From Poritiphilus flavus (GTDB lineage: Bacteria > Bacteroidota > Bacteroidia > Flavobacteriales > Flavobacteriaceae): a stretch of DNA of 64,000 nucleotides. The stretch is from the NCBI RefSeq assembly GCF_009901585.1, contig NZ_WXYO01000001.1:620001-684000 (forward strand), given 5' to 3'. The position numbers were made by a program, and so were the translations under genes. Each line of letters begins with the position of its first letter. Positions within the stretch are counted from its first letter, which is position 1. The notes under the pieces are model-generated. The model made no database searches, had not been told where the DNA came from, and saw only the letters and a list, made by a program, of their open reading frames with translations. Below, piece after piece: positions 1 through 64,000 of this stretch.

Positions 1-40
1 GTTCATCTAAAGAACCTTTGGCGACACTTTCAACTTGCAT
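1..40 (-). CDS. 5' end of a divergent gene, cut by window edge
   Basis: An ATG (CAT at 38-40) opens a minus-strand frame that stays open to base 1 and reads MQVESVAKGSLDE. A -7-like box (TATTTTTG on the minus strand, 113-120) lies about 73 bases upstream. In related flavobacteria an AraC-family regulator is often divergent from hemA, so that is the best guess, but 13 residues cannot establish it. Confidence 0.35.
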   Translation of the reverse strand, partial: MQVESVAKGSLDE

Positions 41-215
41 AAAAATTGGATATTGACGTCTTTTATTTAGATTTGTTCTAAATAGATTAGCTCAAAAACG
101 CTATATTTCCTACAAAAATAGCAATTTTATTCCGGAAAACCGGCTTGACTGCTGCCCTAAACCTATTTCGGCATATTTTGTTCCTCTAGCGTTATTTTTA
201 ATGAAGGCAGGCGTG

Positions 216-223
216 TATTTTTG
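216..223 (+). promoter_or_regulatory. -7 box of the hemA promoter
   Basis: TATTTTTG matches the Bacteroidota -7 consensus TAnnTTTG and ends 20 bases before the hemA ATG, which would give a leader of about 14 nt. No clear TTTG -33 element sits at the usual distance, so the assignment is tentative. Confidence 0.4.
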
Positions 224-243
224 TTTCCGATCTAATTTAGGGA

Positions 244-1500
244 ATGCAGCGTTATCATATTTCCAGACATAATTCTTTCTACACCATAGGCCTTAGCTAC
301 AAAAAGGCCGACGCGGATATAAGAGGCAGGTTTAGCCTTGATGAAGTTTCTGCAGTGGCTTTGCTGGAACAGGCAAAGGCAGAAGGTATTGACGGGCTGC
401 TCGTCACTTCAACCTGTAATAGAACAGAATTACACGGTTTCGCACAACACCCTTTTCAGCTTATAAAATTACTTTGCGACAATACGAAAGGAACCGTCGA
501 AGAATTTCAGGCAGTCGCCTATGTCCACAAAAACAAGGAAGCGATCAACCACCTTTTCAGAGTTGGGACCGGTTTGGACAGCCAGATCCTGGGAGACTTT
601 GAGATCATCAGTCAACTTAAACGCAGCTTTATCCGATCTAAAAAGATCGGCCTGGCTAATCCTTTTCTGGAGAGACTCTGCAACGCTGTTATCAGGGCCA
701 GTAAGCGCATCAAGACGGAGACCCAGATCTCCTCGGGTGCTACCTCGGTAGCTTTTGCTTCTGTACAGTATATTTTAAAGGAGATACCGGACATCGCTAA
801 TAAAGATATTTTGTTATTCGGAACCGGCAAAATCGGGCGCAATACCTGTGAAAACCTGATCAAGCACACCGATCACTCCCATGTTACCCTGATCAATCGG
901 ACCCGCGATAAGGCCGAAAAGATAGCAGGCAAATTTAACCTGGTAGTCCGGCCCTATTCCGAGCTCGCTTCGGAGATCAGGAAGACCGATATACTGATCG
1001 TGGCCACAGGCTCTCAGTCACCGACGATCACCAAAGAACTGATCCACAACAAAAAGCCCTTGCTTATACTGGACCTTTCCATCCCAAAAAACGTTTCGAA
1101 CGAAGTTGCCCAACTTGAGCACGTTTCCCTGGTTCATTTGGATGATCTCTCCAAAATAACAGACGAGACCCTGGAGCGCAGAAAAGCATTTATTCCTCAG
1201 GCAGAAGAGATCATTGAAGAGATCAAATCTGAATTCAGTCAATGGCTGGAAACGAGGAAGTTTGCCCCGGTAATCAATGCCCTGAAGAAAAAATTGAATT
1301 CGCTTAAAGACGCGGAATTGGACTACCAGTCCAAAAAACTCGCCAACTTCGACTCCCAACAGGCAGATATCGTTTCGGAGCGGATCATTCAGAAGATCAC
1401 CAGGCAATTTGCCAATCACCTCAAGGAAAGTGATCACAATGCGGAGGACAGCCTGGAACTCATACAAAAAGTATTTCAACTAGAACTGGATTCCAAATGA
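244..1500 (+). CDS. hemA: Glutamyl-tRNA reductase
   Basis: First step of C5-pathway heme synthesis: NADPH-dependent reduction of glutamyl-tRNA(Glu) to glutamate-1-semialdehyde in the cytoplasm. The 418 residues have the usual three parts: an N-terminal catalytic domain with the signature TCNRTE (catalytic Cys58), a Rossmann NADPH domain with GTGKIG at 193-198, and a C-terminal helical dimerisation region. The start MQRYHISRHNSFYTIGLSYK matches the pattern of flavobacterial HemA proteins. The gene is first in a long operon, and its TGA overlaps the hemC ATG (ATGA), so translation is probably coupled. HemL, which consumes its product, is not in the window. Confidence 0.97.
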   Translation: MQRYHISRHNSFYTIGLSYKKADADIRGRFSLDEVSAVALLEQAKAEGIDGLLVTSTCNRTELHGFAQHPFQLIKLLCDNTKGTVEEFQAVAYVHKNKEAINHLFRVGTGLDSQILGDFEIISQLKRSFIRSKKIGLANPFLERLCNAVIRASKRIKTETQISSGATSVAFASVQYILKEIPDIANKDILLFGTGKIGRNTCENLIKHTDHSHVTLINRTRDKAEKIAGKFNLVVRPYSELASEIRKTDILIVATGSQSPTITKELIHNKKPLLILDLSIPKNVSNEVAQLEHVSLVHLDDLSKITDETLERRKAFIPQAEEIIEEIKSEFSQWLETRKFAPVINALKKKLNSLKDAELDYQSKKLANFDSQQADIVSERIIQKITRQFANHLKESDHNAEDSLELIQKVFQLELDSK

Positions 1501-2411
1501 GTGCCCCAATCCGAATTGGAACGCGAGATAGTGAACTCGCGTTATGGCAGGCGAACACCGTAAAAAAAAAGCTGCAGCAATTAGGGCATGAGGCAGAACT
1601 CGTTCCGGTAAAATCCGATGGCGACCTCCGTCAGGATCTTCCACTCTACGAATTAGGCATAACCGGCATCTTTACAAAAACCCTTGATATTGCCTTGTTG
1701 GAAGGCCGGATAGATATTGCAGTACACTCCATGAAAGACGTACCTACCACCTTGCCCAGGGGTATTGTTAAAGCGGCGGTTCTAAAAAGGGCAAGTTTCC
1801 GGGATATTCTGGTTCACGATGGATTGGATTTTCTAAACGCCAAAGGAACCATAGCCACAGGCAGCCTTAGGAGAAAGGCGCAGTGGTTGCATCGCTACCC
1901 CATGCATGAGGTGGTAGATCTTAGAGGCAATGTCAATACGAGACTTCAGAAATTTCAAGATCATAAATGGGACGGTGCAATTTTTGCGGAGGCCGGTCTG
2001 GAGCGTATTGGGAAGCTACCGGCAAACCATACAGCCCTGGAGTGGATGATACCAGCACCTGCACAAGGCGCCATGTTGATCGTTTGCATGGAAAACGAAA
2101 CGGACTTGACACGTAATCTGGCTGCCCTCAACGACCCGGCAACAGATCACTGTACCGCCATAGAACGGGAATTTCTGAAAACCCTGGAAGGTGGTTGTAC
2201 CGCCCCGATAGGAGCATTGGCAACGAGTTCTGGAGATGAAATACATTTTAAGGGCGCCTTGTTCTCCCTGGATGGTCAGCAAAGGTTCATGGTGAACGAA
2301 ACAACCCCAATGGACCAAATAAAAGATTTTGGAAAGGCATGTGCCCTGGATATTCTAAACCGTGGAGGAGAAGCCCTGATGAGGTCCATAAAAATGCAGA
2401 TGAGTAAATGA
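1497..2411 (+). CDS. hemC: Porphobilinogen deaminase (hydroxymethylbilane synthase)
   Basis: Joins four porphobilinogen molecules into hydroxymethylbilane. The 304 residues begin with the family start IRIGTRDSELALWQA and keep the arginine-rich substrate pocket (TGSLRRKAQW near 121-130, DLRGNVNTRL near 141-150). The dipyrromethane cofactor cysteine is Cys234 in EGGCTAPIGA. Both ends overlap neighbours by 4 bp (ATGA with hemA and with hemD), so the three genes are almost certainly co-translated. Confidence 0.97.
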   Translation: MSAPIRIGTRDSELALWQANTVKKKLQQLGHEAELVPVKSDGDLRQDLPLYELGITGIFTKTLDIALLEGRIDIAVHSMKDVPTTLPRGIVKAAVLKRASFRDILVHDGLDFLNAKGTIATGSLRRKAQWLHRYPMHEVVDLRGNVNTRLQKFQDHKWDGAIFAEAGLERIGKLPANHTALEWMIPAPAQGAMLIVCMENETDLTRNLAALNDPATDHCTAIEREFLKTLEGGCTAPIGALATSSGDEIHFKGALFSLDGQQRFMVNETTPMDQIKDFGKACALDILNRGGEALMRSIKMQMSK

Positions 2412-3088
2412 GGAATGTACTCTCAACCAAGATACTGACCAAAGATCAAAGACGGGCTATTCCATCGGACCAATACCAACTTGTGGAATACGATGCCATT
2501 CACGTTGAGTTAATTGACATAAATACCAATCAGACCGCGGATTACCACATATTCACCAGCAAAAATGCCGTAAGAGGATTTTTGAAGGCCAACCTCCAAA
2601 GCAGACCTTGTTTCTGTGTTGGAAGTAAAACGAAGCAGTTTTTGGAAGAAAATGGGCAAAAAGTGGTAAAAAGTGCTAAAAATGCCCAGGAATTAGCGCG
2701 TTTTATCGAAAAAAATCATAAAAACACATCTTTTTTGTTCTTTCGTGGGAATCGCTCCAGAAAGGAACTTCCTACTATTCTGACCACTGCAGGCATTGCT
2801 CTGGCTGAAATAGAAGTATACAAGACGGAGCTCATCCACAAAAAGTTCGAGCAACAGTTTGACAGCCTGCTTTTTTTTAGTCCAAGTGGGGTAGAGAGTT
2901 TCTGTAGTATGAATAGTATGGGTATCGCTACAGCTTATTGCATCGGTACCACCACGGCAGAAAAAGCTCTGGTTTATACTAAAAATGTTTGTGTCGCGAA
3001 GCACCCAACGATAGAAGATGTAATTAAGCTGTTGACCATTCCGGATCAGTTAGGAACGGATCGCGGCTACTATACAAAACTAAATTGA
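2408..3088 (+). CDS. hemD: Uroporphyrinogen-III synthase
   Basis: Cyclises hydroxymethylbilane with inversion of ring D. HemD is poorly conserved in sequence. The call rests on length (226 residues), a HemD-like two-domain pattern (for example [10 protein letters not shown] near 49-58 and [13 protein letters not shown] in the second half) and its place between hemC and hemE. It starts inside the hemC stop (ATGA) and ends one base before the hemE ATG. Confidence 0.9.
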
Positions 3089-3089
3089 C

Positions 3090-4115
3090 ATGATTAAGAA
3101 CGATCTTTTCCTTAGAGCGCTAAGAGGAGAAACGGTAGATCGGCCCCCTGTTTGGCTGATGCGACAGGCTGGGCGATACCTGCCGGAGTTTATGGCCATA
3201 CGGGAGAAATATGATTTCTTTACCCGCTGCCAGACCCCGGAACTGGCTTCGGAGATCACGGTACAACCGATAAGAAGGTACGGAATGGATGCCGCGATAT
3301 TATTCAGTGATATTCTGGTTATCCCCCAGGCCATGGATATAGAGGTACTGATGAAGCCCAACTTCGGGCCCTATCTGCCGGAACCTATCCGCAATGCGGC
3401 AGATGTAGATAAGGTTCAGGTTCCGGACGTTACACAGGAGCTGGACTATGTGATGCAGGCCATAAAAATGACCAAGGAAAAACTGGCTGGCGAGATCCCG
3501 CTCATCGGATTTGCCGGCTCACCGTGGACCATCCTATGCTACTGCGTTCAGGGCCAGGGCAGCAAGACTTTTGACAAGGCCAAAGAATTCTGTTTTACAC
3601 AACCCGAAGCCGCCCATAAGTTGCTGCAAAAAATAACCGATACCACTATTGCCTATTTGCAGGAAAAAGTGGGTGCGGGGGTAGATGCCGTCCAGGTCTT
3701 TGATTCCTGGGGTGGGATGCTGGCACCGGATGACTACCAGGTATTCTCATGGCAGTACATCCAACAGATTGTCGATGCTCTTAAAGGGCTGGTCCCTGTA
3801 ATAGCCTTCGGCAAGGGTTGCTGGTTCGCTTTAAAGGAAATGTCCCAGTCCGGGGCATCTGCACTGGGCGTAGACTGGACCTGTTCCGCGAGGAATGCAC
3901 GTTACCTTTCCGGAGGCAACATAACGCTTCAGGGAAATTTTGACCCCTCCCGTCTCTTATCTCCACCAGAAGAGATAAAAAAGCGGGTGAAGCGTATGAT
4001 AGATGAGTTTGGGAAGGACAAATACATCGTCAACCTGGGGCATGGGATTTTACCCAACATCCCTTTGGAAAACGTGGAGGCTTTTATAAATGCGGTGAAG
4101 GAATATCATGAATAA
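3090..4115 (+). CDS. hemE: Uroporphyrinogen decarboxylase
   Basis: Decarboxylates the four acetate side chains of uroporphyrinogen III to give coproporphyrinogen III. Both family signatures are present: [16 protein letters not shown] near residues 18-33 and GFAGSPWT at 140-147. Asp74 in LFSD fits the conserved catalytic aspartate. Its 341 residues are the normal length. It follows hemD by one base, and its TAA overlaps the next ATG by one base (TAATG). Confidence 0.97.
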
Positions 4116-4624
4116 TGAGGCTCTGGCGGCTAATAAGAATACTAAAACCGAATCAGCTATGGAAGCTGCTAAAGTTAGGTTTCCGCTACCCCTTGATGAT
4201 AAGCCCCACCCTTAAGGCAACTCGCTTGACCGTAGCCATTTCTAATGCTAACTATGGAAAACAACATCATAAAAATACAGCTGCCAACGCCTTTAGACAT
4301 GCGCTTTGGAATTACCTGATCGCTAAAAAGTGTAGTTCCTGGTCCGGGGAACCACAAAGGATACTCGATTGGACACAGAAGATCACTGATCTCCACGAGG
4401 ATTTCCTTCCAAATAAACCACTGGCCCGGGAAATGGATCTGCACAACAACAAGGTTGGAAGGCACCTATACACGAAAATGGGAGATCTGTCAGTAGAAGC
4501 CTTGATCAGCTTGCTCCAAGAGAAGACAGATGCCTCTCAGTTCGTTTCGCAAATTGAAGAATTGACAAAATTGCCAGAAGGTCAGTTGGCACATATTGTA
4601 GAAGCAGATAAAAATGAAGGATAA
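4115..4624 (+). CDS. Conserved protein of unknown function inside the heme operon (DUF6973-like)
   Basis: 169 residues with no signal peptide and a basic N-terminus. Two conserved-looking blocks stand out: NAFRHALWNYLIAKK near 71-85, and a Leu/His/Asn-rich block containing DLHNNKVGRHLY near 118-129. The paired His/Asn residues suggest a metal-binding or hydrolase-like fold, but no reaction can be named; the DUF6973 label is from memory. It overlaps hemE by 1 bp and hemF by 11 bp, so it is locked into the heme operon between two consecutive pathway steps, which implies a role tied to heme synthesis or simply a shared expression need. Confidence 0.8.
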   Translation: MRLWRLIRILKPNQLWKLLKLGFRYPLMISPTLKATRLTVAISNANYGKQHHKNTAANAFRHALWNYLIAKKCSSWSGEPQRILDWTQKITDLHEDFLPNKPLAREMDLHNNKVGRHLYTKMGDLSVEALISLLQEKTDASQFVSQIEELTKLPEGQLAHIVEADKNEG

Positions 4625-5516
4625 ATTTTACCAATACATACAGGACTTGCAAAACACCATTTGTGGGAAGCTTGAAGAAGTTGATGGGAAGGCCAGATTC
4701 CGTGAAGACCTTTGGGAGCGCGCCGAAGGTGGTGGAGGACGGACCAGGGTGATCGAAAACGGGGAAGTTTTTGAAAAAGGCGGGGTAAATATCTCCGCGG
4801 TACACGGAGCACTTCCGGAAAGCATGCAAGCTTATTTTGGGGTAAAGGACAGTGATTTTTTCGCCTGCGGACTAAGCCTGGTTATCCATCCTAAAAGCCC
4901 TATGGTACCGACCGTTCACGCCAATTGGCGCTATTTTGAATTGTACAACGGTGATGGTGAAATCGTGGATCAATGGTTCGGCGGAGGGCAGGATCTTACA
5001 CCCTATTATCTGTTTGACGAGGACGCCCGACATTTTCACCAGGTATGCAAGGAAGCCTGCGATAAGCACCATCCGGAATTCTACGGTAAATACAAAGAGC
5101 GCTGCGATTCCTACTTTTGGAATACGCATAGAAATGAGGCCAGAGGAGTTGGGGGGTTGTTCTTTGACTATTGCAAGGCAGATAAGGACATGAATATGGA
5201 AGGTTGGTACAGTTTCGTTACCGAAGTAGGGGATCATTTCCTGGATGCATATATACCAATCGTTACAAAACGAAAGAAACTCCCATACACCAAGGAAAAT
5301 GAGGACTGGCAACAGATCCGAAGGGGTCGTTATGTGGAGTTTAACCTGGTTCATGACAAGGGCACCTTATTCGGTCTTAGAACGAATGGAAGGATAGAAA
5401 GCATTCTGATGAGCCTGCCACCAAAGGTACAGTGGAGATACGATCACAAACCCGTAGAGGGAAGTGAGGAAGAGCGTTTGCTGAACATTCTGAAAAAACC
5501 CAGGTCTTGGATCTGA
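4614..5516 (+). CDS. hemF: Oxygen-dependent coproporphyrinogen III oxidase
   Basis: Aerobic oxidative decarboxylation of coproporphyrinogen III to protoporphyrinogen IX. The 300-residue protein carries the family core: WERAEGGGGRTRV near 38-50, HANWRYFELY near 102-111, WFGGGQDLTPYY near 121-132, and the HRNEARGVGGLFFDY signature near 172-186. A HemF enzyme indicates an aerobic way of life. It starts 11 bp inside the preceding gene and ends 10 bp inside the next one. Confidence 0.97.
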   Translation: MKDKFYQYIQDLQNTICGKLEEVDGKARFREDLWERAEGGGGRTRVIENGEVFEKGGVNISAVHGALPESMQAYFGVKDSDFFACGLSLVIHPKSPMVPTVHANWRYFELYNGDGEIVDQWFGGGQDLTPYYLFDEDARHFHQVCKEACDKHHPEFYGKYKERCDSYFWNTHRNEARGVGGLFFDYCKADKDMNMEGWYSFVTEVGDHFLDAYIPIVTKRKKLPYTKENEDWQQIRRGRYVEFNLVHDKGTLFGLRTNGRIESILMSLPPKVQWRYDHKPVEGSEEERLLNILKKPRSWI

Positions 5517-6445
5517 AACAATGGTTATGGTACTTTTTGCTTTGTCCTCTCTTTTTCTTCGGTCAGGATAGCACTTACATACGGTCATTTCCGGAAAAGA
5601 TCACTTTTAGATTAGGGCTTCAGAACACTTCCAATACCTTTATTGTCAATGACACAGGATCGGGTCAACAAATTACCCTTGAACCGAATGATAAAGTATA
5701 CCTCGGCGGTTCCATTTTGTTCAGGTCTATAGAATTGGATCTGGGCTTCGCCCCGAACTTCTTTGATGCCAATAACGACAATAGTGGGACTCGTTTACTC
5801 ACCTTTAATTTCAGAATGTTTCTGGGCAGGTGGATGCAAACTCTGGACTTCTACAGTCAAAAAGGTTTTTCCTTTACCTCATCGGGCAATGCTGTATTTT
5901 TTCCCGATGTGAGTACACTCAAAATAGGTGGGACTACGTCCTATATTTTCAACAAACGCTTTTCGTTCAGGGCTATTGGTTTTCAGAATGAATGGCAGAA
6001 AAAAAGTGCCGGGAGCTTTATTCCGGGCTTTACCGCATACTACACCAAATTCGACCTAAACAGTGATGACTTCAGTAGTGACAGCCAATCTTACGACTTT
6101 GCTCTCGGCCCTGGTTATTACTACAATCTGGTTATTGGAAAACATTTTATCCTGGGCGCCGGCAATACATCTGGCCTGGGAATAAATATTACCCGCTCTG
6201 ATAGCGGGAATAATACTTCACTGCTTTTTGAAACGGTTTTCCGTGTTGTATTTGGATATAATTCTGAACGGTTTTTTACAGGACTAAATAGTCGACTGTT
6301 ATACCTTAGTCATAATACCGATCGCTACACACGGCTTGATGATACTATTGGTTTTGTGGAGTTTTACCTGGGTTACCGTTTCGACGCCCCAAAAAAATGG
6401 GTAAAGGCGGCAGATAAATTCAATAGTAAGTTCGGTTTTGATTAA
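5507..6445 (+). CDS. Predicted outer-membrane beta-barrel protein (DUF4421-like)
   Basis: 312 residues beginning with a hydrophobic signal sequence ending near FFFGQDS, then alternating beta-strand patterns rich in aromatic residues and ending in a terminal aromatic/Asp strand, as in Bacteroidota DUF4421 proteins. No function is known. The only usable start in frame before the signal peptide is TTG at 5507, inside the last codons of hemF; the ATG at 5521 is out of frame. Coupling to hemF is therefore likely. Confidence 0.8.
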   Translation: MDLKQWLWYFLLCPLFFFGQDSTYIRSFPEKITFRLGLQNTSNTFIVNDTGSGQQITLEPNDKVYLGGSILFRSIELDLGFAPNFFDANNDNSGTRLLTFNFRMFLGRWMQTLDFYSQKGFSFTSSGNAVFFPDVSTLKIGGTTSYIFNKRFSFRAIGFQNEWQKKSAGSFIPGFTAYYTKFDLNSDDFSSDSQSYDFALGPGYYYNLVIGKHFILGAGNTSGLGINITRSDSGNNTSLLFETVFRVVFGYNSERFFTGLNSRLLYLSHNTDRYTRLDDTIGFVEFYLGYRFDAPKKWVKAADKFNSKFGFD

Positions 6446-6472
6446 GTTTATACTATCAAACGCTTGTATGAG

Positions 6473-7261
6473 ATGAAACAAACCATTTATCAGATAGATG
6501 CTTTTACGGACAAGCCCTTTTCTGGAAACCCCGCAGCGGTATGTATCCTGGAAGACTGGCTGGACGACAGCCTTATGCAACAGATCGCCATGGAGAACAA
6601 CCTGGCGGAGACGGCTTTCGTAGTTAAAAATGAGGATCGCTATGAGGTCCGCTGGTTTACACCTGAGGTGGAAGTAGATCTTTGCGGCCATGCCACCCTG
6701 GCATCTGCCTATGTGCTTTTCAATTATTATCAACCTGATGGAGATACGCTGCGTTTCTTTTCAGCGCGAAGCGGTGAACTTGTGGTAAAGAGGGATGCTG
6801 ATGGGACCATGACTATGGATTTCCCGGCAGACACCCTTACCAAAGTAGCGTCTATGACCCTGTTGAACGAAGCTTTGGGTAAAGAACCCCTGGAAACCTT
6901 TAAAGGAAAAACAGACTTTTTGCTGATATACGATGATCAGGAAGGCATTGAGGCCATGCGCCCGAATTTCTTAAAATTGAGTCAGCTTGATGCGAGAGGG
7001 GTCATTGTTTCAGCAGCTGGGAATTCGGTTGATTTTGTCTCCCGCTTCTTTGCCCCTCAGTCCGGGATCAACGAAGATCCGGTTACCGGATCGGCTCATA
7101 CCAGTCTTACACCCTACTGGTCTGAAGTTCTCGGAAAAACAAAAATGACGGCGAGACAACTCTCGGCCAGAGGGGGAAATCTGCAATGTGAGTATTTGGG
7201 TGAACGCGTTAAGATCGCAGGAAAGGCCGTTCCATACCTGATCGGAGAAATAGAAGTTTAA
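6473..7261 (+). CDS. PhzF-family isomerase/epimerase
   Basis: 262 residues of the PhzF/DAPF-fold family: YQIDAFTDKPFSGNPAAVC at the N-terminus, NNLAETAFV with the usual catalytic Glu, CGHATLASAYVL, and DPVTGSAHTSL in the second half. The substrate of most PhzF relatives is unknown, and nothing here links it to phenazines. The ATG at 6473 is chosen over the TTG at 6464 because it begins the conserved MKQTIYQIDAF start. It lies 12 bases before hemB and is probably in the heme operon. Confidence 0.9.
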   Translation: MKQTIYQIDAFTDKPFSGNPAAVCILEDWLDDSLMQQIAMENNLAETAFVVKNEDRYEVRWFTPEVEVDLCGHATLASAYVLFNYYQPDGDTLRFFSARSGELVVKRDADGTMTMDFPADTLTKVASMTLLNEALGKEPLETFKGKTDFLLIYDDQEGIEAMRPNFLKLSQLDARGVIVSAAGNSVDFVSRFFAPQSGINEDPVTGSAHTSLTPYWSEVLGKTKMTARQLSARGGNLQCEYLGERVKIAGKAVPYLIGEIEV

Positions 7262-7273
7262 AACTCAAGAATA

Positions 7274-8260
7274 ATGTATCCATTACGCAGAAACCGGCGC
7301 CTAAGAAAAAGTGAAGCCATTCGCAGCCTGGTAAGAGAAACTCGGCTGTCTCCGGATGACTTTTTAGTCCCGCTCTTCGTCGTAGAAGGCAAAGGGGTAA
7401 AAGAGGCTATTCCCTCCATGCCCGGCTATTTCCGGATGAGTCTGGATTATCTAAGAGAAGAAGTGAAAGAGTTATGGGGTATGGGCCTGGGTGCTGTGCT
7501 GTTATTTGTAAAGGTCCCGGACGACCTCAAAGACAACAAAGGAACAGAAGCCCTCAACCAGGATGGCTTAATGCAAAGGGGTGTCAAGACCATAAAGGAT
7601 GCCTGTCCGGATATGCTTGTTATGACGGATGTGGCCCTTGATCCGTATTCTTCAGTTGGGCATGACGGTCTGGTATTGGAAGGAGAAGTACTCAATGACG
7701 AGACCGCTGAATTACTGGCTGAGATGAGCATAACACATGCCAGGGCCGGAGCAGATTTCGTAGCGCCCAGCGATATGATGGACGGACGGATACTGACCAT
7801 TAGAGAGGCGTTGGACGATGAAGAATTAAGCAATACGGGAATCATGAGCTATAGCGCCAAATACGCGAGCGCTTTTTACGGGCCCTTTAGAGACGCTCTG
7901 GATTCTGCACCGGTGAATATGGAAAACATCCCCAAAGACAAAAAAACCTATCAGATGGATCCGGCAAATCGTCATGAGGCCCTGAGAGAAACTGAAATGG
8001 ACATAGACGAAGGTGCGGATATCGTTATGGTAAAACCCGGTATTTCTTATTTAGATATCGTCCGGGATATCAAGAATGAAATTGAAGTCCCACTGGCGGT
8101 CTACCAGGTTTCCGGAGAATACGCCATGGTGAAGGCCGCGGCCGAAAAAGGCTGGCTGGATCACGATGCGGTAATGTTGGAGCAACTGATCGCGATAAAA
8201 CGGGCTGGCGCAGACATCATCGCGTCCTATTTTGCAAAAGAAGCGATAAAGCTGATCTAA
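7274..8260 (+). CDS. hemB: Delta-aminolevulinic acid dehydratase (porphobilinogen synthase)
   Basis: Condenses two 5-aminolevulinate molecules to porphobilinogen. The 328 residues keep both Schiff-base lysines: Lys196 in SYSAKYASAFYGP and Lys254 in VMVKPG. The metal region reads DVALDPYSSVGHDG (119-132) and lacks the three cysteines of zinc-type enzymes, so this should be the magnesium/potassium-type form. It is the last recognised heme gene of the cluster, although its reaction precedes hemC. Confidence 0.97.
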   Translation: MYPLRRNRRLRKSEAIRSLVRETRLSPDDFLVPLFVVEGKGVKEAIPSMPGYFRMSLDYLREEVKELWGMGLGAVLLFVKVPDDLKDNKGTEALNQDGLMQRGVKTIKDACPDMLVMTDVALDPYSSVGHDGLVLEGEVLNDETAELLAEMSITHARAGADFVAPSDMMDGRILTIREALDDEELSNTGIMSYSAKYASAFYGPFRDALDSAPVNMENIPKDKKTYQMDPANRHEALRETEMDIDEGADIVMVKPGISYLDIVRDIKNEIEVPLAVYQVSGEYAMVKAAAEKGWLDHDAVMLEQLIAIKRAGADIIASYFAKEAIKLI

Positions 8261-8275
8261 TTTAGGCACGATACA

Positions 8276-9592
8276 TTGAAAAAAATCACAATAATACTAA
8301 TCGGTTTATTCTGTTTAGGCGCTTACTCTCAGGAGGTTGCGGATCTTCGTCATGTGGATAATTCCATGACAGAGGAAGCCAACCCTGTTTCAGGTTCCAC
8401 ATTGGATTCCACCTATGTTTTTAGCCGGGTAGATTCCATCATTACACGCGGAATAAGGGAACAGGCCTTCCCTGGGGCCCAACTTCTGGTCGCTAAGAAC
8501 GGTGAGACCGTATTTCATCAAACCTATGGCTTCCATACCTATGACAGCATTAAAGCTGTAGCCAAATCCGATATATACGACCTGGCCTCAGTTACCAAAA
8601 TCACCGCTCCGCTTCCGGCCCTTATGAAGCTGGTTGACGAAGGGAAACTGGACCTGGATAAACCTTTTAGCACCTATTGGAAACCCTGGCGAAAATACCC
8701 AAGCAAGAAAGAGCTTACCCTTAGGGAAATTCTCGCTCACCAGGCAGGCCTGGAGCCTTACATCATCTTTCTGAATAAGGCACTGAAAAAAGGCCGCTTT
8801 AAAAAACGCTTTTTGCGAACAACTCAAAGTGATCGTTTCCCCTTACAAGCCTATGAAAACATCTTTGTAAGTCCCCGTTTCAAAAATAAGGTCCATCGCA
8901 TGGTCAACCGGTCGGAAGTAAAATCTGCCAAGAAGTACCGCTATTCCGGACTGACCTTTCTGGTATTCCCGGACCTGATCTCTCAACTTACCGGAATGCC
9001 ATACGACCAATACCTGCAAACTACTTTCTACGCCCCGTTGGGCTGCAATACCCTGGGTTTCAACCCGGAATACAGAAATTTTGAAAACACCATAGTTCCC
9101 ACAGAAATAGACACTTTATATCGAAAAACCCTTACACAGGGCTGGGTACACGATGAGAATGCCTCATTGCTAGGCGGAGTTTCAGGCAACGCGGGGCTTT
9201 TTGGCACGGCGGAAGACCTTGCTACATTGATGCAACTTTATCAGAATTACGGGATGTACGACGGTAAACGATACCTGAGTGAAAAAACCGTTCAGGAGTT
9301 TATAAAAGTACAGTTCCCCGAAAATGACAACAGACGCGGACTCGGTTTTGACAAACCCCTGCTCAATAACTCCAATCTCCCTCTGGAAGAAGCTTATCCC
9401 GCTCCTGAGGCCAGCAAAGACAGCTTTGGACATAGCGGTTTTACCGGAACTTTTGTCTGGGCAGATCCCGAAAACCAATTGGTATTTATTTTTCTATCCA
9501 ATCGGGTATACCCTTCCCGAACCCATAGGAATCTATATGAACTCAATATCCGAACGGCCCTGCATCAGGTATTTTATCAGGGCTTCCAATAA
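8276..9592 (+). CDS. Secreted serine hydrolase, beta-lactamase/esterase (class C) family
   Basis: 438 residues with an N-terminal signal peptide (KKITIILIGLFCLGAYSQ), so exported. The catalytic SxxK motif is SVTK (in DLASVTKITAPL), the second motif is likely YSGL near 223, and the third is HSG in GHSGFTGTF near the C-terminus. Family members are penicillin-binding-protein-like carboxypeptidases, esterases or peptidases; the substrate cannot be told. The only start before the signal peptide is TTG at 8276. It lies 15 bases after hemB and may be read from the heme transcript. Confidence 0.88.
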   Translation: MKKITIILIGLFCLGAYSQEVADLRHVDNSMTEEANPVSGSTLDSTYVFSRVDSIITRGIREQAFPGAQLLVAKNGETVFHQTYGFHTYDSIKAVAKSDIYDLASVTKITAPLPALMKLVDEGKLDLDKPFSTYWKPWRKYPSKKELTLREILAHQAGLEPYIIFLNKALKKGRFKKRFLRTTQSDRFPLQAYENIFVSPRFKNKVHRMVNRSEVKSAKKYRYSGLTFLVFPDLISQLTGMPYDQYLQTTFYAPLGCNTLGFNPEYRNFENTIVPTEIDTLYRKTLTQGWVHDENASLLGGVSGNAGLFGTAEDLATLMQLYQNYGMYDGKRYLSEKTVQEFIKVQFPENDNRRGLGFDKPLLNNSNLPLEEAYPAPEASKDSFGHSGFTGTFVWADPENQLVFIFLSNRVYPSRTHRNLYELNIRTALHQVFYQGFQ

Positions 9593-9600
9593 AGGCTTAT

Positions 9601-9632
9601 TTTGATTTAAGTTTACAGAATTAGTACCTTCG
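9601..9632 (+). promoter_or_regulatory. Promoter of the CNNM/CBS gene
   Basis: A TTTG (9601-9604) lies 20 bases before TACCTTCG (9625-9632), one mismatch from the TAnnTTTG -7 box. Transcription would begin near 9637, about 15 nt before the ATG at 9652. Confidence 0.5.
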
Positions 9633-9651
9633 CCATCTAGAACCAAGCTTT

Positions 9652-10773
9652 ATGGGACTTCTCGTATTTTACGCGCTTATCTCCATATTTTTCTCCTTTT
9701 TATGTTCCATACTTGAGGCAGTCCTGTTGAGTGTCACTCCTACTTTCATCAACCTAAAGAAGAAGGAAGGCAAAGCTTTTGCCACTGCCCTGGAAAACCT
9801 GAAGAAAGATGTAGACAAACCGTTAATTGCAATTCTTACCCTAAATACCATAGCCCATACCGTTGGTGCTATTTTGGTGGGAGTTCAGGCGAAAACGGCA
9901 TATGCCCAGCTATACGGCAGTCAGACCAGGACCATTTTCGGGGTGGAATTTACTGAAGACCTTATGGTTGGGGTAGTATCTACCATTATGACCATATTGA
10001 TACTCGTGGCCTCAGAGATCATACCTAAAACCATTGGCGCTACATTCTGGAAGCAATTGGCCCGTTTTACGACGACCACCTTGCGAGGAATGGTATGGGC
10101 CCTGAAATGGACTGGTTTATTGTGGCTACTTCAGCTTTCAACCAAACTCATTGGAAAGAAAGGAGCGCATGGGAGCGTTCTTAGCCGGGAGGACTTTACT
10201 GCCATGGCGGATATTGCCCATGAAGAAGGGGTATTCCAGGAATCCGAATCCACAGTTATTAAGAATCTAATTCGATTTGATGAGGTCTCCGTCAAAAACA
10301 TCATGACCCCACGAAGTGTCATGAAAACGGCGGATGAAAAAACAACGATCCAGGAATTTTTTGACGATAACCCAAAAATGCGCTTTTCCCGTATCCCAAT
10401 TTTTGGGGAATCTCCCGATCATATTACCGGCTTTGTGCTTAAGGATACCTTACTGGAGGAACTGGTCAACAAAAATGGCAAAGAACCGCTTTCATCCATA
10501 AGAAGGGATATCCTGGTCACCAGCCGAAACACCCCAATCCCAAAACTCTTTGAGATTTTTATTGCCAAAAGGGAACACATTGCTTTGGTGGTAGATGAAT
10601 ATGGCTCCGTCAGTGGCCTGGTGTCCATGGAAGACGTAATTGAAACGCTGTTAGGCCTGGAGATCATGGACGAAAGTGATAACGTTGCAGACCTGCAACA
10701 ACTGGCCCGGAAAAACTGGAAGGATCGTGCAAAGCGGCTGGGTATAATCGAAGAGAACACTGAGATCGAGTGA
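9652..10773 (+). CDS. CNNM transmembrane / CBS-domain protein (HlyC/CorC family)
   Basis: 373 residues. The N-terminal CNNM (DUF21) domain has about four membrane segments (residues 1-165), followed by a paired CBS domain (about 200-325) containing VKNIMTPRSV and VDEYGSVSGLVSMEDV. The C-terminal CorC/HlyC transporter-associated domain of longer relatives is missing; the protein ends in a charged tail. Relatives are implicated in Mg2+ or Co2+ homeostasis, often after weak naming as hemolysins. The stop overlaps the next start (TGATG). Confidence 0.92.
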   Translation: MGLLVFYALISIFFSFLCSILEAVLLSVTPTFINLKKKEGKAFATALENLKKDVDKPLIAILTLNTIAHTVGAILVGVQAKTAYAQLYGSQTRTIFGVEFTEDLMVGVVSTIMTILILVASEIIPKTIGATFWKQLARFTTTTLRGMVWALKWTGLLWLLQLSTKLIGKKGAHGSVLSREDFTAMADIAHEEGVFQESESTVIKNLIRFDEVSVKNIMTPRSVMKTADEKTTIQEFFDDNPKMRFSRIPIFGESPDHITGFVLKDTLLEELVNKNGKEPLSSIRRDILVTSRNTPIPKLFEIFIAKREHIALVVDEYGSVSGLVSMEDVIETLLGLEIMDESDNVADLQQLARKNWKDRAKRLGIIEENTEIE

Positions 10774-11252
10774 TGGAAGAGGCTTATGTACGTACACCTT
10801 TGGGTATGGCGTTGATCAGCGGGGATGAAAACGGTCTGAAAGCTATAAAAGTGTTGGATACCGCTCCTTCTCCTACCCTTTCCATACCTTCTGGACTTCA
10901 GGAAGCTGCAGACCAACTGCAACAATATTTTGAAGGGACTAGAAAGACATTTGATCTGCGACTTGATCCGGATGGCACGGAATTCCAACATCAGGTATGG
11001 AAGGCCCTTTTGAATATCCCGTATGGCAAGACGATCTCATATCTTGAACTCTCCAAGACCCTGGGTGATGTTAAAGCCATAAGAGCTGTTGCCGCGGCCA
11101 ACGGAAAGAACCCCTTATGGATCGTTATTCCCTGTCATAGAGTGATTGGGAGTGACGGCTCACTTACCGGTTATGCCGGTGGTTTGCACCGGAAAAAATG
11201 GTTGTTAAACCACGAGTGCCCTGATAAGCAGCAGAGCCTTTTCGAGCTTTAG
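10773..11252 (+). CDS. ogt: Methylated-DNA-[protein]-cysteine S-methyltransferase
   Basis: Suicide repair enzyme that moves the alkyl group from O6-alkylguanine to its own cysteine. 159 residues. The active-site motif IPCHRVIG has the acceptor Cys121, preceded by the DNA-binding helix region GKTISYLELSKTLGD and AIRAVAAANGKNP. ATG at 10773 is preferred over GTG at 10770; it shares a base with the upstream stop. The ogt/ada split cannot be decided, but no Ada N-terminal domain is present. Confidence 0.93.
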   Translation: MEEAYVRTPLGMALISGDENGLKAIKVLDTAPSPTLSIPSGLQEAADQLQQYFEGTRKTFDLRLDPDGTEFQHQVWKALLNIPYGKTISYLELSKTLGDVKAIRAVAAANGKNPLWIVIPCHRVIGSDGSLTGYAGGLHRKKWLLNHECPDKQQSLFEL

Positions 11253-11409
11253 CCAACCGATGGGTCTGTTGCGTGACCAGGGATGGCAAACTGCTTCTGA
11301 ATACGTTCGTTTGATCGGATTTTTGTGTTGGAAACCTGATTAGGTCAGAATTTTAAAAGTAGCTACTCCTCAATTTACCGACCAGAGAGTCGGATTGGAC
11401 CAAAAGTCA

Positions 11410-12522
11410 CTAATGCACTAATAATGTTGGGGAAAAGTCCAGTCTTATGTGCTCCATGACCACACTGTCTTCAGAGATTATCAAAACACCTCCCTCCGGA
11501 TCTCCTATGGGCGAAAGGTTGGAATAACTGACAAGAAAAAATCCGTTTTGAAAATCAAAATCCGTGATATTGACTATGGTTCCAAGTCCTGATGAAACCT
11601 GTTGTGAAATGGTGATCATATCAATCCCACTTTCCGCTCCATTGGCAAAATCGTAGATGCCGGGGCCAAAAACCACCGGGGAAGGCTGTACGTACTGGTC
11701 CCTGAAAAATAGTTTATCATCTATCAACTTTACCGGCACGGAGCCTGGCCCGAAAAATTCATTCAAGCTAAAGGAACGCGTTTCTATGAGTTCCAGACTT
11801 TGGGCATCATAGGTAAAATAATCAAATTGACCATCTCCCATATCCGCAAGAACTACGATATTACCCTGGTCGTCCGTAAATACACAGGGTATAGCCTCTC
11901 CATAATTCAGAAAAAGCTGTACTTCTTCCTGCTGCGTATCCACAATAGCCACATTAAACTCTGCCGACGAATCGAGATAGGTCAGTATTAACCGATTCTC
12001 GAAATACAGGGGTCCAAAAACCCTGTTCACATCCAGAACGTGAATTTTGTCTCTTGCTTCTCCGGTAGCAATATCAATGGTCCTGACACCAAGATTACGA
12101 GGCAAACCCTGACTTAGATATCCCATAAAGATCTGTTCCTGGGAATTGATCCCCCAGGTGACCGATCGTTCCGGGTTGGCCGCATAGAAATTTTCTACCA
12201 GCCTGGATTCTCCCGTTGCCGCATCTCTCAGCACCGCGGAAAACTGTCCGGATGAGAAACTGTAGAAACTCAATAGTTCATCAACCTGCCTCAGGATAAG
12301 GTACCCCCGGTTAACCATGTTTTCCTGAGTGAGATTAATAGTTTCCTGCTTTGCCGGGTCAATATCGTAATTGAATTGGTATATGTTTTGAAGGTCCTCT
12401 CCTATCACCCTGAAATTCAAGTCACTCAAACTCGGAGATTCCGGTAGAGGATCATCATCAGAAGAACATCCAACAAATAGTGCGGCAAGGAATATCAGGC
12501 AAAACCAGCTTCGGAAGTGCAT
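11410..12522 (-). CDS. Lipoprotein of unknown function
   Basis: 370 residues with a lipoprotein signal peptide and lipobox (LFVGC, Cys19) followed by SSDDD, as in surface or periplasmic lipoproteins of this phylum. The remainder is beta-rich with repeated short strands and could form a propeller-like fold (for example TIDIATGEARD, IVDTQQEEVQ), but no family was recognised. It stands alone, convergent with ogt and divergent from the exonuclease gene. Confidence 0.8.
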   Translation of the reverse strand: MHFRSWFCLIFLAALFVGCSSDDDPLPESPSLSDLNFRVIGEDLQNIYQFNYDIDPAKQETINLTQENMVNRGYLILRQVDELLSFYSFSSGQFSAVLRDAATGESRLVENFYAANPERSVTWGINSQEQIFMGYLSQGLPRNLGVRTIDIATGEARDKIHVLDVNRVFGPLYFENRLILTYLDSSAEFNVAIVDTQQEEVQLFLNYGEAIPCVFTDDQGNIVVLADMGDGQFDYFTYDAQSLELIETRSFSLNEFFGPGSVPVKLIDDKLFFRDQYVQPSPVVFGPGIYDFANGAESGIDMITISQQVSSGLGTIVNITDFDFQNGFFLVSYSNLSPIGDPEGGVLIISEDSVVMEHIRLDFSPTLLVH

Positions 12523-12560
12523 GCAATTTTTTTTGTAATATACGGAATACTATTTTAAAT

Positions 12561-12578
12561 CTGCTCTCTAAAGAGCAG
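12561..12578. promoter_or_regulatory. 7-bp perfect inverted repeat between divergent genes
   Basis: CTGCTCT-CTAA-AGAGCAG is a perfect palindrome with a 4-base centre, 38 bp from the lipoprotein start and 97 bp from the exonuclease start. It is a possible operator or RNA hairpin. No T-run follows, so it is not a standard terminator. Confidence 0.4.
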
Positions 12579-12675
12579 TAGATCAAAGGTTTTTGTTTAT
12601 TTGTACATTTATTGCAGTAAGCTCTGTTTCCTTTGATCCAGCTAATACCTCAACCTTGGAGCTTAAAAGAACTAC

Positions 12676-13392
12676 ATGAAATTAAATCGAATCCCTCTGG
12701 ACAACATACTGTTTCTTGATATTGAAACCGTTCCGGCGCATGAATCCTATGGTGAGCTGGATGATGCGCTAAAAGAACTCTGGGAACAGAAGACCAGTTA
12801 CCAGCGCAAAGATGAGATCAGTGGAGAAGCGTTTTACGAAAGGGCCGGGATATGGGCAGAGTTTGGCCAGGTTGTCTGCATATCTGTTGGCTATTTTAAC
12901 CTTAAGAAAAAGGAAAGGGAATTCAGGGTGACCTCTTTTCACGGGGAGGAGGTAAAAATTCTCAAGGATTTCAACGCGCTTTTGGAAGGGCATTTTAACC
13001 AGGCCAGACACTTGCTGTGTGCCCATAATGGAAAGGAATTTGATTTCCCATACCTGGCCAGGAGAATGATCATTCACGGTCTTGACCTCCCGACAAAACT
13101 GGACCTTTTTGGAAAAAAACCCTGGGAGGTACCTCATTTAGATACCATGGAGTTATGGAAATTTGGCGATTACAAGCATTATACTTCGCTAAAGTTATTG
13201 TCTCATGTACTGGGAATCCCTTCCCCTAAGGAAGACATGGACGGTAGTATGGTTCGTGATGTCTACTATAAGGACAAAAATCTGGAGCGTATTGTACGCT
13301 ATTGCGAACTGGATGTGATTACCCTGGCCCAGGTGTTCCTCAGCTTGCGGAATAACAACTTGCTACACGAGGACGAAATTCTTCGGGTTTAA
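12676..13392 (+). CDS. 3'-5' exonuclease, DnaQ-like (PolB exonuclease-like family)
   Basis: 238 residues with the DEDD exonuclease motifs: FLDIETVP (Asp15, Glu17), LCAHNGKEFDFPYLARR with the second Asp, and YCELDVITLAQV with the third acidic site. Matches the predicted PolB-like 3'-5' exonuclease family common in Bacteroidota; the role is DNA processing or repair. Its TAA overlaps the stop of the next, convergent gene (shared TTAA), leaving no room for a separate terminator. Confidence 0.88.
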   Translation: MKLNRIPLDNILFLDIETVPAHESYGELDDALKELWEQKTSYQRKDEISGEAFYERAGIWAEFGQVVCISVGYFNLKKKEREFRVTSFHGEEVKILKDFNALLEGHFNQARHLLCAHNGKEFDFPYLARRMIIHGLDLPTKLDLFGKKPWEVPHLDTMELWKFGDYKHYTSLKLLSHVLGIPSPKEDMDGSMVRDVYYKDKNLERIVRYCELDVITLAQVFLSLRNNNLLHEDEILRV

Positions 13393-14363
13393 CGGTTGTA
13401 TTTTAATTGTACATATACCGGGAAATGATCGCTATATCCTCCCAGGTACTTTCGCCCACCGTAGGTCCTGAACGGACTGCCTGCATATTTTCCTTTGAAT
13501 TCGGTTAAAAAATATTCATCAAAAATATCGGCACTATTAAAAGTGTGTGTCCCTTTTTCGTAATTCAAAAAGTTATGCGACAAGATGATCTGATCAAAAA
13601 GCGACCAGCGATTTTTGTAGTTCGCACTTCCCCGATCGGGGGTCAGTAATTTCTCCATGGGATTATAGAGGGATTTCGCTTCAACCAGGTCCTGAATGCT
13701 TTTGGCTTTAGGTCCGTCATTAAAATCTCCCATAATAATGTAATTCGGATCGGAATACTCCTTCTCAATCCCAACCATATACTCCAATATAGTATTGGCC
13801 GCTTTGATCCTTTTGTAATCCGTTTCCATATCCCCATCCCTGCGTGAAGGCCAGTGATTGACAAAAACATGCACCTCTTCGCCGTTCAGGCTACCGCGCA
13901 CATACAAAATGTCACGGGTGGTGTCTATTTCGCCATCCGGATTATGCACCAGTAGATTAATGGGCTCTGAGTAGGATACTTCAAAAAAATCCTTATGGTA
14001 AATCAGAGCGGTGTCTATCCCTCGTTCATCCGGAGAATCGTAATGAACAAATGAATATGCCGTGTCCCTTAGGGGTTCTGCAGAAATCAGATCGTTAACT
14101 ACCCCTTCATTCTCAACTTCGGCGACCCCCAACAGTACAGGAACACTTTTAGTATCTTCGCGACCAATATCCGAAATGGTCCTGGCTAGTTTGTAAAGTT
14201 TTTTTTTGTACCGCTTTTTAGACCATTTCTTAAATCCTCCCGGAGTGAAGTCATCATCCAGGGTATCCGGATCGTCCTCGGTATCAAAAAGATTCTCCAG
14301 ATTGTAAAAGGCGATAGTATAAAGATGCTTGTCTTTATTTCGTTTGAGAAAAGAAAAGAGCAT
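13389..14363 (-). CDS. Endonuclease/exonuclease/phosphatase-family protein
   Basis: 324 residues of the EEP fold. Visible motifs are FYNLENLFDT with the active-site Asn, LLGVAEVENEGV with the metal-binding Glu, FVNHWPSRRDG, IIMGDFND and the terminal GGYSDHFPVYV carrying the catalytic Asp-His pair. The substrate could be DNA, RNA, a nucleotide or a phospholipid; family membership does not decide. ATG at 14363 is preferred to an upstream GTG at 14399, which would add a 12-residue hydrophobic stretch. No signal peptide after that choice. Confidence 0.88.
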   Translation of the reverse strand: MLFSFLKRNKDKHLYTIAFYNLENLFDTEDDPDTLDDDFTPGGFKKWSKKRYKKKLYKLARTISDIGREDTKSVPVLLGVAEVENEGVVNDLISAEPLRDTAYSFVHYDSPDERGIDTALIYHKDFFEVSYSEPINLLVHNPDGEIDTTRDILYVRGSLNGEEVHVFVNHWPSRRDGDMETDYKRIKAANTILEYMVGIEKEYSDPNYIIMGDFNDGPKAKSIQDLVEAKSLYNPMEKLLTPDRGSANYKNRWSLFDQIILSHNFLNYEKGTHTFNSADIFDEYFLTEFKGKYAGSPFRTYGGRKYLGGYSDHFPVYVQLKYNR

Positions 14364-14414
14364 GGTTTTACGTTGGAGAATTAAAATTACAAAAATCACT
14401 TGGTTCTGATTGAT

Positions 14415-14422
14415 TAGATTTG
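14415..14422 (+). promoter_or_regulatory. -7 box of the hflX promoter
   Basis: TAGATTTG fits TAnnTTTG exactly and ends 16 bases before the hflX ATG. A -33 TTTG at the right distance is not seen. Confidence 0.45.
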
Positions 14423-14438
14423 CATTTTAAACAGGCCT

Positions 14439-15647
14439 ATGTTAGAAAGAAAGACCATTGCATATGAAAAGGCGGTACTCATCGGAGTAGTGAATCGCGA
14501 GCAGAACGAAGAAAAGGTCAATGAATATCTGGACGAGCTGGAATTCCTTACTTACACTGCCGGAGGAGAAGTCGCCAAACGCTTTATTCAAAGGGTGGAA
14601 GTTCCGAATCCGAGAACTTATATCGGAACAGGTAAAATGGAAGAAGTTGAGCAGTTCGTCAGCTCCGAAGAGATCGGATCCGTGATTTTTGACGACGAGC
14701 TTACTCCTGTCCAGCAACGCAATATCGAAAAACAACTCCGTTGCAAGATCCTCGACCGAACCGGTCTTATTTTGGATATATTCGCCCAAAGGGCCAAAAC
14801 AAGTTATGCCAGAACCCAGGTGGAACTCGCACAATACGAATACCTACTTCCGAGACTGACCGGACTCTGGACCCACCTTGAACGCCAGAGGGGTGGTATA
14901 GGTATGAGAGGTCCCGGAGAAACTGAGATTGAAACAGACAGGCGTATAGTCAGGGACCGTATTGCGCTTTTGAAAAAGAAGCTCTCCAAAATAGACCGTC
15001 AGATGGAAACCCAACGTGGCAATCGCGGTGCCCTGGTACGGGTTGCCCTGGTAGGGTATACCAATGTAGGTAAGTCTACCCTGATGAATGTGATCAGCAA
15101 AAGTGAGGTATTCGCCGAGAACAAACTATTTGCAACTCTGGATACCACGGTCCGCAAGGTAGTGATCGGAAACTTGCCCTTTCTGCTTAGCGATACCGTA
15201 GGGTTTATTCGCAAACTACCCACACAGTTGGTGGAGAGTTTTAAAAGTACCCTTGATGAGGTTAGGGAAGCAGACCTGCTTTTGCATGTAGTGGATATAT
15301 CTCACCCCAACTTTGAAGAACACATTAATTCCGTAAACCAGATACTGGATGAGATAGACAGTGCGGACAAACCCACAGTGATGGTCTTCAATAAGATAGA
15401 CCGTTATACCCCTGAAACTATAGAAGACGATGACCTGGTGACCACAAAAACCGAAAAGCATTTTACCCTGGACGAATGGAAGCAAACCTGGATGAGCAAG
15501 TTGGGAAATGATGTTTTGTTCATTTCTGCACTGAATAAGGAGAATCTGGAGGAATTCAGAAAACACGTATATGAAAAGGTACGGGCCATTCATGTTAGCC
15601 GATTTCCGTATAACAATTTTCTTTACCCTGAAGAACTCTATGAGTAA
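14439..15647 (+). CDS. hflX: Ribosome-associated GTPase HflX
   Basis: 402 residues. N-terminal HflX domain (IGTGKMEEV, IFDDELTPVQQRNIEKQL, ILDRTGLILDIFAQRA), the family glycine motif RQRGGIGMRGPGETEIETDRR near 149-169, then the G domain with G1 GYTNVGKST (206-214), G3 DTVGF and G4 NKID. HflX splits stalled or hibernating 70S ribosomes under stress and binds the 50S subunit. Monocistronic from its own -7 box; followed by the small-RNA region. Confidence 0.97.
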   Translation: MLERKTIAYEKAVLIGVVNREQNEEKVNEYLDELEFLTYTAGGEVAKRFIQRVEVPNPRTYIGTGKMEEVEQFVSSEEIGSVIFDDELTPVQQRNIEKQLRCKILDRTGLILDIFAQRAKTSYARTQVELAQYEYLLPRLTGLWTHLERQRGGIGMRGPGETEIETDRRIVRDRIALLKKKLSKIDRQMETQRGNRGALVRVALVGYTNVGKSTLMNVISKSEVFAENKLFATLDTTVRKVVIGNLPFLLSDTVGFIRKLPTQLVESFKSTLDEVREADLLLHVVDISHPNFEEHINSVNQILDEIDSADKPTVMVFNKIDRYTPETIEDDDLVTTKTEKHFTLDEWKQTWMSKLGNDVLFISALNKENLEEFRKHVYEKVRAIHVSRFPYNNFLYPEELYE

Positions 15648-15660
15648 TCACTTCTTAATC

Positions 15661-15763
15661 AACCACTTCCGTCCAATAAACTAATGGGTTTTTAAGTTTC
15701 ACAACAGTTTAAGGCCAATACACAACATAAATTTAGAAGTTCGCTACATCGGATATACATTTA
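15661..15763 (+). promoter_or_regulatory. Extended promoter module, copy 1
   Basis: Shares with three other sites a diverged upstream block (15663-15686), TTTCACAACA (15697-15706), a second CACAACA 21 bases later inside CACAACATAAATTTAG (15721-15736), a 19-base spacer, and a -7 box TACATTTA (15756-15763). TTTAG stands in for the usual TTTG -33 element, and the -7 has A in place of the final G. Suited to an activator that binds the CACAACA repeats. Confidence 0.6.
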
Positions 15764-15768
15764 GACTG

Positions 15769-15980
15769 CAATTAAGTGCTAGTGTTATCCCGAGAAATCG
15801 GGGGCCCAAATCTGACAGAAATTTGATCTTCTAATGCGACCTCCGCTATGCTCAAAAAAAGTTTGGCGGGGCCCCAAATCGGCATTTTGACTAAAACAGT
15901 GCCCCTGTTCTAAAAGGGTCATATCAATTAAAAGAACCTGCTTAACTAATCTAACCCTGACTTCAACGTCAGGGTTTTTT
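15769..15980 (+). ncRNA. Candidate small RNA 1 (about 210 nt)
   Basis: Bounded by the copy-1 promoter module and a strong terminator at 15953-15980. The first 20 bases (AATTAAGTGCTAGTG) align with the other two candidates. It is longer because of a middle section with its own hairpins, for example CCCGA-GAAA-TCGGG near 15788. It shares CTTAACTAA near its 3' end with the others. No start codon with a convincing frame. Start position is inferred from the -7 box. Confidence 0.45.
15953..15980 (+). terminator. Intrinsic terminator of small RNA 1
   Basis: Perfect 9-bp stem AACCCTGAC / GTCAGGGTT with a 6-base loop, ending in six Ts. Confidence 0.85.
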
Positions 15981-15998
15981 ATTGTCAATTTACTTCCA

Positions 15999-16105
15999 GA
16001 AGTTGCACTTTATCGAAGAAACAGAACCGTTGATATTTTTCACAACATTTCACCTGGGGTTGACAACATAAATTTAGTTCGGGTAGTCCGTCTGAAGTAT
16101 CTTTA
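15999..16105 (+). promoter_or_regulatory. Extended promoter module, copy 2
   Basis: Upstream block GAAGTTGCACTTTATCGAAG (15999-16018), TTTCACAACA (16038-16047), ACAACATAAATTTAG (16063-16077), a 20-base spacer and -7 box TATCTTTA (16098-16105). It begins 18 bases after the terminator of small RNA 1, so the two units stand in tandem. Confidence 0.65.
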
Positions 16106-16110
16106 CCCTG

Positions 16111-16262
16111 TTTTAAGATTAGTGTTTACCCCCAAAGAAACCCTGAGCTTAACTGAAAATGCTGACTTAACTAAATAACTAGCCCCCAAGGCTATTGGTA
16201 ACGAACCAAATTTTACAGACCTACTTAACAAAAAAAGGCCCTTCTACTAAGGGCTTTTTTTG
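16111..16262 (+). ncRNA. Candidate small RNA 2 (about 150 nt)
   Basis: Runs from the copy-2 promoter to the terminator at 16231-16262. It aligns over nearly its full length with small RNA 3 at 22727-22880, sharing TTTAAGATTAGTGTTTACCC, AACCCTGA.CTTAAC, CTTAACTA, CCCCAAG.CTA and CCTACTTAA, while the terminator stems differ in sequence. That pattern, conserved body with a changed but still paired hairpin, favours a functional RNA. The longest frame, from GTG at 16122, is 18 codons and is not kept in copy 3. Confidence 0.55.
16231..16262 (+). terminator. Intrinsic terminator of small RNA 2
   Basis: Stem AAAAAAGGCCC / GGGCTTTTTT with one bulged G and a 9-base loop, followed by Ts. Confidence 0.8.
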
Positions 16263-16274
16263 TGGACTTATCTC

Positions 16275-16295
16275 AAGTGAACAGTAGTCAGTCCA
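16275..16295 (+). repeat. Short heptamer tract
   Basis: Three 7-base units, AAGTGAA-CAGTAGT-CAGTCCA, of the CAGTRRN type seen at 21968-22016, 22345-22372 and, reversed, at 36911-36934. Confidence 0.5.
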
Positions 16296-16299
16296 CCTG

Positions 16300-16403
16300 G
16301 CCGCTAGCGCGGAATTGTATTCCTTGCAGGCGCTCCCGCCAGTCTGAGACTGCTGTTTTGGTTTAAGTAGTACCACGAGATACAATCTCGCGGTAGCGAA
16401 GGA
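16300..16403. repeat. REP-like palindromic element, copy 1
   Basis: Core at 16330-16403 (74 bp) is homologous to 22480-22553. Inside are a palindrome AGTCTGAGACT (16341-16351) and a hairpin CGAGAT-ACA-ATCTCG (16376-16390), enclosed by outer arms CGCTCCCGC and GCGGTAGCG (one mismatch), so the element can fold as a three-way junction. A further hairpin GGAAT-TGT-ATTCC lies just before it (16311-16323). Confidence 0.75.
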
Positions 16404-16512
16404 TTAACGTAATTAAACATTTAGCACTTAGCACCCAAAACCTTATTGCACCAGATTTCTTAAAAGTAGCACTAGTATAATCCACAACAACTGCTATAAA
16501 AAAAATCTTTAG

Positions 16513-17025
16513 TTAAGGCCTATCAGCAGAAAATGAGCCTTTAATTGTGATTTGTTTTGATGAAAGTGGTTCACGGCAAATCACATCCAGGGTTCCCGAA
16601 ATGTTGTTTTCCGATAAGGATCTTATGATTATTGCTCCGCTAAGGGGTGTGTAAACCGGTGTCACTCCAGGATCTTCTACAAAATTCACAAAGCCATTAT
16701 AGGCTTCAGGAGCCACCCTCAATTCTATAGGGTAGCTCCCTTTACCTAGGATATCATAAGTGGTAATACCAAAGGTTACCTGCCCATCTCCTGGATCCAC
16801 TGCCGAAAAAGAGGTTGTATTCAGCAATTCTCCAAAAATATCTTCGTCTGAGGTAGCCAAAAAGAACATTTGTTCCCCGCTAATGGTTTTCTCGATCGCG
16901 CCGGAGATCTCAAAACTAAACCCGGTTTCATTTTCTAAAATGTTTTCATCGCCTTCACCATTATCAGAGGTACATGCTCCAAGAAAACTGATTAATCCCA
17001 GCAATAGTAAAATATATTTTCTCAT
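16513..17025 (-). CDS. Lipoprotein of unknown function
   Basis: 170 residues. Signal peptide MRKYILLLLGLISFLG with lipobox LGAC, then an acidic linker. The rest is a small beta-rich domain (FSFEISGAIEKTISGEQMFF, then SGTLDVICREPLSSKQITIKGSF) resembling adhesin-like or immunoglobulin-like repeats, but no family was recognised. ATG at 17025 is chosen because it begins the signal peptide. Last of three lipoprotein genes in one direction. Confidence 0.75.
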   Translation of the reverse strand: MRKYILLLLGLISFLGACTSDNGEGDENILENETGFSFEISGAIEKTISGEQMFFLATSDEDIFGELLNTTSFSAVDPGDGQVTFGITTYDILGKGSYPIELRVAPEAYNGFVNFVEDPGVTPVYTPLSGAIIIRSLSENNISGTLDVICREPLSSKQITIKGSFSADRP

Positions 17026-17065
17026 GTCTTTCCCTTTTAAAATTATTTTGATCATTCCGCAACAA

Positions 17066-17530
17066 CTAATTTGCGCCATTGGGTCTGTTCACCCGTATCA
17101 CAGCGGGCGAACTGATAGTACCGTCCGCGGTTTCTATGCGAAGTTCAAAATCAAACCAGTCGTTATTCCCAAACCGCCAGCAGCCATCCCAGCTCAATGT
17201 TCCGCTCCCGTCGGTTAAAGGGAGACCGTTATAGTTAAATGACAAGTCATCCGTGGGGTCCGAGCTTGGGCTAAGTTTTACCAGTAACCTGCTGATAACG
17301 TCGTCTTTGGTACCACTATAGGGTATTGTAATCTTGAGGTCTGTACCCACTACTCCGCTACTGTGATTACAGTCGCCTTCCAAATCTAAACTCAACTGTC
17401 CGAGTTGAATACGGCTGTCTGAGTTGTTGCCATCATCGTCTTTGCTACAGGAAACGGATAGTACCGCTACTACGAGGTATAGGAATATTGTCCATTTTCC
17501 GAATTTATTTGATTCTCTGATTGTTTCCAT
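17066..17530 (-). CDS. Lipoprotein of unknown function
   Basis: 154 residues: a basic N-terminus, hydrophobic segment and lipobox (LSVSC), then SKDDDGNN and a beta-rich domain with two pairs of cysteine-containing strands (LEGDCNHSSG and WDGCWRFGNNDWFDFEL). No family recognised. It lies between two other lipoprotein genes with gaps of about 40-55 bases, so one transcript is likely. Confidence 0.75.
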   Translation of the reverse strand: METIRESNKFGKWTIFLYLVVAVLSVSCSKDDDGNNSDSRIQLGQLSLDLEGDCNHSSGVVGTDLKITIPYSGTKDDVISRLLVKLSPSSDPTDDLSFNYNGLPLTDGSGTLSWDGCWRFGNNDWFDFELRIETADGTISSPAVIRVNRPNGAN

Positions 17531-17584
17531 ACTCTTGAATTATTCATCTTGTTGGTGAAATGTTTCTTGCAGGACTTGCCGGGC

Positions 17585-18562
17585 CTATTGAAAGTAGGCC
17601 AGCAAATGCGATACTTCTTCTGCATCAGGGATGACTCCTGATCCGAATGTATTTCCATTAATGTGATATATGATGGGTATTACCAGGGCCACTTCATCGG
17701 TAAGAATGCAGGAATGATGAACTATCGTAGCCTCTATTTCCCCATTAGCATCAGCGGTCAGCACATTGTCTGTTCCGGATTTCAAAGGAGGATTAATTGG
17801 GTGAACAAAATCTGATGGTCCAACAGATTGCCCAATTTTTTTGGTCTTATTGAGAAATGCAAGCCAGAAGGTATAGGTCCCATCCGGAATAAGCCCTTCC
17901 AGGTCAATATTTACTGTAGCGGAGTTTCCATCACAGTGAACCTGAAGTTCACCTTTGGCCTGTTTCCATTCTCCCAGGGTGACATGATGTCCGTCTGGGG
18001 CCTTTATTGCCGTTAGCTTCCCGATTGGCTCCTGGAAGAAATTGGCTGCATAAATAGGTACTGTGGAAGTGGTAACGGCATTCCCGTCTTCGTCCCTTAT
18101 TTCATTAAAAATATCGGCTTGTCCGTAATTCAAAGTGGCTTCAACCGGTTGCGGCTGTATAACAAAGTTTGCTGTACTTTGCTGATCGGAGGTTACACTG
18201 ACGCTTGCAGGATTGGAGGATACCGAATTTGTAGCCAGAGGCAGTTCTACGGCGAGTTGATACGCCCCTGCGGAACTGGTAGTCAGGCTATAGTTTCCAT
18301 TCCTATCTGTGGTCTGCGAAATGCTTTCAGATCCTTTGGAGGCTGTTACCGAGACCCCCGGGTACGCATTCCCATCCTCATCTTCAATTACCCCTGAGAT
18401 TTGCCCCCCTGCTGATTGGGGTTCATCGCTGTTGTCACTACTACATCCCACCATGATCATTAGGCTGAGAGACACCGCCAACAGTACTATCAAAAACAGG
18501 CCCGTTCGAATTCCCCTGTCTAGTTGATCTACAATCTGCTTTTCTTTGTTTACTGAATCCAT
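17585..18562 (-). CDS. Lipoprotein with carboxypeptidase-regulatory-like domain
   Basis: 325 residues. A cytoplasmic basic N-terminus of about 20 residues precedes the membrane segment and lipobox (IMVGC). A carboxypeptidase-regulatory-like (Ig-type) domain follows at about 52-135 (GQISGVIEDEDGNAYPGVSV, then TTDRNGNYSLTT). The C-terminal half (about 140-325) has beta strands and a His-His-Cys motif (VHHSC) but no recognised family. First gene of the three-lipoprotein set, likely surface-exposed. Confidence 0.8.
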   Translation of the reverse strand: MDSVNKEKQIVDQLDRGIRTGLFLIVLLAVSLSLMIMVGCSSDNSDEPQSAGGQISGVIEDEDGNAYPGVSVTASKGSESISQTTDRNGNYSLTTSSAGAYQLAVELPLATNSVSSNPASVSVTSDQQSTANFVIQPQPVEATLNYGQADIFNEIRDEDGNAVTTSTVPIYAANFFQEPIGKLTAIKAPDGHHVTLGEWKQAKGELQVHCDGNSATVNIDLEGLIPDGTYTFWLAFLNKTKKIGQSVGPSDFVHPINPPLKSGTDNVLTADANGEIEATIVHHSCILTDEVALVIPIIYHINGNTFGSGVIPDAEEVSHLLAYFQ

Positions 18563-18909
18563 TTTTCTTTCTTTAGGTTACTAAATCGTCTAGGGGGATT
18601 TTGTTCGATCAAATCTATTCTCCTAACTACTTGAAAACTAATAGCCCAGTTCCAGATAATGACAGGCAGGTACCAAATGAGAGCTGGCATTAATTCAAGG
18701 ATTTTTATTGCTTATTGACAGCAGTATTGTATGAATTACAGCCTATCGTTTACGGAAGTGCCAGAATGAGTTACGGATGGAAAATTTCTCCTGAACGCTA
18801 AACTCAAAAGCGCCCTGCCGGAGCCTGAAAGACAGACTTAAAAAGACAAAGCCGAAGAAGATCCGTTTTTGTGAAATGCTTCCGGGAAATCATGGAATGA
18901 TATGGTGCC
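18563..18909. other. 347-bp interval between a lipoprotein operon and the hybrid regulator gene
   Basis: No gene seen. A minus-strand -7 box (TAGATTTG, 18610-18617) lies 48 bases before the lipoprotein ATG at 18562 and is the likely promoter of that set; a -33 element is not clear. The rest shows no repeat or terminator. Confidence 0.5.
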
Positions 18910-21840
18910 TTAATAGGTTGAAGGAGCAACCCCGTATAGTTCTTTAAAGCATTTGGCAAAATAAGAGAGGTTATTAAAGCCTACACCATAGGCTATTTGA
19001 GTAACGCTATCCGCCTTTTGTGAGAGAAGTTGAGCCGCCCTTTTGAGTCTGAAATTACGCAGTAATTCCCCGGGCGCCTCATTCGTCAGAGCCTTTAACT
19101 TTCTGTGCAGTTGGGTCTTGCTCATCGCCAGGGCTTCCTGCATTTGCGGTACCCCAAACTCCGCATCGGCATGGCGATTCTCCATAAGATCCAAAACCTT
19201 TTCCAGAAACTTTTGGTCTACCGAGGTGACAGTAATTTTCCTGGGATCCACCTGAACTTCCCGATTGGTATAGAGCTCCCTAAGTTTTTGACGCTGAGTG
19301 ATAAGGTTTTTAATACGTACCAGCAGTTCCTTGGCGTCAAAAGGTTTGGTAAGATAGTCATCCGCACCGGTTTCAAGACCTTCAATTTTATTGTCCATCC
19401 CTGCTTTTGCAGTAAGCATTATTACAGGAATATGGCTGGTATTGACATCTGTCTTTAAACTTTTACACAACTCTATTCCATCCATTTTAGGCATCATCAG
19501 GTCAGTGATGATCAAATCAGGGGGGTCCTGAATGGCCTTATTCAAACCTTGTTTGCCATTAACAGCCGTGTTAACCCGGTAGTTTTCAATGAGGCTCTTT
19601 TGAATAAAATTACGCATGTCTGAATTGTCTTCTACCAACAGAATGCCCGGCAGATCCCGGGCATCTTTTTTAGAGAATTCAAAAGCCCTTGATGGTATTT
19701 TATTGGCCGGCAAGTGGATTTTGGCGTCAGTTTCGCGGCCGGTTCTGATCTCCTGAATTGGCAAGTGCACCGTGAAAAAGGATCCTTTGTGCAATTCACT
19801 GGAAACCGTAATAGTACCATCCATCATTTCAACCAGATCCCTGGACAGGGACAGCCCAATTCCGGAACCTTCGTGCTCTTTGGTGGCACTACTGTCTACC
19901 TGATAAAAACGGTCAAAAATGAATAGGAGCTGATCATCCGGGATACCTTTTCCGGAGTCCGAAACCTTTAACTGCAACTCCTGCTCCCGGTAGTTCACCT
20001 CCAGGGTGATGACAGAACCATCTTCGCTGAACTTAAAAGCATTACTCAATAAATTGTAAACGATCTTTTCCAGTTTGTCCCGGTCAAAAGAAGCCCACAG
20101 CGCAGTATGCGGAATATGGACCCGGTAGTCCATAGCCCGTTGAGCGGCATGAGAGTTAAATGAGGATGCCGCTGCGCGAAGGCATTTGAAAACATCTCCT
20201 TCCGTCGGTTCAAGTTTTAAATTACCGGTGTCTATTCTGGAGAGGTCCAGGAGTTGATTAACCAGTTTCAGTACACGTGTCGCATTGCGTCTTATCATCT
20301 TAATCTCTTCCAATCCGAGTTTCTCATCGGGATTCTGCTCCAGGTGTTCAATTGGGCCCTTTATTAAGGTCAGGGGTGTACGGAACTCATGGGAAATATT
20401 AGCGAAGAAGTTAGATTTCATTCGGTCCAGTTCCTTGAGCTTCCGGTTGGCGTTTTGTTTTATACGGTACTGGTTGTATAAGAGTGCTGCCAACACCAGC
20501 ATGATCAGTGAAAAGGCAATTATGCCGTTGCGTTCGTTAACGCGCTTGTTGAGTTGCAGGGTCTGCAATTCCTTTTCGGATTCCAGCAATGCGATTTCCC
20601 TGCTTTTTTGTTCATTCTGATATTTCGCCTCAATGTCATTGGCCAGATCAACTTTTTCACGGGTATAGAGGTCATTTCGCAAAGTGGCATATGCATTCAT
20701 ATTGGTATAGGCTTCCTGGTAATCACCATCCTCTGAATGAACATCGGCCAATATTTCATGAGTATTCATCGCCAGTACTTTAAGCCCTATTCGGTCTGCA
20801 ACTTCCATAGCCTTTGCAAGGTTTGCCTTTGCTTCGGCATTTCGTCCCAACTTATGCAGGCATTTCCCGATATTTTCGTAGGAGTGGCCTATGTTTACTG
20901 AATCATGAACCTCTTGTGAGATTTCCAGGGATCTTTGGTAATAATCCAACGACTGTTCATAATCTTCTTTCTCCCAGTATATTTTACCCATTGTAAATTG
21001 CCCGAAGGAAACTCTTTTCCTATTGCCGAGTTCAGCATAGATCTTTATGGCCTCAGCGTTGGATGCAATGGCACGATCCAGATCTCCCGTATTTCTATAA
21101 ACAATAGACATATTGTAAGAACAAAATGCGCGCTGCCTTTTGAGATTGATTTCCTTGGCAATCTCATCCGATTGGATGAAATAGTCTTTTGCCTTGTTAT
21201 AATTCCCCATACTGCGATGTACGAATCCGATATTCCCCAAAGCTTTGGAAAGGTTTCCTTTATCATCGAACTTCCTGTAGATTTCAGAGGCCCTGGTGTA
21301 AAGTTCCATCGCCTCGGTATATTCGATATTTTGGGTGTGTACAGTTCCCAGGGTTATATAAGTGTCCGCCATCCCGAGAGAATCTCCGAGGCGTTCTGTT
21401 AGTGCAAGGTTTTCATTGAGGTATTTCCTTGCATCTTCAAAATTCCCCATTCTGGCATAACTAACTCCTAAGCCGGCTAAAGCCTTGGATTGACCTTTTA
21501 GAAACCCCATTTCCAGAGAAAGATCCATCGCTTTTTTATTAACTATTAAGGCAGAATCATCTTCGGATTGGGTCCTGAGATAATCAGCGTAATGATTATA
21601 ACTCATGACCTCAAGTCGATCCAAACGGCTGTTTTGGGTCCGGTCTATGGCTTCCAGAATAACAACCTTGGCATTTTGCGGCTCATTGTCCTTATATTCC
21701 TCGAACAATTGGTGAAGCCTTTTAACTTTAACAGAGTCTGTAACCGCATCGGTATACTTTTTATACAGGCTGTCTACTTTGGATTGAGAAAAACCCAGAT
21801 AGGCAAAAAACAACAAAAAGAGAAATACTGATCTTTTCAT
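18910..21840 (-). CDS. Hybrid two-component regulator: TPR sensor, histidine kinase, receiver, AraC-type DNA-binding domain
   Basis: 976 residues carrying a whole phosphorelay in one protein. Signal peptide (MKRSVFLFLLFFAYLGFSQ), about seven TPR-like repeats in the presumed periplasm (to about 400), a membrane segment (IIAFSLIMLVLAALLY), HisKA with SHEFRTPL (His about 485), an ATPase domain (SDSGKGIPDDQ, GSGIGLSLSRDL), a receiver domain with phospho-Asp about 779 in TDLMMPKMDG, and a C-terminal AraC helix-turn-helix. The Y_Y_Y beta-propeller sensor of sugar-responsive hybrid regulators is replaced by TPRs. ATG at 21840 is preferred over TTG at 21846. The neighbouring lipoprotein genes are candidate targets. 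Confidence 0.93.
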   Translation of the reverse strand: MKRSVFLFLLFFAYLGFSQSKVDSLYKKYTDAVTDSVKVKRLHQLFEEYKDNEPQNAKVVILEAIDRTQNSRLDRLEVMSYNHYADYLRTQSEDDSALIVNKKAMDLSLEMGFLKGQSKALAGLGVSYARMGNFEDARKYLNENLALTERLGDSLGMADTYITLGTVHTQNIEYTEAMELYTRASEIYRKFDDKGNLSKALGNIGFVHRSMGNYNKAKDYFIQSDEIAKEINLKRQRAFCSYNMSIVYRNTGDLDRAIASNAEAIKIYAELGNRKRVSFGQFTMGKIYWEKEDYEQSLDYYQRSLEISQEVHDSVNIGHSYENIGKCLHKLGRNAEAKANLAKAMEVADRIGLKVLAMNTHEILADVHSEDGDYQEAYTNMNAYATLRNDLYTREKVDLANDIEAKYQNEQKSREIALLESEKELQTLQLNKRVNERNGIIAFSLIMLVLAALLYNQYRIKQNANRKLKELDRMKSNFFANISHEFRTPLTLIKGPIEHLEQNPDEKLGLEEIKMIRRNATRVLKLVNQLLDLSRIDTGNLKLEPTEGDVFKCLRAAASSFNSHAAQRAMDYRVHIPHTALWASFDRDKLEKIVYNLLSNAFKFSEDGSVITLEVNYREQELQLKVSDSGKGIPDDQLLFIFDRFYQVDSSATKEHEGSGIGLSLSRDLVEMMDGTITVSSELHKGSFFTVHLPIQEIRTGRETDAKIHLPANKIPSRAFEFSKKDARDLPGILLVEDNSDMRNFIQKSLIENYRVNTAVNGKQGLNKAIQDPPDLIITDLMMPKMDGIELCKSLKTDVNTSHIPVIMLTAKAGMDNKIEGLETGADDYLTKPFDAKELLVRIKNLITQRQKLRELYTNREVQVDPRKITVTSVDQKFLEKVLDLMENRHADAEFGVPQMQEALAMSKTQLHRKLKALTNEAPGELLRNFRLKRAAQLLSQKADSVTQIAYGVGFNNLSYFAKCFKELYGVAPSTY

Positions 21841-21967
21841 TATCAACAGCTATTACTACAAGATACCTAATTTTCAGGCATTTACATTTGTAGCAATACT
21901 AAAAAGAAGAATGGCAACTGGGCTAACACAAGAGTACCGAATTCTAAAAGGATAATGTCGGAGTAAC

Positions 21968-22016
21968 CAGTAAGCAGTAATCAGTGAACAGTGAACAGTG
22001 GACAGTGGACAGTCCT
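21968..22016 (+). repeat. Heptamer tandem repeat, seven units
   Basis: Exactly period-7: CAGTAAG, CAGTAAT, CAGTGAA, CAGTGAA, CAGTGGA, CAGTGGA, CAGTCCT. The CAGT part is constant and the last three bases vary. Confidence 0.9.
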
Positions 22017-22087
22017 TAATCTAAACTACTGCCGGCAAGAGACCCTTGTGATACAACTATATCTGAAACACTTCCGGTCTAAGTCAA

Positions 22088-22116
22088 AGAAGAGGCCTAA
22101 TTTAGGGCCTTCTTTT
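22088..22116 (+). terminator. Terminator-like imperfect hairpin
   Basis: AGGCC / GGCCT-type stem around a TAATTTA loop followed by TCTTTTT. No gene ends here on the plus strand; if real it would end a transcript from the -7 box at 21883-21890. Confidence 0.4.
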
Positions 22117-22344
22117 TGGGCAGCATAGGAGACAAGCTTTGTAAAGAATCGGCGAAACCCTGGAGTCGATTTAGAAGATTGGCTCCGGTTTTAAAGCGGA
22201 GCTTTAAAAATGCCTCTCCAAAAAGTCCCTTTTTTGAATTCCTTTTTGGGGTAGCAAAAAGGAATAAGTATCCCCTCTTCTGCTTTGAAAGTGCAGTAGT
22301 ATCAACTAACTTGTTTTTGGGGAGGGGTCTGGAATCCCTGTCTT

Positions 22345-22372
22345 CAGTGAGCAGTGGACAGTGGACAGTCCT
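22345..22372 (+). repeat. Heptamer tandem repeat, four units
   Basis: CAGTGAG, CAGTGGA, CAGTGGA, CAGTCCT: the same family as 21968-22016 and ending in the same CAGTCCT unit. Confidence 0.85.
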
Positions 22373-22399
22373 CCTTCGCTAAAGCTACGGAGGACAAAG

Positions 22400-22427
22400 G
22401 TTGATGGTTGACGGTTGTCAGTTGATA
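22400..22427 (+). repeat. Second heptamer type, four units
   Basis: GTTGATG, GTTGACG, GTTGTCA, GTTGATA: period 7 again but with a GTTG core, 28 bases after the CAGT tract. Confidence 0.75.
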
Positions 22428-22479
22428 GGCTTCGCACGGCGCTTTGCGATTAGCGCACTGCGGATTTTAGATGTTCCCG

Positions 22480-22553
22480 GCGCTACCGCCAGTCTGAGAC
22501 TGGTGGTTTAGTATAACTAGAACCACGAGATACAATCTCGCGGTAGCGAAGGA
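22480..22553. repeat. REP-like palindromic element, copy 2
   Basis: 74 bp, the same length as the core at 16330-16403 and differing at only about ten bases. Perfect outer arms CGCTACCGC (22481-22489) and GCGGTAGCG (22540-22548) enclose the palindrome CCAGTCTGAGACTGG and the hairpin CGAGAT-ACA-ATCTCG. Degenerate related sequence surrounds it (GCGCTTTGCGATTAGCGC at 22439-22456; GGAATTTCAATCTCGC after it). Confidence 0.8.
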
Positions 22554-22617
22554 CAAAGCGAATGAAAAGAGGAATTTCAATCTCGCAGCATCAAAGGATT
22601 GCAAATTGACACGATCT

Positions 22618-22721
22618 GAAGTGCGTTTTATCGAAGAAAATGACCCTTCATATTTTACACAACACGGGAGGGCGACTTCACAACATAAATTTAGTGGTGA
22701 CGGCCTTTCAGCATATCTTTA
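22618..22721 (+). promoter_or_regulatory. Extended promoter module, copy 3
   Basis: GAAGTGCGTTTTATCGAAGA (22618-22637), TTTTACACAACA (22653-22664), CACAACATAAATTTAG (22679-22694), a 19-base spacer and -7 box TATCTTTA (22714-22721). The two CACAACA repeats are 21 bases apart, as in copies 1 and 2. Confidence 0.65.
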
Positions 22722-22726
22722 CATTG

Positions 22727-22880
22727 TGTTTAAGATTAGTGTTTACCCCAAATCGAACCCTGAACTTAACCAACTAAACAAAATTAACCTACTTAACTAG
22801 TCCCCAAGACTACCAGAATTAAACCAGATCTTACAAACCTACTTAAAGTAAAAAAGCCTCCGGAATCGGAGGCTTTTTTA
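22727..22880 (+). ncRNA. Candidate small RNA 3 (about 150 nt)
   Basis: Closest relative of small RNA 2, collinear over its length from TTTAAGATTAGTGTTTACCC to CCTACTTAA. It contains no ATG at all. The only frame of note is 24 codons from GTG at 22728 (VFKISVYPKSNPEL...), and copy 2 does not keep it, which argues for an untranslated RNA. Confidence 0.55.
22851..22879. terminator. Bidirectional intrinsic terminator
   Basis: Perfect stem GCCTCCG-GAAT-CGGAGGC with A5 before and T6 after. It can end small RNA 3 on the plus strand and the DUF3078 gene on the minus strand. Confidence 0.9.
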
Positions 22881-22901
22881 TTTCAGCAATTTAAAGCTGT
22901 C

Positions 22902-23828
22902 TTAGAATGAGTAGTTCAGGCCTAAAGTCCAGTAGGTCTGTAAATCGTTATCCACCGTATCAAAGGTTTCAGTTGTGTTGCCCAATGTATTTATAGCGTA
23001 GTTCAGGGCTTCCTGTTTGTTGCTCCTCAATCCAAAATCGAATCCTACACCAATGCCTTTCCAGAGGGTGTAACCGAAAGAATTGGTCCAGGTCCAGTTG
23101 CTCAGATCAGAATTTTCATAACTCTGGAACATGGATAGGTTTGTCTTAAAGTTTACCGCTCCAATCTTACGGGTATAGTCTACAAGGATCTTAGCATCTG
23201 CCGAAGATTCAAAAATGTTATCCTCACTGCTAAAGACAAAATTGTAGTTCAAAGGATGAATAACCACAACGAGGTCCGTGATTGGGGTCCAGGTAGCACC
23301 TACACCAATATCCAGATAGCCAGGATCATTAAAGTTGCTCAAAAGGGTGGTCCGGTATTCCACCAGACCTGAAATGGCAAACTTTTCGCTCAGTTTTCGC
23401 CCGTATAGTGAGCTAAGGTTGAAGACATCTGTGGCCTCACGGAACCCGTCTTCATCATCGGGATCGTCTTTATCGTCGAGTTTTACCCAGGTCAGATTAA
23501 CATTGGCTGCGTTTCTCCAGAAAAACTTTTCCTGGTTAAGATTGGCATAAGCATTTACGGTAAAACCAATATTACCTGAGGAGTTGTTTGGGAAACCCTG
23601 GGCGTACCAGTTACTAAAATTAGAGAGGCTACCACCTATGGTTCCAAAAGCTCCTACCTTCCAACCTGGAAGTGCATCGATCTGTGCCTGCAAAGCGTCC
23701 ACACGACCCTGAATTGCAGAAATGGAATCCTTCTTGGCAGCTTGTTCAGCCTTGAGCTCTTCCTCGGTCTGTCCGTAAATAATGGGGGTTACCAGTGCCA
23801 TAAAGAGCACCAGGAGTAATTTTTTCAT
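22902..23828 (-). CDS. DUF3078-family predicted outer-membrane protein
   Basis: 308 residues with a signal peptide (MKKLLLVLFMALVTPIIYGQ), a short coiled coil (about 22-52, EEELKAEQAAKKDSISAIQG), then a beta-barrel-like C-terminal domain with the family-type NFSNWYAQGFPNNSSGN segment and a terminal Phe (LGLNYSF). Function unknown. It has its own minus-strand -7 box (TACATTTG, 23861-23868), so it is probably independent of the SUF operon. Confidence 0.88.
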   Translation of the reverse strand: MKKLLLVLFMALVTPIIYGQTEEELKAEQAAKKDSISAIQGRVDALQAQIDALPGWKVGAFGTIGGSLSNFSNWYAQGFPNNSSGNIGFTVNAYANLNQEKFFWRNAANVNLTWVKLDDKDDPDDEDGFREATDVFNLSSLYGRKLSEKFAISGLVEYRTTLLSNFNDPGYLDIGVGATWTPITDLVVVIHPLNYNFVFSSEDNIFESSADAKILVDYTRKIGAVNFKTNLSMFQSYENSDLSNWTWTNSFGYTLWKGIGVGFDFGLRSNKQEALNYAINTLGNTTETFDTVDNDLQTYWTLGLNYSF

Positions 23829-23860
23829 AATGAATAGTGTTTAATAAGTGTTATTAACAG

Positions 23861-23868
23861 CAAATGTA
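23861..23868 (-). promoter_or_regulatory. -7 box of the DUF3078 gene
   Basis: The minus strand reads TACATTTG, an exact TAnnTTTG match, 33 bases before the ATG. No -33 TTTG at standard spacing. Confidence 0.45.
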
Positions 23869-23901
23869 AGAATTGTTAACAAAACACTGAGTTTATCAAC
23901 A

Positions 23902-24405
23902 CTATTTTCTACGGTATAAGGGAACCGAAGAACAGGCCTCCCCATACTGTATTTTTTTGGCGACTTTTTGAATTTTAGACAAGGCCAGAACATAAGCGTT
24001 AGGCGGTACAGGCTTGTTGCTACACCCTTTTATGATCACTGGTTTGTCTTTGAGAAAAGAGACATCCAGGTCTGCCAGGACCTCCTGGTAAATCGCGGTT
24101 TCAAGGGCCTCAATATCCCCGATTACGGTCAATTTAGCATGAGGTTCGAGCATAGAGGTTATTAACATATATGCCCAACCCGGAATTATGGCGTCGGTGG
24201 AACAGTTCAGGGCCACATAGCTGTCCTTGTAGGCAGCCCAATCATGCGAAGCGACATGAGACCTGAACTCCTGCTCCCGCAAAATGAGACCCTCGTAAAG
24301 CCAGTCACTGATATCCAGGGCAACACGTTCCCCTTCCGGATAGTATTCTTCCAGATCAAAGGTAACTAATGGGCTCTGTGCCACTCTGTTAACAATCTCA
24401 GACAT
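23902..24405 (-). CDS. DUF2480-family protein
   Basis: 167 residues, no signal peptide, cytoplasmic. It matches the Bacteroidota-restricted DUF2480 pattern (VNRVAQSPLVTFDLEEYYPEGERVALDI, WAAYKDSYVALNCSTDAIIPGWAYML, IIKGCSNKPVPPNAYV). Function unknown. Two conserved cysteines (NCSTDA, KGCSNKP), and a place directly after the sufT-like gene with a 21-base gap, point to a part in Fe-S metabolism; this is inference. Confidence 0.88.
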   Translation of the reverse strand: MSEIVNRVAQSPLVTFDLEEYYPEGERVALDISDWLYEGLILREQEFRSHVASHDWAAYKDSYVALNCSTDAIIPGWAYMLITSMLEPHAKLTVIGDIEALETAIYQEVLADLDVSFLKDKPVIIKGCSNKPVPPNAYVLALSKIQKVAKKIQYGEACSSVPLYRRK

Positions 24406-24426
24406 CTGATTTCAGTTTCTAGTTCC

Positions 24427-24768
24427 CTACAACAATCCCAACTCCAGTTTGGCCTCCTCACTCATAAGTTCCTGGGTCCAGGGTGGGTCAAAGGTAATTT
24501 CAACCTCGGCATCGTGGACCAGGTCCAGGGATTTCACCTTTTCCTCAACCTCCACAGGTAAAGTCTCGGCAACCGGGCAATTCGGAGAGGTCAGTGTCAT
24601 GAGGATCTTTACCTCATTGTCCTCGTTGACCAGAACATCGTAGATCAATCCCAATTCATATATATCCACAGGTATCTCCGGGTCGTAAATCGTTTTAAGC
24701 ACTCTTACAATTTTCTCACCCAGTTCCTGAGTATCTATAGTTGTGTTTTCTTCATTCATGATTTCCAT
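24427..24768 (-). CDS. sufT: SUF-associated MIP18/DUF59-family protein (SufT-like)
   Basis: 113 residues of the MIP18 (DUF59) fold: VLKTIYDPEIPVDIYELGLIYDV, the conserved TSPNCPVAETLP with its cysteine, and a C-terminal DPPWTQELMSEEAK. Relatives help mature Fe-S proteins. It sits in the SUF operon after sufE. A second in-frame ATG (24759) is equally possible as the start. Confidence 0.9.
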   Translation of the reverse strand: MEIMNEENTTIDTQELGEKIVRVLKTIYDPEIPVDIYELGLIYDVLVNEDNEVKILMTLTSPNCPVAETLPVEVEEKVKSLDLVHDAEVEITFDPPWTQELMSEEAKLELGLL

Positions 24769-24809
24769 AAGTTAAGGCATTTCAGTTCACCAACCTCCTA
24801 AACCTTCGT

Positions 24810-25232
24810 TTAGCTCAGTTGCGTCTGATAGGCTACCGCGTACAACTTTAGTTGTTTGATCATACTCACCAATCCATTAGCCCGGGTAGGTGATAAATGT
24901 TCCTTCAACCCGATTTCATCGATAAAATCCGTATCCGCTTCAATAATATCCTTGGGCTTCTGACCGCTGAAAGCCCGAATCAGTATAGCGATGATGCCCT
25001 TGGTAATTATGGCGTCGCTATCCGCGGTAAAGACCAGTTTATCATCTTCCAGTTCCGCATGAACCCAAACTTTACTTTGGCATCCTTTTATGATATTATC
25101 CTCTGTTTTGTACTGTTCTTCGATCAAGGGTAGTGATTTTCCCAACTCTATCATGTACTCATATCGCTGCATCCAATCGTCGAACATGGAAAACTCATCT
25201 ACGATCTCTGCCTGAATGTCTTCAATGGTCAT
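24810..25232 (-). CDS. sufE: Cysteine desulfuration protein SufE
   Basis: Accepts persulfide sulfur from SufS and passes it to the SufBCD scaffold. 140 residues from ATG at 25232 (MTIEDIQAEIVDEF), preferred over a start 16 codons upstream. The sulfur-accepting Cys51 is in IIKGCQSKVW, and the C-terminal RANGLVSMI matches the family. It follows sufS by 77 bases. Confidence 0.95.
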   Translation of the reverse strand: MTIEDIQAEIVDEFSMFDDWMQRYEYMIELGKSLPLIEEQYKTEDNIIKGCQSKVWVHAELEDDKLVFTADSDAIITKGIIAILIRAFSGQKPKDIIEADTDFIDEIGLKEHLSPTRANGLVSMIKQLKLYAVAYQTQLS

Positions 25233-25309
25233 AAACTCATTCTTTTGCGCAAAAGTACGATATGTGGATATGGTATTCAACAGTTTGGGAAAATGATAAC
25301 AGAAGGGCG

Positions 25310-26536
25310 CTATAGCAGCATTTCTCTGGCCTTGATCACTCCTGCAACAAGGGTATCAACTTCTTCTTTGGTATTGTAGAAGCTAAAGCTCGCCCTTATG
25401 GTTCCCGGGATGCCGAAAAAATCCATGATGGGTTGTGCACAGTGATGTCCCGTACGGACCGCGATCCCTAGTTTATCCAGTATGGTACCTACATCATAGG
25501 GGTGTATACCTTCCAGGTTGAAGGAGATCACCGAAGTCTTACGTTTGGAAGTGCCATAGATCTTTAAGCCATCAATGGCTAAAAGCGATGCTGTTGCATA
25601 TTCCAACAATTCGTTTTCATAGGCTTCAATGGCATCGAAACCAATATTATTCAGGTAATCTATGGCCGCGCCAAAGGCAATCCCTCCGGCGATGTTCGGT
25701 GTACCCGCCTCAAACTTATGAGGAAGATCCGCGTAAGTGGTCTTCTCAAAGGTCACCTCCGCAATCATTTCACCTCCTCCCTGATAGGGAGGCAGTTTTT
25801 GAAGCCATTCTTCTTTTCCATAGAGTATTCCTATCCCGGTAGGGCCACACATCTTGTGCGCCGATACGGTATAAAAATCCACATTGAGTTCCTGAAGGTC
25901 CGCCCTGATATGGGCAGCAGACTGTGCCCCGTCCACCAGGACGGCTGCGCCAACCTTATGTGCCTCATCTATGATCTCTTTGATGGGGTTAATGGTTCCC
26001 AAAGCGTTAGACACATGATTGCAAAAAACCAGCCTGGTATTCCCGGAAAGCAACTCCCGATAATTATCCATCAGCAATTCTCCATCCTGACTCATCGGGA
26101 TGACCTTTAAAATCGCCCCGGTACGTTCGCATAGCATTTGCCAGGGTACAATATTGGAATGGTGTTCCATGGCAGAAACCAGCACCTCATCTCCTGCTTT
26201 TAAAATGGAGCTAAATCCGTTTGCCACCAGATTGATACTATGGGTAGTGCCCGAAGTGAATATGATCTCTTTGGTACTGCCGATATTAAAGTGTAGTTGG
26301 ATCTTTTTTCGTGCCAACTCATAAGCATCAGTAGCCTCCTGAGAAAGCGCGTGAACCCCACGGTGAATATTGGCATTGTATCGGGAATAGTAATCCACGA
26401 TCACATCCAATACCTGCCTGGGTGTTTGCGAAGTCGCGGCATTGTCCAGGTAGACAAGTGGCCTTCCATACACTTCCCGTGACAAAATCGGGAAATCTTT
26501 TCTAATGGTTTGTATATCTAAAGCGGTGTCTTGCAT
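25310..26536 (-). CDS. sufS: Cysteine desulfurase SufS
   Basis: PLP enzyme that takes sulfur from L-cysteine for Fe-S assembly. 408 residues. The PLP lysine is Lys228 in VSAHKMCGPTG, the substrate-side His cluster is SAMEHHSNIVPW, and the catalytic Cys366 is in RTGHHCAQP. The short RTGHHC loop marks a group II (SufS/CsdA) enzyme rather than IscS. It is 60 bases downstream of sufD and pairs with sufE next to it. Confidence 0.97.
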   Translation of the reverse strand: MQDTALDIQTIRKDFPILSREVYGRPLVYLDNAATSQTPRQVLDVIVDYYSRYNANIHRGVHALSQEATDAYELARKKIQLHFNIGSTKEIIFTSGTTHSINLVANGFSSILKAGDEVLVSAMEHHSNIVPWQMLCERTGAILKVIPMSQDGELLMDNYRELLSGNTRLVFCNHVSNALGTINPIKEIIDEAHKVGAAVLVDGAQSAAHIRADLQELNVDFYTVSAHKMCGPTGIGILYGKEEWLQKLPPYQGGGEMIAEVTFEKTTYADLPHKFEAGTPNIAGGIAFGAAIDYLNNIGFDAIEAYENELLEYATASLLAIDGLKIYGTSKRKTSVISFNLEGIHPYDVGTILDKLGIAVRTGHHCAQPIMDFFGIPGTIRASFSFYNTKEEVDTLVAGVIKAREMLL

Positions 26537-26596
26537 GTCTTTACTTCCGGATTTTTAGGGTTGATGATCCCCAATACGGCCCAACTTGAAGTAAGA

Positions 26597-27913
26597 TCAA
26601 AGATCAAAACCAAGTCGAACTCCCAACTTGTTTGCTATAAGCTTATTGATTCTTCTCTTGAGCTCTGGAATACGAACGCTTTCCAATACGTTATTGGCAA
26701 AAGCATACATCAGCAGGGCAGAGGCTTCCTTCTTGGGAATACCCCTGGACTGAAGATAGAACAGGGCCTCCTCGTCCAGCTGGCCAATGGTACATCCGTG
26801 GGAGCACTTCACATCGTCCGCGAAGATCTCCAGCTGCGGTTTTGTATTGATGGTGGCCTTATCACTGATCAATATATTGTTGTTCTGCTGGAAGGCGTTG
26901 GTCTTCTGGGCGATCTTATCTACTATGATCTTGCCATTAAAAACACCGGTAGAACGTTCTCCATAGATCCCTTTGTAATCCTGATGACTCTCGCAATTGG
27001 GTTCTTTGTGGTGAACCAAAGTATGGTGATCCACATGCTGTTTTTCGCTCAGTATGGTAACACCCTTCATGGTAGAATCTATATGTTGCCCGTCCTGGTA
27101 GAAGTTCAGGTTATTGCGGGTAAGCTTTCCTCCAAATGAAAAGGTGTGCACTTTTACCACGCTGGTATCCTTCTGAGAAATATAGGTGTTATCTATAAGT
27201 GAGGCCTTCTTCGTGTCGTTCTGCACTTTGTAGTAATCCACTATAGCATTCTTCGCAGCGAAGATCTCGGTGACTGAATTGGTAAGCACCTCATTCTCCG
27301 TAAGGCTCTGGTGTCTTTCGATCACCTGTAACTCCGCATTTTCTTCCGCGATGATCAGGTTTCTGGGTTGCAACATAAGCGAAGCCTCGTTCCCGGTGGA
27401 AAAATGCAGGATCTCGATGGGTTTTTTTGGCACCTTGTTTTTTGGGATGTATATGTAAGCTCCCTCCTTGCTGAAGGCCGTGTTTAAGGTGGTCAGCGAC
27501 TCTTCTGTAGATGCTACTTTATTAAAATACAACTCAATGATCTGCCGGTACATCGGCTTGGTAAGTGCCGCGCTCATCAGGCATACATCCACTCCGTCAT
27601 GAGTGGTTTCGGACAGGTATGAACTGTAAATACCATCAATAAAGACAATCTTATAGGTGTCAATTTCGTGTAGGAAATATTTCTTGACTTCCCGGTACTC
27701 CAGGGCGTTCTCTTCTTTGGGGAAGATGCTGAAATTGGTTTTTTGCAAGCCACTCAGCGAGGTATACTTCCACGCCTCTTCCTTTTTGGAAGGAAATCCT
27801 TTTATCTCAAAATTCTTAATGGCTTCGGAACGGATGTCATGCACCGGATGATCAACATCTATGTTGTTCTCGAAAGCTAAAAATGAAGAAACCAATTTTT
27901 CTTTTAAATCCAT
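26597..27913 (-). CDS. sufD: Fe-S assembly scaffold protein SufD
   Basis: 438 residues. N-terminal helical region, then the right-handed beta-helix core with HTFSFGGKLTRNNLN, ERSTGVFNGKIIVDKIAQKTNAFQQNNN and DVKCSHGCTIGQLDEEALFYLQSRG. It forms the SufBC2D complex with SufB and SufC in the cytoplasm and is needed for iron loading. The family C-terminal ALLMYAF is present. Confidence 0.96.
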   Translation of the reverse strand: MDLKEKLVSSFLAFENNIDVDHPVHDIRSEAIKNFEIKGFPSKKEEAWKYTSLSGLQKTNFSIFPKEENALEYREVKKYFLHEIDTYKIVFIDGIYSSYLSETTHDGVDVCLMSAALTKPMYRQIIELYFNKVASTEESLTTLNTAFSKEGAYIYIPKNKVPKKPIEILHFSTGNEASLMLQPRNLIIAEENAELQVIERHQSLTENEVLTNSVTEIFAAKNAIVDYYKVQNDTKKASLIDNTYISQKDTSVVKVHTFSFGGKLTRNNLNFYQDGQHIDSTMKGVTILSEKQHVDHHTLVHHKEPNCESHQDYKGIYGERSTGVFNGKIIVDKIAQKTNAFQQNNNILISDKATINTKPQLEIFADDVKCSHGCTIGQLDEEALFYLQSRGIPKKEASALLMYAFANNVLESVRIPELKRRINKLIANKLGVRLGFDL

Positions 27914-27973
27914 CTTTTCTGAATTCCTTTCAGGGTATCCCGGGCCAAAAGCCTGTGGATACCTTTATTTGCA

Positions 27974-28726
27974 CTATACTACAGCCTCGTTCTTGATCCA
28001 GTCGTACCCTTTCTCTTCCAGTTCCAGGGCGAGTTCCTTGGTCCCTGACTTTACGATCTTACCTTCGTGCAACACATGCACATAATCAGGAACGATATAC
28101 TCCAGCAATCGCTGGTAGTGAGTGATCACGATCACCGCATTGCTCTCACTTCTAAGTTTGTTAACCCCGTTGGCAACAATACGAAGCGCATCGATATCCA
28201 AACCGGAATCGGTCTCGTCCAAAATAGCCAGCTTGGGTTCCAGCATGGCCATCTGAAAGATCTCATTCCTCTTTTTCTCCCCTCCGGAAAAACCTTCGTT
28301 CAAGGATCGCGAAAGGAATTTGCGATCGATCTCAAGCAATTCAGACTTCTCCCGGATCAGTTTGAGCATCTGATTGGCTGGCATTTCTTCCAACCCCCTT
28401 GCCTTTCTCGATTCGTTGATAGCGGTTCTCATAAAATTGGTAACCGTTACCCCCGGGATCTCAACCGGGTATTGAAAAGACATAAAGATCCCTTTATGAG
28501 CCCGTTCTTCCGGAGCTGAATCTTCCAGGTCTTCTCCATCCAATATTACGGTCCCCTCGGTAACCTCAAACTCTTCTTTACCCGCAATTACGGCAGCCAG
28601 CGTACTTTTCCCGGAACCGTTAGGGCCCATAATTGCGTGGACTTCCCCCGCATTGACCTCTAAATTTATACCATTCAGTATTTCGTTTCCTTCTACTCCG
28701 GCGTGCAAATTATCTATCTTTAGCAT
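27974..28726 (-). CDS. sufC: Fe-S assembly ATPase SufC
   Basis: 250-residue ABC-type ATPase of the SufBC2D scaffold. Walker A is GPNGSGKST (35-43), the ABC signature is SGGEKKRNE, and the region LAILDETDSGLDIDALR has the Walker B Glu and the SufC-specific D-loop. No membrane partner: this ATPase works inside the soluble assembly complex. Confidence 0.97.
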   Translation of the reverse strand: MLKIDNLHAGVEGNEILNGINLEVNAGEVHAIMGPNGSGKSTLAAVIAGKEEFEVTEGTVILDGEDLEDSAPEERAHKGIFMSFQYPVEIPGVTVTNFMRTAINESRKARGLEEMPANQMLKLIREKSELLEIDRKFLSRSLNEGFSGGEKKRNEIFQMAMLEPKLAILDETDSGLDIDALRIVANGVNKLRSESNAVIVITHYQRLLEYIVPDYVHVLHEGKIVKSGTKELALELEEKGYDWIKNEAVV

Positions 28727-28810
28727 GCGTCTTCTTTTATTTTAAATGTTGTATTGCCCTTGGTATTTTTTAAAATCTACTTTTAATCTCTTAAGCTGGT
28801 CTCAAATAGT

Positions 28811-30256
28811 TTATCCCACGGAACCTTCAAGGCTTATTTCCAATAGCTTTTGCGCTTCCACCGCAAACTCCATAGGTAATTTGTTCAGTACCTCTTTGCT
28901 AAATCCATTCACAATAAGCGCAATGGCCTTTTCCGTATCTATCCCCCGCTGATTACAATAGAAGATCTGATCTTCTCCAATTTTACTGGTGGTAGCTTCG
29001 TGTTCTATTTGCGCGGTCTTATTCTTTGCTTCTATATAAGGAAAAGTATGTGCACCGCATTCGTTGCCCATAAGCAGTGAATCACATTGCGAAAAATTTC
29101 TTGCGTTTTCGGCTCTGCTGTTCACCTGCACCAATCCGCGGTAACTGTTTTGGGATTTCCCGGCTGAAATTCCTTTCGAAATAATCGTACTACGGGTATT
29201 TTTCCCCAAATGCACCATTTTAGTACCTGTATCTGCCTGTTGGAAGTTGTTGGTAACTGCAATGGAATAAAATTCTCCGATGGAATTATCACCCTTGAGG
29301 ATACAGGAAGGATATTTCCAGGTGATCGCAGAACCCGTCTCAACCTGGGTCCAGGAGATCTTAGCGTTCTTTTCGCACAATCCCCGTTTGGTTACAAAGT
29401 TGAATACTCCCCCCTGACCTTCTTTGTCTCCGGGATACCAGTTTTGTACCGTTGAGTATTTTATCTCAGCATTATCTAAAGCGATCAATTCAACAACGGC
29501 CGCATGTAGTTGATTTTCATCTCTTGAGGGTGCTGTACATCCCTCGAGGTAGCTCACATAACTACCCTCATCAGCGATAACCAGGGTTCTTTCAAACTGC
29601 CCGGTACCCGCCTGGTTAATCCTGAAATAAGTAGAGAGTTCCATGGGGCAGCGAACGCCCTTAGGGATATAACAAAAGGAGCCATCTGAGAAAACCGCTG
29701 AGTTCAGGGCGGCATAGAAATTATCCTTTTGGGGTACCACGGTACCTATGTATTTCTTTACCAGTTCCGGATGCTCTTTAATGGCCTCTGAAATAGAGCA
29801 AAAAATAATGCCTTTTTCTGCAAGGGTCTTTTTGAAGGTGGTAGCCACAGAAACAGAATCCATCACAATATCCACGGCTACTCCGGCCAGCTTCTTTTGT
29901 TCATCGAGAGAGATCCCCAGTTTCTTAAAGGTCTCCAGAAGTTCCGGATCTACCTCATCCAGACTATTGTATTTTGGTTTCTTATTGGGTGCGGAATAGT
30001 AAGATATGTCCTGGAAATCGGGTTTTTTGTAGCGAATATTGGCCCACTCAGGTTCTATCATTTCCTTCCAGGCACGAAAAGCCTGCAGTCTCCATTCCGT
30101 CATCCATTCCGGTTCTTCCTTTTTCTTAGAAATAGCAATGACAATCTCCTCATTGAGGCCCTTAGGCAGCGTGTCCGCTTCTATATCTGTAAAGAACCCG
30201 TATTCGTATTCCTTGGTTTCGAGTTCTTTTTTTAATTCTTCTTCGGTGTATGCCAT
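28811..30256 (-). CDS. sufB: Fe-S assembly scaffold protein SufB
   Basis: 481 residues from ATG at 30256 ([20 protein letters not shown]); an upstream frame extension to 30304 is not needed. Core motifs include [69 protein letters not shown] and [15 protein letters not shown]. It carries the conserved cysteines and C-terminal glutamates for nascent cluster assembly. Confidence 0.97.
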
Positions 30257-30331
30257 GTTTATGTTGATTTGATCATTCGAAAATTTGAAAAACGGATCAG
30301 TCAAACTGCATCAGTATCTCAAACCTCCAAA

Positions 30332-30661
30332 TCAGAGGGAAAAACTTTCCCCACAACCACAGGTTCTCTGTGCATTAGGATTATTAAACACAAAACCTTT
30401 ACCGTTCAGGCCTCCGGAGTATTCCAGAGTGGTCCCAACCAGGTAAAGAAAACTCTTCTTATCAACGATGATGCGAACAGCATTGTCTTCGAAAACCTTA
30501 TCGGTTTCGCCTATACTATGATCAAATTTCAGATCATAAGAAAGGCCGCTGCAGCCACCACTTTTAACGCCAACGCGTACAAAGTCTTTTTCCGCGTCAA
30601 AACCTTCCTCCTGCATCAGTGTCACCACCTTTTGTTTTGCTGTATCGGATACCTTGATCAT
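30332..30661 (-). CDS. sufA: A-type Fe-S carrier protein (SufA/IscA family)
   Basis: 109 residues. The three cluster-binding cysteines are Cys37 (GGCSGLSY), Cys101 and Cys103 (TCGCGESFSL). It receives clusters from SufBCD and hands them to target proteins. First gene of the SUF operon and nearest the promoter at 30692-30724. Confidence 0.96.
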   Translation of the reverse strand: MIKVSDTAKQKVVTLMQEEGFDAEKDFVRVGVKSGGCSGLSYDLKFDHSIGETDKVFEDNAVRIIVDKKSFLYLVGTTLEYSGGLNGKGFVFNNPNAQRTCGCGESFSL

Positions 30662-30691
30662 TTCTTAATTGGATTTATTCTAAATAGGTTA

Positions 30692-30724
30692 CAAATATAG
30701 GGTATATGTAGGGTTTTACCGCAA
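30692..30724 (-). promoter_or_regulatory. Promoter of the SUF operon
   Basis: On the minus strand TTG (30722-30724) and TATATTTG (30692-30699) are separated by 22 bases, an exact -7 match with an acceptable spacer. A transcript would begin about 24 nt before the sufA ATG. No Fur- or IscR-type operator was recognised by eye. Confidence 0.55.
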
Positions 30725-30800
30725 TTCCTAACATTTATATAACGGATAAGGATATAGGGGAAATCTATGGTAAGTGGCTAAAGGATAAGAAAACCACCTC

Positions 30801-32156
30801 TTACTTTATTTTGATCAAAACCAGATCTGAGCCACCTTTGTTTGTGACTCCTTGAAAATCAGCACTGTCAGACTGTCCGGCTATGAGGAAACTTCCATCC
30901 GTATGTTGTACCAGATCAAAGGCAAAGTCCAGTCCGGCACCTCCAAAGGATTGTTGCCACAAAAGGGTCCCTTCTTCGTCTGTTTTGGCTACCCAAATGT
31001 CGTTTTCACCCGCGTTTTGCTCCAGATCCATGTCGTTGCTCCTGGAATTCCCACAGATCATATATCCTCCTTCCGCGCAGGGCTTAACGGCCCGGGCAGC
31101 GTCAAATGCGCTACCTCCAAGCGTTTTCTCCCAGATCAACTGTCCATCGGCATTAATTTTTATCATCCAAAAATCCGAATTCCCGTGATTTCCGGAGATA
31201 TCCGTGTCCGTACTAAAGGTATGCCCGACAATGACAAAGTTATCATCCAAGGTTCGCTCGATATCATAGGAAACGTCTATACCTGTACCTCCAAAAGAAC
31301 GCTCCCAGACAAAATTCCCCAGAGCGTCGAGTTTTACCACCCAAAAGTCATAGCTTCCTTTAGTCAGGGATATATCGCTATCTGTGCTTTCCGAAAAGCC
31401 TGTCATTAATATATCTCCACTACTGGTCAGGGCCGAAGAGTACGCCCTGTCATTATTTGATCCGCCAAAATAATGCTGCCATTGCAAATTTCCGTCGGCA
31501 TCCAACTTGGTCCCCCAATATTCTCCAACTCCGTGTCTTGTAAGAAGATCCCCTTTCCCGGTATCTCCCAAACCCTCGGAAGATTGCACGTCGAGGAAGC
31601 CGGCAAAGAAGAAGCCTCCATCTGAAGTTTGAAGAACATCGTAGGAGTGATCGTGACCTGCAAAACCAAAACTTCGCTCCCATAATATCTCACCATTAGC
31701 GTCTAATCGTAATATCCAGTGGTCGTGAAAGCCCTCATTTTTGCTACCGTCCCCGTCTGAACTCATGGCGTATCCTACAATGGCATAACCTCCATCTAAG
31801 GTTTGAATTACCGATTGCCCTCGGTCATCCTTACTCCCGCCATAGGTTCTTGTCCATTGAATCTCCCCCTGAGCGTCCAGTTTGAGGAACCAGTAATCAT
31901 TTACCGCCAGATCTTTGTCCGGAATATCTCCCGCGGTACTATTGGTATATCCCATCACCGCATATCCGCCGTCCTGAGTAACAATAATTGATTGAGCCGT
32001 ATCATTTCCGGAACCACCGTAACTCCTGATCCATTCCACTTCGCCCGCGAATTCATCAGCAGTTGCCAGATTGTCCATAGCACTATCTTCCTGGTCCGTA
32101 GAACAGGAAACCACGAGCAACATCCCCACTAAAAAGACAATCCTTCCTCTCATCAT
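30801..32156 (-). CDS. Lipoprotein with beta-propeller-like repeats
   Basis: 451 residues: signal peptide and lipobox (LVVSC), then seven repeats of about 55-60 residues each ending in W-(5)-(F/Y)GG (for example WTRTYGGSKDD, WERSFGGTGID, WEKTLGGSAFD, WQQSFGGAGLD). The spacing fits a seven-bladed beta-propeller. No catalytic motif seen; surface or periplasmic binding protein. Start ATG at 32156 or the adjacent ATG at 32153. Three bases after the choice-of-anchor B gene, so in one operon. Confidence 0.82.
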   Translation of the reverse strand: MMRGRIVFLVGMLLVVSCSTDQEDSAMDNLATADEFAGEVEWIRSYGGSGNDTAQSIIVTQDGGYAVMGYTNSTAGDIPDKDLAVNDYWFLKLDAQGEIQWTRTYGGSKDDRGQSVIQTLDGGYAIVGYAMSSDGDGSKNEGFHDHWILRLDANGEILWERSFGFAGHDHSYDVLQTSDGGFFFAGFLDVQSSEGLGDTGKGDLLTRHGVGEYWGTKLDADGNLQWQHYFGGSNNDRAYSSALTSSGDILMTGFSESTDSDISLTKGSYDFWVVKLDALGNFVWERSFGGTGIDVSYDIERTLDDNFVIVGHTFSTDTDISGNHGNSDFWMIKINADGQLIWEKTLGGSAFDAARAVKPCAEGGYMICGNSRSNDMDLEQNAGENDIWVAKTDEEGTLLWQQSFGGAGLDFAFDLVQHTDGSFLIAGQSDSADFQGVTNKGGSDLVLIKIK

Positions 32157-32159
32157 GCA

Positions 32160-33425
32160 CTAATTAGATGCCCGGATCACAAACAATCCGCTATTCATAT
32201 CGCTCAAGACTATTTTGCCGCTTTCAAAATAGGGATAGACACTCCATACCCCGCTAAAATTGGTTTGATCATTTCCCGGAACCGTATCAAAGAAGCCTTC
32301 TTCCACTATAGTCTCGTCCGCAATCCCGGAAATGTCCAGTACTCGCATTCCCGCGGTGTAGTTCGCCAGGAAGTATTGATCTGCTTTTACGTACCCATTG
32401 TGATCTATGGCCTGGGTAGGGCCTAAATAAGTGGCGTGTAAAGTAGGACTGTCCAGATCGCTAAGATCAAAGACCAGGGTCCTGGAGTTAAATCCAAAAT
32501 TAATTTCATCTATTTCATCACCGAGAATAAAATAACGTTGGTCTTCAGTAAACCACCCCTGATGAGTGTAGGCGGTACTAGGATAATTCGTGCCCGTGAT
32601 CAGGGCCGGATTGTCCTTGTCTGTGATATCCACGATCACAACAGAGGTCTCATTTGCCCCTATAAAGATCTCAGAACCTGCATAATCCGCATCCGGGCCG
32701 TTATAGGTAACAACCTGAGCATCATGAGTATAGCCACTACCCCCGTAACCGCCGGCGGCCACCGGATTTTTCGGATCCTGAATGTTTATGAAATGTACCC
32801 CGCCGCTGAAGGCGTCTTCCCGATTGGTCCCCACTGGATAGGCATAGCCTGTAGCTTCGTTGATCACGATGTTATGCGAATTCCCTATGCCGGTATAGCG
32901 GTTGTCTGCGGTGAAATTGACCGGTGGATCGGTCACATCCCTTAAACGGGTAAGGTCAAAAACCTGCATCCCATGGTCTGCTGCCTCCGACACAACATAA
33001 GCGTGGTCCTGATATACTTTGATGTCCCTCCAGCCGCTGGGTGTAGTTGCTGTAGGTAGTTTCCCGAGGTAAACAAGGTTAGCCTCATCGGTAATATCCA
33101 CAAAGGCGGTTCCATTATCCAGCCCTACTAAAGCGTATTCCCTGCTGGTCATTGGGTCTGTCCAGCCCCAGATGTCATTACCTCCATTCGCGTTGAATTC
33201 CCCCAGGCTGATCCGTCCCAGCAAATCGTATCCATTACAGGGAAAACCTCCGGCTGAACCGCTTTCACAAGGACCTGAATTTTGGGTATCGTCATCGACA
33301 ACAACCGGCGGATCGTCATCATCAGACATCATACTGTCCGGTGGATTGGCGGGATTATCATCATCACTTGAACAGCTTATTAGGACCAAAAAGCTAAGTA
33401 GCAGGAGAAAAAAGGGCTTTTTCAT
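32160..33425 (-). CDS. Choice-of-anchor B family lipoprotein (LVIVD repeats)
   Basis: 421 residues with lipobox LISC, an Asp/Pro-rich linker (DDDNPANPPDSMMSDDDDPP), then LVIVD-like repeats forming a beta-propeller: WGWTDPMTSREYALVGLDNG, VFDLTRLRDV, VHFINIQDPKNPV, VVIVDITDKDNPAL, RVLDISGI. Proteins of this family are exported and anchored by different means in different taxa; this one is a lipoprotein. Ligand unknown. First of a two-gene operon. Confidence 0.88.
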   Translation of the reverse strand: MKKPFFLLLLSFLVLISCSSDDDNPANPPDSMMSDDDDPPVVVDDDTQNSGPCESGSAGGFPCNGYDLLGRISLGEFNANGGNDIWGWTDPMTSREYALVGLDNGTAFVDITDEANLVYLGKLPTATTPSGWRDIKVYQDHAYVVSEAADHGMQVFDLTRLRDVTDPPVNFTADNRYTGIGNSHNIVINEATGYAYPVGTNREDAFSGGVHFINIQDPKNPVAAGGYGGSGYTHDAQVVTYNGPDADYAGSEIFIGANETSVVIVDITDKDNPALITGTNYPSTAYTHQGWFTEDQRYFILGDEIDEINFGFNSRTLVFDLSDLDSPTLHATYLGPTQAIDHNGYVKADQYFLANYTAGMRVLDISGIADETIVEEGFFDTVPGNDQTNFSGVWSVYPYFESGKIVLSDMNSGLFVIRASN

Positions 33426-33573
33426 AAATATAAATTATATGTAAGTTGTAGAAGCTAATTCTCACTATCAAAAATCGTTCCTGATTCCCAGAGAATCCTT
33501 GTTAAAATACTTACACAGGCTATGGATGGTTTCTTTTTTTATTTTAAAGATACGCTTTATATGCTAACCTCAT

Positions 33574-33581
33574 TATTTTTG
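33574..33581 (+). promoter_or_regulatory. -7 box abutting the thiL start
   Basis: TATTTTTG, an exact TAnnTTTG match, ends four bases before the thiL ATG. If used, transcription would begin at or beside the A of the ATG, giving a leaderless mRNA. No -33 TTTG was found. Confidence 0.35.
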
Positions 33582-33585
33582 CGGC

Positions 33586-34629
33586 ATGCTAGAAGACAAA
33601 AGTCCAAAGAAAACGGAATTGAGCTCCCTGGGAGAGTTTGGCCTGATCGAACATCTGACCAGAAACTTTAGCCTGGAGCAATCCACTTCGGTAAAGGGGG
33701 TTGGAGATGATGCCGCCATACTGCAATTTGGAGACAGACAATCAGTCATTTCTACCGACCTGTTGATAGAGGGAATTCATTTTGACCTCAGCTATGTACC
33801 CCTAAAGCACTTAGGTTACAAGGCGGTGGTGGTCAACCTGTCCGACATTTACGCCATGAATGCCATGGCCACCCAAATCACTGTTTCGGTAGCGGTTTCA
33901 AACAGGTTTCCACTGGAAGCGCTGGAAGAGCTTTACGAGGGGATCGCGAGTGCCTGTGCCATTTACAATGTAGATCTGGTAGGCGGAGATACCAGTTCTT
34001 CAACCAAAGGAATGCTCATTAGCGTTACTGCCATAGGCGAAGTAGAAAAAGGAAATGCGGTATATCGCAAGGGAGCAAAAGCCAATGATCTGCTGGTAGT
34101 TACCGGAGACCTGGGTGCGGCCTACCTTGGATTGCAGGTGCTGGAAAGGGAGAAAGAAGTATACAAGGTAAATCCTAAAAACCAGCCTGATCTCAGCATG
34201 TATTCCTACTTGCTGGAACGGCAGTTGAAACCTGAAGCCCGAAAAGACATTATAGAGTTACTGCAAAAGCTGGAGGTACGGCCTACCTCCATGATCGACA
34301 TCAGTGATGGTCTTTCATCAGAAATACTGCACCTCTGCAAGCAAAGCGAAGTTGGTTGTAATCTGTTCGAAGAGAAGATCCCGCTAGACCCTACCGTAAT
34401 TGCCGGATGCGAGGAATTCAATTTGGACAGCAGCCTGGTTGCCTTAAGCGGGGGAGAAGATTATGAATTGCTGTTTACTATAGGGCAGGATGATTATGAA
34501 AAGATAAAGGGCAACCCGAATTTTACGGTTATCGGGCACATGACAGAAGCCAAAGAGGGAGCACATCTTATCACCCGGGCCAATACCAAGTTAAAGCTGG
34601 AGGCACAAGGCTGGAACGCGCTGAATTAA
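33586..34629 (+). CDS. thiL: Thiamine-monophosphate kinase
   Basis: ATP-dependent phosphorylation of thiamine monophosphate to thiamine pyrophosphate, the last step of the pathway. 347 residues with the ThiL/AIR-synthetase fold: GVGDDAAIL, STDLLIEGIHFDL, KAVVVNLSDIYAMNA, DLVGGDTSSS, GDLGAAYLG and MIDISDGLSSEI. Other thiamine genes are not nearby. Confidence 0.96.
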   Translation: MLEDKSPKKTELSSLGEFGLIEHLTRNFSLEQSTSVKGVGDDAAILQFGDRQSVISTDLLIEGIHFDLSYVPLKHLGYKAVVVNLSDIYAMNAMATQITVSVAVSNRFPLEALEELYEGIASACAIYNVDLVGGDTSSSTKGMLISVTAIGEVEKGNAVYRKGAKANDLLVVTGDLGAAYLGLQVLEREKEVYKVNPKNQPDLSMYSYLLERQLKPEARKDIIELLQKLEVRPTSMIDISDGLSSEILHLCKQSEVGCNLFEEKIPLDPTVIAGCEEFNLDSSLVALSGGEDYELLFTIGQDDYEKIKGNPNFTVIGHMTEAKEGAHLITRANTKLKLEAQGWNALN

Positions 34630-34650
34630 ATGTGGGGAGGAGATAAAAAA

Positions 34651-34735
34651 ATTCCCGAAAAAAGTGCATACCTTAATTTGCTGTCTTGGGGCAGGCGACA
34701 GAAAGTAGTAAGGAGCTGTCTTAATTTTCGGGAAT
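34651..34735. repeat. 85-bp structure with 11-bp perfect inverted ends
   Basis: ATTCCCGAAAA (34651-34661) and its exact complement TTTTCGGGAAT (34725-34735) enclose 63 bases that contain an inner hairpin CTGTC...GACAG (34681-34701). It may be a structured RNA, a MITE-like insert or a transcript-ending structure between thiL and the convergent small gene; no T-run follows. Confidence 0.55.
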
Positions 34736-34788
34736 AACTTTATGATCCCATGGCCCTTAAAGCCGGGGATCTGATTGCCAAAGCATAA

Positions 34789-35007
34789 TTAAGCTGCCTG
34801 ATGAGAGGCGCTGTGCTTCTTCTGATATATATGCTCTAATGTTGCGTTGATCTCCCGCAGTTCGGGAGTAAGATTAGAAAGATTACCGCTCACGTCTGTG
34901 GTAACTTGCTTACCGCAGTGGATGCATTTGTACTCTTTGATGTGTAATGTAATTTTTTTCGATACAGTATAGTGATGGCCAAAAATATTGCAAAATATTT
35001 TCTTCAT
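34789..35007 (-). CDS. Small conserved protein with Cys/His motif
   Basis: 72 residues. A possible zinc site is formed by Cys6, His11 and His12 (FCNIFGHHY) and CIHCGKQ (Cys28, Cys31). The C-terminal half is helical (LTPELREINATLEHIYQKKH). Proteins of this length and pattern recur in flavobacteria, but no function is known. Confidence 0.7.
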   Translation of the reverse strand: MKKIFCNIFGHHYTVSKKITLHIKEYKCIHCGKQVTTDVSGNLSNLTPELREINATLEHIYQKKHSASHQAA

Positions 35008-35268
35008 AATGTAGGTATTAAGTATCGCATTGGTCCGATTTGGGGTCGTGGAAATGCATTCGATTCGTTTAGTTGTTCGTCATAAAAGCACTTTTGGAAA
35101 TACTTTATCACAGGAACGTCTCATTCCTGTGTTTTATTGGGTGTCCGGCGATTTTTCGTCCATTTTTTCGACAAACGCCTCTTTTTTCGATGAACAGCAC
35201 ATCAATCTTCCTTTTGGCGATATTTGCAAGACAGGCTTTTTCCATTATCTTTCCCCAATATTTTATCC

Positions 35269-36573
35269 ATGAACGGACGTACCAAAACAACCTGGGTAAC
35301 CGCCTTCGCCTTATTTTCACTTTTCTTTGGGGCAGGTAATTTGATCTTACCACCGCAATTGGGTTTTAAATCCGGTGAACTTTGGTGGATGGTCGCCGGT
35401 GGGTTTTGCCTTTCCGCCGTGCTCATCCCCATTCTCGGAATTCTCGCGCATTCCAGGCTTCAGGGCACCATGTATAATTTCGCGGAGAAGGTTTCCCCGG
35501 TATTCAGTGTGATATACTGCTTTATCGTTTATGCCATATCCATATCCCTGCCGTCACCAAGAACAGCCTCCGTGACCCACGAAATGGCAGTGCAACCTTT
35601 TTTTGAACTCCCCTACATATTCACAAGTGTGCTTTATTTTGTGATGGTGTTCATTTTTGTGATGAACCGGTCAAAGATCCTGGATATCATCGGAAAGTTC
35701 CTTACCCCGGCCATATTGCTGGTGCTCTTACTCCTTATTGGGATCACCCTTTTTTCATCCGATTATATTTTTGGGGATACTGTATTTGAAAGTCCATTTT
35801 CTCATGGTATACTGGAGGGCTATCAAACATTCGACGCCATAGGTGCCGTAGTGGTCGGTGGGGTGATCATAGTTTCCATCAACCTGAGAAAAGAGCCCGG
35901 AAATTACGAGGCCAAGAAAAGGCTGATCGCCAGGGCCGGATGGCTGGCAGGACTGGGATTGTTCTTAGTGTATGGCGGTCTGATCCTGACCGGAGCCCTG
36001 CTGCATCAGGAGTTCGATGAGGATATCAGCAGAACAGCCCTGCTTAGCGGGATCAGTGAAGTACAATTGGGAAATACGGCAAACCTCTTTTTGAGTATTC
36101 TGGTGGCACTGGCCTGTTTTACCACTGCTGTTGGGATCGTAACAGGAACAGCCGACTTCATCAAATATCGTTTCGCCAATTCCCGAACCGCATATACCGT
36201 TACCGCAGTAATTGGCTGTGTACTCGGAATTCTAATGGGGCAGTTCAATGTGGGTTATATCATTGCCGTGGCCTTACCGGCCCTCATGTTTATATACCCT
36301 ATTACCATTGTCCTAATACTACTGAATGTACTTCCGGCCAGGTGGGGTACTCCCATGGTCTTTAAGGTGGTGGTGGCAACTACAGTGCTGTTCAGTATTC
36401 CTGATTTTCTCGGAAGTATTGGTCTTGGATCCCAGATGGGGCAGTTGAAATTCTGGATCCCCTTAAGTGAGTTTAGCATGGGATGGGTCCTTCCGGCTGC
36501 GGTGGCCTTTGTACTGGTGAATCTTCCTGGTATTCTGAACTGGGGCCCCAGGGATTCCGAAGACCTTAGTTAG
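35269..36573 (+). CDS. brnQ: Branched-chain amino acid transporter, LIVCS family
   Basis: 434 residues with about 12 hydrophobic membrane segments. The LIVCS signature is near the N-terminus (TAFALFSLFFGAGNLILPPQLGFKSG), and a second conserved stretch is PSPRTASVTHEMAVQPFF. It imports Leu/Ile/Val coupled to Na+ or H+. ATG at 35269 is chosen because the preceding 15 codons are not membrane-like. Confidence 0.93.
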   Translation: MNGRTKTTWVTAFALFSLFFGAGNLILPPQLGFKSGELWWMVAGGFCLSAVLIPILGILAHSRLQGTMYNFAEKVSPVFSVIYCFIVYAISISLPSPRTASVTHEMAVQPFFELPYIFTSVLYFVMVFIFVMNRSKILDIIGKFLTPAILLVLLLLIGITLFSSDYIFGDTVFESPFSHGILEGYQTFDAIGAVVVGGVIIVSINLRKEPGNYEAKKRLIARAGWLAGLGLFLVYGGLILTGALLHQEFDEDISRTALLSGISEVQLGNTANLFLSILVALACFTTAVGIVTGTADFIKYRFANSRTAYTVTAVIGCVLGILMGQFNVGYIIAVALPALMFIYPITIVLILLNVLPARWGTPMVFKVVVATTVLFSIPDFLGSIGLGSQMGQLKFWIPLSEFSMGWVLPAAVAFVLVNLPGILNWGPRDSEDLS

Positions 36574-36622
36574 TCTTTGTAGCCGTAACTCTTGTATTTG
36601 TAAATTTATTTGTAAGAGAACA

Positions 36623-36908
36623 ATGAATAAGTTAGTAATTGTTGGTAATGGCTTCGATTTAGCACATGGACTGGCTACTTCATATGGACATTTTATTAAT
36701 GACTATTTGGAGAAATCTTAAACGTAATTACAAAGATCAGCAGATTCAAGAAAACGTTCTTGTTAATGAGGCCTAATATAAAATAGTTGAGGGTGATTTT
36801 ACAAATTACAAAAGCTTTCAGAAAGGATTAAGGGCCTATGCAAATCGTTGCCTCAGGATATTAGATTTCCTGAAAAAGAACAATAAATCATTCATAAATT
36901 TCAAATGA
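36623..36908 (+). pseudogene. Broken AbiH-type abortive-infection gene
   Basis: From ATG 36623 the frame reads MNKLVIVGNGFDLAHGLATS, then YGHFINDYLEKS and a stop at 36719-36721. The (I/V)(I/V)GNGFDLAHGL-T-Y start is the hallmark of AbiH phage-defence proteins, which are normally hundreds of residues long. Homology-like sequence goes on in the +1 frame (RNYKDQQIQENVLVNEA at 36723-36773), meets another stop (36774-36776), and continues to a stop at 36906-36908. The rest of the gene is gone; its end meets a heptamer repeat and the tail of pepP. Confidence 0.75.
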
Positions 36909-36910
36909 AA

Positions 36911-36934
36911 GACTGGCTACTGCTCACTGTTCAC
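36911..36934 (-). repeat. Heptamer tract in reverse orientation
   Basis: On the minus strand: AACAGTG-AGCAGTA-GCCAGTC, the same CAGTRRN family as at 21968-22016. It overlaps the last codons and stop of pepP. Confidence 0.7.
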
Positions 36935-38242
36935 AGCATACTTACTTTCAGCCTCCGCCATGAGTTCTTCGATCTCCTCTGCTTTAATAGGGATGTCCTT
37001 CATCAAATTCAAGGGTGGTCCCGATTCCTGGATAACCACATCGTCCTCCAATCTGATTCCCATTTCTTCGGCCGGGATATATATGCCAGGTTCAACGGTA
37101 AAGACCATATTGGCGACCATCGGGGTTTTCAAAGCGCCGTAGTCATGCGTATCTAATCCCAGATGATGGCTGGTACCATGCATAAAGTATTTTTTATAAG
37201 CCGGCCAGTCCTTATTTTCATTTTGTATGTCCGACTTGTCCAACAACCCCAATCCCAATAGCTCGGACGTCATGATCTTCCCGACTTCCTTGTGGTATTC
37301 CGCCCAGAGGTTTCCGGGCACCAACATATTGGTTGCCTCATTTTTCACCCGGAGTACCGCTTCATATACTTCTTTTTGGCGTTCTGTGAATCGTCCGCTA
37401 ACCGGGATAGTCCGTGTCATGTCGCTGGAATAGTTGGCGTATTCGGCACCGACGTCCATCAACAGCAGTTCACCGGCCTTGCACTGATTGTTATTCTCCA
37501 CATAATGCAACACATTGGCATTAACTCCGGACGCGATAATGGGCTGATATGCAAATCCACGTGATCGGTTACGGACGAATTCATGCAGGTATTCCGCCTC
37601 TAATTCATACTCCCAAACACCAGGTTTAGTGGCCGTTAATATCCTGCGAAACCCCTTTTCAGTGATCTTGCAGGCCTTTTGTAAAAGCACTATTTCTTCC
37701 GGCTCTTTTACCCCGCGGATCTGTTGTAAGATAGGGTTGCTTTTGGCCCATTGGTGTGCCGGAAAATCTGACTTGCACTTTAGTATAAAACGGTCTTCAC
37801 GGGTCTGGGTCTGCACGGCTTGCCTGTAGTGCTCATTCGTATTGAAATAAATAAGCTCCGACTCTGTCATCAGGTCAAAAAAGACCTTGTCAAAATCAGA
37901 AAGCCATAAGATGGTTTCAATACCAGAAACCTCCGTAGCCTGGGCTTTTGTGAGTTTTGCACCTTCCCAAACAGCGATGTGCTCATTAGTTTCCCTTAAA
38001 AAAAGTACCTCTCGGTATTTTTTATCCATAGCATCCGGGAATAACAGCAAAATGCTTTCTTCCTGATCTACGCCTGAAAGGTAGAAGATATCCCTGTGTT
38101 GCTGAAAGGGAAGCGTACTGTCCGCGCTAATAGGGTATATGTCATTGGAGTTAAAAACGGCAATGCTTTTAGGTTTCATTTGCCCTGCAAACTTCTTTCG
38201 GTTCTTTACAAATAATGCGTTGCTGATCGGATCGTATTTCAT
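36917..38242 (-). CDS. pepP: Xaa-Pro aminopeptidase (peptidase family M24)
   Basis: 441 residues. N-terminal AMP_N domain (NALFVKNRKKFAGQM, STLPFQQHRDIFYLSGVDQEES) and a C-terminal pita-bread metallopeptidase domain with metal ligands in LLMDVGAEYANYSSDMTRTIP, HGTSHHLGLDTHD and VFTVEPGIYIP, then MGIRLEDDVVI. It removes N-terminal residues ahead of proline. The last residues (YAVNSEQ) and the stop come from a heptamer repeat, so the original C-terminus has probably been replaced. Confidence 0.95.
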   Translation of the reverse strand: MKYDPISNALFVKNRKKFAGQMKPKSIAVFNSNDIYPISADSTLPFQQHRDIFYLSGVDQEESILLLFPDAMDKKYREVLFLRETNEHIAVWEGAKLTKAQATEVSGIETILWLSDFDKVFFDLMTESELIYFNTNEHYRQAVQTQTREDRFILKCKSDFPAHQWAKSNPILQQIRGVKEPEEIVLLQKACKITEKGFRRILTATKPGVWEYELEAEYLHEFVRNRSRGFAYQPIIASGVNANVLHYVENNNQCKAGELLLMDVGAEYANYSSDMTRTIPVSGRFTERQKEVYEAVLRVKNEATNMLVPGNLWAEYHKEVGKIMTSELLGLGLLDKSDIQNENKDWPAYKKYFMHGTSHHLGLDTHDYGALKTPMVANMVFTVEPGIYIPAEEMGIRLEDDVVIQESGPPLNLMKDIPIKAEEIEELMAEAESKYAVNSEQ

Positions 38243-38259
38243 CGGAATCGTGCTTTGTT

Positions 38260-38289
38260 CAAAAATAAGGATTCTGGGTATAGCACAAA
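38260..38289 (-). promoter_or_regulatory. Promoter of pepP
   Basis: On the minus strand TTTG (38286-38289), an 18-base spacer and TATTTTTG (38260-38267). Transcription would begin about 10 nt before the ATG. The -33 element lies in the T-run of the upstream gene's terminator. Confidence 0.55.
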
Positions 38290-38315
38290 AAAAAGGAGGC
38301 CCGATTTGAGCCTCC
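38287..38315 (-). terminator. Intrinsic terminator of the small glycine-rich gene
   Basis: Minus strand: GGAGGC / GCCTCC stem around a 9-base loop followed by eight Ts. Confidence 0.8.
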
Positions 38316-38342
38316 CTTCCGGTTGAGGTTGGTTATAATTCC

Positions 38343-38645
38343 TTATTTTGAAATTGCTTTTTTTAGTATTCCTATGATGGCCATTAGTACACCTCCGCCA
38401 ACGCCACCACCGGCAATACTGCCGATTATTGAGGAAAGGTCCATACTACTTACGGCACCGGCCATCTCAGCTCCGCCTCCCATCCCAAGCACATCTAACA
38501 ACCATCCACCAATACCACCGCCAAGAATTCCAACTATGGAGTTCCCGATCGTTCCCAGAGACATGTTCTTCAAAAGTTTTCCAGCTATGTTGCCCCCAAA
38601 TGCCCCACTAACCAATTGAATAATCAATGGCAAATACGCTTCCAT
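38343..38645 (-). CDS. Small glycine-rich membrane-associated protein
   Basis: 100 residues, extremely rich in Gly, Ile and Ala with regular glycine spacing (SGAFGGNIAGKLL, SIVGILGGGIGGWLLDVLGMGGG, IIGSIAGGGVGGGVLMAII), as in glycine-zipper membrane-inserting proteins. No charged catalytic site. It has its own terminator, so it is a real monocistronic unit. Function unknown. Confidence 0.75.
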   Translation of the reverse strand: MEAYLPLIIQLVSGAFGGNIAGKLLKNMSLGTIGNSIVGILGGGIGGWLLDVLGMGGGAEMAGAVSSMDLSSIIGSIAGGGVGGGVLMAIIGILKKAISK

Positions 38646-38702
38646 TTTATCAGTTTAGTTGTTTTGATGGTTTCAAATTAAGAAAAATTAAAATTATCTG
38701 GA

Positions 38703-38710
38703 TATTTTTG
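38703..38710 (+). promoter_or_regulatory. -7 box upstream of the BNR-repeat gene
   Basis: TATTTTTG matches TAnnTTTG exactly, 69 bases before the ATG at 38780. No -33 TTTG was found at 19-21 bases. Confidence 0.35.
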
Positions 38711-38779
38711 TCGATTTTTTAATTTTTCACAAGTCTTGGCAAATGCCTAAATTCACGTTTCGCAAAACCCTCCTAAATA

Positions 38780-41632
38780 ATGAGATATTTTTTCCTCCTC
38801 TGTTCTGTTTTCCTTGTTTTCAATCTCTCTGCACAGCCGGCTGCCACCCAGGCAGGGCATATTGAAGAGGGCTTGAAACAGAAGCGACAAATGGCGACTA
38901 ATTCCCTGCTGCGTCATATTCCCTTTAAAAACATCGGCCCGTCTGTAATGAGCGGTAGGGTGGTGGATCTGGACGTAAACCCGGAAAACCCTGTGGAATA
39001 CTATGTAGGCTATGCCTCAGGAGGTCTGTGGTACACCAACAACAACGGAACCTCTTTTAGCCCGGTTCTGGATTCCTCCCAGACCCAGAATGTGGGAGAT
39101 ATCGCAGTGGATTGGAAGCAGGGAGTCATCTGGTTGGGGACAGGTGAGAATAACTCTTCCCGTTCCTCATATTCAGGGATTGGCATCCTGAGATCCGCGG
39201 ATGGCGGAAAGAGCTGGGAAAATATGGGCCTGCCGGATTCGCATCATATCGGCCGCATACTGATCAACCCTCAAAACAGCGAAGAAGTAGTGGTCGGGGT
39301 AACCGGACACCTGTACTCCCCAAATGAGGATAGGGGCATTTACAGGACTACGGACGGAGGCAAAACCTGGTCCAAAACCTTATACATCAGTAAAGTTGCA
39401 GGTATTATTGACCTGGCCTGTGCCCCGGAGGATTTCAATATTATGTTTGCCGCTGCCTGGGAAAAAGACCGTAAAGCCTGGAACTTCAGGGGAAGCGGAA
39501 GCGGTTCCGGAATCTATAAAAGTACGGATGCCGGAAAGACCTGGAAAAAACTCTCAACCGCAGAAAGCGGTTTCCCTACTGGTGAGGGAGTTGGAAGGAT
39601 AGGGCTGGCCGTTTTCGATGCAAATACGCTCTACGCGGTTCACGATAACCAATTCAGAAGAGACAAGCCTAAAAGCCCGGATAAGTCTTCAGACAAACTG
39701 AAAAAGGAAGATTTCAAAAACATGAGCGGCTCGGCTTTTTTGGAACTGGAAGACCAAAAACTGGACGATTTCCTGAAGAACAATAATTTCCACGAAAAGT
39801 ACAAGGCTTCCAACGTAAAATCCATGGTAAGAAGCGGTACTGTGCAGCCTGTGGATCTGGCAAAATACCTGGAAGATGCAAATTCACTGCTGTTCGATAC
39901 TCCTGTTATTGGGGCGGAAGTGTACCGCAGTGAGGACGGGGGTAGCAGTTGGACAAAAATGAACGAAAACTATATCGATGATCTGTATTACAGCTATGGT
40001 TACTATTTCGGTGAGATCAGGGTAAACCCAGGCAATAAAGAGAAGATATATCTGGGCGGGGTCCCGCTGATAACTTCAGACGATGGAGGAAAGACTTATC
40101 GCTCCATCAGCAAGGAAAATGTGCATTCAGATCATCAGGCGCTTTGGGTGAATCCAAATCGGCCAGGGCACCTGATCAATGGAAATGACGGCGGACTCAA
40201 TATGACCTATGACGATGGTAAGAACTGGACCAAGCACAATTCCGCTTCAGTGGGCCAATTCTACGCCATTAACGCGGATAATCAGCAACCCTATCATGTT
40301 TATGGGGGATTGCAGGACAATGGGGTCTGGATGGGTCCTCATACTGCTAAAGAAGACAGCAAATGGCATCAGACCGGCCACAATCCCTGGAAATCCATAC
40401 TTGGGGGAGACGGTATGCAGGTACAGATAGATTCCCGTGATCCGAATACCGTCTATACCGGCTTTCAGTTCGGGAACTACTACCGCCTGGATCTCGAAAA
40501 AGAAAAACGCCAGCCTATCCAACCCAAACACGAGCTGGGTGAGGCTCCATTCCGATTTAACTGGCAATCTCCTATCCTGTTATCCCCTCATAACCAGGAT
40601 ATCCTTTATATGGGAAGTAACAAACTGCACCGTTCCATGAATCAGGGTGATTCCTGGGAAACGATCTCAAAAGACCTGACCCTGGGCGGAAAAAAAGGCA
40701 ATGTGGCCTTTGGTACCCTTACGAGCATTTCAGAGTCCCCGCATCAGTTCGGCCTGCTCTATACGGGAAGTGATGATGGATTAATACACCTCTCCAGGGA
40801 CGCGGGAGGCAGTTGGCAGAACATATCTTCCGGACTTCCCAAAGACCTCTGGGTAAGCCGGGTTGCCGCCTCCAAACACCAAAAAGAACGGGTCTATGTC
40901 AGCCTCAATGGGTATAGATGGGACGATTTTACACCTTATATATTCAAAAGTGAGGACTACGGAAAAAACTGGGTTTCCATCTCCGCGAATATTCCGGTGT
41001 CTGCTGTAAATGTGATTTTGGAAGATCCGCAAAACGAGCACCTGCTCTTTGCCGGAACGGACAACGGTCTTTATGCTTCCTTTGATCAGGGATTGTCCTG
41101 GGAGCTCTTCCAAAACGGTATCCCCAATGTGGCTGTCCACGATCTTGTAATTCAGCCTGAAGCCAGGCATTTGTTGGTGGGCACTCATGGCCGTAGTATC
41201 TACAAAGCGGATATCAGTGCCTTGCAAGAGCTCACACCCGAAGTACTTGACAAGGGATTACATCTTTTTACATTTAAGGACATCAAACATTCCGAAAGCT
41301 GGGGTAACCCTTCCAGCCCCTGGAGCAAAGCGGAAACCCCCGGCCTGGACATGGTATTCTATTCAAAAAGTCCCGGAGAATACGCCATTAACATCAAAAC
41401 CCCTGATGGGATTACCGTTAGCAATACCGAGGTGCCCGCAGACCGCGGATTGAATATCGTTTCTTATGACGTGGCGTTTTCCAAAAAGGGCAAAACAGCC
41501 TATCAAAAGAAATACAAGAGGGAACTAAAGATCGCCAAAGACGGGAAAACCTATTTGCCACCAGGGACTTACAGTATAGATCTGGAAGGCGGAGGAAGCA
41601 AGGATCAGAGGGAGTTTCTAATTAAGGAGTAG
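38780..41632 (+). CDS. Secreted BNR/sortilin-like beta-propeller protein
   Basis: 950 residues with a signal peptide (MRYFFLLCSVFLVFNLSAQ). At least nine BNR-type Asp-box repeats are seen (SADGGKSW, TTDGGKTW, STDAGKTW, SEDGGSSW, YDDGKNW, MNQGDSW, SRDAGGSW, SEDYGKNW, SFDQGLSW), giving two propellers as in VPS10/sortilin-type and xyloglucanase-like proteins. A charged helical insert lies at about 290-370 (KPKSPDKSSDKLKKED). A small C-terminal domain follows, with no sorting-domain signature. Catalytic activity cannot be claimed. Confidence 0.88.
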   Translation: MRYFFLLCSVFLVFNLSAQPAATQAGHIEEGLKQKRQMATNSLLRHIPFKNIGPSVMSGRVVDLDVNPENPVEYYVGYASGGLWYTNNNGTSFSPVLDSSQTQNVGDIAVDWKQGVIWLGTGENNSSRSSYSGIGILRSADGGKSWENMGLPDSHHIGRILINPQNSEEVVVGVTGHLYSPNEDRGIYRTTDGGKTWSKTLYISKVAGIIDLACAPEDFNIMFAAAWEKDRKAWNFRGSGSGSGIYKSTDAGKTWKKLSTAESGFPTGEGVGRIGLAVFDANTLYAVHDNQFRRDKPKSPDKSSDKLKKEDFKNMSGSAFLELEDQKLDDFLKNNNFHEKYKASNVKSMVRSGTVQPVDLAKYLEDANSLLFDTPVIGAEVYRSEDGGSSWTKMNENYIDDLYYSYGYYFGEIRVNPGNKEKIYLGGVPLITSDDGGKTYRSISKENVHSDHQALWVNPNRPGHLINGNDGGLNMTYDDGKNWTKHNSASVGQFYAINADNQQPYHVYGGLQDNGVWMGPHTAKEDSKWHQTGHNPWKSILGGDGMQVQIDSRDPNTVYTGFQFGNYYRLDLEKEKRQPIQPKHELGEAPFRFNWQSPILLSPHNQDILYMGSNKLHRSMNQGDSWETISKDLTLGGKKGNVAFGTLTSISESPHQFGLLYTGSDDGLIHLSRDAGGSWQNISSGLPKDLWVSRVAASKHQKERVYVSLNGYRWDDFTPYIFKSEDYGKNWVSISANIPVSAVNVILEDPQNEHLLFAGTDNGLYASFDQGLSWELFQNGIPNVAVHDLVIQPEARHLLVGTHGRSIYKADISALQELTPEVLDKGLHLFTFKDIKHSESWGNPSSPWSKAETPGLDMVFYSKSPGEYAINIKTPDGITVSNTEVPADRGLNIVSYDVAFSKKGKTAYQKKYKRELKIAKDGKTYLPPGTYSIDLEGGGSKDQREFLIKE

Positions 41633-41657
41633 CATTTCAACCAAAAGCAACCTAAGA

Positions 41658-42836
41658 ATGACCACAACAAGAGCCAAAAGGATCAAGTCCATAGATATGC
41701 TTAGGGGCCTGGTCATGGTAATTATGGCACTGGATCATGTAAGAGACTATTTCCATTACGACGCTTTCTTTTATGACCCTTCGGACCTCAGCCAGACCTC
41801 TGTCGGGATCTTCTGGACCCGGTTTATTACCCACTTTTGCGCGCCTGTTTTCGTTTTTCTGGCAGGGACCTCAGCCTTTTTCGTCGGGCAAAGGCGCAGT
41901 AAGAAAGAACTGTTCGTATGGCTTTTGAAAAGGGGTATATGGCTTGTTATTGCGGAAGTGACCATTATCAAGTTCGCCTGGATGTTCAAACTGGACTTCA
42001 GTACGGTGGTTTTACAGGTGATCTGGGTATTGGGGATCGCTATGATATTTCTGGCCGGTTTTATCCACCTTCCCAAAAAACTGAACATCTCCCTGGCCTT
42101 ACTCTTTGTAGTAGGGCACAATCTATTTGATTCCTATAGCCCAAGCGGCGCGGTTTCTTCCGGGATCTGGACCTTTTTGCACGTTTTCAATGTGGTTCCC
42201 ATGGGGAATATCACCATTTTATCAGGCTACCCCATGATCCCGTGGATATTTGTAATGCTGCTCGGTTATCACTTTGGTGAGTTTTACAGGCCATCCTATG
42301 CGCCGGAGAAAAGAAAGAAGTCCTTGATCTGGCTTGGCCTTGGGATGTTAGTGGCCTTCGTACTTATCCGGGCAACCAACCTCTATGGGGATGCCATAAA
42401 ATGGGAGGTTCAGGACACCGCAAGCTTTACGGTACTTTCTTTTTTTAACCTTACCAAATATCCACCTTCCTTGCTTTTCCTGTTGGTAACCCTGGGATTG
42501 CCAATGATCTTTCTTGCATTTGCCGAAAACTGGCGTGGAAAACTTACAGAATGGCTTGTGGTGATCGGAAGGGTGCCGATGTTCTTTTACATTATACATA
42601 TATATGTTATTCATTTCTTTGCACTGCTGGCGGCCATGGCTACCGGCTTCCAGGCTTCCGATATGGTTATTGACCTGTGGATCAACTTCCAGCCCGAATT
42701 GCAAGGCTATGGTTTTAGTCTTTGGGTGGTATACCTTATCTGGGTTGTTTTGATCCTTGCCCTGTTTCCGATCTGTAAATGGTACGATAGCTACAAGACC
42801 CGGAACAGGCAATATTGGTGGTTGAGTTATCTCTAA
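41658..42836 (+). CDS. DUF1624 membrane protein, heparan-alpha-glucosaminide acetyltransferase-like
   Basis: 392 residues with about ten membrane segments. The N-terminus RIKSIDMLRGLVMVIMALDHVRDYF carries the DUF1624 motif with the conserved His that relatives use for transmembrane acetyl transfer. RFITHFCAPVFVFLAGTSAFF and GRVPMFFYIIHIYVIHFF are also typical. The natural acceptor is unknown. It begins 25 bases after the BNR protein gene and is probably co-transcribed. Confidence 0.88.
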   Translation: MTTTRAKRIKSIDMLRGLVMVIMALDHVRDYFHYDAFFYDPSDLSQTSVGIFWTRFITHFCAPVFVFLAGTSAFFVGQRRSKKELFVWLLKRGIWLVIAEVTIIKFAWMFKLDFSTVVLQVIWVLGIAMIFLAGFIHLPKKLNISLALLFVVGHNLFDSYSPSGAVSSGIWTFLHVFNVVPMGNITILSGYPMIPWIFVMLLGYHFGEFYRPSYAPEKRKKSLIWLGLGMLVAFVLIRATNLYGDAIKWEVQDTASFTVLSFFNLTKYPPSLLFLLVTLGLPMIFLAFAENWRGKLTEWLVVIGRVPMFFYIIHIYVIHFFALLAAMATGFQASDMVIDLWINFQPELQGYGFSLWVVYLIWVVLILALFPICKWYDSYKTRNRQYWWLSYL

Positions 42837-43395
42837 ATTTTTATTGGGAAGGAAACGAAATAAAAAAGGAGTTTGGGACCGGTTTTTACCGTCTCTTTTT
42901 CGAGAAATATTTTGCGAGTTTACCTTAGTTCAAAAATGGATATGTTAATACCCATTTGCTTTTTTCACCATTCCTTACTTTTGAGAATATCCAGGGAATG
43001 TAGGCACACTAATCTGGAAGGTATTCGGGGATGGAGGGCGAAGGGCTAAAAACAAGGCAGTAGAAACCTTGATTGTCCTGGGCTAATTTGAAGAGAATAT
43101 TTCCTTGGACGAAATTTGGGTAACGATTGATTGATTAGTGAACGGAGCGAACACCGCTTTTTTGGCACTTAATGAAAAGTGCTCCCGGCGCCGCAGTTCA
43201 ATACCAGGCGGGCGGGAACTTGGCATCAGGGATTGCGCGGAAATCCATTGAAAAGGGGTGCTTAGCGATTTGCCGAGGAAGCGACTTTGGAAGCTCCCAC
43301 AGGGGCTTAAAGCGGCTTAGGACGACTTAAAATGATTGGAGCAAAAGCCCGCGGATGCCCTTAACACTTCTTCGTTATGTCAGAAATTTAGTAGC
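42837..43395. other. 559-bp interval without a recognisable gene
   Basis: Holds a terminator (42875-42900). One broken frame is readable (VGTLIWKVFGDGGRRAKNK... with a stop after IVLG, continuing FEENISLDEIWVTID, about 43000-43130), possibly a decayed gene, with no family recognised. A short hairpin GCACTT-AATGA-AAGTGC-like lies near 43165-43183. The rest is GC-skewed unordered sequence. Confidence 0.55.
42875..42900 (+). terminator. Intrinsic terminator after the DUF1624 gene
   Basis: Stem GGGAC(C)GGT / ACCGTCTC with one bulge and wobble pairs, then five Ts. Confidence 0.6.
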
Positions 43396-45411
43396 CTAAA
43401 TGCCCATTTTTAAGGAAACCGTTGTACCCAAAGCGGCTCCGCTCTCCACATGGAGTTTGGCACCGGCTATCCTGGCCCGTTCCAAAAGCGTACGCATGCC
43501 CAGACTGGCACTGTCGCGAATTTTCTCCTTGAAGCTAAAGCCTTTCCCGTTGTCTTTCACCACTATTTCTATCGTACCGGCCTTCCTTTCTATGTCTACC
43601 GATACCGCCCTGGCCCCGGAGTGCTTTACGATATTGTTCAATAGCTCCTGCATGATCCGGTAGAGCTGCAGGGAATTCTCATCGCTCAACAGCTCGTCCA
43701 CATCTTCAATGCTATGGGTAAAAAAGATGTCTGTGTTGGCATCCACCTCATCGATGATCGCCCTGATTGCTCCGGAGAAACCCAACTTCTCTAAAGTGGC
43801 CGGGTGCAGGTGGCGGGAAACGCTACGCAGTTCCTCCAGGGTATCCATCGCCAGGGATTTTACTGCTGCATCCTCACCGGACTTTGACCTTTTGGCCAAC
43901 AGCATCAGCTTTTGCCCTACCCCGTCGTGCAGTTCTCTGGCCACACGGGTTCGCTCCTCCTCCTGGCCCTTGATCAGGTTCCTGGAGAAGCGGGCCTGAG
44001 CCTGCTGTTTCCTTTTGGTGGCATTCTGTACCCATACCAGGTATAGGATCGTAAGCACAGCCAGTATCCCCAAACCACCAAAAGTGATCCACATGTTCTG
44101 CGCCCGGTTCCTGGCGTTTAACAGTGCGATCTCCGATTTCTGGGATACGATCTCCGAATCCTTCTTTTCTGCCTCATATAGTGCCTGGTAATAGGAAAAT
44201 CCGTTCGCCTTTTGAACGCTGCCTACGGAGTCCTTTATCCTGTGGTGGGCCCGGAGATGTTCATGAGCCCTGCCCAGATCACCCAGACTGTCGTACACCT
44301 TAGCCAAAAAGCCATGGGTTATATAGATGCCCTCAAAGAACTGGGTATTCTTTACATTGGCATATTCCCTTTCCCCCAAGGTGGCTGCTCTTTGGTAATT
44401 GCCCTTTGCAAATTCATAGTGCGCCATGGCCAGGTTGTATTCTTTTATTTCAAAGTATTCACTGTGCTTCCTCTGTTCATCCAACTCTTGCTTTACAGCC
44501 TCTGCCTGTTCCAGCATCCCGTTTTCGGCATAGGCGCCTAAACGGGCCACCAAGGATTCCTGAATAACAAATTTATCATGTTCTGGTATATAGGTATAGA
44601 CCCTTGCCGAATCAAGATATCTGAGCCGTTCGTTTTGGTTCCCATGCAACATCTCGTCAAAGGCCTGGTTGTAAAACTGATCATACAATGTTCCTTTATC
44701 CCCATATTTTCTCGCCTCCTCGATGATTTCCATACGTATTTTCTTTGCTTCCGCCTGGAGTCCATTCTGGGAGTACAGTATCGACAAGGTTTCCTTTGGC
44801 CGCCATGCCAATTCAGGCCTACTATGGTCCTTTAGCATCTGATGGGCCTCCTCCAGTGCCGCAGCCGATTCCTGGAAATCCCCTTTAAAGCAAAGCACCT
44901 TGCCTATATGCTCTTTAAGTACACCCTGCATTGTCCGGTCCTTGATCTGAAGGGAGAACTCGTAGGCCTGTTCAAGAATGTCCAGGGACTCTACATAACG
45001 GTGGAGCAACATATTGCTATATGATCCCTCAATGTAAAACTCGATCAACTCCATAAAGTGTTGCCTCTTGGGGACCCTGTCCTTGAAGTTATTGAAATAC
45101 TCTATGGCCTCCTCCGGATTTCCCAAACCCAGTGTGATATGATCCACCAGGGGTATGGCATGCTCCAAAGCCAATCGCGTGGAATCAAGCTCCAGGGCAT
45201 AATCGATCGTTTGACTTGCGATGGAATCGTATGGGAAATCCGTTCTGTATTGGATCAGTTTAGAAAGACTATCCATCCACATCAGGCGTTCACCTCCTTC
45301 CGAGTTATTGATCTTTAGCTTTAGGGATTGGACAGCATTGGTGAGGTCCACCTCCTGGGCAGACAGGGAGAAGGTAAGGAAACACAATAAAAGGCGGCAA
45401 ATACTTTTCAT
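43396..45411 (-). CDS. TPR-containing sensor histidine kinase (NarL/DegS type)
   Basis: 671 residues from ATG at 45411 (MKSICRLLLCFLTFSLSAQ, signal peptide). A TPR-rich extracytoplasmic region runs to about 430, followed by a membrane segment (MWITFGGLGILAVLTILYLVWVQ), HisKA_3 with ARELHDGVGQ (His about 493) and a short ATPase domain (VKDNGKGF, SLGMRTLLERA). Such kinases phosphorylate a LuxR/NarL-type regulator, but none is adjacent, so this is an orphan here. Minus-strand -7 box TATCTTTG at 45436-45443. Confidence 0.92.
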   Translation of the reverse strand: MKSICRLLLCFLTFSLSAQEVDLTNAVQSLKLKINNSEGGERLMWMDSLSKLIQYRTDFPYDSIASQTIDYALELDSTRLALEHAIPLVDHITLGLGNPEEAIEYFNNFKDRVPKRQHFMELIEFYIEGSYSNMLLHRYVESLDILEQAYEFSLQIKDRTMQGVLKEHIGKVLCFKGDFQESAAALEEAHQMLKDHSRPELAWRPKETLSILYSQNGLQAEAKKIRMEIIEEARKYGDKGTLYDQFYNQAFDEMLHGNQNERLRYLDSARVYTYIPEHDKFVIQESLVARLGAYAENGMLEQAEAVKQELDEQRKHSEYFEIKEYNLAMAHYEFAKGNYQRAATLGEREYANVKNTQFFEGIYITHGFLAKVYDSLGDLGRAHEHLRAHHRIKDSVGSVQKANGFSYYQALYEAEKKDSEIVSQKSEIALLNARNRAQNMWITFGGLGILAVLTILYLVWVQNATKRKQQAQARFSRNLIKGQEEERTRVARELHDGVGQKLMLLAKRSKSGEDAAVKSLAMDTLEELRSVSRHLHPATLEKLGFSGAIRAIIDEVDANTDIFFTHSIEDVDELLSDENSLQLYRIMQELLNNIVKHSGARAVSVDIERKAGTIEIVVKDNGKGFSFKEKIRDSASLGMRTLLERARIAGAKLHVESGAALGTTVSLKMGI

Positions 45412-45435
45412 GACCTGGGGAAGTCTTAAGTAAGT

Positions 45436-45443
45436 CAAAGATA
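45436..45443 (-). promoter_or_regulatory. -7 box of the TPR histidine kinase gene
   Basis: The minus strand reads TATCTTTG, an exact consensus match, 25 bases before the ATG. Confidence 0.45.
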
Positions 45444-45500
45444 AGGAATCCGATATTTCAATAATATAAATAGTACCTCATTTAGCATAGGCTTTATGAG

Positions 45501-45791
45501 TTATGGTGCATTTTGTGGCCCATGGATGCCCAGTTGATCACAGCTATTGAACAAACTGACCTCATTTAAGGAATCTTCTAAAAAGGCATGGTCATAAAAA
45601 CTCAAAAAACCGCTGATCCTTAAAACAGACCCTACGGTCGGTTTTTGGGTTTTGATGTGTTGGATATCCTGATTTCTTAGGCTGATTTCAGGTTGAATTT
45701 CATCGATTAAGTGCAGGATTTGCTGGATGCGATCGATGAAAGTATGGGTGCACAAACCGATTGGTCTGTGAACAGTTCGGATAGAGAACAT
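45501..45791 (-). CDS. Hypothetical 96-residue protein (possibly a remnant)
   Basis: ATG at 45791 opens a frame with ordinary codon usage and a soluble protein-like composition (THTFIDRIQQILHLIDEIQ, a TQKPTVGSVLRISGF segment, then FLEDSLNEVSLFNSCDQLG). No family recognised and no promoter or terminator found. It fills most of the gap between the kinase and the aspartoacylase-like gene. It may be a gene fragment. Confidence 0.4.
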   Translation of the reverse strand: MFSIRTVHRPIGLCTHTFIDRIQQILHLIDEIQPEISLRNQDIQHIKTQKPTVGSVLRISGFLSFYDHAFLEDSLNEVSLFNSCDQLGIHGPQNAP

Positions 45792-45865
45792 TTGGGATGC
45801 TCTGAGAGCCTGGTATCGTGATGCAATGGGGTTTTGGTACCCCCAAACAGGTATTTCAACCCGGA

Positions 45866-46831
45866 TTATTTCCCGACGTGAAACAGGGCTTCTCCCTGGT
45901 TGACCACTGCCTGATGGTTTATACAGATCACATATCCGTCATAGGGCGCCTTAATTCGCTTGCGGTGTTTGGCATAGGTATCGGTGATCAATCCCAATTC
46001 CTGGCCTTTGCTGATCTCACTACCATTGGTAACTTCAGGGATAAACATCCCGGCCGTGGGCGCCCGAAGCCACTTTCTCTCTTCCAGGTGCACGCTCTCA
46101 CTACGTTCGGAATACAGCGGTTCTATCTTGCTGATCATTTCGAAGTGCTTCAGCACATTTAGTATCCCTTGCATCCCTTCCAAGATTGCATAGTCATCAA
46201 AACGCATGCTTTCACCAGCTTCATAAACAATGGTTGGCTTACCCATTCGGTAGGCAGCATTTCGGAATGAGCCTTTGATCAGCCTGGAAGGGAAGGTAAT
46301 AGGCGCATTAAAGATACCGGCCAGTTGTTTGCTGTATTCATCTTCCTCGGTATAGCGGATCTGGGGAAAATTATGGCGCTGTGCCCCTCCGGTGTGCAGA
46401 TCTATCCCAATATCTATTTGTCTCAGTATCTCCGAAGTGTAGTGATAGGCTATCCTGCTGGCCATGGATCCGGACTTGGTTCCGGGAAAACTGCGGTTTA
46501 CGTCTTTGCCATCCGGGACATCCCTGGAAAAATGTATAAAGCCGAATATATTCAGAATGGGAACCGCGACCACGGCCCCCTTGCGGATCTTGAAGCGCTT
46601 TTGCTGCAGCATTCGCCTCACTATCTCAATCCCATTGATCTCATCCCCATGCAGACCAGCCTGGATAAGGATTGTTGGCCCGGGTTTTCTGGCGTTGAAA
46701 ACATATACCGGTATGTCAATAAGCGTTCCGGTTGGAAGCCGGTCAATACTGATCTTCAAAAGCTGTTCTTTTCCGGGGGGGACGGCTTCGTTTCCGATGA
46801 CGATCTCCTTATTTTCTTCTCCGACGTCCAT
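45866..46831 (-). CDS. Succinylglutamate desuccinylase/aspartoacylase-family zinc hydrolase
   Basis: 321 residues of the M14-like AstE/AspA family. The zinc site is GLHGDE (His and Glu) and DLHTGG (His); ILNIFGFIHFSRDVPDGKDVNRSFPG supplies the substrate Arg. The C-terminal domain is barrel-like (RAPTAGMFIPEVTNGSEISKGQ), similar to lipoyl/biotinyl folds. It overlaps rimK by 23 bp; these two activities recur together, suggesting that this enzyme trims amino acids or peptides added by RimK. The substrate is inferred only. Confidence 0.88.
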   Translation of the reverse strand: MDVGEENKEIVIGNEAVPPGKEQLLKISIDRLPTGTLIDIPVYVFNARKPGPTILIQAGLHGDEINGIEIVRRMLQQKRFKIRKGAVVAVPILNIFGFIHFSRDVPDGKDVNRSFPGTKSGSMASRIAYHYTSEILRQIDIGIDLHTGGAQRHNFPQIRYTEEDEYSKQLAGIFNAPITFPSRLIKGSFRNAAYRMGKPTIVYEAGESMRFDDYAILEGMQGILNVLKHFEMISKIEPLYSERSESVHLEERKWLRAPTAGMFIPEVTNGSEISKGQELGLITDTYAKHRKRIKAPYDGYVICINHQAVVNQGEALFHVGK

Positions 46832-47699
46832 TCTGCTCCACGTATTTAATGATTTCTTTAGCCACGTTCACTCCGGTGGCCGCCTCTATCCCTTTTAATC
46901 CGGGAGAGGCGTTGACCTCAATAAGCAGCGGTCCTTTGTTGGACCTCAGCAGATCCACTCCCGCTACTCCCAATCCGAGAAATTTAGTGGCATTCAGCGC
47001 GATGTACTGCTCTTTGGCACTCGGTTTGACCGCGACGGTTTCTCCACCCCTGTGTACATTGGCACGAAAATCTCCCAGTGCACTGCTTCGTTTCATACTG
47101 GCCACCACCTTATTCCCCACCACAATGATGCGGATATCTTCGCCATTGGCCTCTTCAATATACCGCTGAATGAGGATACTGGTGTCCATTTTATAAAAGG
47201 TATCTATGATGGATTTAGCGGATTTTTCGGTTTCGGCCAGAATTACTCCGAGGCCCTGGGTGCCTTCCTGAAGTTTTATGATGACAGGGGTACCCCCAAG
47301 TATCTTTATCTGGGCTTCAATATTATCCGGGTTTATGGAAAACAGGGTTTCCGGAATGGGAATACCTTTGCGCGCCATGATCTGCAGCGTCCTTACCTTA
47401 TTCCTGGCTCTTGTAATTCCCAGGGAACGGGCTGTACTAAAGACTCCGTTCATTTCAAATTGCTTTACAATTGCGGCACCATGCCGGGTAACCTTTGCAC
47501 CAATCCTCGGAATTATCGCATGGAATTCGTTAGTAATGTTCTCGTCCCTCAGGTAGATCTGTGGTTTTCCGGAACCCAGTTTTACAGAACATTTGGTGTG
47601 ATCAATAAGCTCAATATAATGCCCGAGCTTTTTGGCCTCTTCGGCAATACGCTTGGTTGAGTACACATTCATGCTAACAGATAACAGGCCGATATCCAT
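46809..47699 (-). CDS. rimK: RimK-family ATP-grasp ligase
   Basis: 296 residues. N-terminal pre-ATP-grasp domain (SVSMNVYSTKRIAEEAKKLG), then the ATP-grasp fold with PVIIKLQEGTQGLGVIL, IQRYIEEANGEDIRIIVVG, VHRGG and the metal-binding GPLLIEVNASPGLKGIE. In gammaproteobacteria RimK adds glutamates to ribosomal protein S6; the target here may be S6 or another protein. Co-transcribed with the aspartoacylase-like gene. Confidence 0.88.
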   Translation of the reverse strand: MDIGLLSVSMNVYSTKRIAEEAKKLGHYIELIDHTKCSVKLGSGKPQIYLRDENITNEFHAIIPRIGAKVTRHGAAIVKQFEMNGVFSTARSLGITRARNKVRTLQIMARKGIPIPETLFSINPDNIEAQIKILGGTPVIIKLQEGTQGLGVILAETEKSAKSIIDTFYKMDTSILIQRYIEEANGEDIRIIVVGNKVVASMKRSSALGDFRANVHRGGETVAVKPSAKEQYIALNATKFLGLGVAGVDLLRSNKGPLLIEVNASPGLKGIEAATGVNVAKEIIKYVEQNGRRRRK

Positions 47700-47976
47700 G
47701 TGGTGAGCGCTTGGTAGTTATTTTGATTGTAATATCGGTTAAAAAATAGAACGGTACTAATTGGCACTGCCCTTTTTTTAACAAAAAACAGTGCTTACCT
47801 AAATACTTTATTGTTCTGATTTAGGACGATCTTTTGTGCCTGGAGATTACCTGAAAGTAAGAAGGCCAAATTTGTCAGTTTTAAATGGGTCTAAATAGTT
47901 CATATATCGCTTTGAAAGTTTGTTAAAAACGGCTCCATGGCCTAATTTTGTAGTCACTCATGTAAACCAACTCCTT
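47700..47976. other. 277-bp divergent intergenic region
   Basis: Lies between rimK (minus) and sdhC (plus). The sdh promoter is near its right end. An imperfect hairpin GGCACTGCCC...ACAGTGCTT is visible around 47763-47796. Nothing else was recognised. Confidence 0.5.
47919..47950 (+). promoter_or_regulatory. Promoter of the sdhCAB operon
   Basis: TTTG (47919-47922), a 20-base spacer and TAATTTTG (47943-47950), both exact consensus. Transcription would begin near 47956, about 20 nt before the sdhC ATG, which also rules out starts upstream of 47977. Confidence 0.75.
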
Positions 47977-48645
47977 ATGAGCGGATTGACAAAATCTTCA
48001 ATTGCCAGGAAAGTTGTTATGGCGCTTTCCGGCTTTTTTTTGGTCTTCTTTTTAGCACAGCACTTTACCATAAATTTTACCTCTGTTATCGCCCCGGACA
48101 CTTTTAACGAGTGGTCTCATTTTATGGGTTATAACCCGCTTGTGCAATATATCCTGCAACCCATATTGATCGCGGGGGTGATCATCCATTTTGTAATGGG
48201 TTTTGTTCTGGAGTTGCAGAACAACAGAGCCAGAGGTGTGAAGTATGTAAAGTTTAAAGGGAGCGCGAATGCCTCCTGGGTTTCCAGGAATATGATCATT
48301 TCAGGGCTGGTAGTCCTCGCTTTCCTTGCGCTGCACTTTTATGATTTCTGGGTACACGAAATGGCCTACAAGTATATAGAGTTCAAGCCTCAGGATCCGA
48401 CAAGATACCACGCCGAGACCGTTGAGAAATTCGCACCTATGTGGCGCACTGTTATCTATGTGGTCTCCTTTGTGCTTTTGGCGCTACACCTGTGGCACGG
48501 ATTCGCTTCGGCCTTCCAGAGTATGGGAGTAAACAACAAATATACACCATCAATAAAAGCCTTCACTAAAGTTTTCGCGGTAGTAATTCCTTTGGGTTTT
48601 GTTTTCATTGCCCTCTACCATCATTTTAACCCTTTAACGCATTAA
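47977..48645 (+). CDS. sdhC: Succinate dehydrogenase cytochrome b subunit
   Basis: 222 residues with five membrane segments, of the single-subunit, di-heme b558 type found in Bacteroidota and Bacillus. Axial His candidates: [28 protein letters not shown], and [15 protein letters not shown]. It anchors SdhAB and passes electrons to menaquinone. ATG at 47977 ([13 protein letters not shown]) is fixed by the promoter. It is 4 bases upstream of sdhA. Confidence 0.95.
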
Positions 48646-48649
48646 TGCT

Positions 48650-50653
48650 ATGAGCGTGTTGGATTCTAAAGTTCCTTCAGGGCCTTTGGCTGAGAAATGG
48701 ACCAAACATAAAAACGAAATTGACCTGGTTAACCCGGCCAATAAAAGAAATATTGATATCATAGTTGTAGGTACCGGCCTTGCCGGAGGTTCCGCAGCGG
48801 CAACCCTGGCAGAGCTAGGTTATAACGTAAAAACATTCTGCTACCAGGATTCTCCCAGGAGAGCGCATTCCATTGCGGCCCAGGGAGGAGTGAATGCAGC
48901 CAAGAACTACCAGGGAGACGGGGACAGTGTGTACCGATTGTTCTACGATACCATAAAAGGAGGGGACTATCGATCCCGTGAAGCCAATGTTTACAGATTA
49001 GCCGAGGTTTCTTCGAACATCATTGACCAATGCGTGGCACAAGGTGTCCCATTCGCCAGGGAATATGGCGGACTGCTGGACAACCGTTCTTTCGGGGGGG
49101 TTCTGGTCTCCAGGACTTTCTACGCCAAGGGCCAAACAGGGCAGCAACTGCTACTCGGGGCCTACGCCGCCATGAACAGGCAGATACAGCGTGGTAAGAT
49201 AAAATCGTACACCCGCCACGAAATGCTGGACCTGGTCCTTGTGGACGGAAAAGCCAGAGGAATAATTGCCAGGGACCTGGTTACCGGAGAGATAGAACGG
49301 CATTCAGGGCATGCGGTGGTCATTGCTACGGGAGGATACGGAAACCTCTTCTTCCTCTCTACTTACTGTATGGGCGCCAATGTGATGGCCTCCTGGAAAG
49401 CACATAAGAAGGGGGCATTCTTTGCAAACCCTTGTTTTACACAGATCCACCCTACCTGTATCCCGGTTTCGGGAGATCATCAGTCCAAGCTAACCCTGAT
49501 GTCGGAATCCCTGAGAAACGATGGAAGGATCTGGGTCCCAAAAAGGTTGGAAGATGCACAGGCGATCCGGGAAGGCAAACTGAAGCCAACCCAATTGAAA
49601 GAGGAAGACAGAGACTACTACCTGGAGCGCAGATACCCGGCTTTCGGGAACCTGGTTCCAAGGGATGTGGCTTCCAGGGCAGCCAAAGAGCGATGCGATG
49701 CCGGACACGGGGTTAACAAAACCGGTGAGGCAGTATACCTTGATTTTGAGGCAGCCATTATGCGTTATGGTAAAGAGAAGGCCTATACTTCGGGAATAAA
49801 GGACCCTGACAAAGCCACCATCCGGCAATTGGGCGAAGAAATTATTGAAGCCAAATACGGCAACCTGTTCCAGATGTATGAAAAGATCGTTGATCAAAAT
49901 CCCTATAAGACCCCGATGATGATCTATCCGGCAGTCCATTACACCATGGGTGGCCTCTGGGTGGATTACAATCTGCAGACAACTATTCCAGGTTGCTATT
50001 CTGCCGGAGAAGCAAACTTTAGCGACCACGGCGCAAACAGGCTTGGTGCCTCAGCGCTTATGCAGGGGCTGGCAGATGGATATTTTGTCTTGCCTTATAC
50101 CATTGGTGACTACCTGTCTGATGATATCAGGACAGGACCTATCCCTACGGATTCCGCTGAATTTGATGAGGCCGAGAAAAATGTTCGGGATCGGATCGAG
50201 AAACTCATGTCTGGCAAGGGAGAGCATTCCGTGGATTATTATCACAAGAAGCTCGGCAAGATCATGTGGAACAAATGCGGGATGTCCAGAAATGCCAAAG
50301 ACCTGGAGTCCGCGATCACAGAGATCGCTGAACTCCGAAAGGACTTTTGGGAAAATGTGAATATTCCTGGAAGCAGTGATTCCAAGAACCAGGAACTTGA
50401 AAAAGCGGGAAGAGTTGCAGATTTCCTGGAACTGGGAGAGCTTTTCGCGAAAGACGCCCTGCAAAGGGAAGAGTCTTGCGGAGGCCATTTCAGAGAAGAA
50501 TATCAGACCCCTGAAGGAGAGGCCCTGAGGGATGACGAGAATTTCAAATATGCGGCGGCCTGGGAATACAAGGGAGAGCCTAAAGACGCTGTCTTACATA
50601 AAGAAGAACTCAAGTACGAGAACATTGAAGTTAAAACACGTTCGTACAAATAA
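48650..50653 (+). CDS. sdhA: Succinate dehydrogenase flavoprotein subunit
   Basis: 667 residues. FAD-binding [17 protein letters not shown] near the N-terminus, [15 protein letters not shown] around the covalent-FAD region, substrate-binding and catalytic segments [24 protein letters not shown] and [15 protein letters not shown], and [24 protein letters not shown]. It oxidises succinate to fumarate; together with the cytochrome-b type subunit it forms complex II. Confidence 0.97.
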
Positions 50654-50706
50654 AATATAAACTATTGTTGAGTGCCCAGAGCGCTCAGGAACTAAAATAA
50701 AGAGCT

Positions 50707-51453
50707 GTGAAAATATATCTAAAGATCTGGCGGCAGAAGAATGCTACTTCAAAAGGGCAAATGGTCGATTATGACCTCAATGGTGTTGAAGAGGATATGT
50801 CTTTCCTTGAAATGCTGGATGTGCTGAACGAAGAATTGGTTGCTAAGGGAGAAGAGCCGGTAGAGTTCGATCACGATTGCAGGGAAGGCATCTGCGGAAC
50901 CTGTTCCCTGATGATAAACGGACAACCCCATGGTCCTGATTCAAGGATCACGGTCTGCCAGTTGCATATGAGGTCTTTTAATGACGGGGACAGTATTGTT
51001 ATTGAGCCTTTCCGGGCCAAAGCGTTCCCGGTGATCAAAGACCTGATCGTAGACCGTACTGCCTTTGACAGAATACAACAAGCCGGAGGTTATATCTCCG
51101 TAAACACTTCAGGAAGACCAGTTGATGCCAACGCCATCCCTATAGAAAAGGATATGGCAGACAAGTCGTTTAATGCGGCTACCTGTATTGGTTGCGGAGC
51201 CTGTGTGGCTGCATGCAAGAATGCCAGCGCCATGCTTTTTACTTCTGCCAAGGTATCCCAATTCGCGCTATTACCTCAGGGACAAGTAGAGGCCGCAGAG
51301 CGCGTTCAGAATATGGTTCGGCAAATGGACCTGGAAGGCTTCGGGAACTGTACCAACACCGGTGCCTGTGAAGTTGAGTGTCCAAAAGGGATCTCCCTGG
51401 AAAATATTGCCAGAATGAATCGGGAATACCTAAGTGCTTCCGTAAAAGGTTAA
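50707..51453 (+). CDS. sdhB: Succinate dehydrogenase iron-sulfur subunit
   Basis: 248 residues. 2Fe-2S motif [16 protein letters not shown] (near 58-73), 4Fe-4S motif [13 protein letters not shown] (near 161-173) and a second cluster motif [14 protein letters not shown]. The clusters carry electrons from the flavin to the cytochrome b subunit. The start is GTG at 50707 (KIYLKIWRQ begins the family match); no ATG lies near. It ends 17 bases from the convergent regulator gene. Confidence 0.96.
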
Positions 51454-51470
51454 GGAGCCAGGCGTCTTGG

Positions 51471-52181
51471 TCAATTCAATTGTTTCCTGACTACCAGAAA
51501 GAGCTGTTCCAGATTTTCCATGTTTAGTTCAAAGTCCGTGTATTCGGGTGATGGATTGAGGTTATGACATTTAAGTTTCCCACCCTCTTTGTCATAAGCG
51601 ATAATGCTTTTACACAAAATACCCTCCAGGGTTACCAGGATCCAGGGATGGTTTGGCCTGGATAGCCACTCCGTAGGGAACTTTTTCCCAGGAACTAACT
51701 TTCCGAGCACTATAGCCTTATTAGGTATTCCTCCGATCTTGCCGTTATCCATGGAATTATTGGTAATCTCAAAAGCGGCATAACTACTATTCTGCACTTC
51801 CTCTATCACGAAACCGATATGAGAAAGTCCATTAATATAATCTTTATTGTGTAGGTTTTTGCAATATGCCCGTTGTTGTTCACCGGAAATAAGGGGCACA
51901 GAGATCTGGTATTTGCCCAGGCCAACCTGTTGAACCTGCTGTCCTTTGGAAGAAAATCTTGGTTTTCCGTTGTACTTCCCATCGGTCTCATTCACTTCAT
52001 ACATATATAACTCCGCAATACTCATTTCAAAATACTGGGCAATTTTAGTGAGGTTCTTTATAGGGATATTGGCTCCTTTCCTTTCGTAAAGCTGAATGGT
52101 TCGAAGGCTTACCCCAATGGCTTCGGCCAAATTTGTTTGGCTGATACTTTTTTTGCGCCTCAATTGCTTTAGTATAAACAT
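51471..52181 (-). CDS. Phage-repressor-like regulator: XRE helix-turn-helix plus S24-like domain
   Basis: 236 residues. Helix-turn-helix at 1-60 (LRRKKSISQTNLAEAIGVSLRTIQLYERKG), a linker, then a LexA/CI-type C-terminal domain with NNSMDNGKIGGIPNKAIVLGK (Ser-Met motif) and a possible lysine in ILCKSIIAYDKE. This arrangement is that of self-cleaving phage repressors, though the Ser/Lys dyad is atypical and may be inactive. Divergent from a small regulator-like gene with operator-like repeats between them. No other phage gene is present. Confidence 0.85.
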   Translation of the reverse strand: MFILKQLRRKKSISQTNLAEAIGVSLRTIQLYERKGANIPIKNLTKIAQYFEMSIAELYMYEVNETDGKYNGKPRFSSKGQQVQQVGLGKYQISVPLISGEQQRAYCKNLHNKDYINGLSHIGFVIEEVQNSSYAAFEITNNSMDNGKIGGIPNKAIVLGKLVPGKKFPTEWLSRPNHPWILVTLEGILCKSIIAYDKEGGKLKCHNLNPSPEYTDFELNMENLEQLFLVVRKQLN

Positions 52182-52364
52182 AATGTCGTAATATTGTGTA
52201 ATATTTTTACGTATTCAGAAATTTATGTATTATTTCTACATATATCTGTAACCGATTTACAAACAAATATAAACAATTGCGTAATTTCATTGGGTTTTAT
52301 CAGCAATCGACTGATGGACCGCACATTCCTCAACTGAGAAATTCGCTTAAAAACCTTTTCCATT
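52182..52364. promoter_or_regulatory. Divergent control region with operator-like repeats
   Basis: AT-rich region with direct repeats TTACGTATT (52207-52215) and TTATGTATT (52223-52231), 16 bases apart, a related TGTAATATTT at about 52197-52206, and CGTAATATT just before it. They lie next to the repressor gene start and are good candidates for its own operators. Confidence 0.5.
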
Positions 52365-52640
52365 ATGTTTGAAAAAGATGAATTTGGAAAACCGATCAGC
52401 GAAAAACTATCTACCATCTTAAGAAGGAATACCTCCAAGGACGACTATGCCAATATAGCGGCCTTGACGAATGTGAGTTTTTCTACTATACGCGATGTGG
52501 TCTACAGAACTAACAGCCTCACCAAATCCAATTCCAAAGCCATTATTGTTTTGCTTCAGAGGGCTTTTGAAAATTCCCTGGCAAGGCAATTGCAAGCAAC
52601 CAGTGATAAGATCTATCTGGATCAGATCCTGAGGGACTAG
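52365..52640 (+). CDS. Small helix-turn-helix-like protein
   Basis: 91 residues. The stretch DDYANIAALTNVSFSTIRDVVYRTNSLT near 28-55 reads like a helix-turn-helix; a helical tail follows (SKAIIVLLQRAFENSLARQLQ). It faces the repressor-like gene as cro faces cI in lambdoid phages. No family recognised; function inferred from context only. Confidence 0.65.
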   Translation: MFEKDEFGKPISEKLSTILRRNTSKDDYANIAALTNVSFSTIRDVVYRTNSLTKSNSKAIIVLLQRAFENSLARQLQATSDKIYLDQILRD

Positions 52641-52769
52641 TATTGATCTAATACGGGGTAATGCGAACTGTTTAATTTGCTAATTTAGCAGCTCACTTAA
52701 AGTTCTATAACTATCCAGTACAATATCACCTCCAAACTGCCGGATCTGCCAACCTCCATCTTCACTGTT

Positions 52770-53861
52770 ATGAGTAGTTTGGCACACAAGCACGATGCCG
52801 TGAATTTATCCCAGGGATTTCCGGATTTTTCACCAGATCCCTTGTTGATAGACCTCATCGCAAAGGCTATGAAAGACGGCTACAATCAGTACGCTCCCAT
52901 GGCCGGGATTTACTCCCTCCGCGAGGTGATCTCGCATAAGATCAAAAGCCTGTACGGAGCGGAGTATCACCCCGAATCCGAGATTACCGTAACCGCAGGT
53001 GCCACACAGGCTATCTACACCGCTATTGCAGCCCTAGTTTCAACAGGAGATGAAGTCATTGTTCTGAAACCGGCATACGATTGCTACGAACCTGTAATAT
53101 GGGCAAACGGGGGGATTCCTGTACCGGTACAACTTCAGGGAAAGACATACCAGATAGACTGGGACCTCTTTAGGTCTAAAATAACGGAGCGCACCAAAAT
53201 GGTGGTGATCAATACACCACATAATCCAAGCGGCAGGGTGTTTTCCGCGGAAGACATGCACCAGCTCCAACAGAGTCTTGAACATACCGATATTTTGGTT
53301 CTCAGCGATGAAGTTTATGAACACCTGGTGTTTGACGACAATACGCATCAAAGTGTTTCAAAGTTCCCAGGGTTAGCCGAGAGAAGCCTGGTCTGTGCCT
53401 CATTTGGCAAGACTTTTCACAGCACAGGCTGGAAAATGGGTTACTGCGCGGCTCCCCAGCCCCTGATGAAAGAATTTCAGAAAATTCACGAGTTCAATGT
53501 ATTCTGCGTAAATCACCCTATTCAACGTGCGTTAGCCGTCTACCTGGAAGAACCCAAAAACTATTTGGACCTCGGCCCATTTTTCCAGCAGAAACGGGAC
53601 CATTTTCTCAACTCTATCCGAGATTCGCGCTTCTCTTTTACCCCTTCGCAAGGCACTTACTTCCAGTTACTGGATTACAGCGCGATCAGTGATGAGAGCG
53701 ATGTGGACCTGGCCCATAGGCTTACCGTAGATCACAAGCTGGCCAGTATCCCCATTTCTGTCTTCAACAGCAATGCGGAAGATCACAGCCAATTGAGGTT
53801 CTGTTTTGCCAAAACCACGGAGACCCTGGATAAGGCGACAGCCATTATCAACACACTTTAG
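52770..53861 (+). CDS. PLP-dependent aminotransferase (methionine aminotransferase-like)
   Basis: Class I/II aminotransferase. NLSQGFPDFSPDP near the N-terminus, TVTAGATQAIY, NTPHNPSGRVFS, LSDEVYEHLVFDD and the PLP lysine about 213 in SFGKTFHSTGWKMGY. Relatives named MetB-type (YbdL-like) convert methionine and its keto acid. The ATG at 52770 lies inside the conserved SIFTVMSSLA segment; the in-frame sequence upstream (ITSKLPDLPTSIFTV) matches the usual N-terminus but has no ATG, GTG or TTG. The start may be ATC at 52725, or the protein starts short. Confidence 0.9.
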   Translation: MSSLAHKHDAVNLSQGFPDFSPDPLLIDLIAKAMKDGYNQYAPMAGIYSLREVISHKIKSLYGAEYHPESEITVTAGATQAIYTAIAALVSTGDEVIVLKPAYDCYEPVIWANGGIPVPVQLQGKTYQIDWDLFRSKITERTKMVVINTPHNPSGRVFSAEDMHQLQQSLEHTDILVLSDEVYEHLVFDDNTHQSVSKFPGLAERSLVCASFGKTFHSTGWKMGYCAAPQPLMKEFQKIHEFNVFCVNHPIQRALAVYLEEPKNYLDLGPFFQQKRDHFLNSIRDSRFSFTPSQGTYFQLLDYSAISDESDVDLAHRLTVDHKLASIPISVFNSNAEDHSQLRFCFAKTTETLDKATAIINTL

Positions 53862-54427
53862 TTCGCTTTGAGTCCGCTAAAATTGGGCTTATAGCCTTCC
53901 TCTTTCAGAATTTTGGCCATATCCTTTTCTAAGGAAACCACGGGATACTCAATAATCCTGTTTGTTTCCGCTCCTTTTTTGTAAAAAATAAAGGTGGGTA
54001 CTTTAACGATATTCAATCCCTTTTCTTCCCCTCCCGGGCTCTTTTTGTAAAAGGGCTTTTCATAGTCCACAGCGATAATGGACAAGTTTTCTTTGGGGAA
54101 ATCCGCCGCTTCAAGAATTCTGATAAACCTGGGCACTTCCCTTCTGCTGTCTCCGCACCAGGTTCCTAAGAATACCTTGATCTCATACCTTTTCAATTGC
54201 TTTCGCAATGCCTGCACTGTCTCTTCGTCTACCTGATAATTCTCGTACTGCGGGTTGAACCAGTTGGCAAAACTGTCTTGCTGCAAGCCTTCTTTGGTTA
54301 TTTTGCCAAGTAACTTTTCTCGGCCTTTCTTGTCTACCGTCTTGTAGTTGAGTTGTTGGGCGATCGCCATTTGCAGGGACCCAAAAATCAGGAGTGTTAG
54401 CAGTGGAAATAGTCTAAATTCTTTCAT
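53858..54427 (-). CDS. Exported thioredoxin-family protein
   Basis: 189 residues with a signal peptide (MKEFRLFPLLTLLIFGSLQMAIAQ). The thioredoxin-fold motif is GTWCGDSRREVPRF: WCxxS, so one cysteine, which argues against a plain disulfide reductase. VPTFIFYKKG gives the conserved cis-proline. Its TTA stop shares bases with the stop of the convergent aminotransferase gene. ATG at 54427 is chosen for the signal peptide. Confidence 0.85.
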   Translation of the reverse strand: MKEFRLFPLLTLLIFGSLQMAIAQQLNYKTVDKKGREKLLGKITKEGLQQDSFANWFNPQYENYQVDEETVQALRKQLKRYEIKVFLGTWCGDSRREVPRFIRILEAADFPKENLSIIAVDYEKPFYKKSPGGEEKGLNIVKVPTFIFYKKGAETNRIIEYPVVSLEKDMAKILKEEGYKPNFSGLKAN

Positions 54428-54556
54428 GGTATCTGTTTTGATGAGCTTAAATCTAACCTCAACCGTTATGAGATACCAGCTTTGTGTTTCAGCCGAAGGA
54501 ATAACTATACCAAGGAGCAACATATGAATACCAAGTGCAACTTTAGGTGATCTCTG

Positions 54557-55609
54557 TTGTTTGTATCGCTATCCGCGCCGTTGATACCGCTGGCTGGTTA
54601 TAAAGACGCTTTTTTTGGTATTTTTTGCGCAAATTCACACAATTTGCCAGGCAAACACATATATCGAATACTAATACACCTGCTCTTTTGGGCGTTATTC
54701 ATATTTATTTCCCTCTTCGTTTTCTCCGACTACTACTGGAAGGAGAACCCGTTCCTGCAATACTTTACGATTCTTCTTGCCCTGGTCTATCTGAATGATG
54801 TTTTCCTGCTTCCATTTTTCGTTCGAAGAAAAATGTACGCCTTATATGTGCTGTTGATAGGTGTTGTGGCCTTTTTCGCGACACAGCTTTACTGCAATTT
54901 CTTTGCGGAATGTGGCTGTTCTGTACCTAAGTGCCTCTCGAATTACCTTTGGCAAACACTGGTACCTCTTATTTTCTTTTCCTTTCTCTGGGTTCTGTTC
55001 AGGTACCTGGAAAACCAGGAAGAGATCCTTCGCGTTCGTAAGGAGCGAACGGAAATGGAACTGCAATACCTTAAATCCCAAATAAATCCTCATGTGCTAT
55101 TCAACAACCTTAATACTATATATTCCTATTCGCTTGAAAAGCCCAGACAGGTTCCGGAAATGATCCTTATGCTGTCCGACAATCTCAAGTATGTTCTTTA
55201 CGAAAGTGATTCCAGCAAAGTTTCGCTGGACAAGGAAATGGAGTATATAGACAATTATATACGCTTTCAGAAGATCAGGACTGAGAACATCAAGGAGATC
55301 AACTACGAAAAGGAGATAGATGACCAGGGATACTTTATCGCCCCCCTCCTTCTAATTGCCCTTATAGAGAACGCTTTCAAGCACAGCGCGGCTAACAGCA
55401 CCGTGGATATTCAGATCCGGGTAGAGGGCGGCACACTGGAATGCCTTTGCACAAACATCAGTAAAATTCAGGAAGATTCTGGCACATCTGCTTCCATAGG
55501 GTTGGAAAACCTCCAAAAAAGACTGAACTTGCTTTACAAAGACAAGCATGAGTTATCCATTGAAGCCACAGATGTCTACAAGGTTAAACTTAGATTGAAC
55601 CTCCTATGA
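54557..55609 (+). CDS. LytS-type sensor histidine kinase
   Basis: Up to 350 residues. Four membrane segments (LIHLLFWALFIFISLFVF, PFLQYFTILLALVYL, LYVLLIGVVAFFATQLY, TLVPLIFFSFLWVLF) precede a short cytoplasmic kinase: MELQYLKSQINPHVLFNNLNTIYSY with the phospho-His, and LIALIENAFKHSAANS. Both starts available are TTG (54557 or 54644); the later one begins just before the first membrane segment and is more likely. It overlaps the response regulator gene (ATGA). Confidence 0.9.
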   Translation: MFVSLSAPLIPLAGYKDAFFGIFCANSHNLPGKHIYRILIHLLFWALFIFISLFVFSDYYWKENPFLQYFTILLALVYLNDVFLLPFFVRRKMYALYVLLIGVVAFFATQLYCNFFAECGCSVPKCLSNYLWQTLVPLIFFSFLWVLFRYLENQEEILRVRKERTEMELQYLKSQINPHVLFNNLNTIYSYSLEKPRQVPEMILMLSDNLKYVLYESDSSKVSLDKEMEYIDNYIRFQKIRTENIKEINYEKEIDDQGYFIAPLLLIALIENAFKHSAANSTVDIQIRVEGGTLECLCTNISKIQEDSGTSASIGLENLQKRLNLLYKDKHELSIEATDVYKVKLRLNLL

Positions 55610-56304
55610 AATGCATTTTGATAGAAGATGAGATCCCGGCCCAAAAGGTGCTTCGGAATTATATCGACAAACTCGATAACCTGGAGTTTGTAGGGGCTTT
55701 TCAATCTGCAATCGCCGCCAATCCTTTCCTGAAAAAGAACGAGGTCGATCTCATTTTTATGGATATCAACCTTCCGGATATCACCGGGATTGAATATATC
55801 AGGACCCTGACCAACCCTCCACAGGTGATCATGACCACAGCTTACCCCAACTACGCCGTAGAAAGTTATGAATTGGACGCTGTGAGGGATTATCTGGTGA
55901 AGCCGTTTTCTTTTGAGCGATTCCTGAAAGCCGTGAATCGGGTACGCACGGGAATGCGCGAAAAAGAAAGCTATGAAGACAAGGACAGCAGGGATCCGGT
56001 ACTTTTCGTAAATGTGGATAAAACCCTGCATCGTATCAGGGCAGGGGAGATATTGTATATCGAGTCTGAAAAGAATTACGTTACCATCGTTACCCGTACA
56101 AACCGATTATCCTATATCGATTCCCTTAAAAACTGGCTTGATCGACTGCCTCAGGATCTCTTTGTACAGACCCATAAGTCCTACATCGTTAATCTAAGGG
56201 AAGTGGAGCAGGTAAACGGAAATCGCCTTACCGTAAAGGGTATTCGTTTACCCCTCGGCAGGACATATAAAACCACTTTCATGCAAAGATTGCACAAAGG
56301 TTAA
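55606..56304 (+). CDS. LytTR-type response regulator
   Basis: 232 residues. Receiver domain with phospho-Asp53 in LIFMDINLPDITG and YLVKPF, followed by a LytTR DNA-binding domain (HRIRAGEILYIESEKNYVTI near 145-164, FVQTHKSYIVNLREVEQ). Overlaps the kinase gene by 4 bp, so the two form one signalling pair. Targets are unknown. Confidence 0.95.
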   Translation: MKCILIEDEIPAQKVLRNYIDKLDNLEFVGAFQSAIAANPFLKKNEVDLIFMDINLPDITGIEYIRTLTNPPQVIMTTAYPNYAVESYELDAVRDYLVKPFSFERFLKAVNRVRTGMREKESYEDKDSRDPVLFVNVDKTLHRIRAGEILYIESEKNYVTIVTRTNRLSYIDSLKNWLDRLPQDLFVQTHKSYIVNLREVEQVNGNRLTVKGIRLPLGRTYKTTFMQRLHKG

Positions 56305-56307
56305 GGA

Positions 56308-57462
56308 TTATTTCAAGGCCTCATCGATCATTTTCATTAAGGTCCCGATCTTGGAGGGCTCCAGCCAACGGGTAACCACCACCAGGTCATTTTCCTTATC
56401 CACCACAATAAAATTACCGCCAAAGCCTGCGGCGTAATACAGATTTTCAGATAGTCCTTCCCAATGCCTGTTCCCTTTGGTATTCAACCACCACATATAG
56501 CCGTAATTCGGGTTGGGTTCAGATGGGGTAGTAGCCTTCGCGATCCACTGCTCGCTAATTAAGCGGTCTTTTTTCCAAACCCCCTGGTTTAGGAACAACA
56601 AGCCAAACCGGGCCATGTCTTCCGCATTAATAAAGATCCCCCCTCCGGAATGTCCGCCGCCTGTAACGGATTTCATTTGGATCCCGTCTATCTCTGTCCA
56701 GGCATTCTCATATCCATGCCAGCGCCAGGTAGTTGAGGCATCGATCTTATCCATGATCTCTTCCTTCAATACCATAGGCAGGGGTTTCCTTAAGACATGG
56801 GTCAGGGAATACGCCAACACATTTACCCTCACATCATTGTATTCCATTACCGTCCCGGGTTCGTTGAGTTTTCGGAATTTCCAATCGTCCAGGCTTCCTT
56901 CGCGAGGCGGCCGGTCTGCCCAATCTTTGCCACCCCAAAGTTCGCCGGACCAGTCTGAATTCTGTTGTAGCAGATGTTCCCAGCTGATCTTGCTATTGTG
57001 AGGACCCCCAAAGGTACCATCCCAGATATAGTCTTTCACCAGATCCCTAGTACTGTGGATCAAACCCTGATCTACCGCTAGACCGGCCATGGTGGATAAA
57101 AAGCTTTTGGTGACGCTAAATGTCATATCCACGCGGTTGGTATCTCCCCATTTCCCAACGATGTATCCATTCTTTAGCAGCAAGCCAGCCGGGCCACCTC
57201 TTTTCTTGGTCGGTCCTAAGATCTCGTGAAAAGGCTCCCTTTCAAAGCCTTTGAGAATGGCTATCCTAAGATCTCTTGAGCCGGAATATTCATTATCCTG
57301 CGCGAAGCGGATGGCTTCATTTAGTTTGGTGTCGTCAAAACCGTATTCCTTAGCCGGCTTTTCCTCCCAGTTATGGCGTTCCGGGAAGTAATAATTCTGT
57401 TGTGAGAAAACCAGACCTCCCCAAAAGAGCAAAGTCAGGCAAAGCGTAACTCTCATTTTCAT
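56308..57462 (-). CDS. Exported serine hydrolase (beta-lactamase-like)
   Basis: 384 residues with signal peptide MKMRVTLCLTLLFWGGLVFSQ. Catalytic SxxK is SVTK (Ser116, Lys119); YND (in GTVMEYNDVRVN) is the second motif; the third is degenerate (AAGFGGNFIVV in place of HSG/KTG), a known variant in esterase-like members. Substrate unknown. It follows the acetyltransferase gene with a 4-bp overlap. Confidence 0.88.
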   Translation of the reverse strand: MKMRVTLCLTLLFWGGLVFSQQNYYFPERHNWEEKPAKEYGFDDTKLNEAIRFAQDNEYSGSRDLRIAILKGFEREPFHEILGPTKKRGGPAGLLLKNGYIVGKWGDTNRVDMTFSVTKSFLSTMAGLAVDQGLIHSTRDLVKDYIWDGTFGGPHNSKISWEHLLQQNSDWSGELWGGKDWADRPPREGSLDDWKFRKLNEPGTVMEYNDVRVNVLAYSLTHVLRKPLPMVLKEEIMDKIDASTTWRWHGYENAWTEIDGIQMKSVTGGGHSGGGIFINAEDMARFGLLFLNQGVWKKDRLISEQWIAKATTPSEPNPNYGYMWWLNTKGNRHWEGLSENLYYAAGFGGNFIVVDKENDLVVVTRWLEPSKIGTLMKMIDEALK

Positions 57463-58004
57463 ATAGTAGATGTTTCTTTGTTTGCGGAAGGCAGATCAAA
57501 TCGCATTAGCCAGTCCATTTGGCGGTCCTTGCCGATATAATAGGGGTGTTTCCCAAACTTTACAAAGCCGTGTCTTTCGTAGAAGTCAATAGCTTTTACA
57601 TTTTCCTCCCAAACTCCAAGCCACAGGTAGCTCTTTTTTCTGGATATTCCGATCTTTTTGATCTCTTCCATCATCCACTGCCCTATTCTCTTACCCTGGA
57701 ATCCCTGGAGCACATAGATTCGCTCTACTTCCAAAGCCTCAGCCTTCTTGATATCGGTTTGCGCTTGTTCTTCGTTTAGTTTGAAATAGCCCACTACATC
57801 CTGTTCAAGGTATGCAAAATAAAATGAAGAATCGGGGTTTTTCAGCTCAGCGCCTAACTGTTCTTTAGAAAAGGCCTTATCGATATAGGTCTTGAAGTCT
57901 TCGGGGTCATTCACATGTTCAAAAGCGTCTACAAAGGTCTTCTTTGATAGCTGAATAAGCTGATTCAAATGTTTGGCAGTACATTTTTGAAGTTGTAGTT
58001 GCAT
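57459..58004 (-). CDS. GNAT-family N-acetyltransferase
   Basis: 181 residues from ATG at 58004 (MQLQLQKCTAKHLNQLIQL). The acetyl-CoA loop is VLQGFQGKRIGQWMMEEIKK and the C-terminal region has WLGVWEENVKAIDFYERHGFVKFG. The acceptor is unknown. An extra 13 codons upstream would add a membrane segment and are not used. The stop overlaps the serine hydrolase ATG. Confidence 0.92.
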   Translation of the reverse strand: MQLQLQKCTAKHLNQLIQLSKKTFVDAFEHVNDPEDFKTYIDKAFSKEQLGAELKNPDSSFYFAYLEQDVVGYFKLNEEQAQTDIKKAEALEVERIYVLQGFQGKRIGQWMMEEIKKIGISRKKSYLWLGVWEENVKAIDFYERHGFVKFGKHPYYIGKDRQMDWLMRFDLPSANKETSTI

Positions 58005-58032
58005 GTTCTGATAAATCAGAACTAAAAATAAA

Positions 58033-58064
58033 AAAAGGAGCAAAACCTAAGCCTTACTCCTTTT
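58033..58064 (-). terminator. Intrinsic terminator of the 35-residue gene
   Basis: Stem AAAAGGAG (58033-58040) / CTCCTTTT (58057-58064) with a 16-base loop. On the minus strand it ends in a long T-run (A-run at 58025-58036 on the plus strand). Confidence 0.75.
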
Positions 58065-58084
58065 AAATTTTCTAATAATGCTTT

Positions 58085-58192
58085 TTATAGCATGAATAGT
58101 TTTCGTGTTAGCATCAAAATACCACTGTAAAAGTCATTCCGATACACTTGCACTTCTTCTTCAGTAGGTCTGTTGTTCATTTGGGCATCCAT
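58085..58192 (-). CDS. 35-residue small protein under the shared promoter module
   Basis: Reads MDAQMNNRPTEEEVQVYRND then FYSGILMLTRKLFML. Acidic N-terminal half, and a hydrophobic, basic C-terminal half that could form an amphipathic or membrane-binding helix. It has its own promoter module (58257-58361), a leader of about 60 nt and a terminator, so it is a complete transcription unit between scoB and the acetyltransferase. No family recognised. Confidence 0.6.
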   Translation of the reverse strand: MDAQMNNRPTEEEVQVYRNDFYSGILMLTRKLFML

Positions 58193-58256
58193 AGTCTGTA
58201 GGTTTAAAAGTTAAATCCCGGTAAATTTGGGGAGGGATCGACTTTTTTATTTGTTA

Positions 58257-58361
58257 TAAAGATACTATCTAAACCCCTTTCGGTCTAAATTATTGTTGTG
58301 AACCGCCCTCATCTTGTGGTTAAAATAACGAGTGTTTTAATTTTTTCGATGAAATGCACTC
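58257..58361 (-). promoter_or_regulatory. Extended promoter module, copy 4
   Basis: On the minus strand: upstream block GAGTGCATTTCATCGA (58361-58346), a CACAAGA/CACAACA pair (18 bases apart here rather than 21), TTCACAACAATAATTTAG (58302-58285), a 20-base spacer and -7 box TATCTTTA (58264-58257). It aligns with copy 3 almost end to end, including the segment GAGGGCG between the CACAACA repeats. Confidence 0.6.
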
Positions 58362-58367
58362 TTTTCC

Positions 58368-59024
58368 TTAATCAAGGCTCATTTCCGGAATATCTCCCTC
58401 TACCAGGAGATTGCCTTCCGTAGCAGCCTGAATATCCGCTATACTTACCCCGGGTGCACGTTCCAGCAGCTTGAATCCCTCGTCTGTTACTTCCATTACC
58501 GCCAGGTTGGTGACCACCTTTTTTACACAGCCCACCCCGGTCAGCGGAAGGGTACAACGTTTTAAGAGCTTGGACTTCCCGGCTTTGTTGGTATGCATCA
58601 TAGCCACTATGATATTCTCTGCAGAAGCTACCAGGTCCATCGCGCCACCCATGCCTTTAACCATTTTCCCTGGTATTTTCCAGTTGGCAATGTCTCCGTT
58701 CTCCGCTACTTCCATGGCTCCCAATATGGTCAGGTGAACGTGTTGGCCACGGATCATCCCAAAGCTTGTGGCTGAATCAAAAAAAGAGGCCCCGGCCAGT
58801 GTGGTGATGGTCTGCTTACCGGCATTGATGATGTCCGCGTCCTCTTCTCCTTCATAGGGAAACGGCCCCATTCCCAATACGCCATTCTCACTCTGGAATT
58901 CCACCTGTATATCGTCCCTGACAAAATTAGCCACCAGGGTTGGGATCCCGATTCCAAGGTTTACATAATAACCGTCCTTTACTTCTCTGGCAATTCTTTT
59001 TGCTATTCCGTTTTTATCAAGCAT
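58368..59024 (-). CDS. scoB: 3-oxoacid CoA-transferase, subunit B
   Basis: 218 residues. Active-site Glu46 in FQSENGVLGMGP forms the thioester intermediate; NLGIGIPTLVANF and GMGGAMDLVASAENIIVAM match the family. It moves CoA between succinyl-CoA and acetoacetate (or similar oxoacids), used in ketone body or amino-acid breakdown. Normally directly after subunit A, here separated from it by an S23 gene. Confidence 0.95.
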   Translation of the reverse strand: MLDKNGIAKRIAREVKDGYYVNLGIGIPTLVANFVRDDIQVEFQSENGVLGMGPFPYEGEEDADIINAGKQTITTLAGASFFDSATSFGMIRGQHVHLTILGAMEVAENGDIANWKIPGKMVKGMGGAMDLVASAENIIVAMMHTNKAGKSKLLKRCTLPLTGVGCVKKVVTNLAVMEVTDEGFKLLERAPGVSIADIQAATEGNLLVEGDIPEMSLD

Positions 59025-59028
59025 GACT

Positions 59029-59056
59029 AATGTAACAATGTATCAATGTGACAATG
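59029..59056. repeat. Octamer repeats on the left of the S23 gene
   Basis: AATGTAAC, AATGTATC, AATGTGAC, AATG: period 8 with a constant AATG. Confidence 0.75.
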
Positions 59057-59058
59057 GG

Positions 59059-59415
59059 TTATTTGTTTAGATTCTTTTTGCTTGTACTGACAATTTTATA
59101 TAGAATCAACCCTAATTCATTTACTTTTTCCTTCAAAAAGCTTTCAAAAGGATAAGAACCAGATCTTTCACATAGTATCAACCAATATTTAGTTTCTTCA
59201 AGTTCCTTTAGGGCAATTTTTATTTTGTGAACGAAGTCCGAACGACTCTCCGCGTTCTTGACTTCGTGGACCTGTGCTCCTATACTGGTTCCAGACCGAA
59301 GTAGTTGGTTGGCTACTACAAATTTTTTTTGAGTTTCTAACAACTCGCAAAACTCGATGATCTTCAACTCAAAATCAATGGTTTTCTCCTTGACTACATT
59401 TGGATTCCTCTTCAT
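59059..59415 (-). CDS. Four-helix-bundle protein (23S rRNA intervening-sequence family)
   Basis: 118 residues of the S23/four-helix-bundle family: IDFELKIIEFCELLETQKKFVVANQLLRSGTSIGAQVHEVKNAES with the core LLRSGTSIGAQ motif, followed by FVHKIKIALKELEETKYWL. First found in intervening sequences of 23S rRNA genes, but now common as free-standing genes of unknown role. It splits the CoA-transferase subunit genes and is flanked by inverted octamer repeats, which suggests insertion. More AT-rich than its neighbours. Confidence 0.92.
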   Translation of the reverse strand: MKRNPNVVKEKTIDFELKIIEFCELLETQKKFVVANQLLRSGTSIGAQVHEVKNAESRSDFVHKIKIALKELEETKYWLILCERSGSYPFESFLKEKVNELGLILYKIVSTSKKNLNK

Positions 59416-59420
59416 AAAAA

Positions 59421-59457
59421 CATTGCTACATTAATCCATTGATTTCATTGCTTCATT
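59421..59457. repeat. Octamer repeats on the right of the S23 gene, inverted relative to the left
   Basis: CATTGCTA, CATTAATC, CATTGATTT, CATTGCTT, CATT: the complement (AATG) core of the left tract, period 8 with one 9-base unit. Confidence 0.75.
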
Positions 59458-59496
59458 ATCCCTTTTTCCTAATGCGGGCAAACATTTTCAAATTTT

Positions 59497-60198
59497 CTAT
59501 TCCTTTTGTCTTACCGTCCGTTGTTCTATACGCTTTTCGTATTGCTCTCCCTGAAAGATGCGCTGTACAAATATTCCCGGGATGTGCACCTGGTTTGGGT
59601 CCAATGCTCCGGCAGGGACCAGTTCTTCTACCTCGGCAACGGTGATCTTTGCCGCACCGCACATACAGGGGTTGAAATTCCTGGCGGTACCCTTGAAGAT
59701 CAGGTTGCCGGCCTGGTCACCCTTCCAGGCTTTAACGAAAGAAAAATCAGCTTTATACGCTTCTTCAAGCACGTACATCTTTCCGTTGAATTCCCTGGTC
59801 TCTTTGCCTTCTGCCACCTCAGTCCCATAACCGGCAGGGGTGTAGAAAGCGGGAAACCCAGCCTGGGCCGCCCGGCATTTTTCAGCCAGGGTTCCCTGGG
59901 GCGTAAGCTCTACGTCCAGTTCTCCGCTTAACATCTGCCTTTCGAACTCATCGTTCTCCCCTACATAAGAAGAGATCATTTTGCGGATCTGGTGGCCCTG
60001 GAGCAGGAGCCCCAATCCAAAATCATCTACTCCGGCATTATTACTTATACAGGTAAGGTCTTTAACCCCCAGCCGGACCAGTTCAGCAATGGCATTTTCC
60101 GGTATTCCACAAAGTCCGAAGCCCCCTAACATAAAGGTCATTCCATCCCTGACTCCCTCCAGGGCCTGCCGGACATTTGGTACAGTTTTTTGTATCAT
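59497..60198 (-). CDS. scoA: 3-oxoacid CoA-transferase, subunit A
   Basis: 233 residues. [18 protein letters not shown] near 24-41, the [16 protein letters not shown] segment, [25 protein letters not shown] and the [16 protein letters not shown] tail mark subunit A. It forms a heterodimer or tetramer with ScoB. The gap to scoB is 472 bases because of the inserted S23 gene. Confidence 0.95.
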
Positions 60199-60259
60199 AA
60201 TGTATATTCAATAGATTGCAAAAACTAGATTTCTGCGGTCTACTAAAATACGTTTTTAA

Positions 60260-60288
60260 CAAAAAAATCCCGCCAAAAAAGCGGGATT
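60260..60288 (-). terminator. Intrinsic terminator after the PBP1A gene
   Basis: Perfect 8-bp stem AATCCCGC / GCGGGATT, followed on the minus strand by seven Ts. It ends the ricT-gldH-PBP1A transcript. Confidence 0.9.
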
Positions 60289-60324
60289 AATTCTTCGGGA
60301 AGTTCTGGCTTAAATATGTTGAAT

Positions 60325-62673
60325 CTAGAAGTCCAGGTCTTCCAGATCGTTATCCGTATCGATCTCCTGTTGTATTTCTTCAATGATCTTGGTACAATCT
60401 ACATTGATAGACAATTCTTCCGGTTCTGGGAAGGCACCATCAGATACTCCGAGATCCTTATTCTTGTAATTCCTTTGCATATAAAGCGCCCATATTGGCA
60501 GTGCCATAGAGGCCCCTTGTCCATAGACAATAGTCCTAAAATGTGCGGCCCGGTCTTCGCCGCCTACCCATACTCCCGTGACCAGATTAGGGACCATTCC
60601 CATAAACCAACCGTCACTCTGGTTTTGAGTGGTTCCAGTCTTCCCGGCAATAGGGTTTGTAAATTCATAAGGGTAGCCGGTTATGATCTCCTTATAGACC
60701 GTAGTGTTCTTTTTATAGGTGTGTCTAAGCCTGGTTCCCGAACCACCTTCGGTTACTCCTTTCATCAAATCTATCATGGCATAGGCCACATCCTTGCTCA
60801 GCACATCCCTGGTTTCCGGAACGTATTCATACAATACCGTTCCGTTCTTGTCCTCTATACGGGTTACCATTACCGGTTTTACATAAACACCCTGGTTTAC
60901 AAAAGTTCCGTAAGCCCCAACCATTTCGTAGACGTTGAAATCCGGAGTGCCCAGGGCAATACTGGGGACTTCGGGGATTTCCTTCGTCAATCCAAGATTC
61001 TTTACAATGGAAACTACCGGCTTAGGGCCTACCCGGTCTATGAGCTGGGCGGTTACCGTGTTGATGGAATTGGCAAGGGCGTGTTTTAAGGTAAACATCT
61101 TACCAGAATACTTGCCATCTGAGTTTTTAGGACACCAGGGTTCCGGATTGCCATGCTTTTCCGCTTCTATGCAGTACTGGCTGTCCGGCAGAGAATCGCA
61201 AGGGGAATAACGCAATTGATCTATGGCAGCGGCATAAATGAAGGGTTTGAAAGTAGAACCTGCCTGCCTGGCTCCCTGAATCACATTGTCATACTGAAAG
61301 TGTTTGTAATTCAGGCCGCCTACCCAGGCTTTTACATGGCCTGTCTGAGGCTCCATAGACATCATAGCGGCCCTGAGAAATGTTTTGTAATAGCGGATAG
61401 AATCCAGTGGGGTCATTACAGTGTCCTTCTCACGGGTTTCACTATTCCAGTCAAAGACGGTCATCTCCGTTTTCTTGGTAAATGAAGTCCTGATCTCACT
61501 TTCAGACTTCCCGGCGGCCTTCATCTTTCTCCAGCGTTCGGAATTCTTCATTGCCCTTTCCGTAATTCGACTGATCTCCTCCGGGGTCAACTCCAAAAAC
61601 GGGGCGGTGCTATTGCGTTGAGGTGTATTTTGGTGAAAGAACTCAGCTTGCAGATTCTTCATATGCTCTGCGACCGCTTCTTCCGCATTCTTCTGCATAC
61701 GGGAATCAATAGTAGTATACACTTTGAGACCGTCCAGGTAGATATTCCATCTATCCCTTTCTCCCTCCAGCGCCGGCTTGGGGTTTTTATCTATCCAGTC
61801 TTTCAGGAAGCCCTGAAGGTACATCCTGAAATAGGTTGCCAGGCCTTCCCTATGGCTTTCAGGGTTAAAGTTGATGTCCATTTTCAAGTCCTGAAGGGAG
61901 TCCCGTTCTTTTTCGGAAATATAGCCGTATTTGGCCATTTGTCCCAGAACGGTGTTTCTTCTGGACTTAACCATTTCTTCCCTTCTAATGGGATTGAACA
62001 AAGAAGAGTTCTTAAGCATTCCCACGAGCACCGCAGATTCTTCGGTTTTGAGGTCTTTCGCTTCTTTACCGAAGTAGATGCGGGCAGCAGAGCGTATTCC
62101 ATCAGCATTATTCCCGAAATCGTAAATATTCATATACATGGATACGATCTCCTCCTTGGTATAATTTCGTTCCAGCCGCGTTGCGATAACCCATTCCTTT
62201 ATTTTCTGAGTATAGCGCTGCCATCCCCTGGCCCGCTGCCCGGTAAATAATTGTTTGGCCAATTGCTGGGTAATGGTACTGGCTCCTCCTTTTTTACCCA
62301 GGAATACAAAAGCCCGTAGGGTACCTCTGGCATCTATTCCAGCGTGGTCATAATATCTGGCATCTTCAGTAGCTACCAGGGCATGTACCAGATTTTGAGG
62401 TAGGTCCTCATAGGCCACATCGGTACGGTTGTCATCCAGATAGTATTTTCCGAGGGTCTCCCCATCCGAAGATAAGATCTCCGTTGCCAAATTGGTCTGT
62501 GGATTCTCTAAACGTTCAAAGGTGGGCATTTCGCCAAAGGCCCCCCAGGACGCGAGTAAAAAGACGAGGGCAACGAGAAAGACACCTGAAGCAAACAGTA
62601 TCCAGAACCATTTGATAAATTTCCCGAAGCCATTGGTATTTTTAGTAATCTTTTTCTTTGTGGATTTTGCCAT
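60325..62673 (-). CDS. mrcA: Bifunctional class A penicillin-binding protein (PBP1A type)
   Basis: 782 residues. Basic cytoplasmic N-terminus, membrane anchor (about 22-45), GT51 glycosyltransferase domain with catalytic Glu103 in EDARYYDHAGID and GGASTITQQLAKQLF, and a transpeptidase domain with the nucleophile Ser about 475 in GSTFKPF, SIN (in ALANSINTVT) and KTG in GKTGTTQN (about 674). It polymerises and cross-links peptidoglycan. The C-terminal tail is acidic. It begins 4 bases after gldH. Confidence 0.95.
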   Translation of the reverse strand: MAKSTKKKITKNTNGFGKFIKWFWILFASGVFLVALVFLLASWGAFGEMPTFERLENPQTNLATEILSSDGETLGKYYLDDNRTDVAYEDLPQNLVHALVATEDARYYDHAGIDARGTLRAFVFLGKKGGASTITQQLAKQLFTGQRARGWQRYTQKIKEWVIATRLERNYTKEEIVSMYMNIYDFGNNADGIRSAARIYFGKEAKDLKTEESAVLVGMLKNSSLFNPIRREEMVKSRRNTVLGQMAKYGYISEKERDSLQDLKMDINFNPESHREGLATYFRMYLQGFLKDWIDKNPKPALEGERDRWNIYLDGLKVYTTIDSRMQKNAEEAVAEHMKNLQAEFFHQNTPQRNSTAPFLELTPEEISRITERAMKNSERWRKMKAAGKSESEIRTSFTKKTEMTVFDWNSETREKDTVMTPLDSIRYYKTFLRAAMMSMEPQTGHVKAWVGGLNYKHFQYDNVIQGARQAGSTFKPFIYAAAIDQLRYSPCDSLPDSQYCIEAEKHGNPEPWCPKNSDGKYSGKMFTLKHALANSINTVTAQLIDRVGPKPVVSIVKNLGLTKEIPEVPSIALGTPDFNVYEMVGAYGTFVNQGVYVKPVMVTRIEDKNGTVLYEYVPETRDVLSKDVAYAMIDLMKGVTEGGSGTRLRHTYKKNTTVYKEIITGYPYEFTNPIAGKTGTTQNQSDGWFMGMVPNLVTGVWVGGEDRAAHFRTIVYGQGASMALPIWALYMQRNYKNKDLGVSDGAFPEPEELSINVDCTKIIEEIQQEIDTDNDLEDLDF

Positions 62674-62677
62674 TGTT

Positions 62678-63160
62678 CTAGTTGCGCTTTTCGATTTCGA
62701 AGCCTACATCGGTAATTCCGGGCAGTTCCGCAATACCTTCAACACTTCCATTTCTACGCATCGCGTGAGAAATACTTAATGTATATACGCCATTAACGGG
62801 AAAAACGATGTTTTCCTTATACCACAACTTATTTTCTTTTATACTTCCGAAACCTTTTCCCAGCCATTGGCCGTCTGGCAGGGCCATTTCGTACTCCAAC
62901 GTATCCCTTACCGTTTGGCCGTTGGGGAAGTCTAATTCGGTGATCAGGAAAAGATTGCTAAACGGGTAACTCTCGTCGTTGCGAACGTTGAGAAACACAT
63001 TGTAATGCTCCAGGGTATCTATTTCGGAAAATGTAAAGGCTATGATGTCGTCCTTGTTCCAGCTTCCTCTGGTAGTACTTTGATATTGGGAAACGACCAG
63101 ATTGTCGGTACAGGACCATCCCAGGGTGAGAATCATCAGAAAAAGCAGTGTTCTAGGCAT
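62678..63160 (-). CDS. gldH: Gliding motility lipoprotein GldH
   Basis: 160 residues from ATG at 63160 (MPRTLLFLMILTLGWSC, lipobox at Cys17). Beta-rich body with RGSWNKDDIIAFTFSEIDTLEHYNVFLNVRNDESYPFSNLFL and DGQWLGKGFGSIKENKLWYKE, as in GldH. In Flavobacterium, GldH is needed for gliding and works with the type IX secretion/motility system. It overlaps ricT by 8 bp. The longer frame upstream is antisense-like and not used. Confidence 0.9.
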   Translation of the reverse strand: MPRTLLFLMILTLGWSCTDNLVVSQYQSTTRGSWNKDDIIAFTFSEIDTLEHYNVFLNVRNDESYPFSNLFLITELDFPNGQTVRDTLEYEMALPDGQWLGKGFGSIKENKLWYKENIVFPVNGVYTLSISHAMRRNGSVEGIAELPGITDVGFEIEKRN

Positions 63161-64000
63161 TCTTGCTCGACTTTTTCTTCTGGTTTCTACGTCTTTGGTT
63201 CTTGCCTTTTTTTCTTCTGCGTTTTGGCCGATCAAATCGGGTGAGGCTATCTTGTCCCACCACATTTTCGAAGATCAAATTATCGTCATTGGTGTTCTCC
63301 GCAGCGTATTCTTCCAGGCTGGCAACTTTTTCTTTCTTTTTGTTGCGTTCCAGAATTTCATGAACCTGGTCTTTGGTCAGCGCGTGCCAGTTAGAGGGTT
63401 CATCCTTGTATGCATACCAAAGTGTTTCTTTAAAAATGTCTGTTTTCTGGCAAAAGGCCAGTCCCTTTTCGGTGAACAGCTTACTGTCCTGGGACGGAAA
63501 ATCTTTCAGGGCCTCCAGGTATACATCCAGTTCGTAATTGAGGCAGCATTTCAGTTTTCCACATTGCCCTGCAAGTTTCTGCGGATTTAGGGAAAGTTGT
63601 TGATATCTTGCCGCTGCCGTGCTCACCGAACGGAAATCCGAAAGCCAGGTAGAGCAGCAAAGCTCACGGCCACAGGACCCAACACCGCCAAGGCGTTGTG
63701 CTTCCTGCCTGTAACCTATCTGCCGCATTTCTATTCGTATCCCAAAGGCCTTGGCCATGTCCTTAATGAGCTGTCGGAAATCCACCCGTTCCTCGGCGGT
63801 GTAATAAAAGGTAGCTTTAGAACCGTCTCCCTGAAACTCCACATCGGAGATCTTCATTTCCAACCTGAGCAGAATGGCCATTTCGCGGGAGCGCTTTTTA
63901 ATTTCCTCTTCCTTGTTCCGGCACTTCTGCCACTTGTCAATATCTTTTTGAGTGGCTTTTCTATAAATTTTGGGGAGCTCCTCGTCATCTGAGGCAACCT
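63153..64000 (-). CDS. ricT: PSP1-domain protein RicT (cut by window end)
   Basis: C-terminal 282 codons or so; the frame is open to base 64000 (VASDDEELPKIYRKATQKDI at the window edge), so the N-terminus is missing. PSP1 core: LRLEMKISDVEFQGDGSKATFYYTAEERVDFRQLIKDMAKAF, then the cysteine cluster GSCGRELCCSTWL and CGKLKCCLNYEL that binds Fe-S clusters in RicT homologues. A basic, low-complexity tail (KRRRKKGKNQRRRNQKKK) ends the protein. Role in Bacteroidota unknown. Confidence 0.92.
   Translation of the reverse strand, partial: VASDDEELPKIYRKATQKDIDKWQKCRNKEEEIKKRSREMAILLRLEMKISDVEFQGDGSKATFYYTAEERVDFRQLIKDMAKAFGIRIEMRQIGYRQEAQRLGGVGSCGRELCCSTWLSDFRSVSTAAARYQQLSLNPQKLAGQCGKLKCCLNYELDVYLEALKDFPSQDSKLFTEKGLAFCQKTDIFKETLWYAYKDEPSNWHALTKDQVHEILERNKKKEKVASLEEYAAENTNDDNLIFENVVGQDSLTRFDRPKRRRKKGKNQRRRNQKKKSSKNA

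Follow-up and report, generated by a model that had tools for sequence, protein, structure and literature searches.

In the VirR–VR-RNA system of Clostridium, a LytTR regulator is combined with paired direct repeats separated by about 12 bp. The AgrA–RNAIII system of Staphylococcus shares these features, with AgrA controlling a regulatory RNA (PMC4064291), and LytTR regulators bind a pair of direct repeats, spaced by about 12 bp, that lie directly upstream of the -35 element (PMC4064291, PMC6193735), their half-site sequence being poorly conserved and their spacing conserved (PMC6193735). Little is known about post-transcriptional regulation in Bacteroidota. No obvious Hfq or ProQ is present in Bacteroides, and in Bacteroides thetaiotaomicron the trans-acting sRNA GibS pairs with translation starts through a conserved, unpaired seed (PMC7366714). 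Among flavobacteria, Rfp18 and other sRNAs of Flavobacterium psychrophilum have effects on secreted proteins (PMC9723704).

The window analyzed here, the whole 64,000-nucleotide stretch G000:C10:620001-684000 of a 4.99 Mb Flavobacteriaceae genome, contains four long promoter modules, M1–M3 on the plus strand and M4 on the minus strand. We assign these, with a probability of roughly 0.8, to a single regulon of activator-dependent promoters that is controlled by a two-component system on contig C16 and comprises three kinds of transcript. An earlier sequence-only reading had located all four modules and described boxes 21 bp apart with a 19–20 bp spacer, and the sequence bears this out in each of them. 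The order is an optional upstream block (TGCATTTCATCGAAGAA), often a ACCGTTNAT-like stretch, then CACAACA, 14 bp, CACAACA, TTTAG, 19–20 bp and TATCTTTA. The 21 bp box period holds for M1–M4 and for nearly all modules in an alignment of 33, TTTAG begins 4–5 bp past the second box in M1–M4 and in the module alignments, and the distance from TTTAG to the -7 element is 19 or 20 bp in M1–M4. The primary sigma promoter of Bacteroidota has TTTG at -33 and TAnnTTTG at -7; in the module alignment, -33 is TTTAG and -7 is mostly TAnnTTTA, sometimes TAnnTTTG, at a spacing of 19–20 bp. It is plausible that the modules use an activator-dependent variant of that promoter.

In M1, the LytTR-type direct repeat with its 21-bp period consists of CACAACA at 15700-15706 and 15721-15727 (plus strand; sequence and profile matches), followed by a core promoter of TTTAG (15732-15736), 19 bp and TACATTTA (15756-15763; sequence and alignments). 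Its predicted transcript, a divergent and longer sibling sRNA, spans 15768..15982 on the plus strand, with a 5' end inferred from the -7 box and a terminator at 15953-15976 plus T run (terminator scan; fold z -2.4). The upstream block, which had been claimed for both units of the tandem pair M1 and M2, is present in M2, M3 and M4, but M1 has none that is convincing (CACTTCCGTCCAATAAA). M2, also on the plus strand, carries the block GCACTTTATCGAAGAA at 16005..16020, proposed as the site of a second, unknown factor, the repeat CACAACA (16041-16047) and GACAACA (16062-16068; sequence, alignment and profile matches), and a core promoter of TTTAG (16073-16077), 20 bp and TATCTTTA (16098-16105; sequence and alignments). 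The sRNA predicted to follow at 16110..16263 is made up of hairpin 1 (16113-16152), hairpin 2 (16180-16194, loop CCCAA) and a terminator (16230-16262). M3 repeats this layout on the plus strand, with GCGTTTTATCGAAGAA at 22623..22638 (sequence, window repeats and alignment), CACAACA at 22658-22664 and 22679-22685, and TTTAG (22690-22694), 19 bp and TATCTTTA (22714-22721), the repeat and promoter resting on sequence and alignment and the repeat also on the profile; its predicted sRNA, an M2 sibling whose body is covered by repeats D4 and D7, spans 22726..22880 with a terminator at 22850-22881. On the minus strand, M4 comprises TGCATTTCATCGAAAAAA at 58341..58358 (sequence and block pattern search), ACCACA (58320-58315) and CACAACA (58300-58294; sequence, alignment and profile), and TTTAG (58289-58285), 20 bp and TATCTTTA (58264-58257; sequence and alignment). 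A 94-nt repeat of 84% identity lies in the spacer after M2 (16324-16417) and before M3 (22474-22567); it contains CGCTACCGCCAGTCTGAGACTG...AATCTCGCGGTAGCG, a sequence capable of folding on itself.

The existence of the modules is supported by computation. The exact 15-mer ACAACATAAATTTAG has three copies in the 4.99 Mb genome, all within the window, which argues against chance. A profile built only from the sequences of M1–M4 recovered these four, its own training set, at E = 1e-22 to 1e-26, with the next genome site at 1e-5; it gave 7–10 modules in each of five other genera.

On contig C16, the next-best genome matches fall in the stretch that separates the gene of a LytTR response regulator from that of a histidine kinase (G000:C16:108937-109686 and downstream). 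The regulator has receiver and LytTR domains, the kinase TPR and HisKA_2 domains, and the spacer between the two genes contains several CACAACA pairs, one of them ahead of a very short transcript that we call family B. Orthologs of this regulator (E <= 1e-70) occur in 50/250 Flavobacteriaceae genomes. All 50 have modules, at least two in 49/50 and up to 15, and the 200 regulator-negative genomes gave nine single weak module matches, one per genome. Six genomes went into training the module model, which leaves 44 regulator-positive genomes that are independent of the training set. Since the regulator-positive genomes are probably one clade, the co-occurrence does not amount to 50 independent events, and because the distribution thus partly reflects common descent, the adjacency of boxes and gene is the stronger argument. 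In plain pattern searches of the 1 kb downstream of the regulator gene, 68/80 named loci have a box pair and 47/80 the exact B seed; boxes beside the gene were also seen at loci L100-L105. Ten Arenibacter loci (L158, L166, L181, L183, L188, L193, L198, L200, L204 and L205) show neither boxes nor B in the downstream sequence examined (up to 1 kb) and keep the regulator at 90-91% identity.

Identity of the regulator is unusually high, about 90-95% across most genera, and its closest named relatives are in Muriicola and Eudoraea (94-95% protein identity). Among 60 relatives, 91-92% orthologs occur in exactly the five genera with strong modules. One genome (G030) has a 71% ortholog; it gave no match with the first profile and two with a larger one. 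By domain, the neighbours of the locus are a CvfB-like protein, a SPOR protein, UbiA and an MBL-fold hydrolase; the first three, a CvfB-like S1-domain protein with possible RNA binding, a SPOR-domain protein and a UbiA prenyltransferase, precede the regulator (L070 5382-7876), and a weak module match (E 0.02) lies ahead of the SPOR gene.

Conservation well upstream of -33 had been read as pointing to an activator with two sites two helical turns apart. This agrees with the finding that the modules track one LytTR response regulator in 250 genomes and adjoin its gene. The box geometry fits LytTR sites, as a 21-bp period corresponds to a gap of about 12 bp for 9-bp sites; geometry alone fits, since CACAACA, judged by eye, does not match the classical LytTR half-site consensus.

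The window contains a LytTR regulator and His_kinase pair of its own (54557-56304), which lies 2 kb from M4, includes LytTR and receiver domains and could be imagined to own the sites. We consider this very improbable, because orthologs of that regulator (55606-56304) are absent from the module-rich genomes G001 and G011 and present in the module-free genomes G019 and G034, and are just 52-55% identical, and because no module lies in the promoter of the window gene; the pair is rejected on its distribution across genomes. Less easily dismissed, although still unlikely, is that another LytTR paralog, or several of the 39 LytTR matches in the genome, reads the CACAACA pair and that the C16 regulator merely shares the site. 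Paralogs can share sites, and only one other of the 39 was compared; however, the boxes flank the C16 regulator gene in most genera, and its distribution matches that of the modules in 50/50 genomes. The sequence-only reading had also allowed that the blocks might be parts of a dispersed repeat without link to terminators. A repeat or mobile element with no regulatory role might account for the 12 module matches (E <= 0.001) in this genome and for the other dispersed repeats near M2 and M3, but the idea is scarcely credible: in model searches of this and related genomes, the modules keep their promoter geometry, their terminators and an ORF and follow a regulator, and reading of the flanks showed that modules in other genera again sit next to hflX, DUF3078 and the CoA-transferase/GNAT genes. 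This shared gene context contradicts a mobile element. The C16 LytTR response regulator is thus taken to be the activator of the modules on the strength of its linkage to them, although binding has not been shown.

Among the transcripts, M2 and M3 are siblings that define family A. Their bodies are collinear and their terminator stems differ yet pair, as had been claimed; the description of sibling bodies does not extend to M1, which keeps the boxes and core promoter but has lost likeness in the upstream block and has a different, longer body. Homologues with the same order occur in many genera as singles, pairs or triples. Folding of the M2 and M3 RNAs is more stable than that of shuffled sequence (z -2.7 and -4.4), and the earlier view of these units as sRNA genes is upheld insofar as their conserved, structured bodies run up to terminators; transcription is inferred and has not been shown. 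The fixed feature of the family is CCCCAAA between arms that vary by genus (for example AAGTGCC/GGCACTT, AAATGCT/AGCATTT, TTTCGAT/ATCGAAA and GGGACT/AGTCCC). In a first set of sequences, 23/40 cores lay in hairpin loops against 10 expected; in a held-out set, fetched after the idea was framed, this was so for 62/95 CCCAAA cores against 34.4 expected, with a loop definition under which the end bases of the core may be paired. No comparable loop excess was seen for other hexamers of these held-out RNAs, and many family A RNAs have two or three motif hairpins. Counting pairs in hairpin 1, which is conserved, gave 88% paired positions with no covariation above shuffles, so it is loop conservation that carries the structural claim.

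What family A does can only be inferred. One proposal, which we regard as doubtful, is that these RNAs act as sponges for an RNA-binding protein, as yet unknown, that would recognize CCCAAA(U) in hairpin loops and in the leaders of regulon mRNAs. It would account for the repetition of one motif in several hairpins with changing stems and for the sense motif in the leaders of some regulon mRNAs, including those for secreted proteins. Against it, no protein partner is known, the enrichment of CCCAAATC in leaders of this genome is weak (3 sense vs 0 antisense), and CCCAAATC leaders are not significantly tied to ACAACA boxes genome-wide; in the absence of general enrichment, only a handful of regulon genes support the leader side of the idea. 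If true, it would mean a CsrA/Rsm-like circuit whose LytTR two-component system would also produce B, an antisense sRNA, and a microprotein; to our knowledge, no CsrA/Rsm-like circuit is known in this lineage. Possible as well, if tentative, is that the CCCCAAA loops and the 5' arm pair with mRNAs and hold no protein. GibS of Bacteroides acts by pairing with start regions (PMC7366714), and among the partners that score best for M2 and M3 jointly is the start region of a SusD-like lipoprotein gene (C14:31348, TTGGGGTGAACATTAAAATCT; -22.0 and -24.5 kcal/mol). Shuffled queries attain -21 to -24 kcal/mol, however, so that no candidate in the genome-wide search, the SusD-like gene included, is clearly beyond shuffles; GATTTGGGG, the complement of the loop, has no site within 60 nt upstream of starts (1.66 Mb), and the loop is fixed while the stems vary. 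Neither the sponge nor the antisense proposal is strongly favored, and other or combined roles make up the remainder.

Several further genes carry elements of the same kind. Box-bearing promoters are found at L232 and L242 (contigs C17 and C14 of the same genome), both with leaders that contain CCCAAATC; one gene encodes a secreted, collagen-like protein, the other a protein whose C-terminal tail resembles those of type IX secretion cargo. The gene for a secreted leucine-rich-repeat protein has an upstream box pair in this genome and in two other genera (L046/L231, L122 and L126), which suggests that the regulon may include structural genes. The leaders at C16:271020 and C15:235461, without LytTR boxes, contain ATCCC(C)AAATC and later TTRACCTA right before the start codon, and resemble the leaders of family A and M4.

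Family B, which lies outside the window, adds a second sRNA family to the regulon of sibling sRNAs that had been proposed. At the C16 spacer it consists of AATTTTTTCATTTTCATATAGTGTTCTCGTAAAAGAGTC and a terminator and is very short; the same body follows another module on C15. Its seed, UUUUCAUUUUCAUAUAGUGUUCUCG, is unpaired and near-invariant across genera, whereas the terminator is variable. When the genome was searched for the seed complement, the only site outside the B loci was the start codon of a CAP-domain lipoprotein gene. In 15 other genomes, a 20-mer search allowing up to three mismatches gave 31 non-identical matches against 10 for the reversed pattern (hand count), and of the 20 non-sRNA matches followed up, 7 fall on the start codon of the CAP lipoprotein ortholog, which makes eight genomes in all. 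The B–target duplexes range from -24 to -30 kcal/mol (computed for 7/8 genomes), and 11/15 target substitutions keep a G-U pair (hand count). The CAP start of this genome ranks first of 1363 start regions, at -26.1 vs -22.0 kcal/mol for the next. As 2/5 shuffles of B found partners at -23.5 and -23.8 kcal/mol, the value of -26.1 alone is not overwhelming, and the case rests mainly on the recurrence of the match at orthologous start codons. This complementarity is supported by computation; from it we infer that B may block translation of the CAP-domain lipoprotein, a secreted protein, the repression itself being inferred. The second-best partner of B is the start of a beta-lactamase-fold gene in the window (CTACTATATGAAAATGAGAG; 56308-57462, minus strand; -22.0 kcal/mol), which may be chance.

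The upstream block of M2–M4 also occurs about 130-150 nt before the lipoprotein start in seven genomes, there without LytTR boxes. TGCATTTCATCG has six copies in 1.66 Mb, all intergenic and none within genes, and a looser pattern also gave six, again all intergenic. As the block is common to the sRNA modules and the lipoprotein gene and, in that 1.66 Mb, occurs only between genes, a second, unknown factor probably joins the sRNA genes and their putative target gene, a conclusion drawn from the distribution of the motif. The attribution of all upstream conservation to one activator is consequently retained for the two boxes only; the upstream block is a separate element.

M4 departs from the picture of an sRNA regulon, which is otherwise supported, in that its unit is not RNA-only. 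It reads through a conserved 35-codon ORF (58192-58085) that encodes the microprotein MDAQMNNRPTEEEVQVYRNDFYSGILMLTRKLFML (35 aa; 58085..58192, minus strand) and ends in a terminator of GGAG...CTCC followed by a T run (58028..58063, minus strand). In other genomes, 17 homologues of 33-35 residues lie downstream of modules, with a consensus of approximately MEAQMNxxxxEEIQVYxNDFxSGIVMLxRKLFML, and changes are biased to third codon positions, which indicates that the ORF is protein-coding. Neither Pfam nor NCBIfam gave a match, and any function is inferred. The leader hairpin ATCCC-TCCCCAAATTTACC-GGGAT (58215..58238, minus strand), supported by its sequence and by the leaders of other microprotein units, carries the family A loop motif, and CCCAAA occurs in many microprotein leaders.

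A working model can be proposed in which the TPR-domain HisKA_2 kinase and the LytTR response regulator, encoded together, would run the regulon. The phosphorylated regulator would bind the two CACAACA boxes just upstream of -33 and start short transcripts; both phosphorylation and binding are inferred, whereas the link between modules and regulator and the conservation of all three transcript kinds are supported by computation. The first kind would be sibling sRNAs of small hairpins showing the CCCCAAA loop, itself a supported feature (M2, M3 and, more loosely, M1). Family B, encoded beside the regulator gene and elsewhere, would be the second, with a seed predicted to pair with the start of the CAP lipoprotein mRNA and block it, and the third would be the M4 mRNA for the conserved microprotein of 33-35 aa. 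The proposed regulon is spread over about 48 genera of Flavobacteriaceae of marine type, including Zobellia, Maribacter, Muriicola and Eudoraea.

The suggestion that these RNAs might be undescribed stands: Rfam 15 gave no match at or above the gathering threshold in the window or in 14 related loci, the best sub-threshold hits being mostly terminator matches, and a literature search that did not cover bioRxiv found no paper on the regulon. Taken together, the proposed regulator, the two sRNA families, a predicted target in which start-codon complementarity recurs, and a new conserved microprotein would make up a large sRNA regulon.

The kind of system, a two-component system controlling sRNAs, is known from AgrA–RNAIII and Gac–Rsm, but defining features tested for those systems are lacking here. 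In contrast to AgrA–RNAIII, the kinase is of the TPR and HisKA_2 type and not of the AgrC type, no AgrB- or AgrD-like genes are present among the neighbouring genes examined at the C16 regulator locus, and many short sRNAs in two families plus a microprotein take the place of one large RNA. The GacA–RsmY/RsmZ/CsrB systems are similar in that a two-component system controls multi-copy sRNAs with a loop motif repeated in several hairpins, and in that a similar motif occurs in some mRNA leaders of the regulon; they differ in that the motif here is CCCAAA and not GGA, no RNA-binding partner is known and the regulator is of the LytTR type. The Rfp18 work likewise concerns flavobacterial sRNAs and makes no mention of LytTR (PMC9723704). 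Family B meets a GibS-like criterion, a conserved unpaired seed complementary to a translation start. No sequence relation to GibS has been shown, and B differs in being multi-copy and very short, under a LytTR system and with a CAP lipoprotein as its predicted target.
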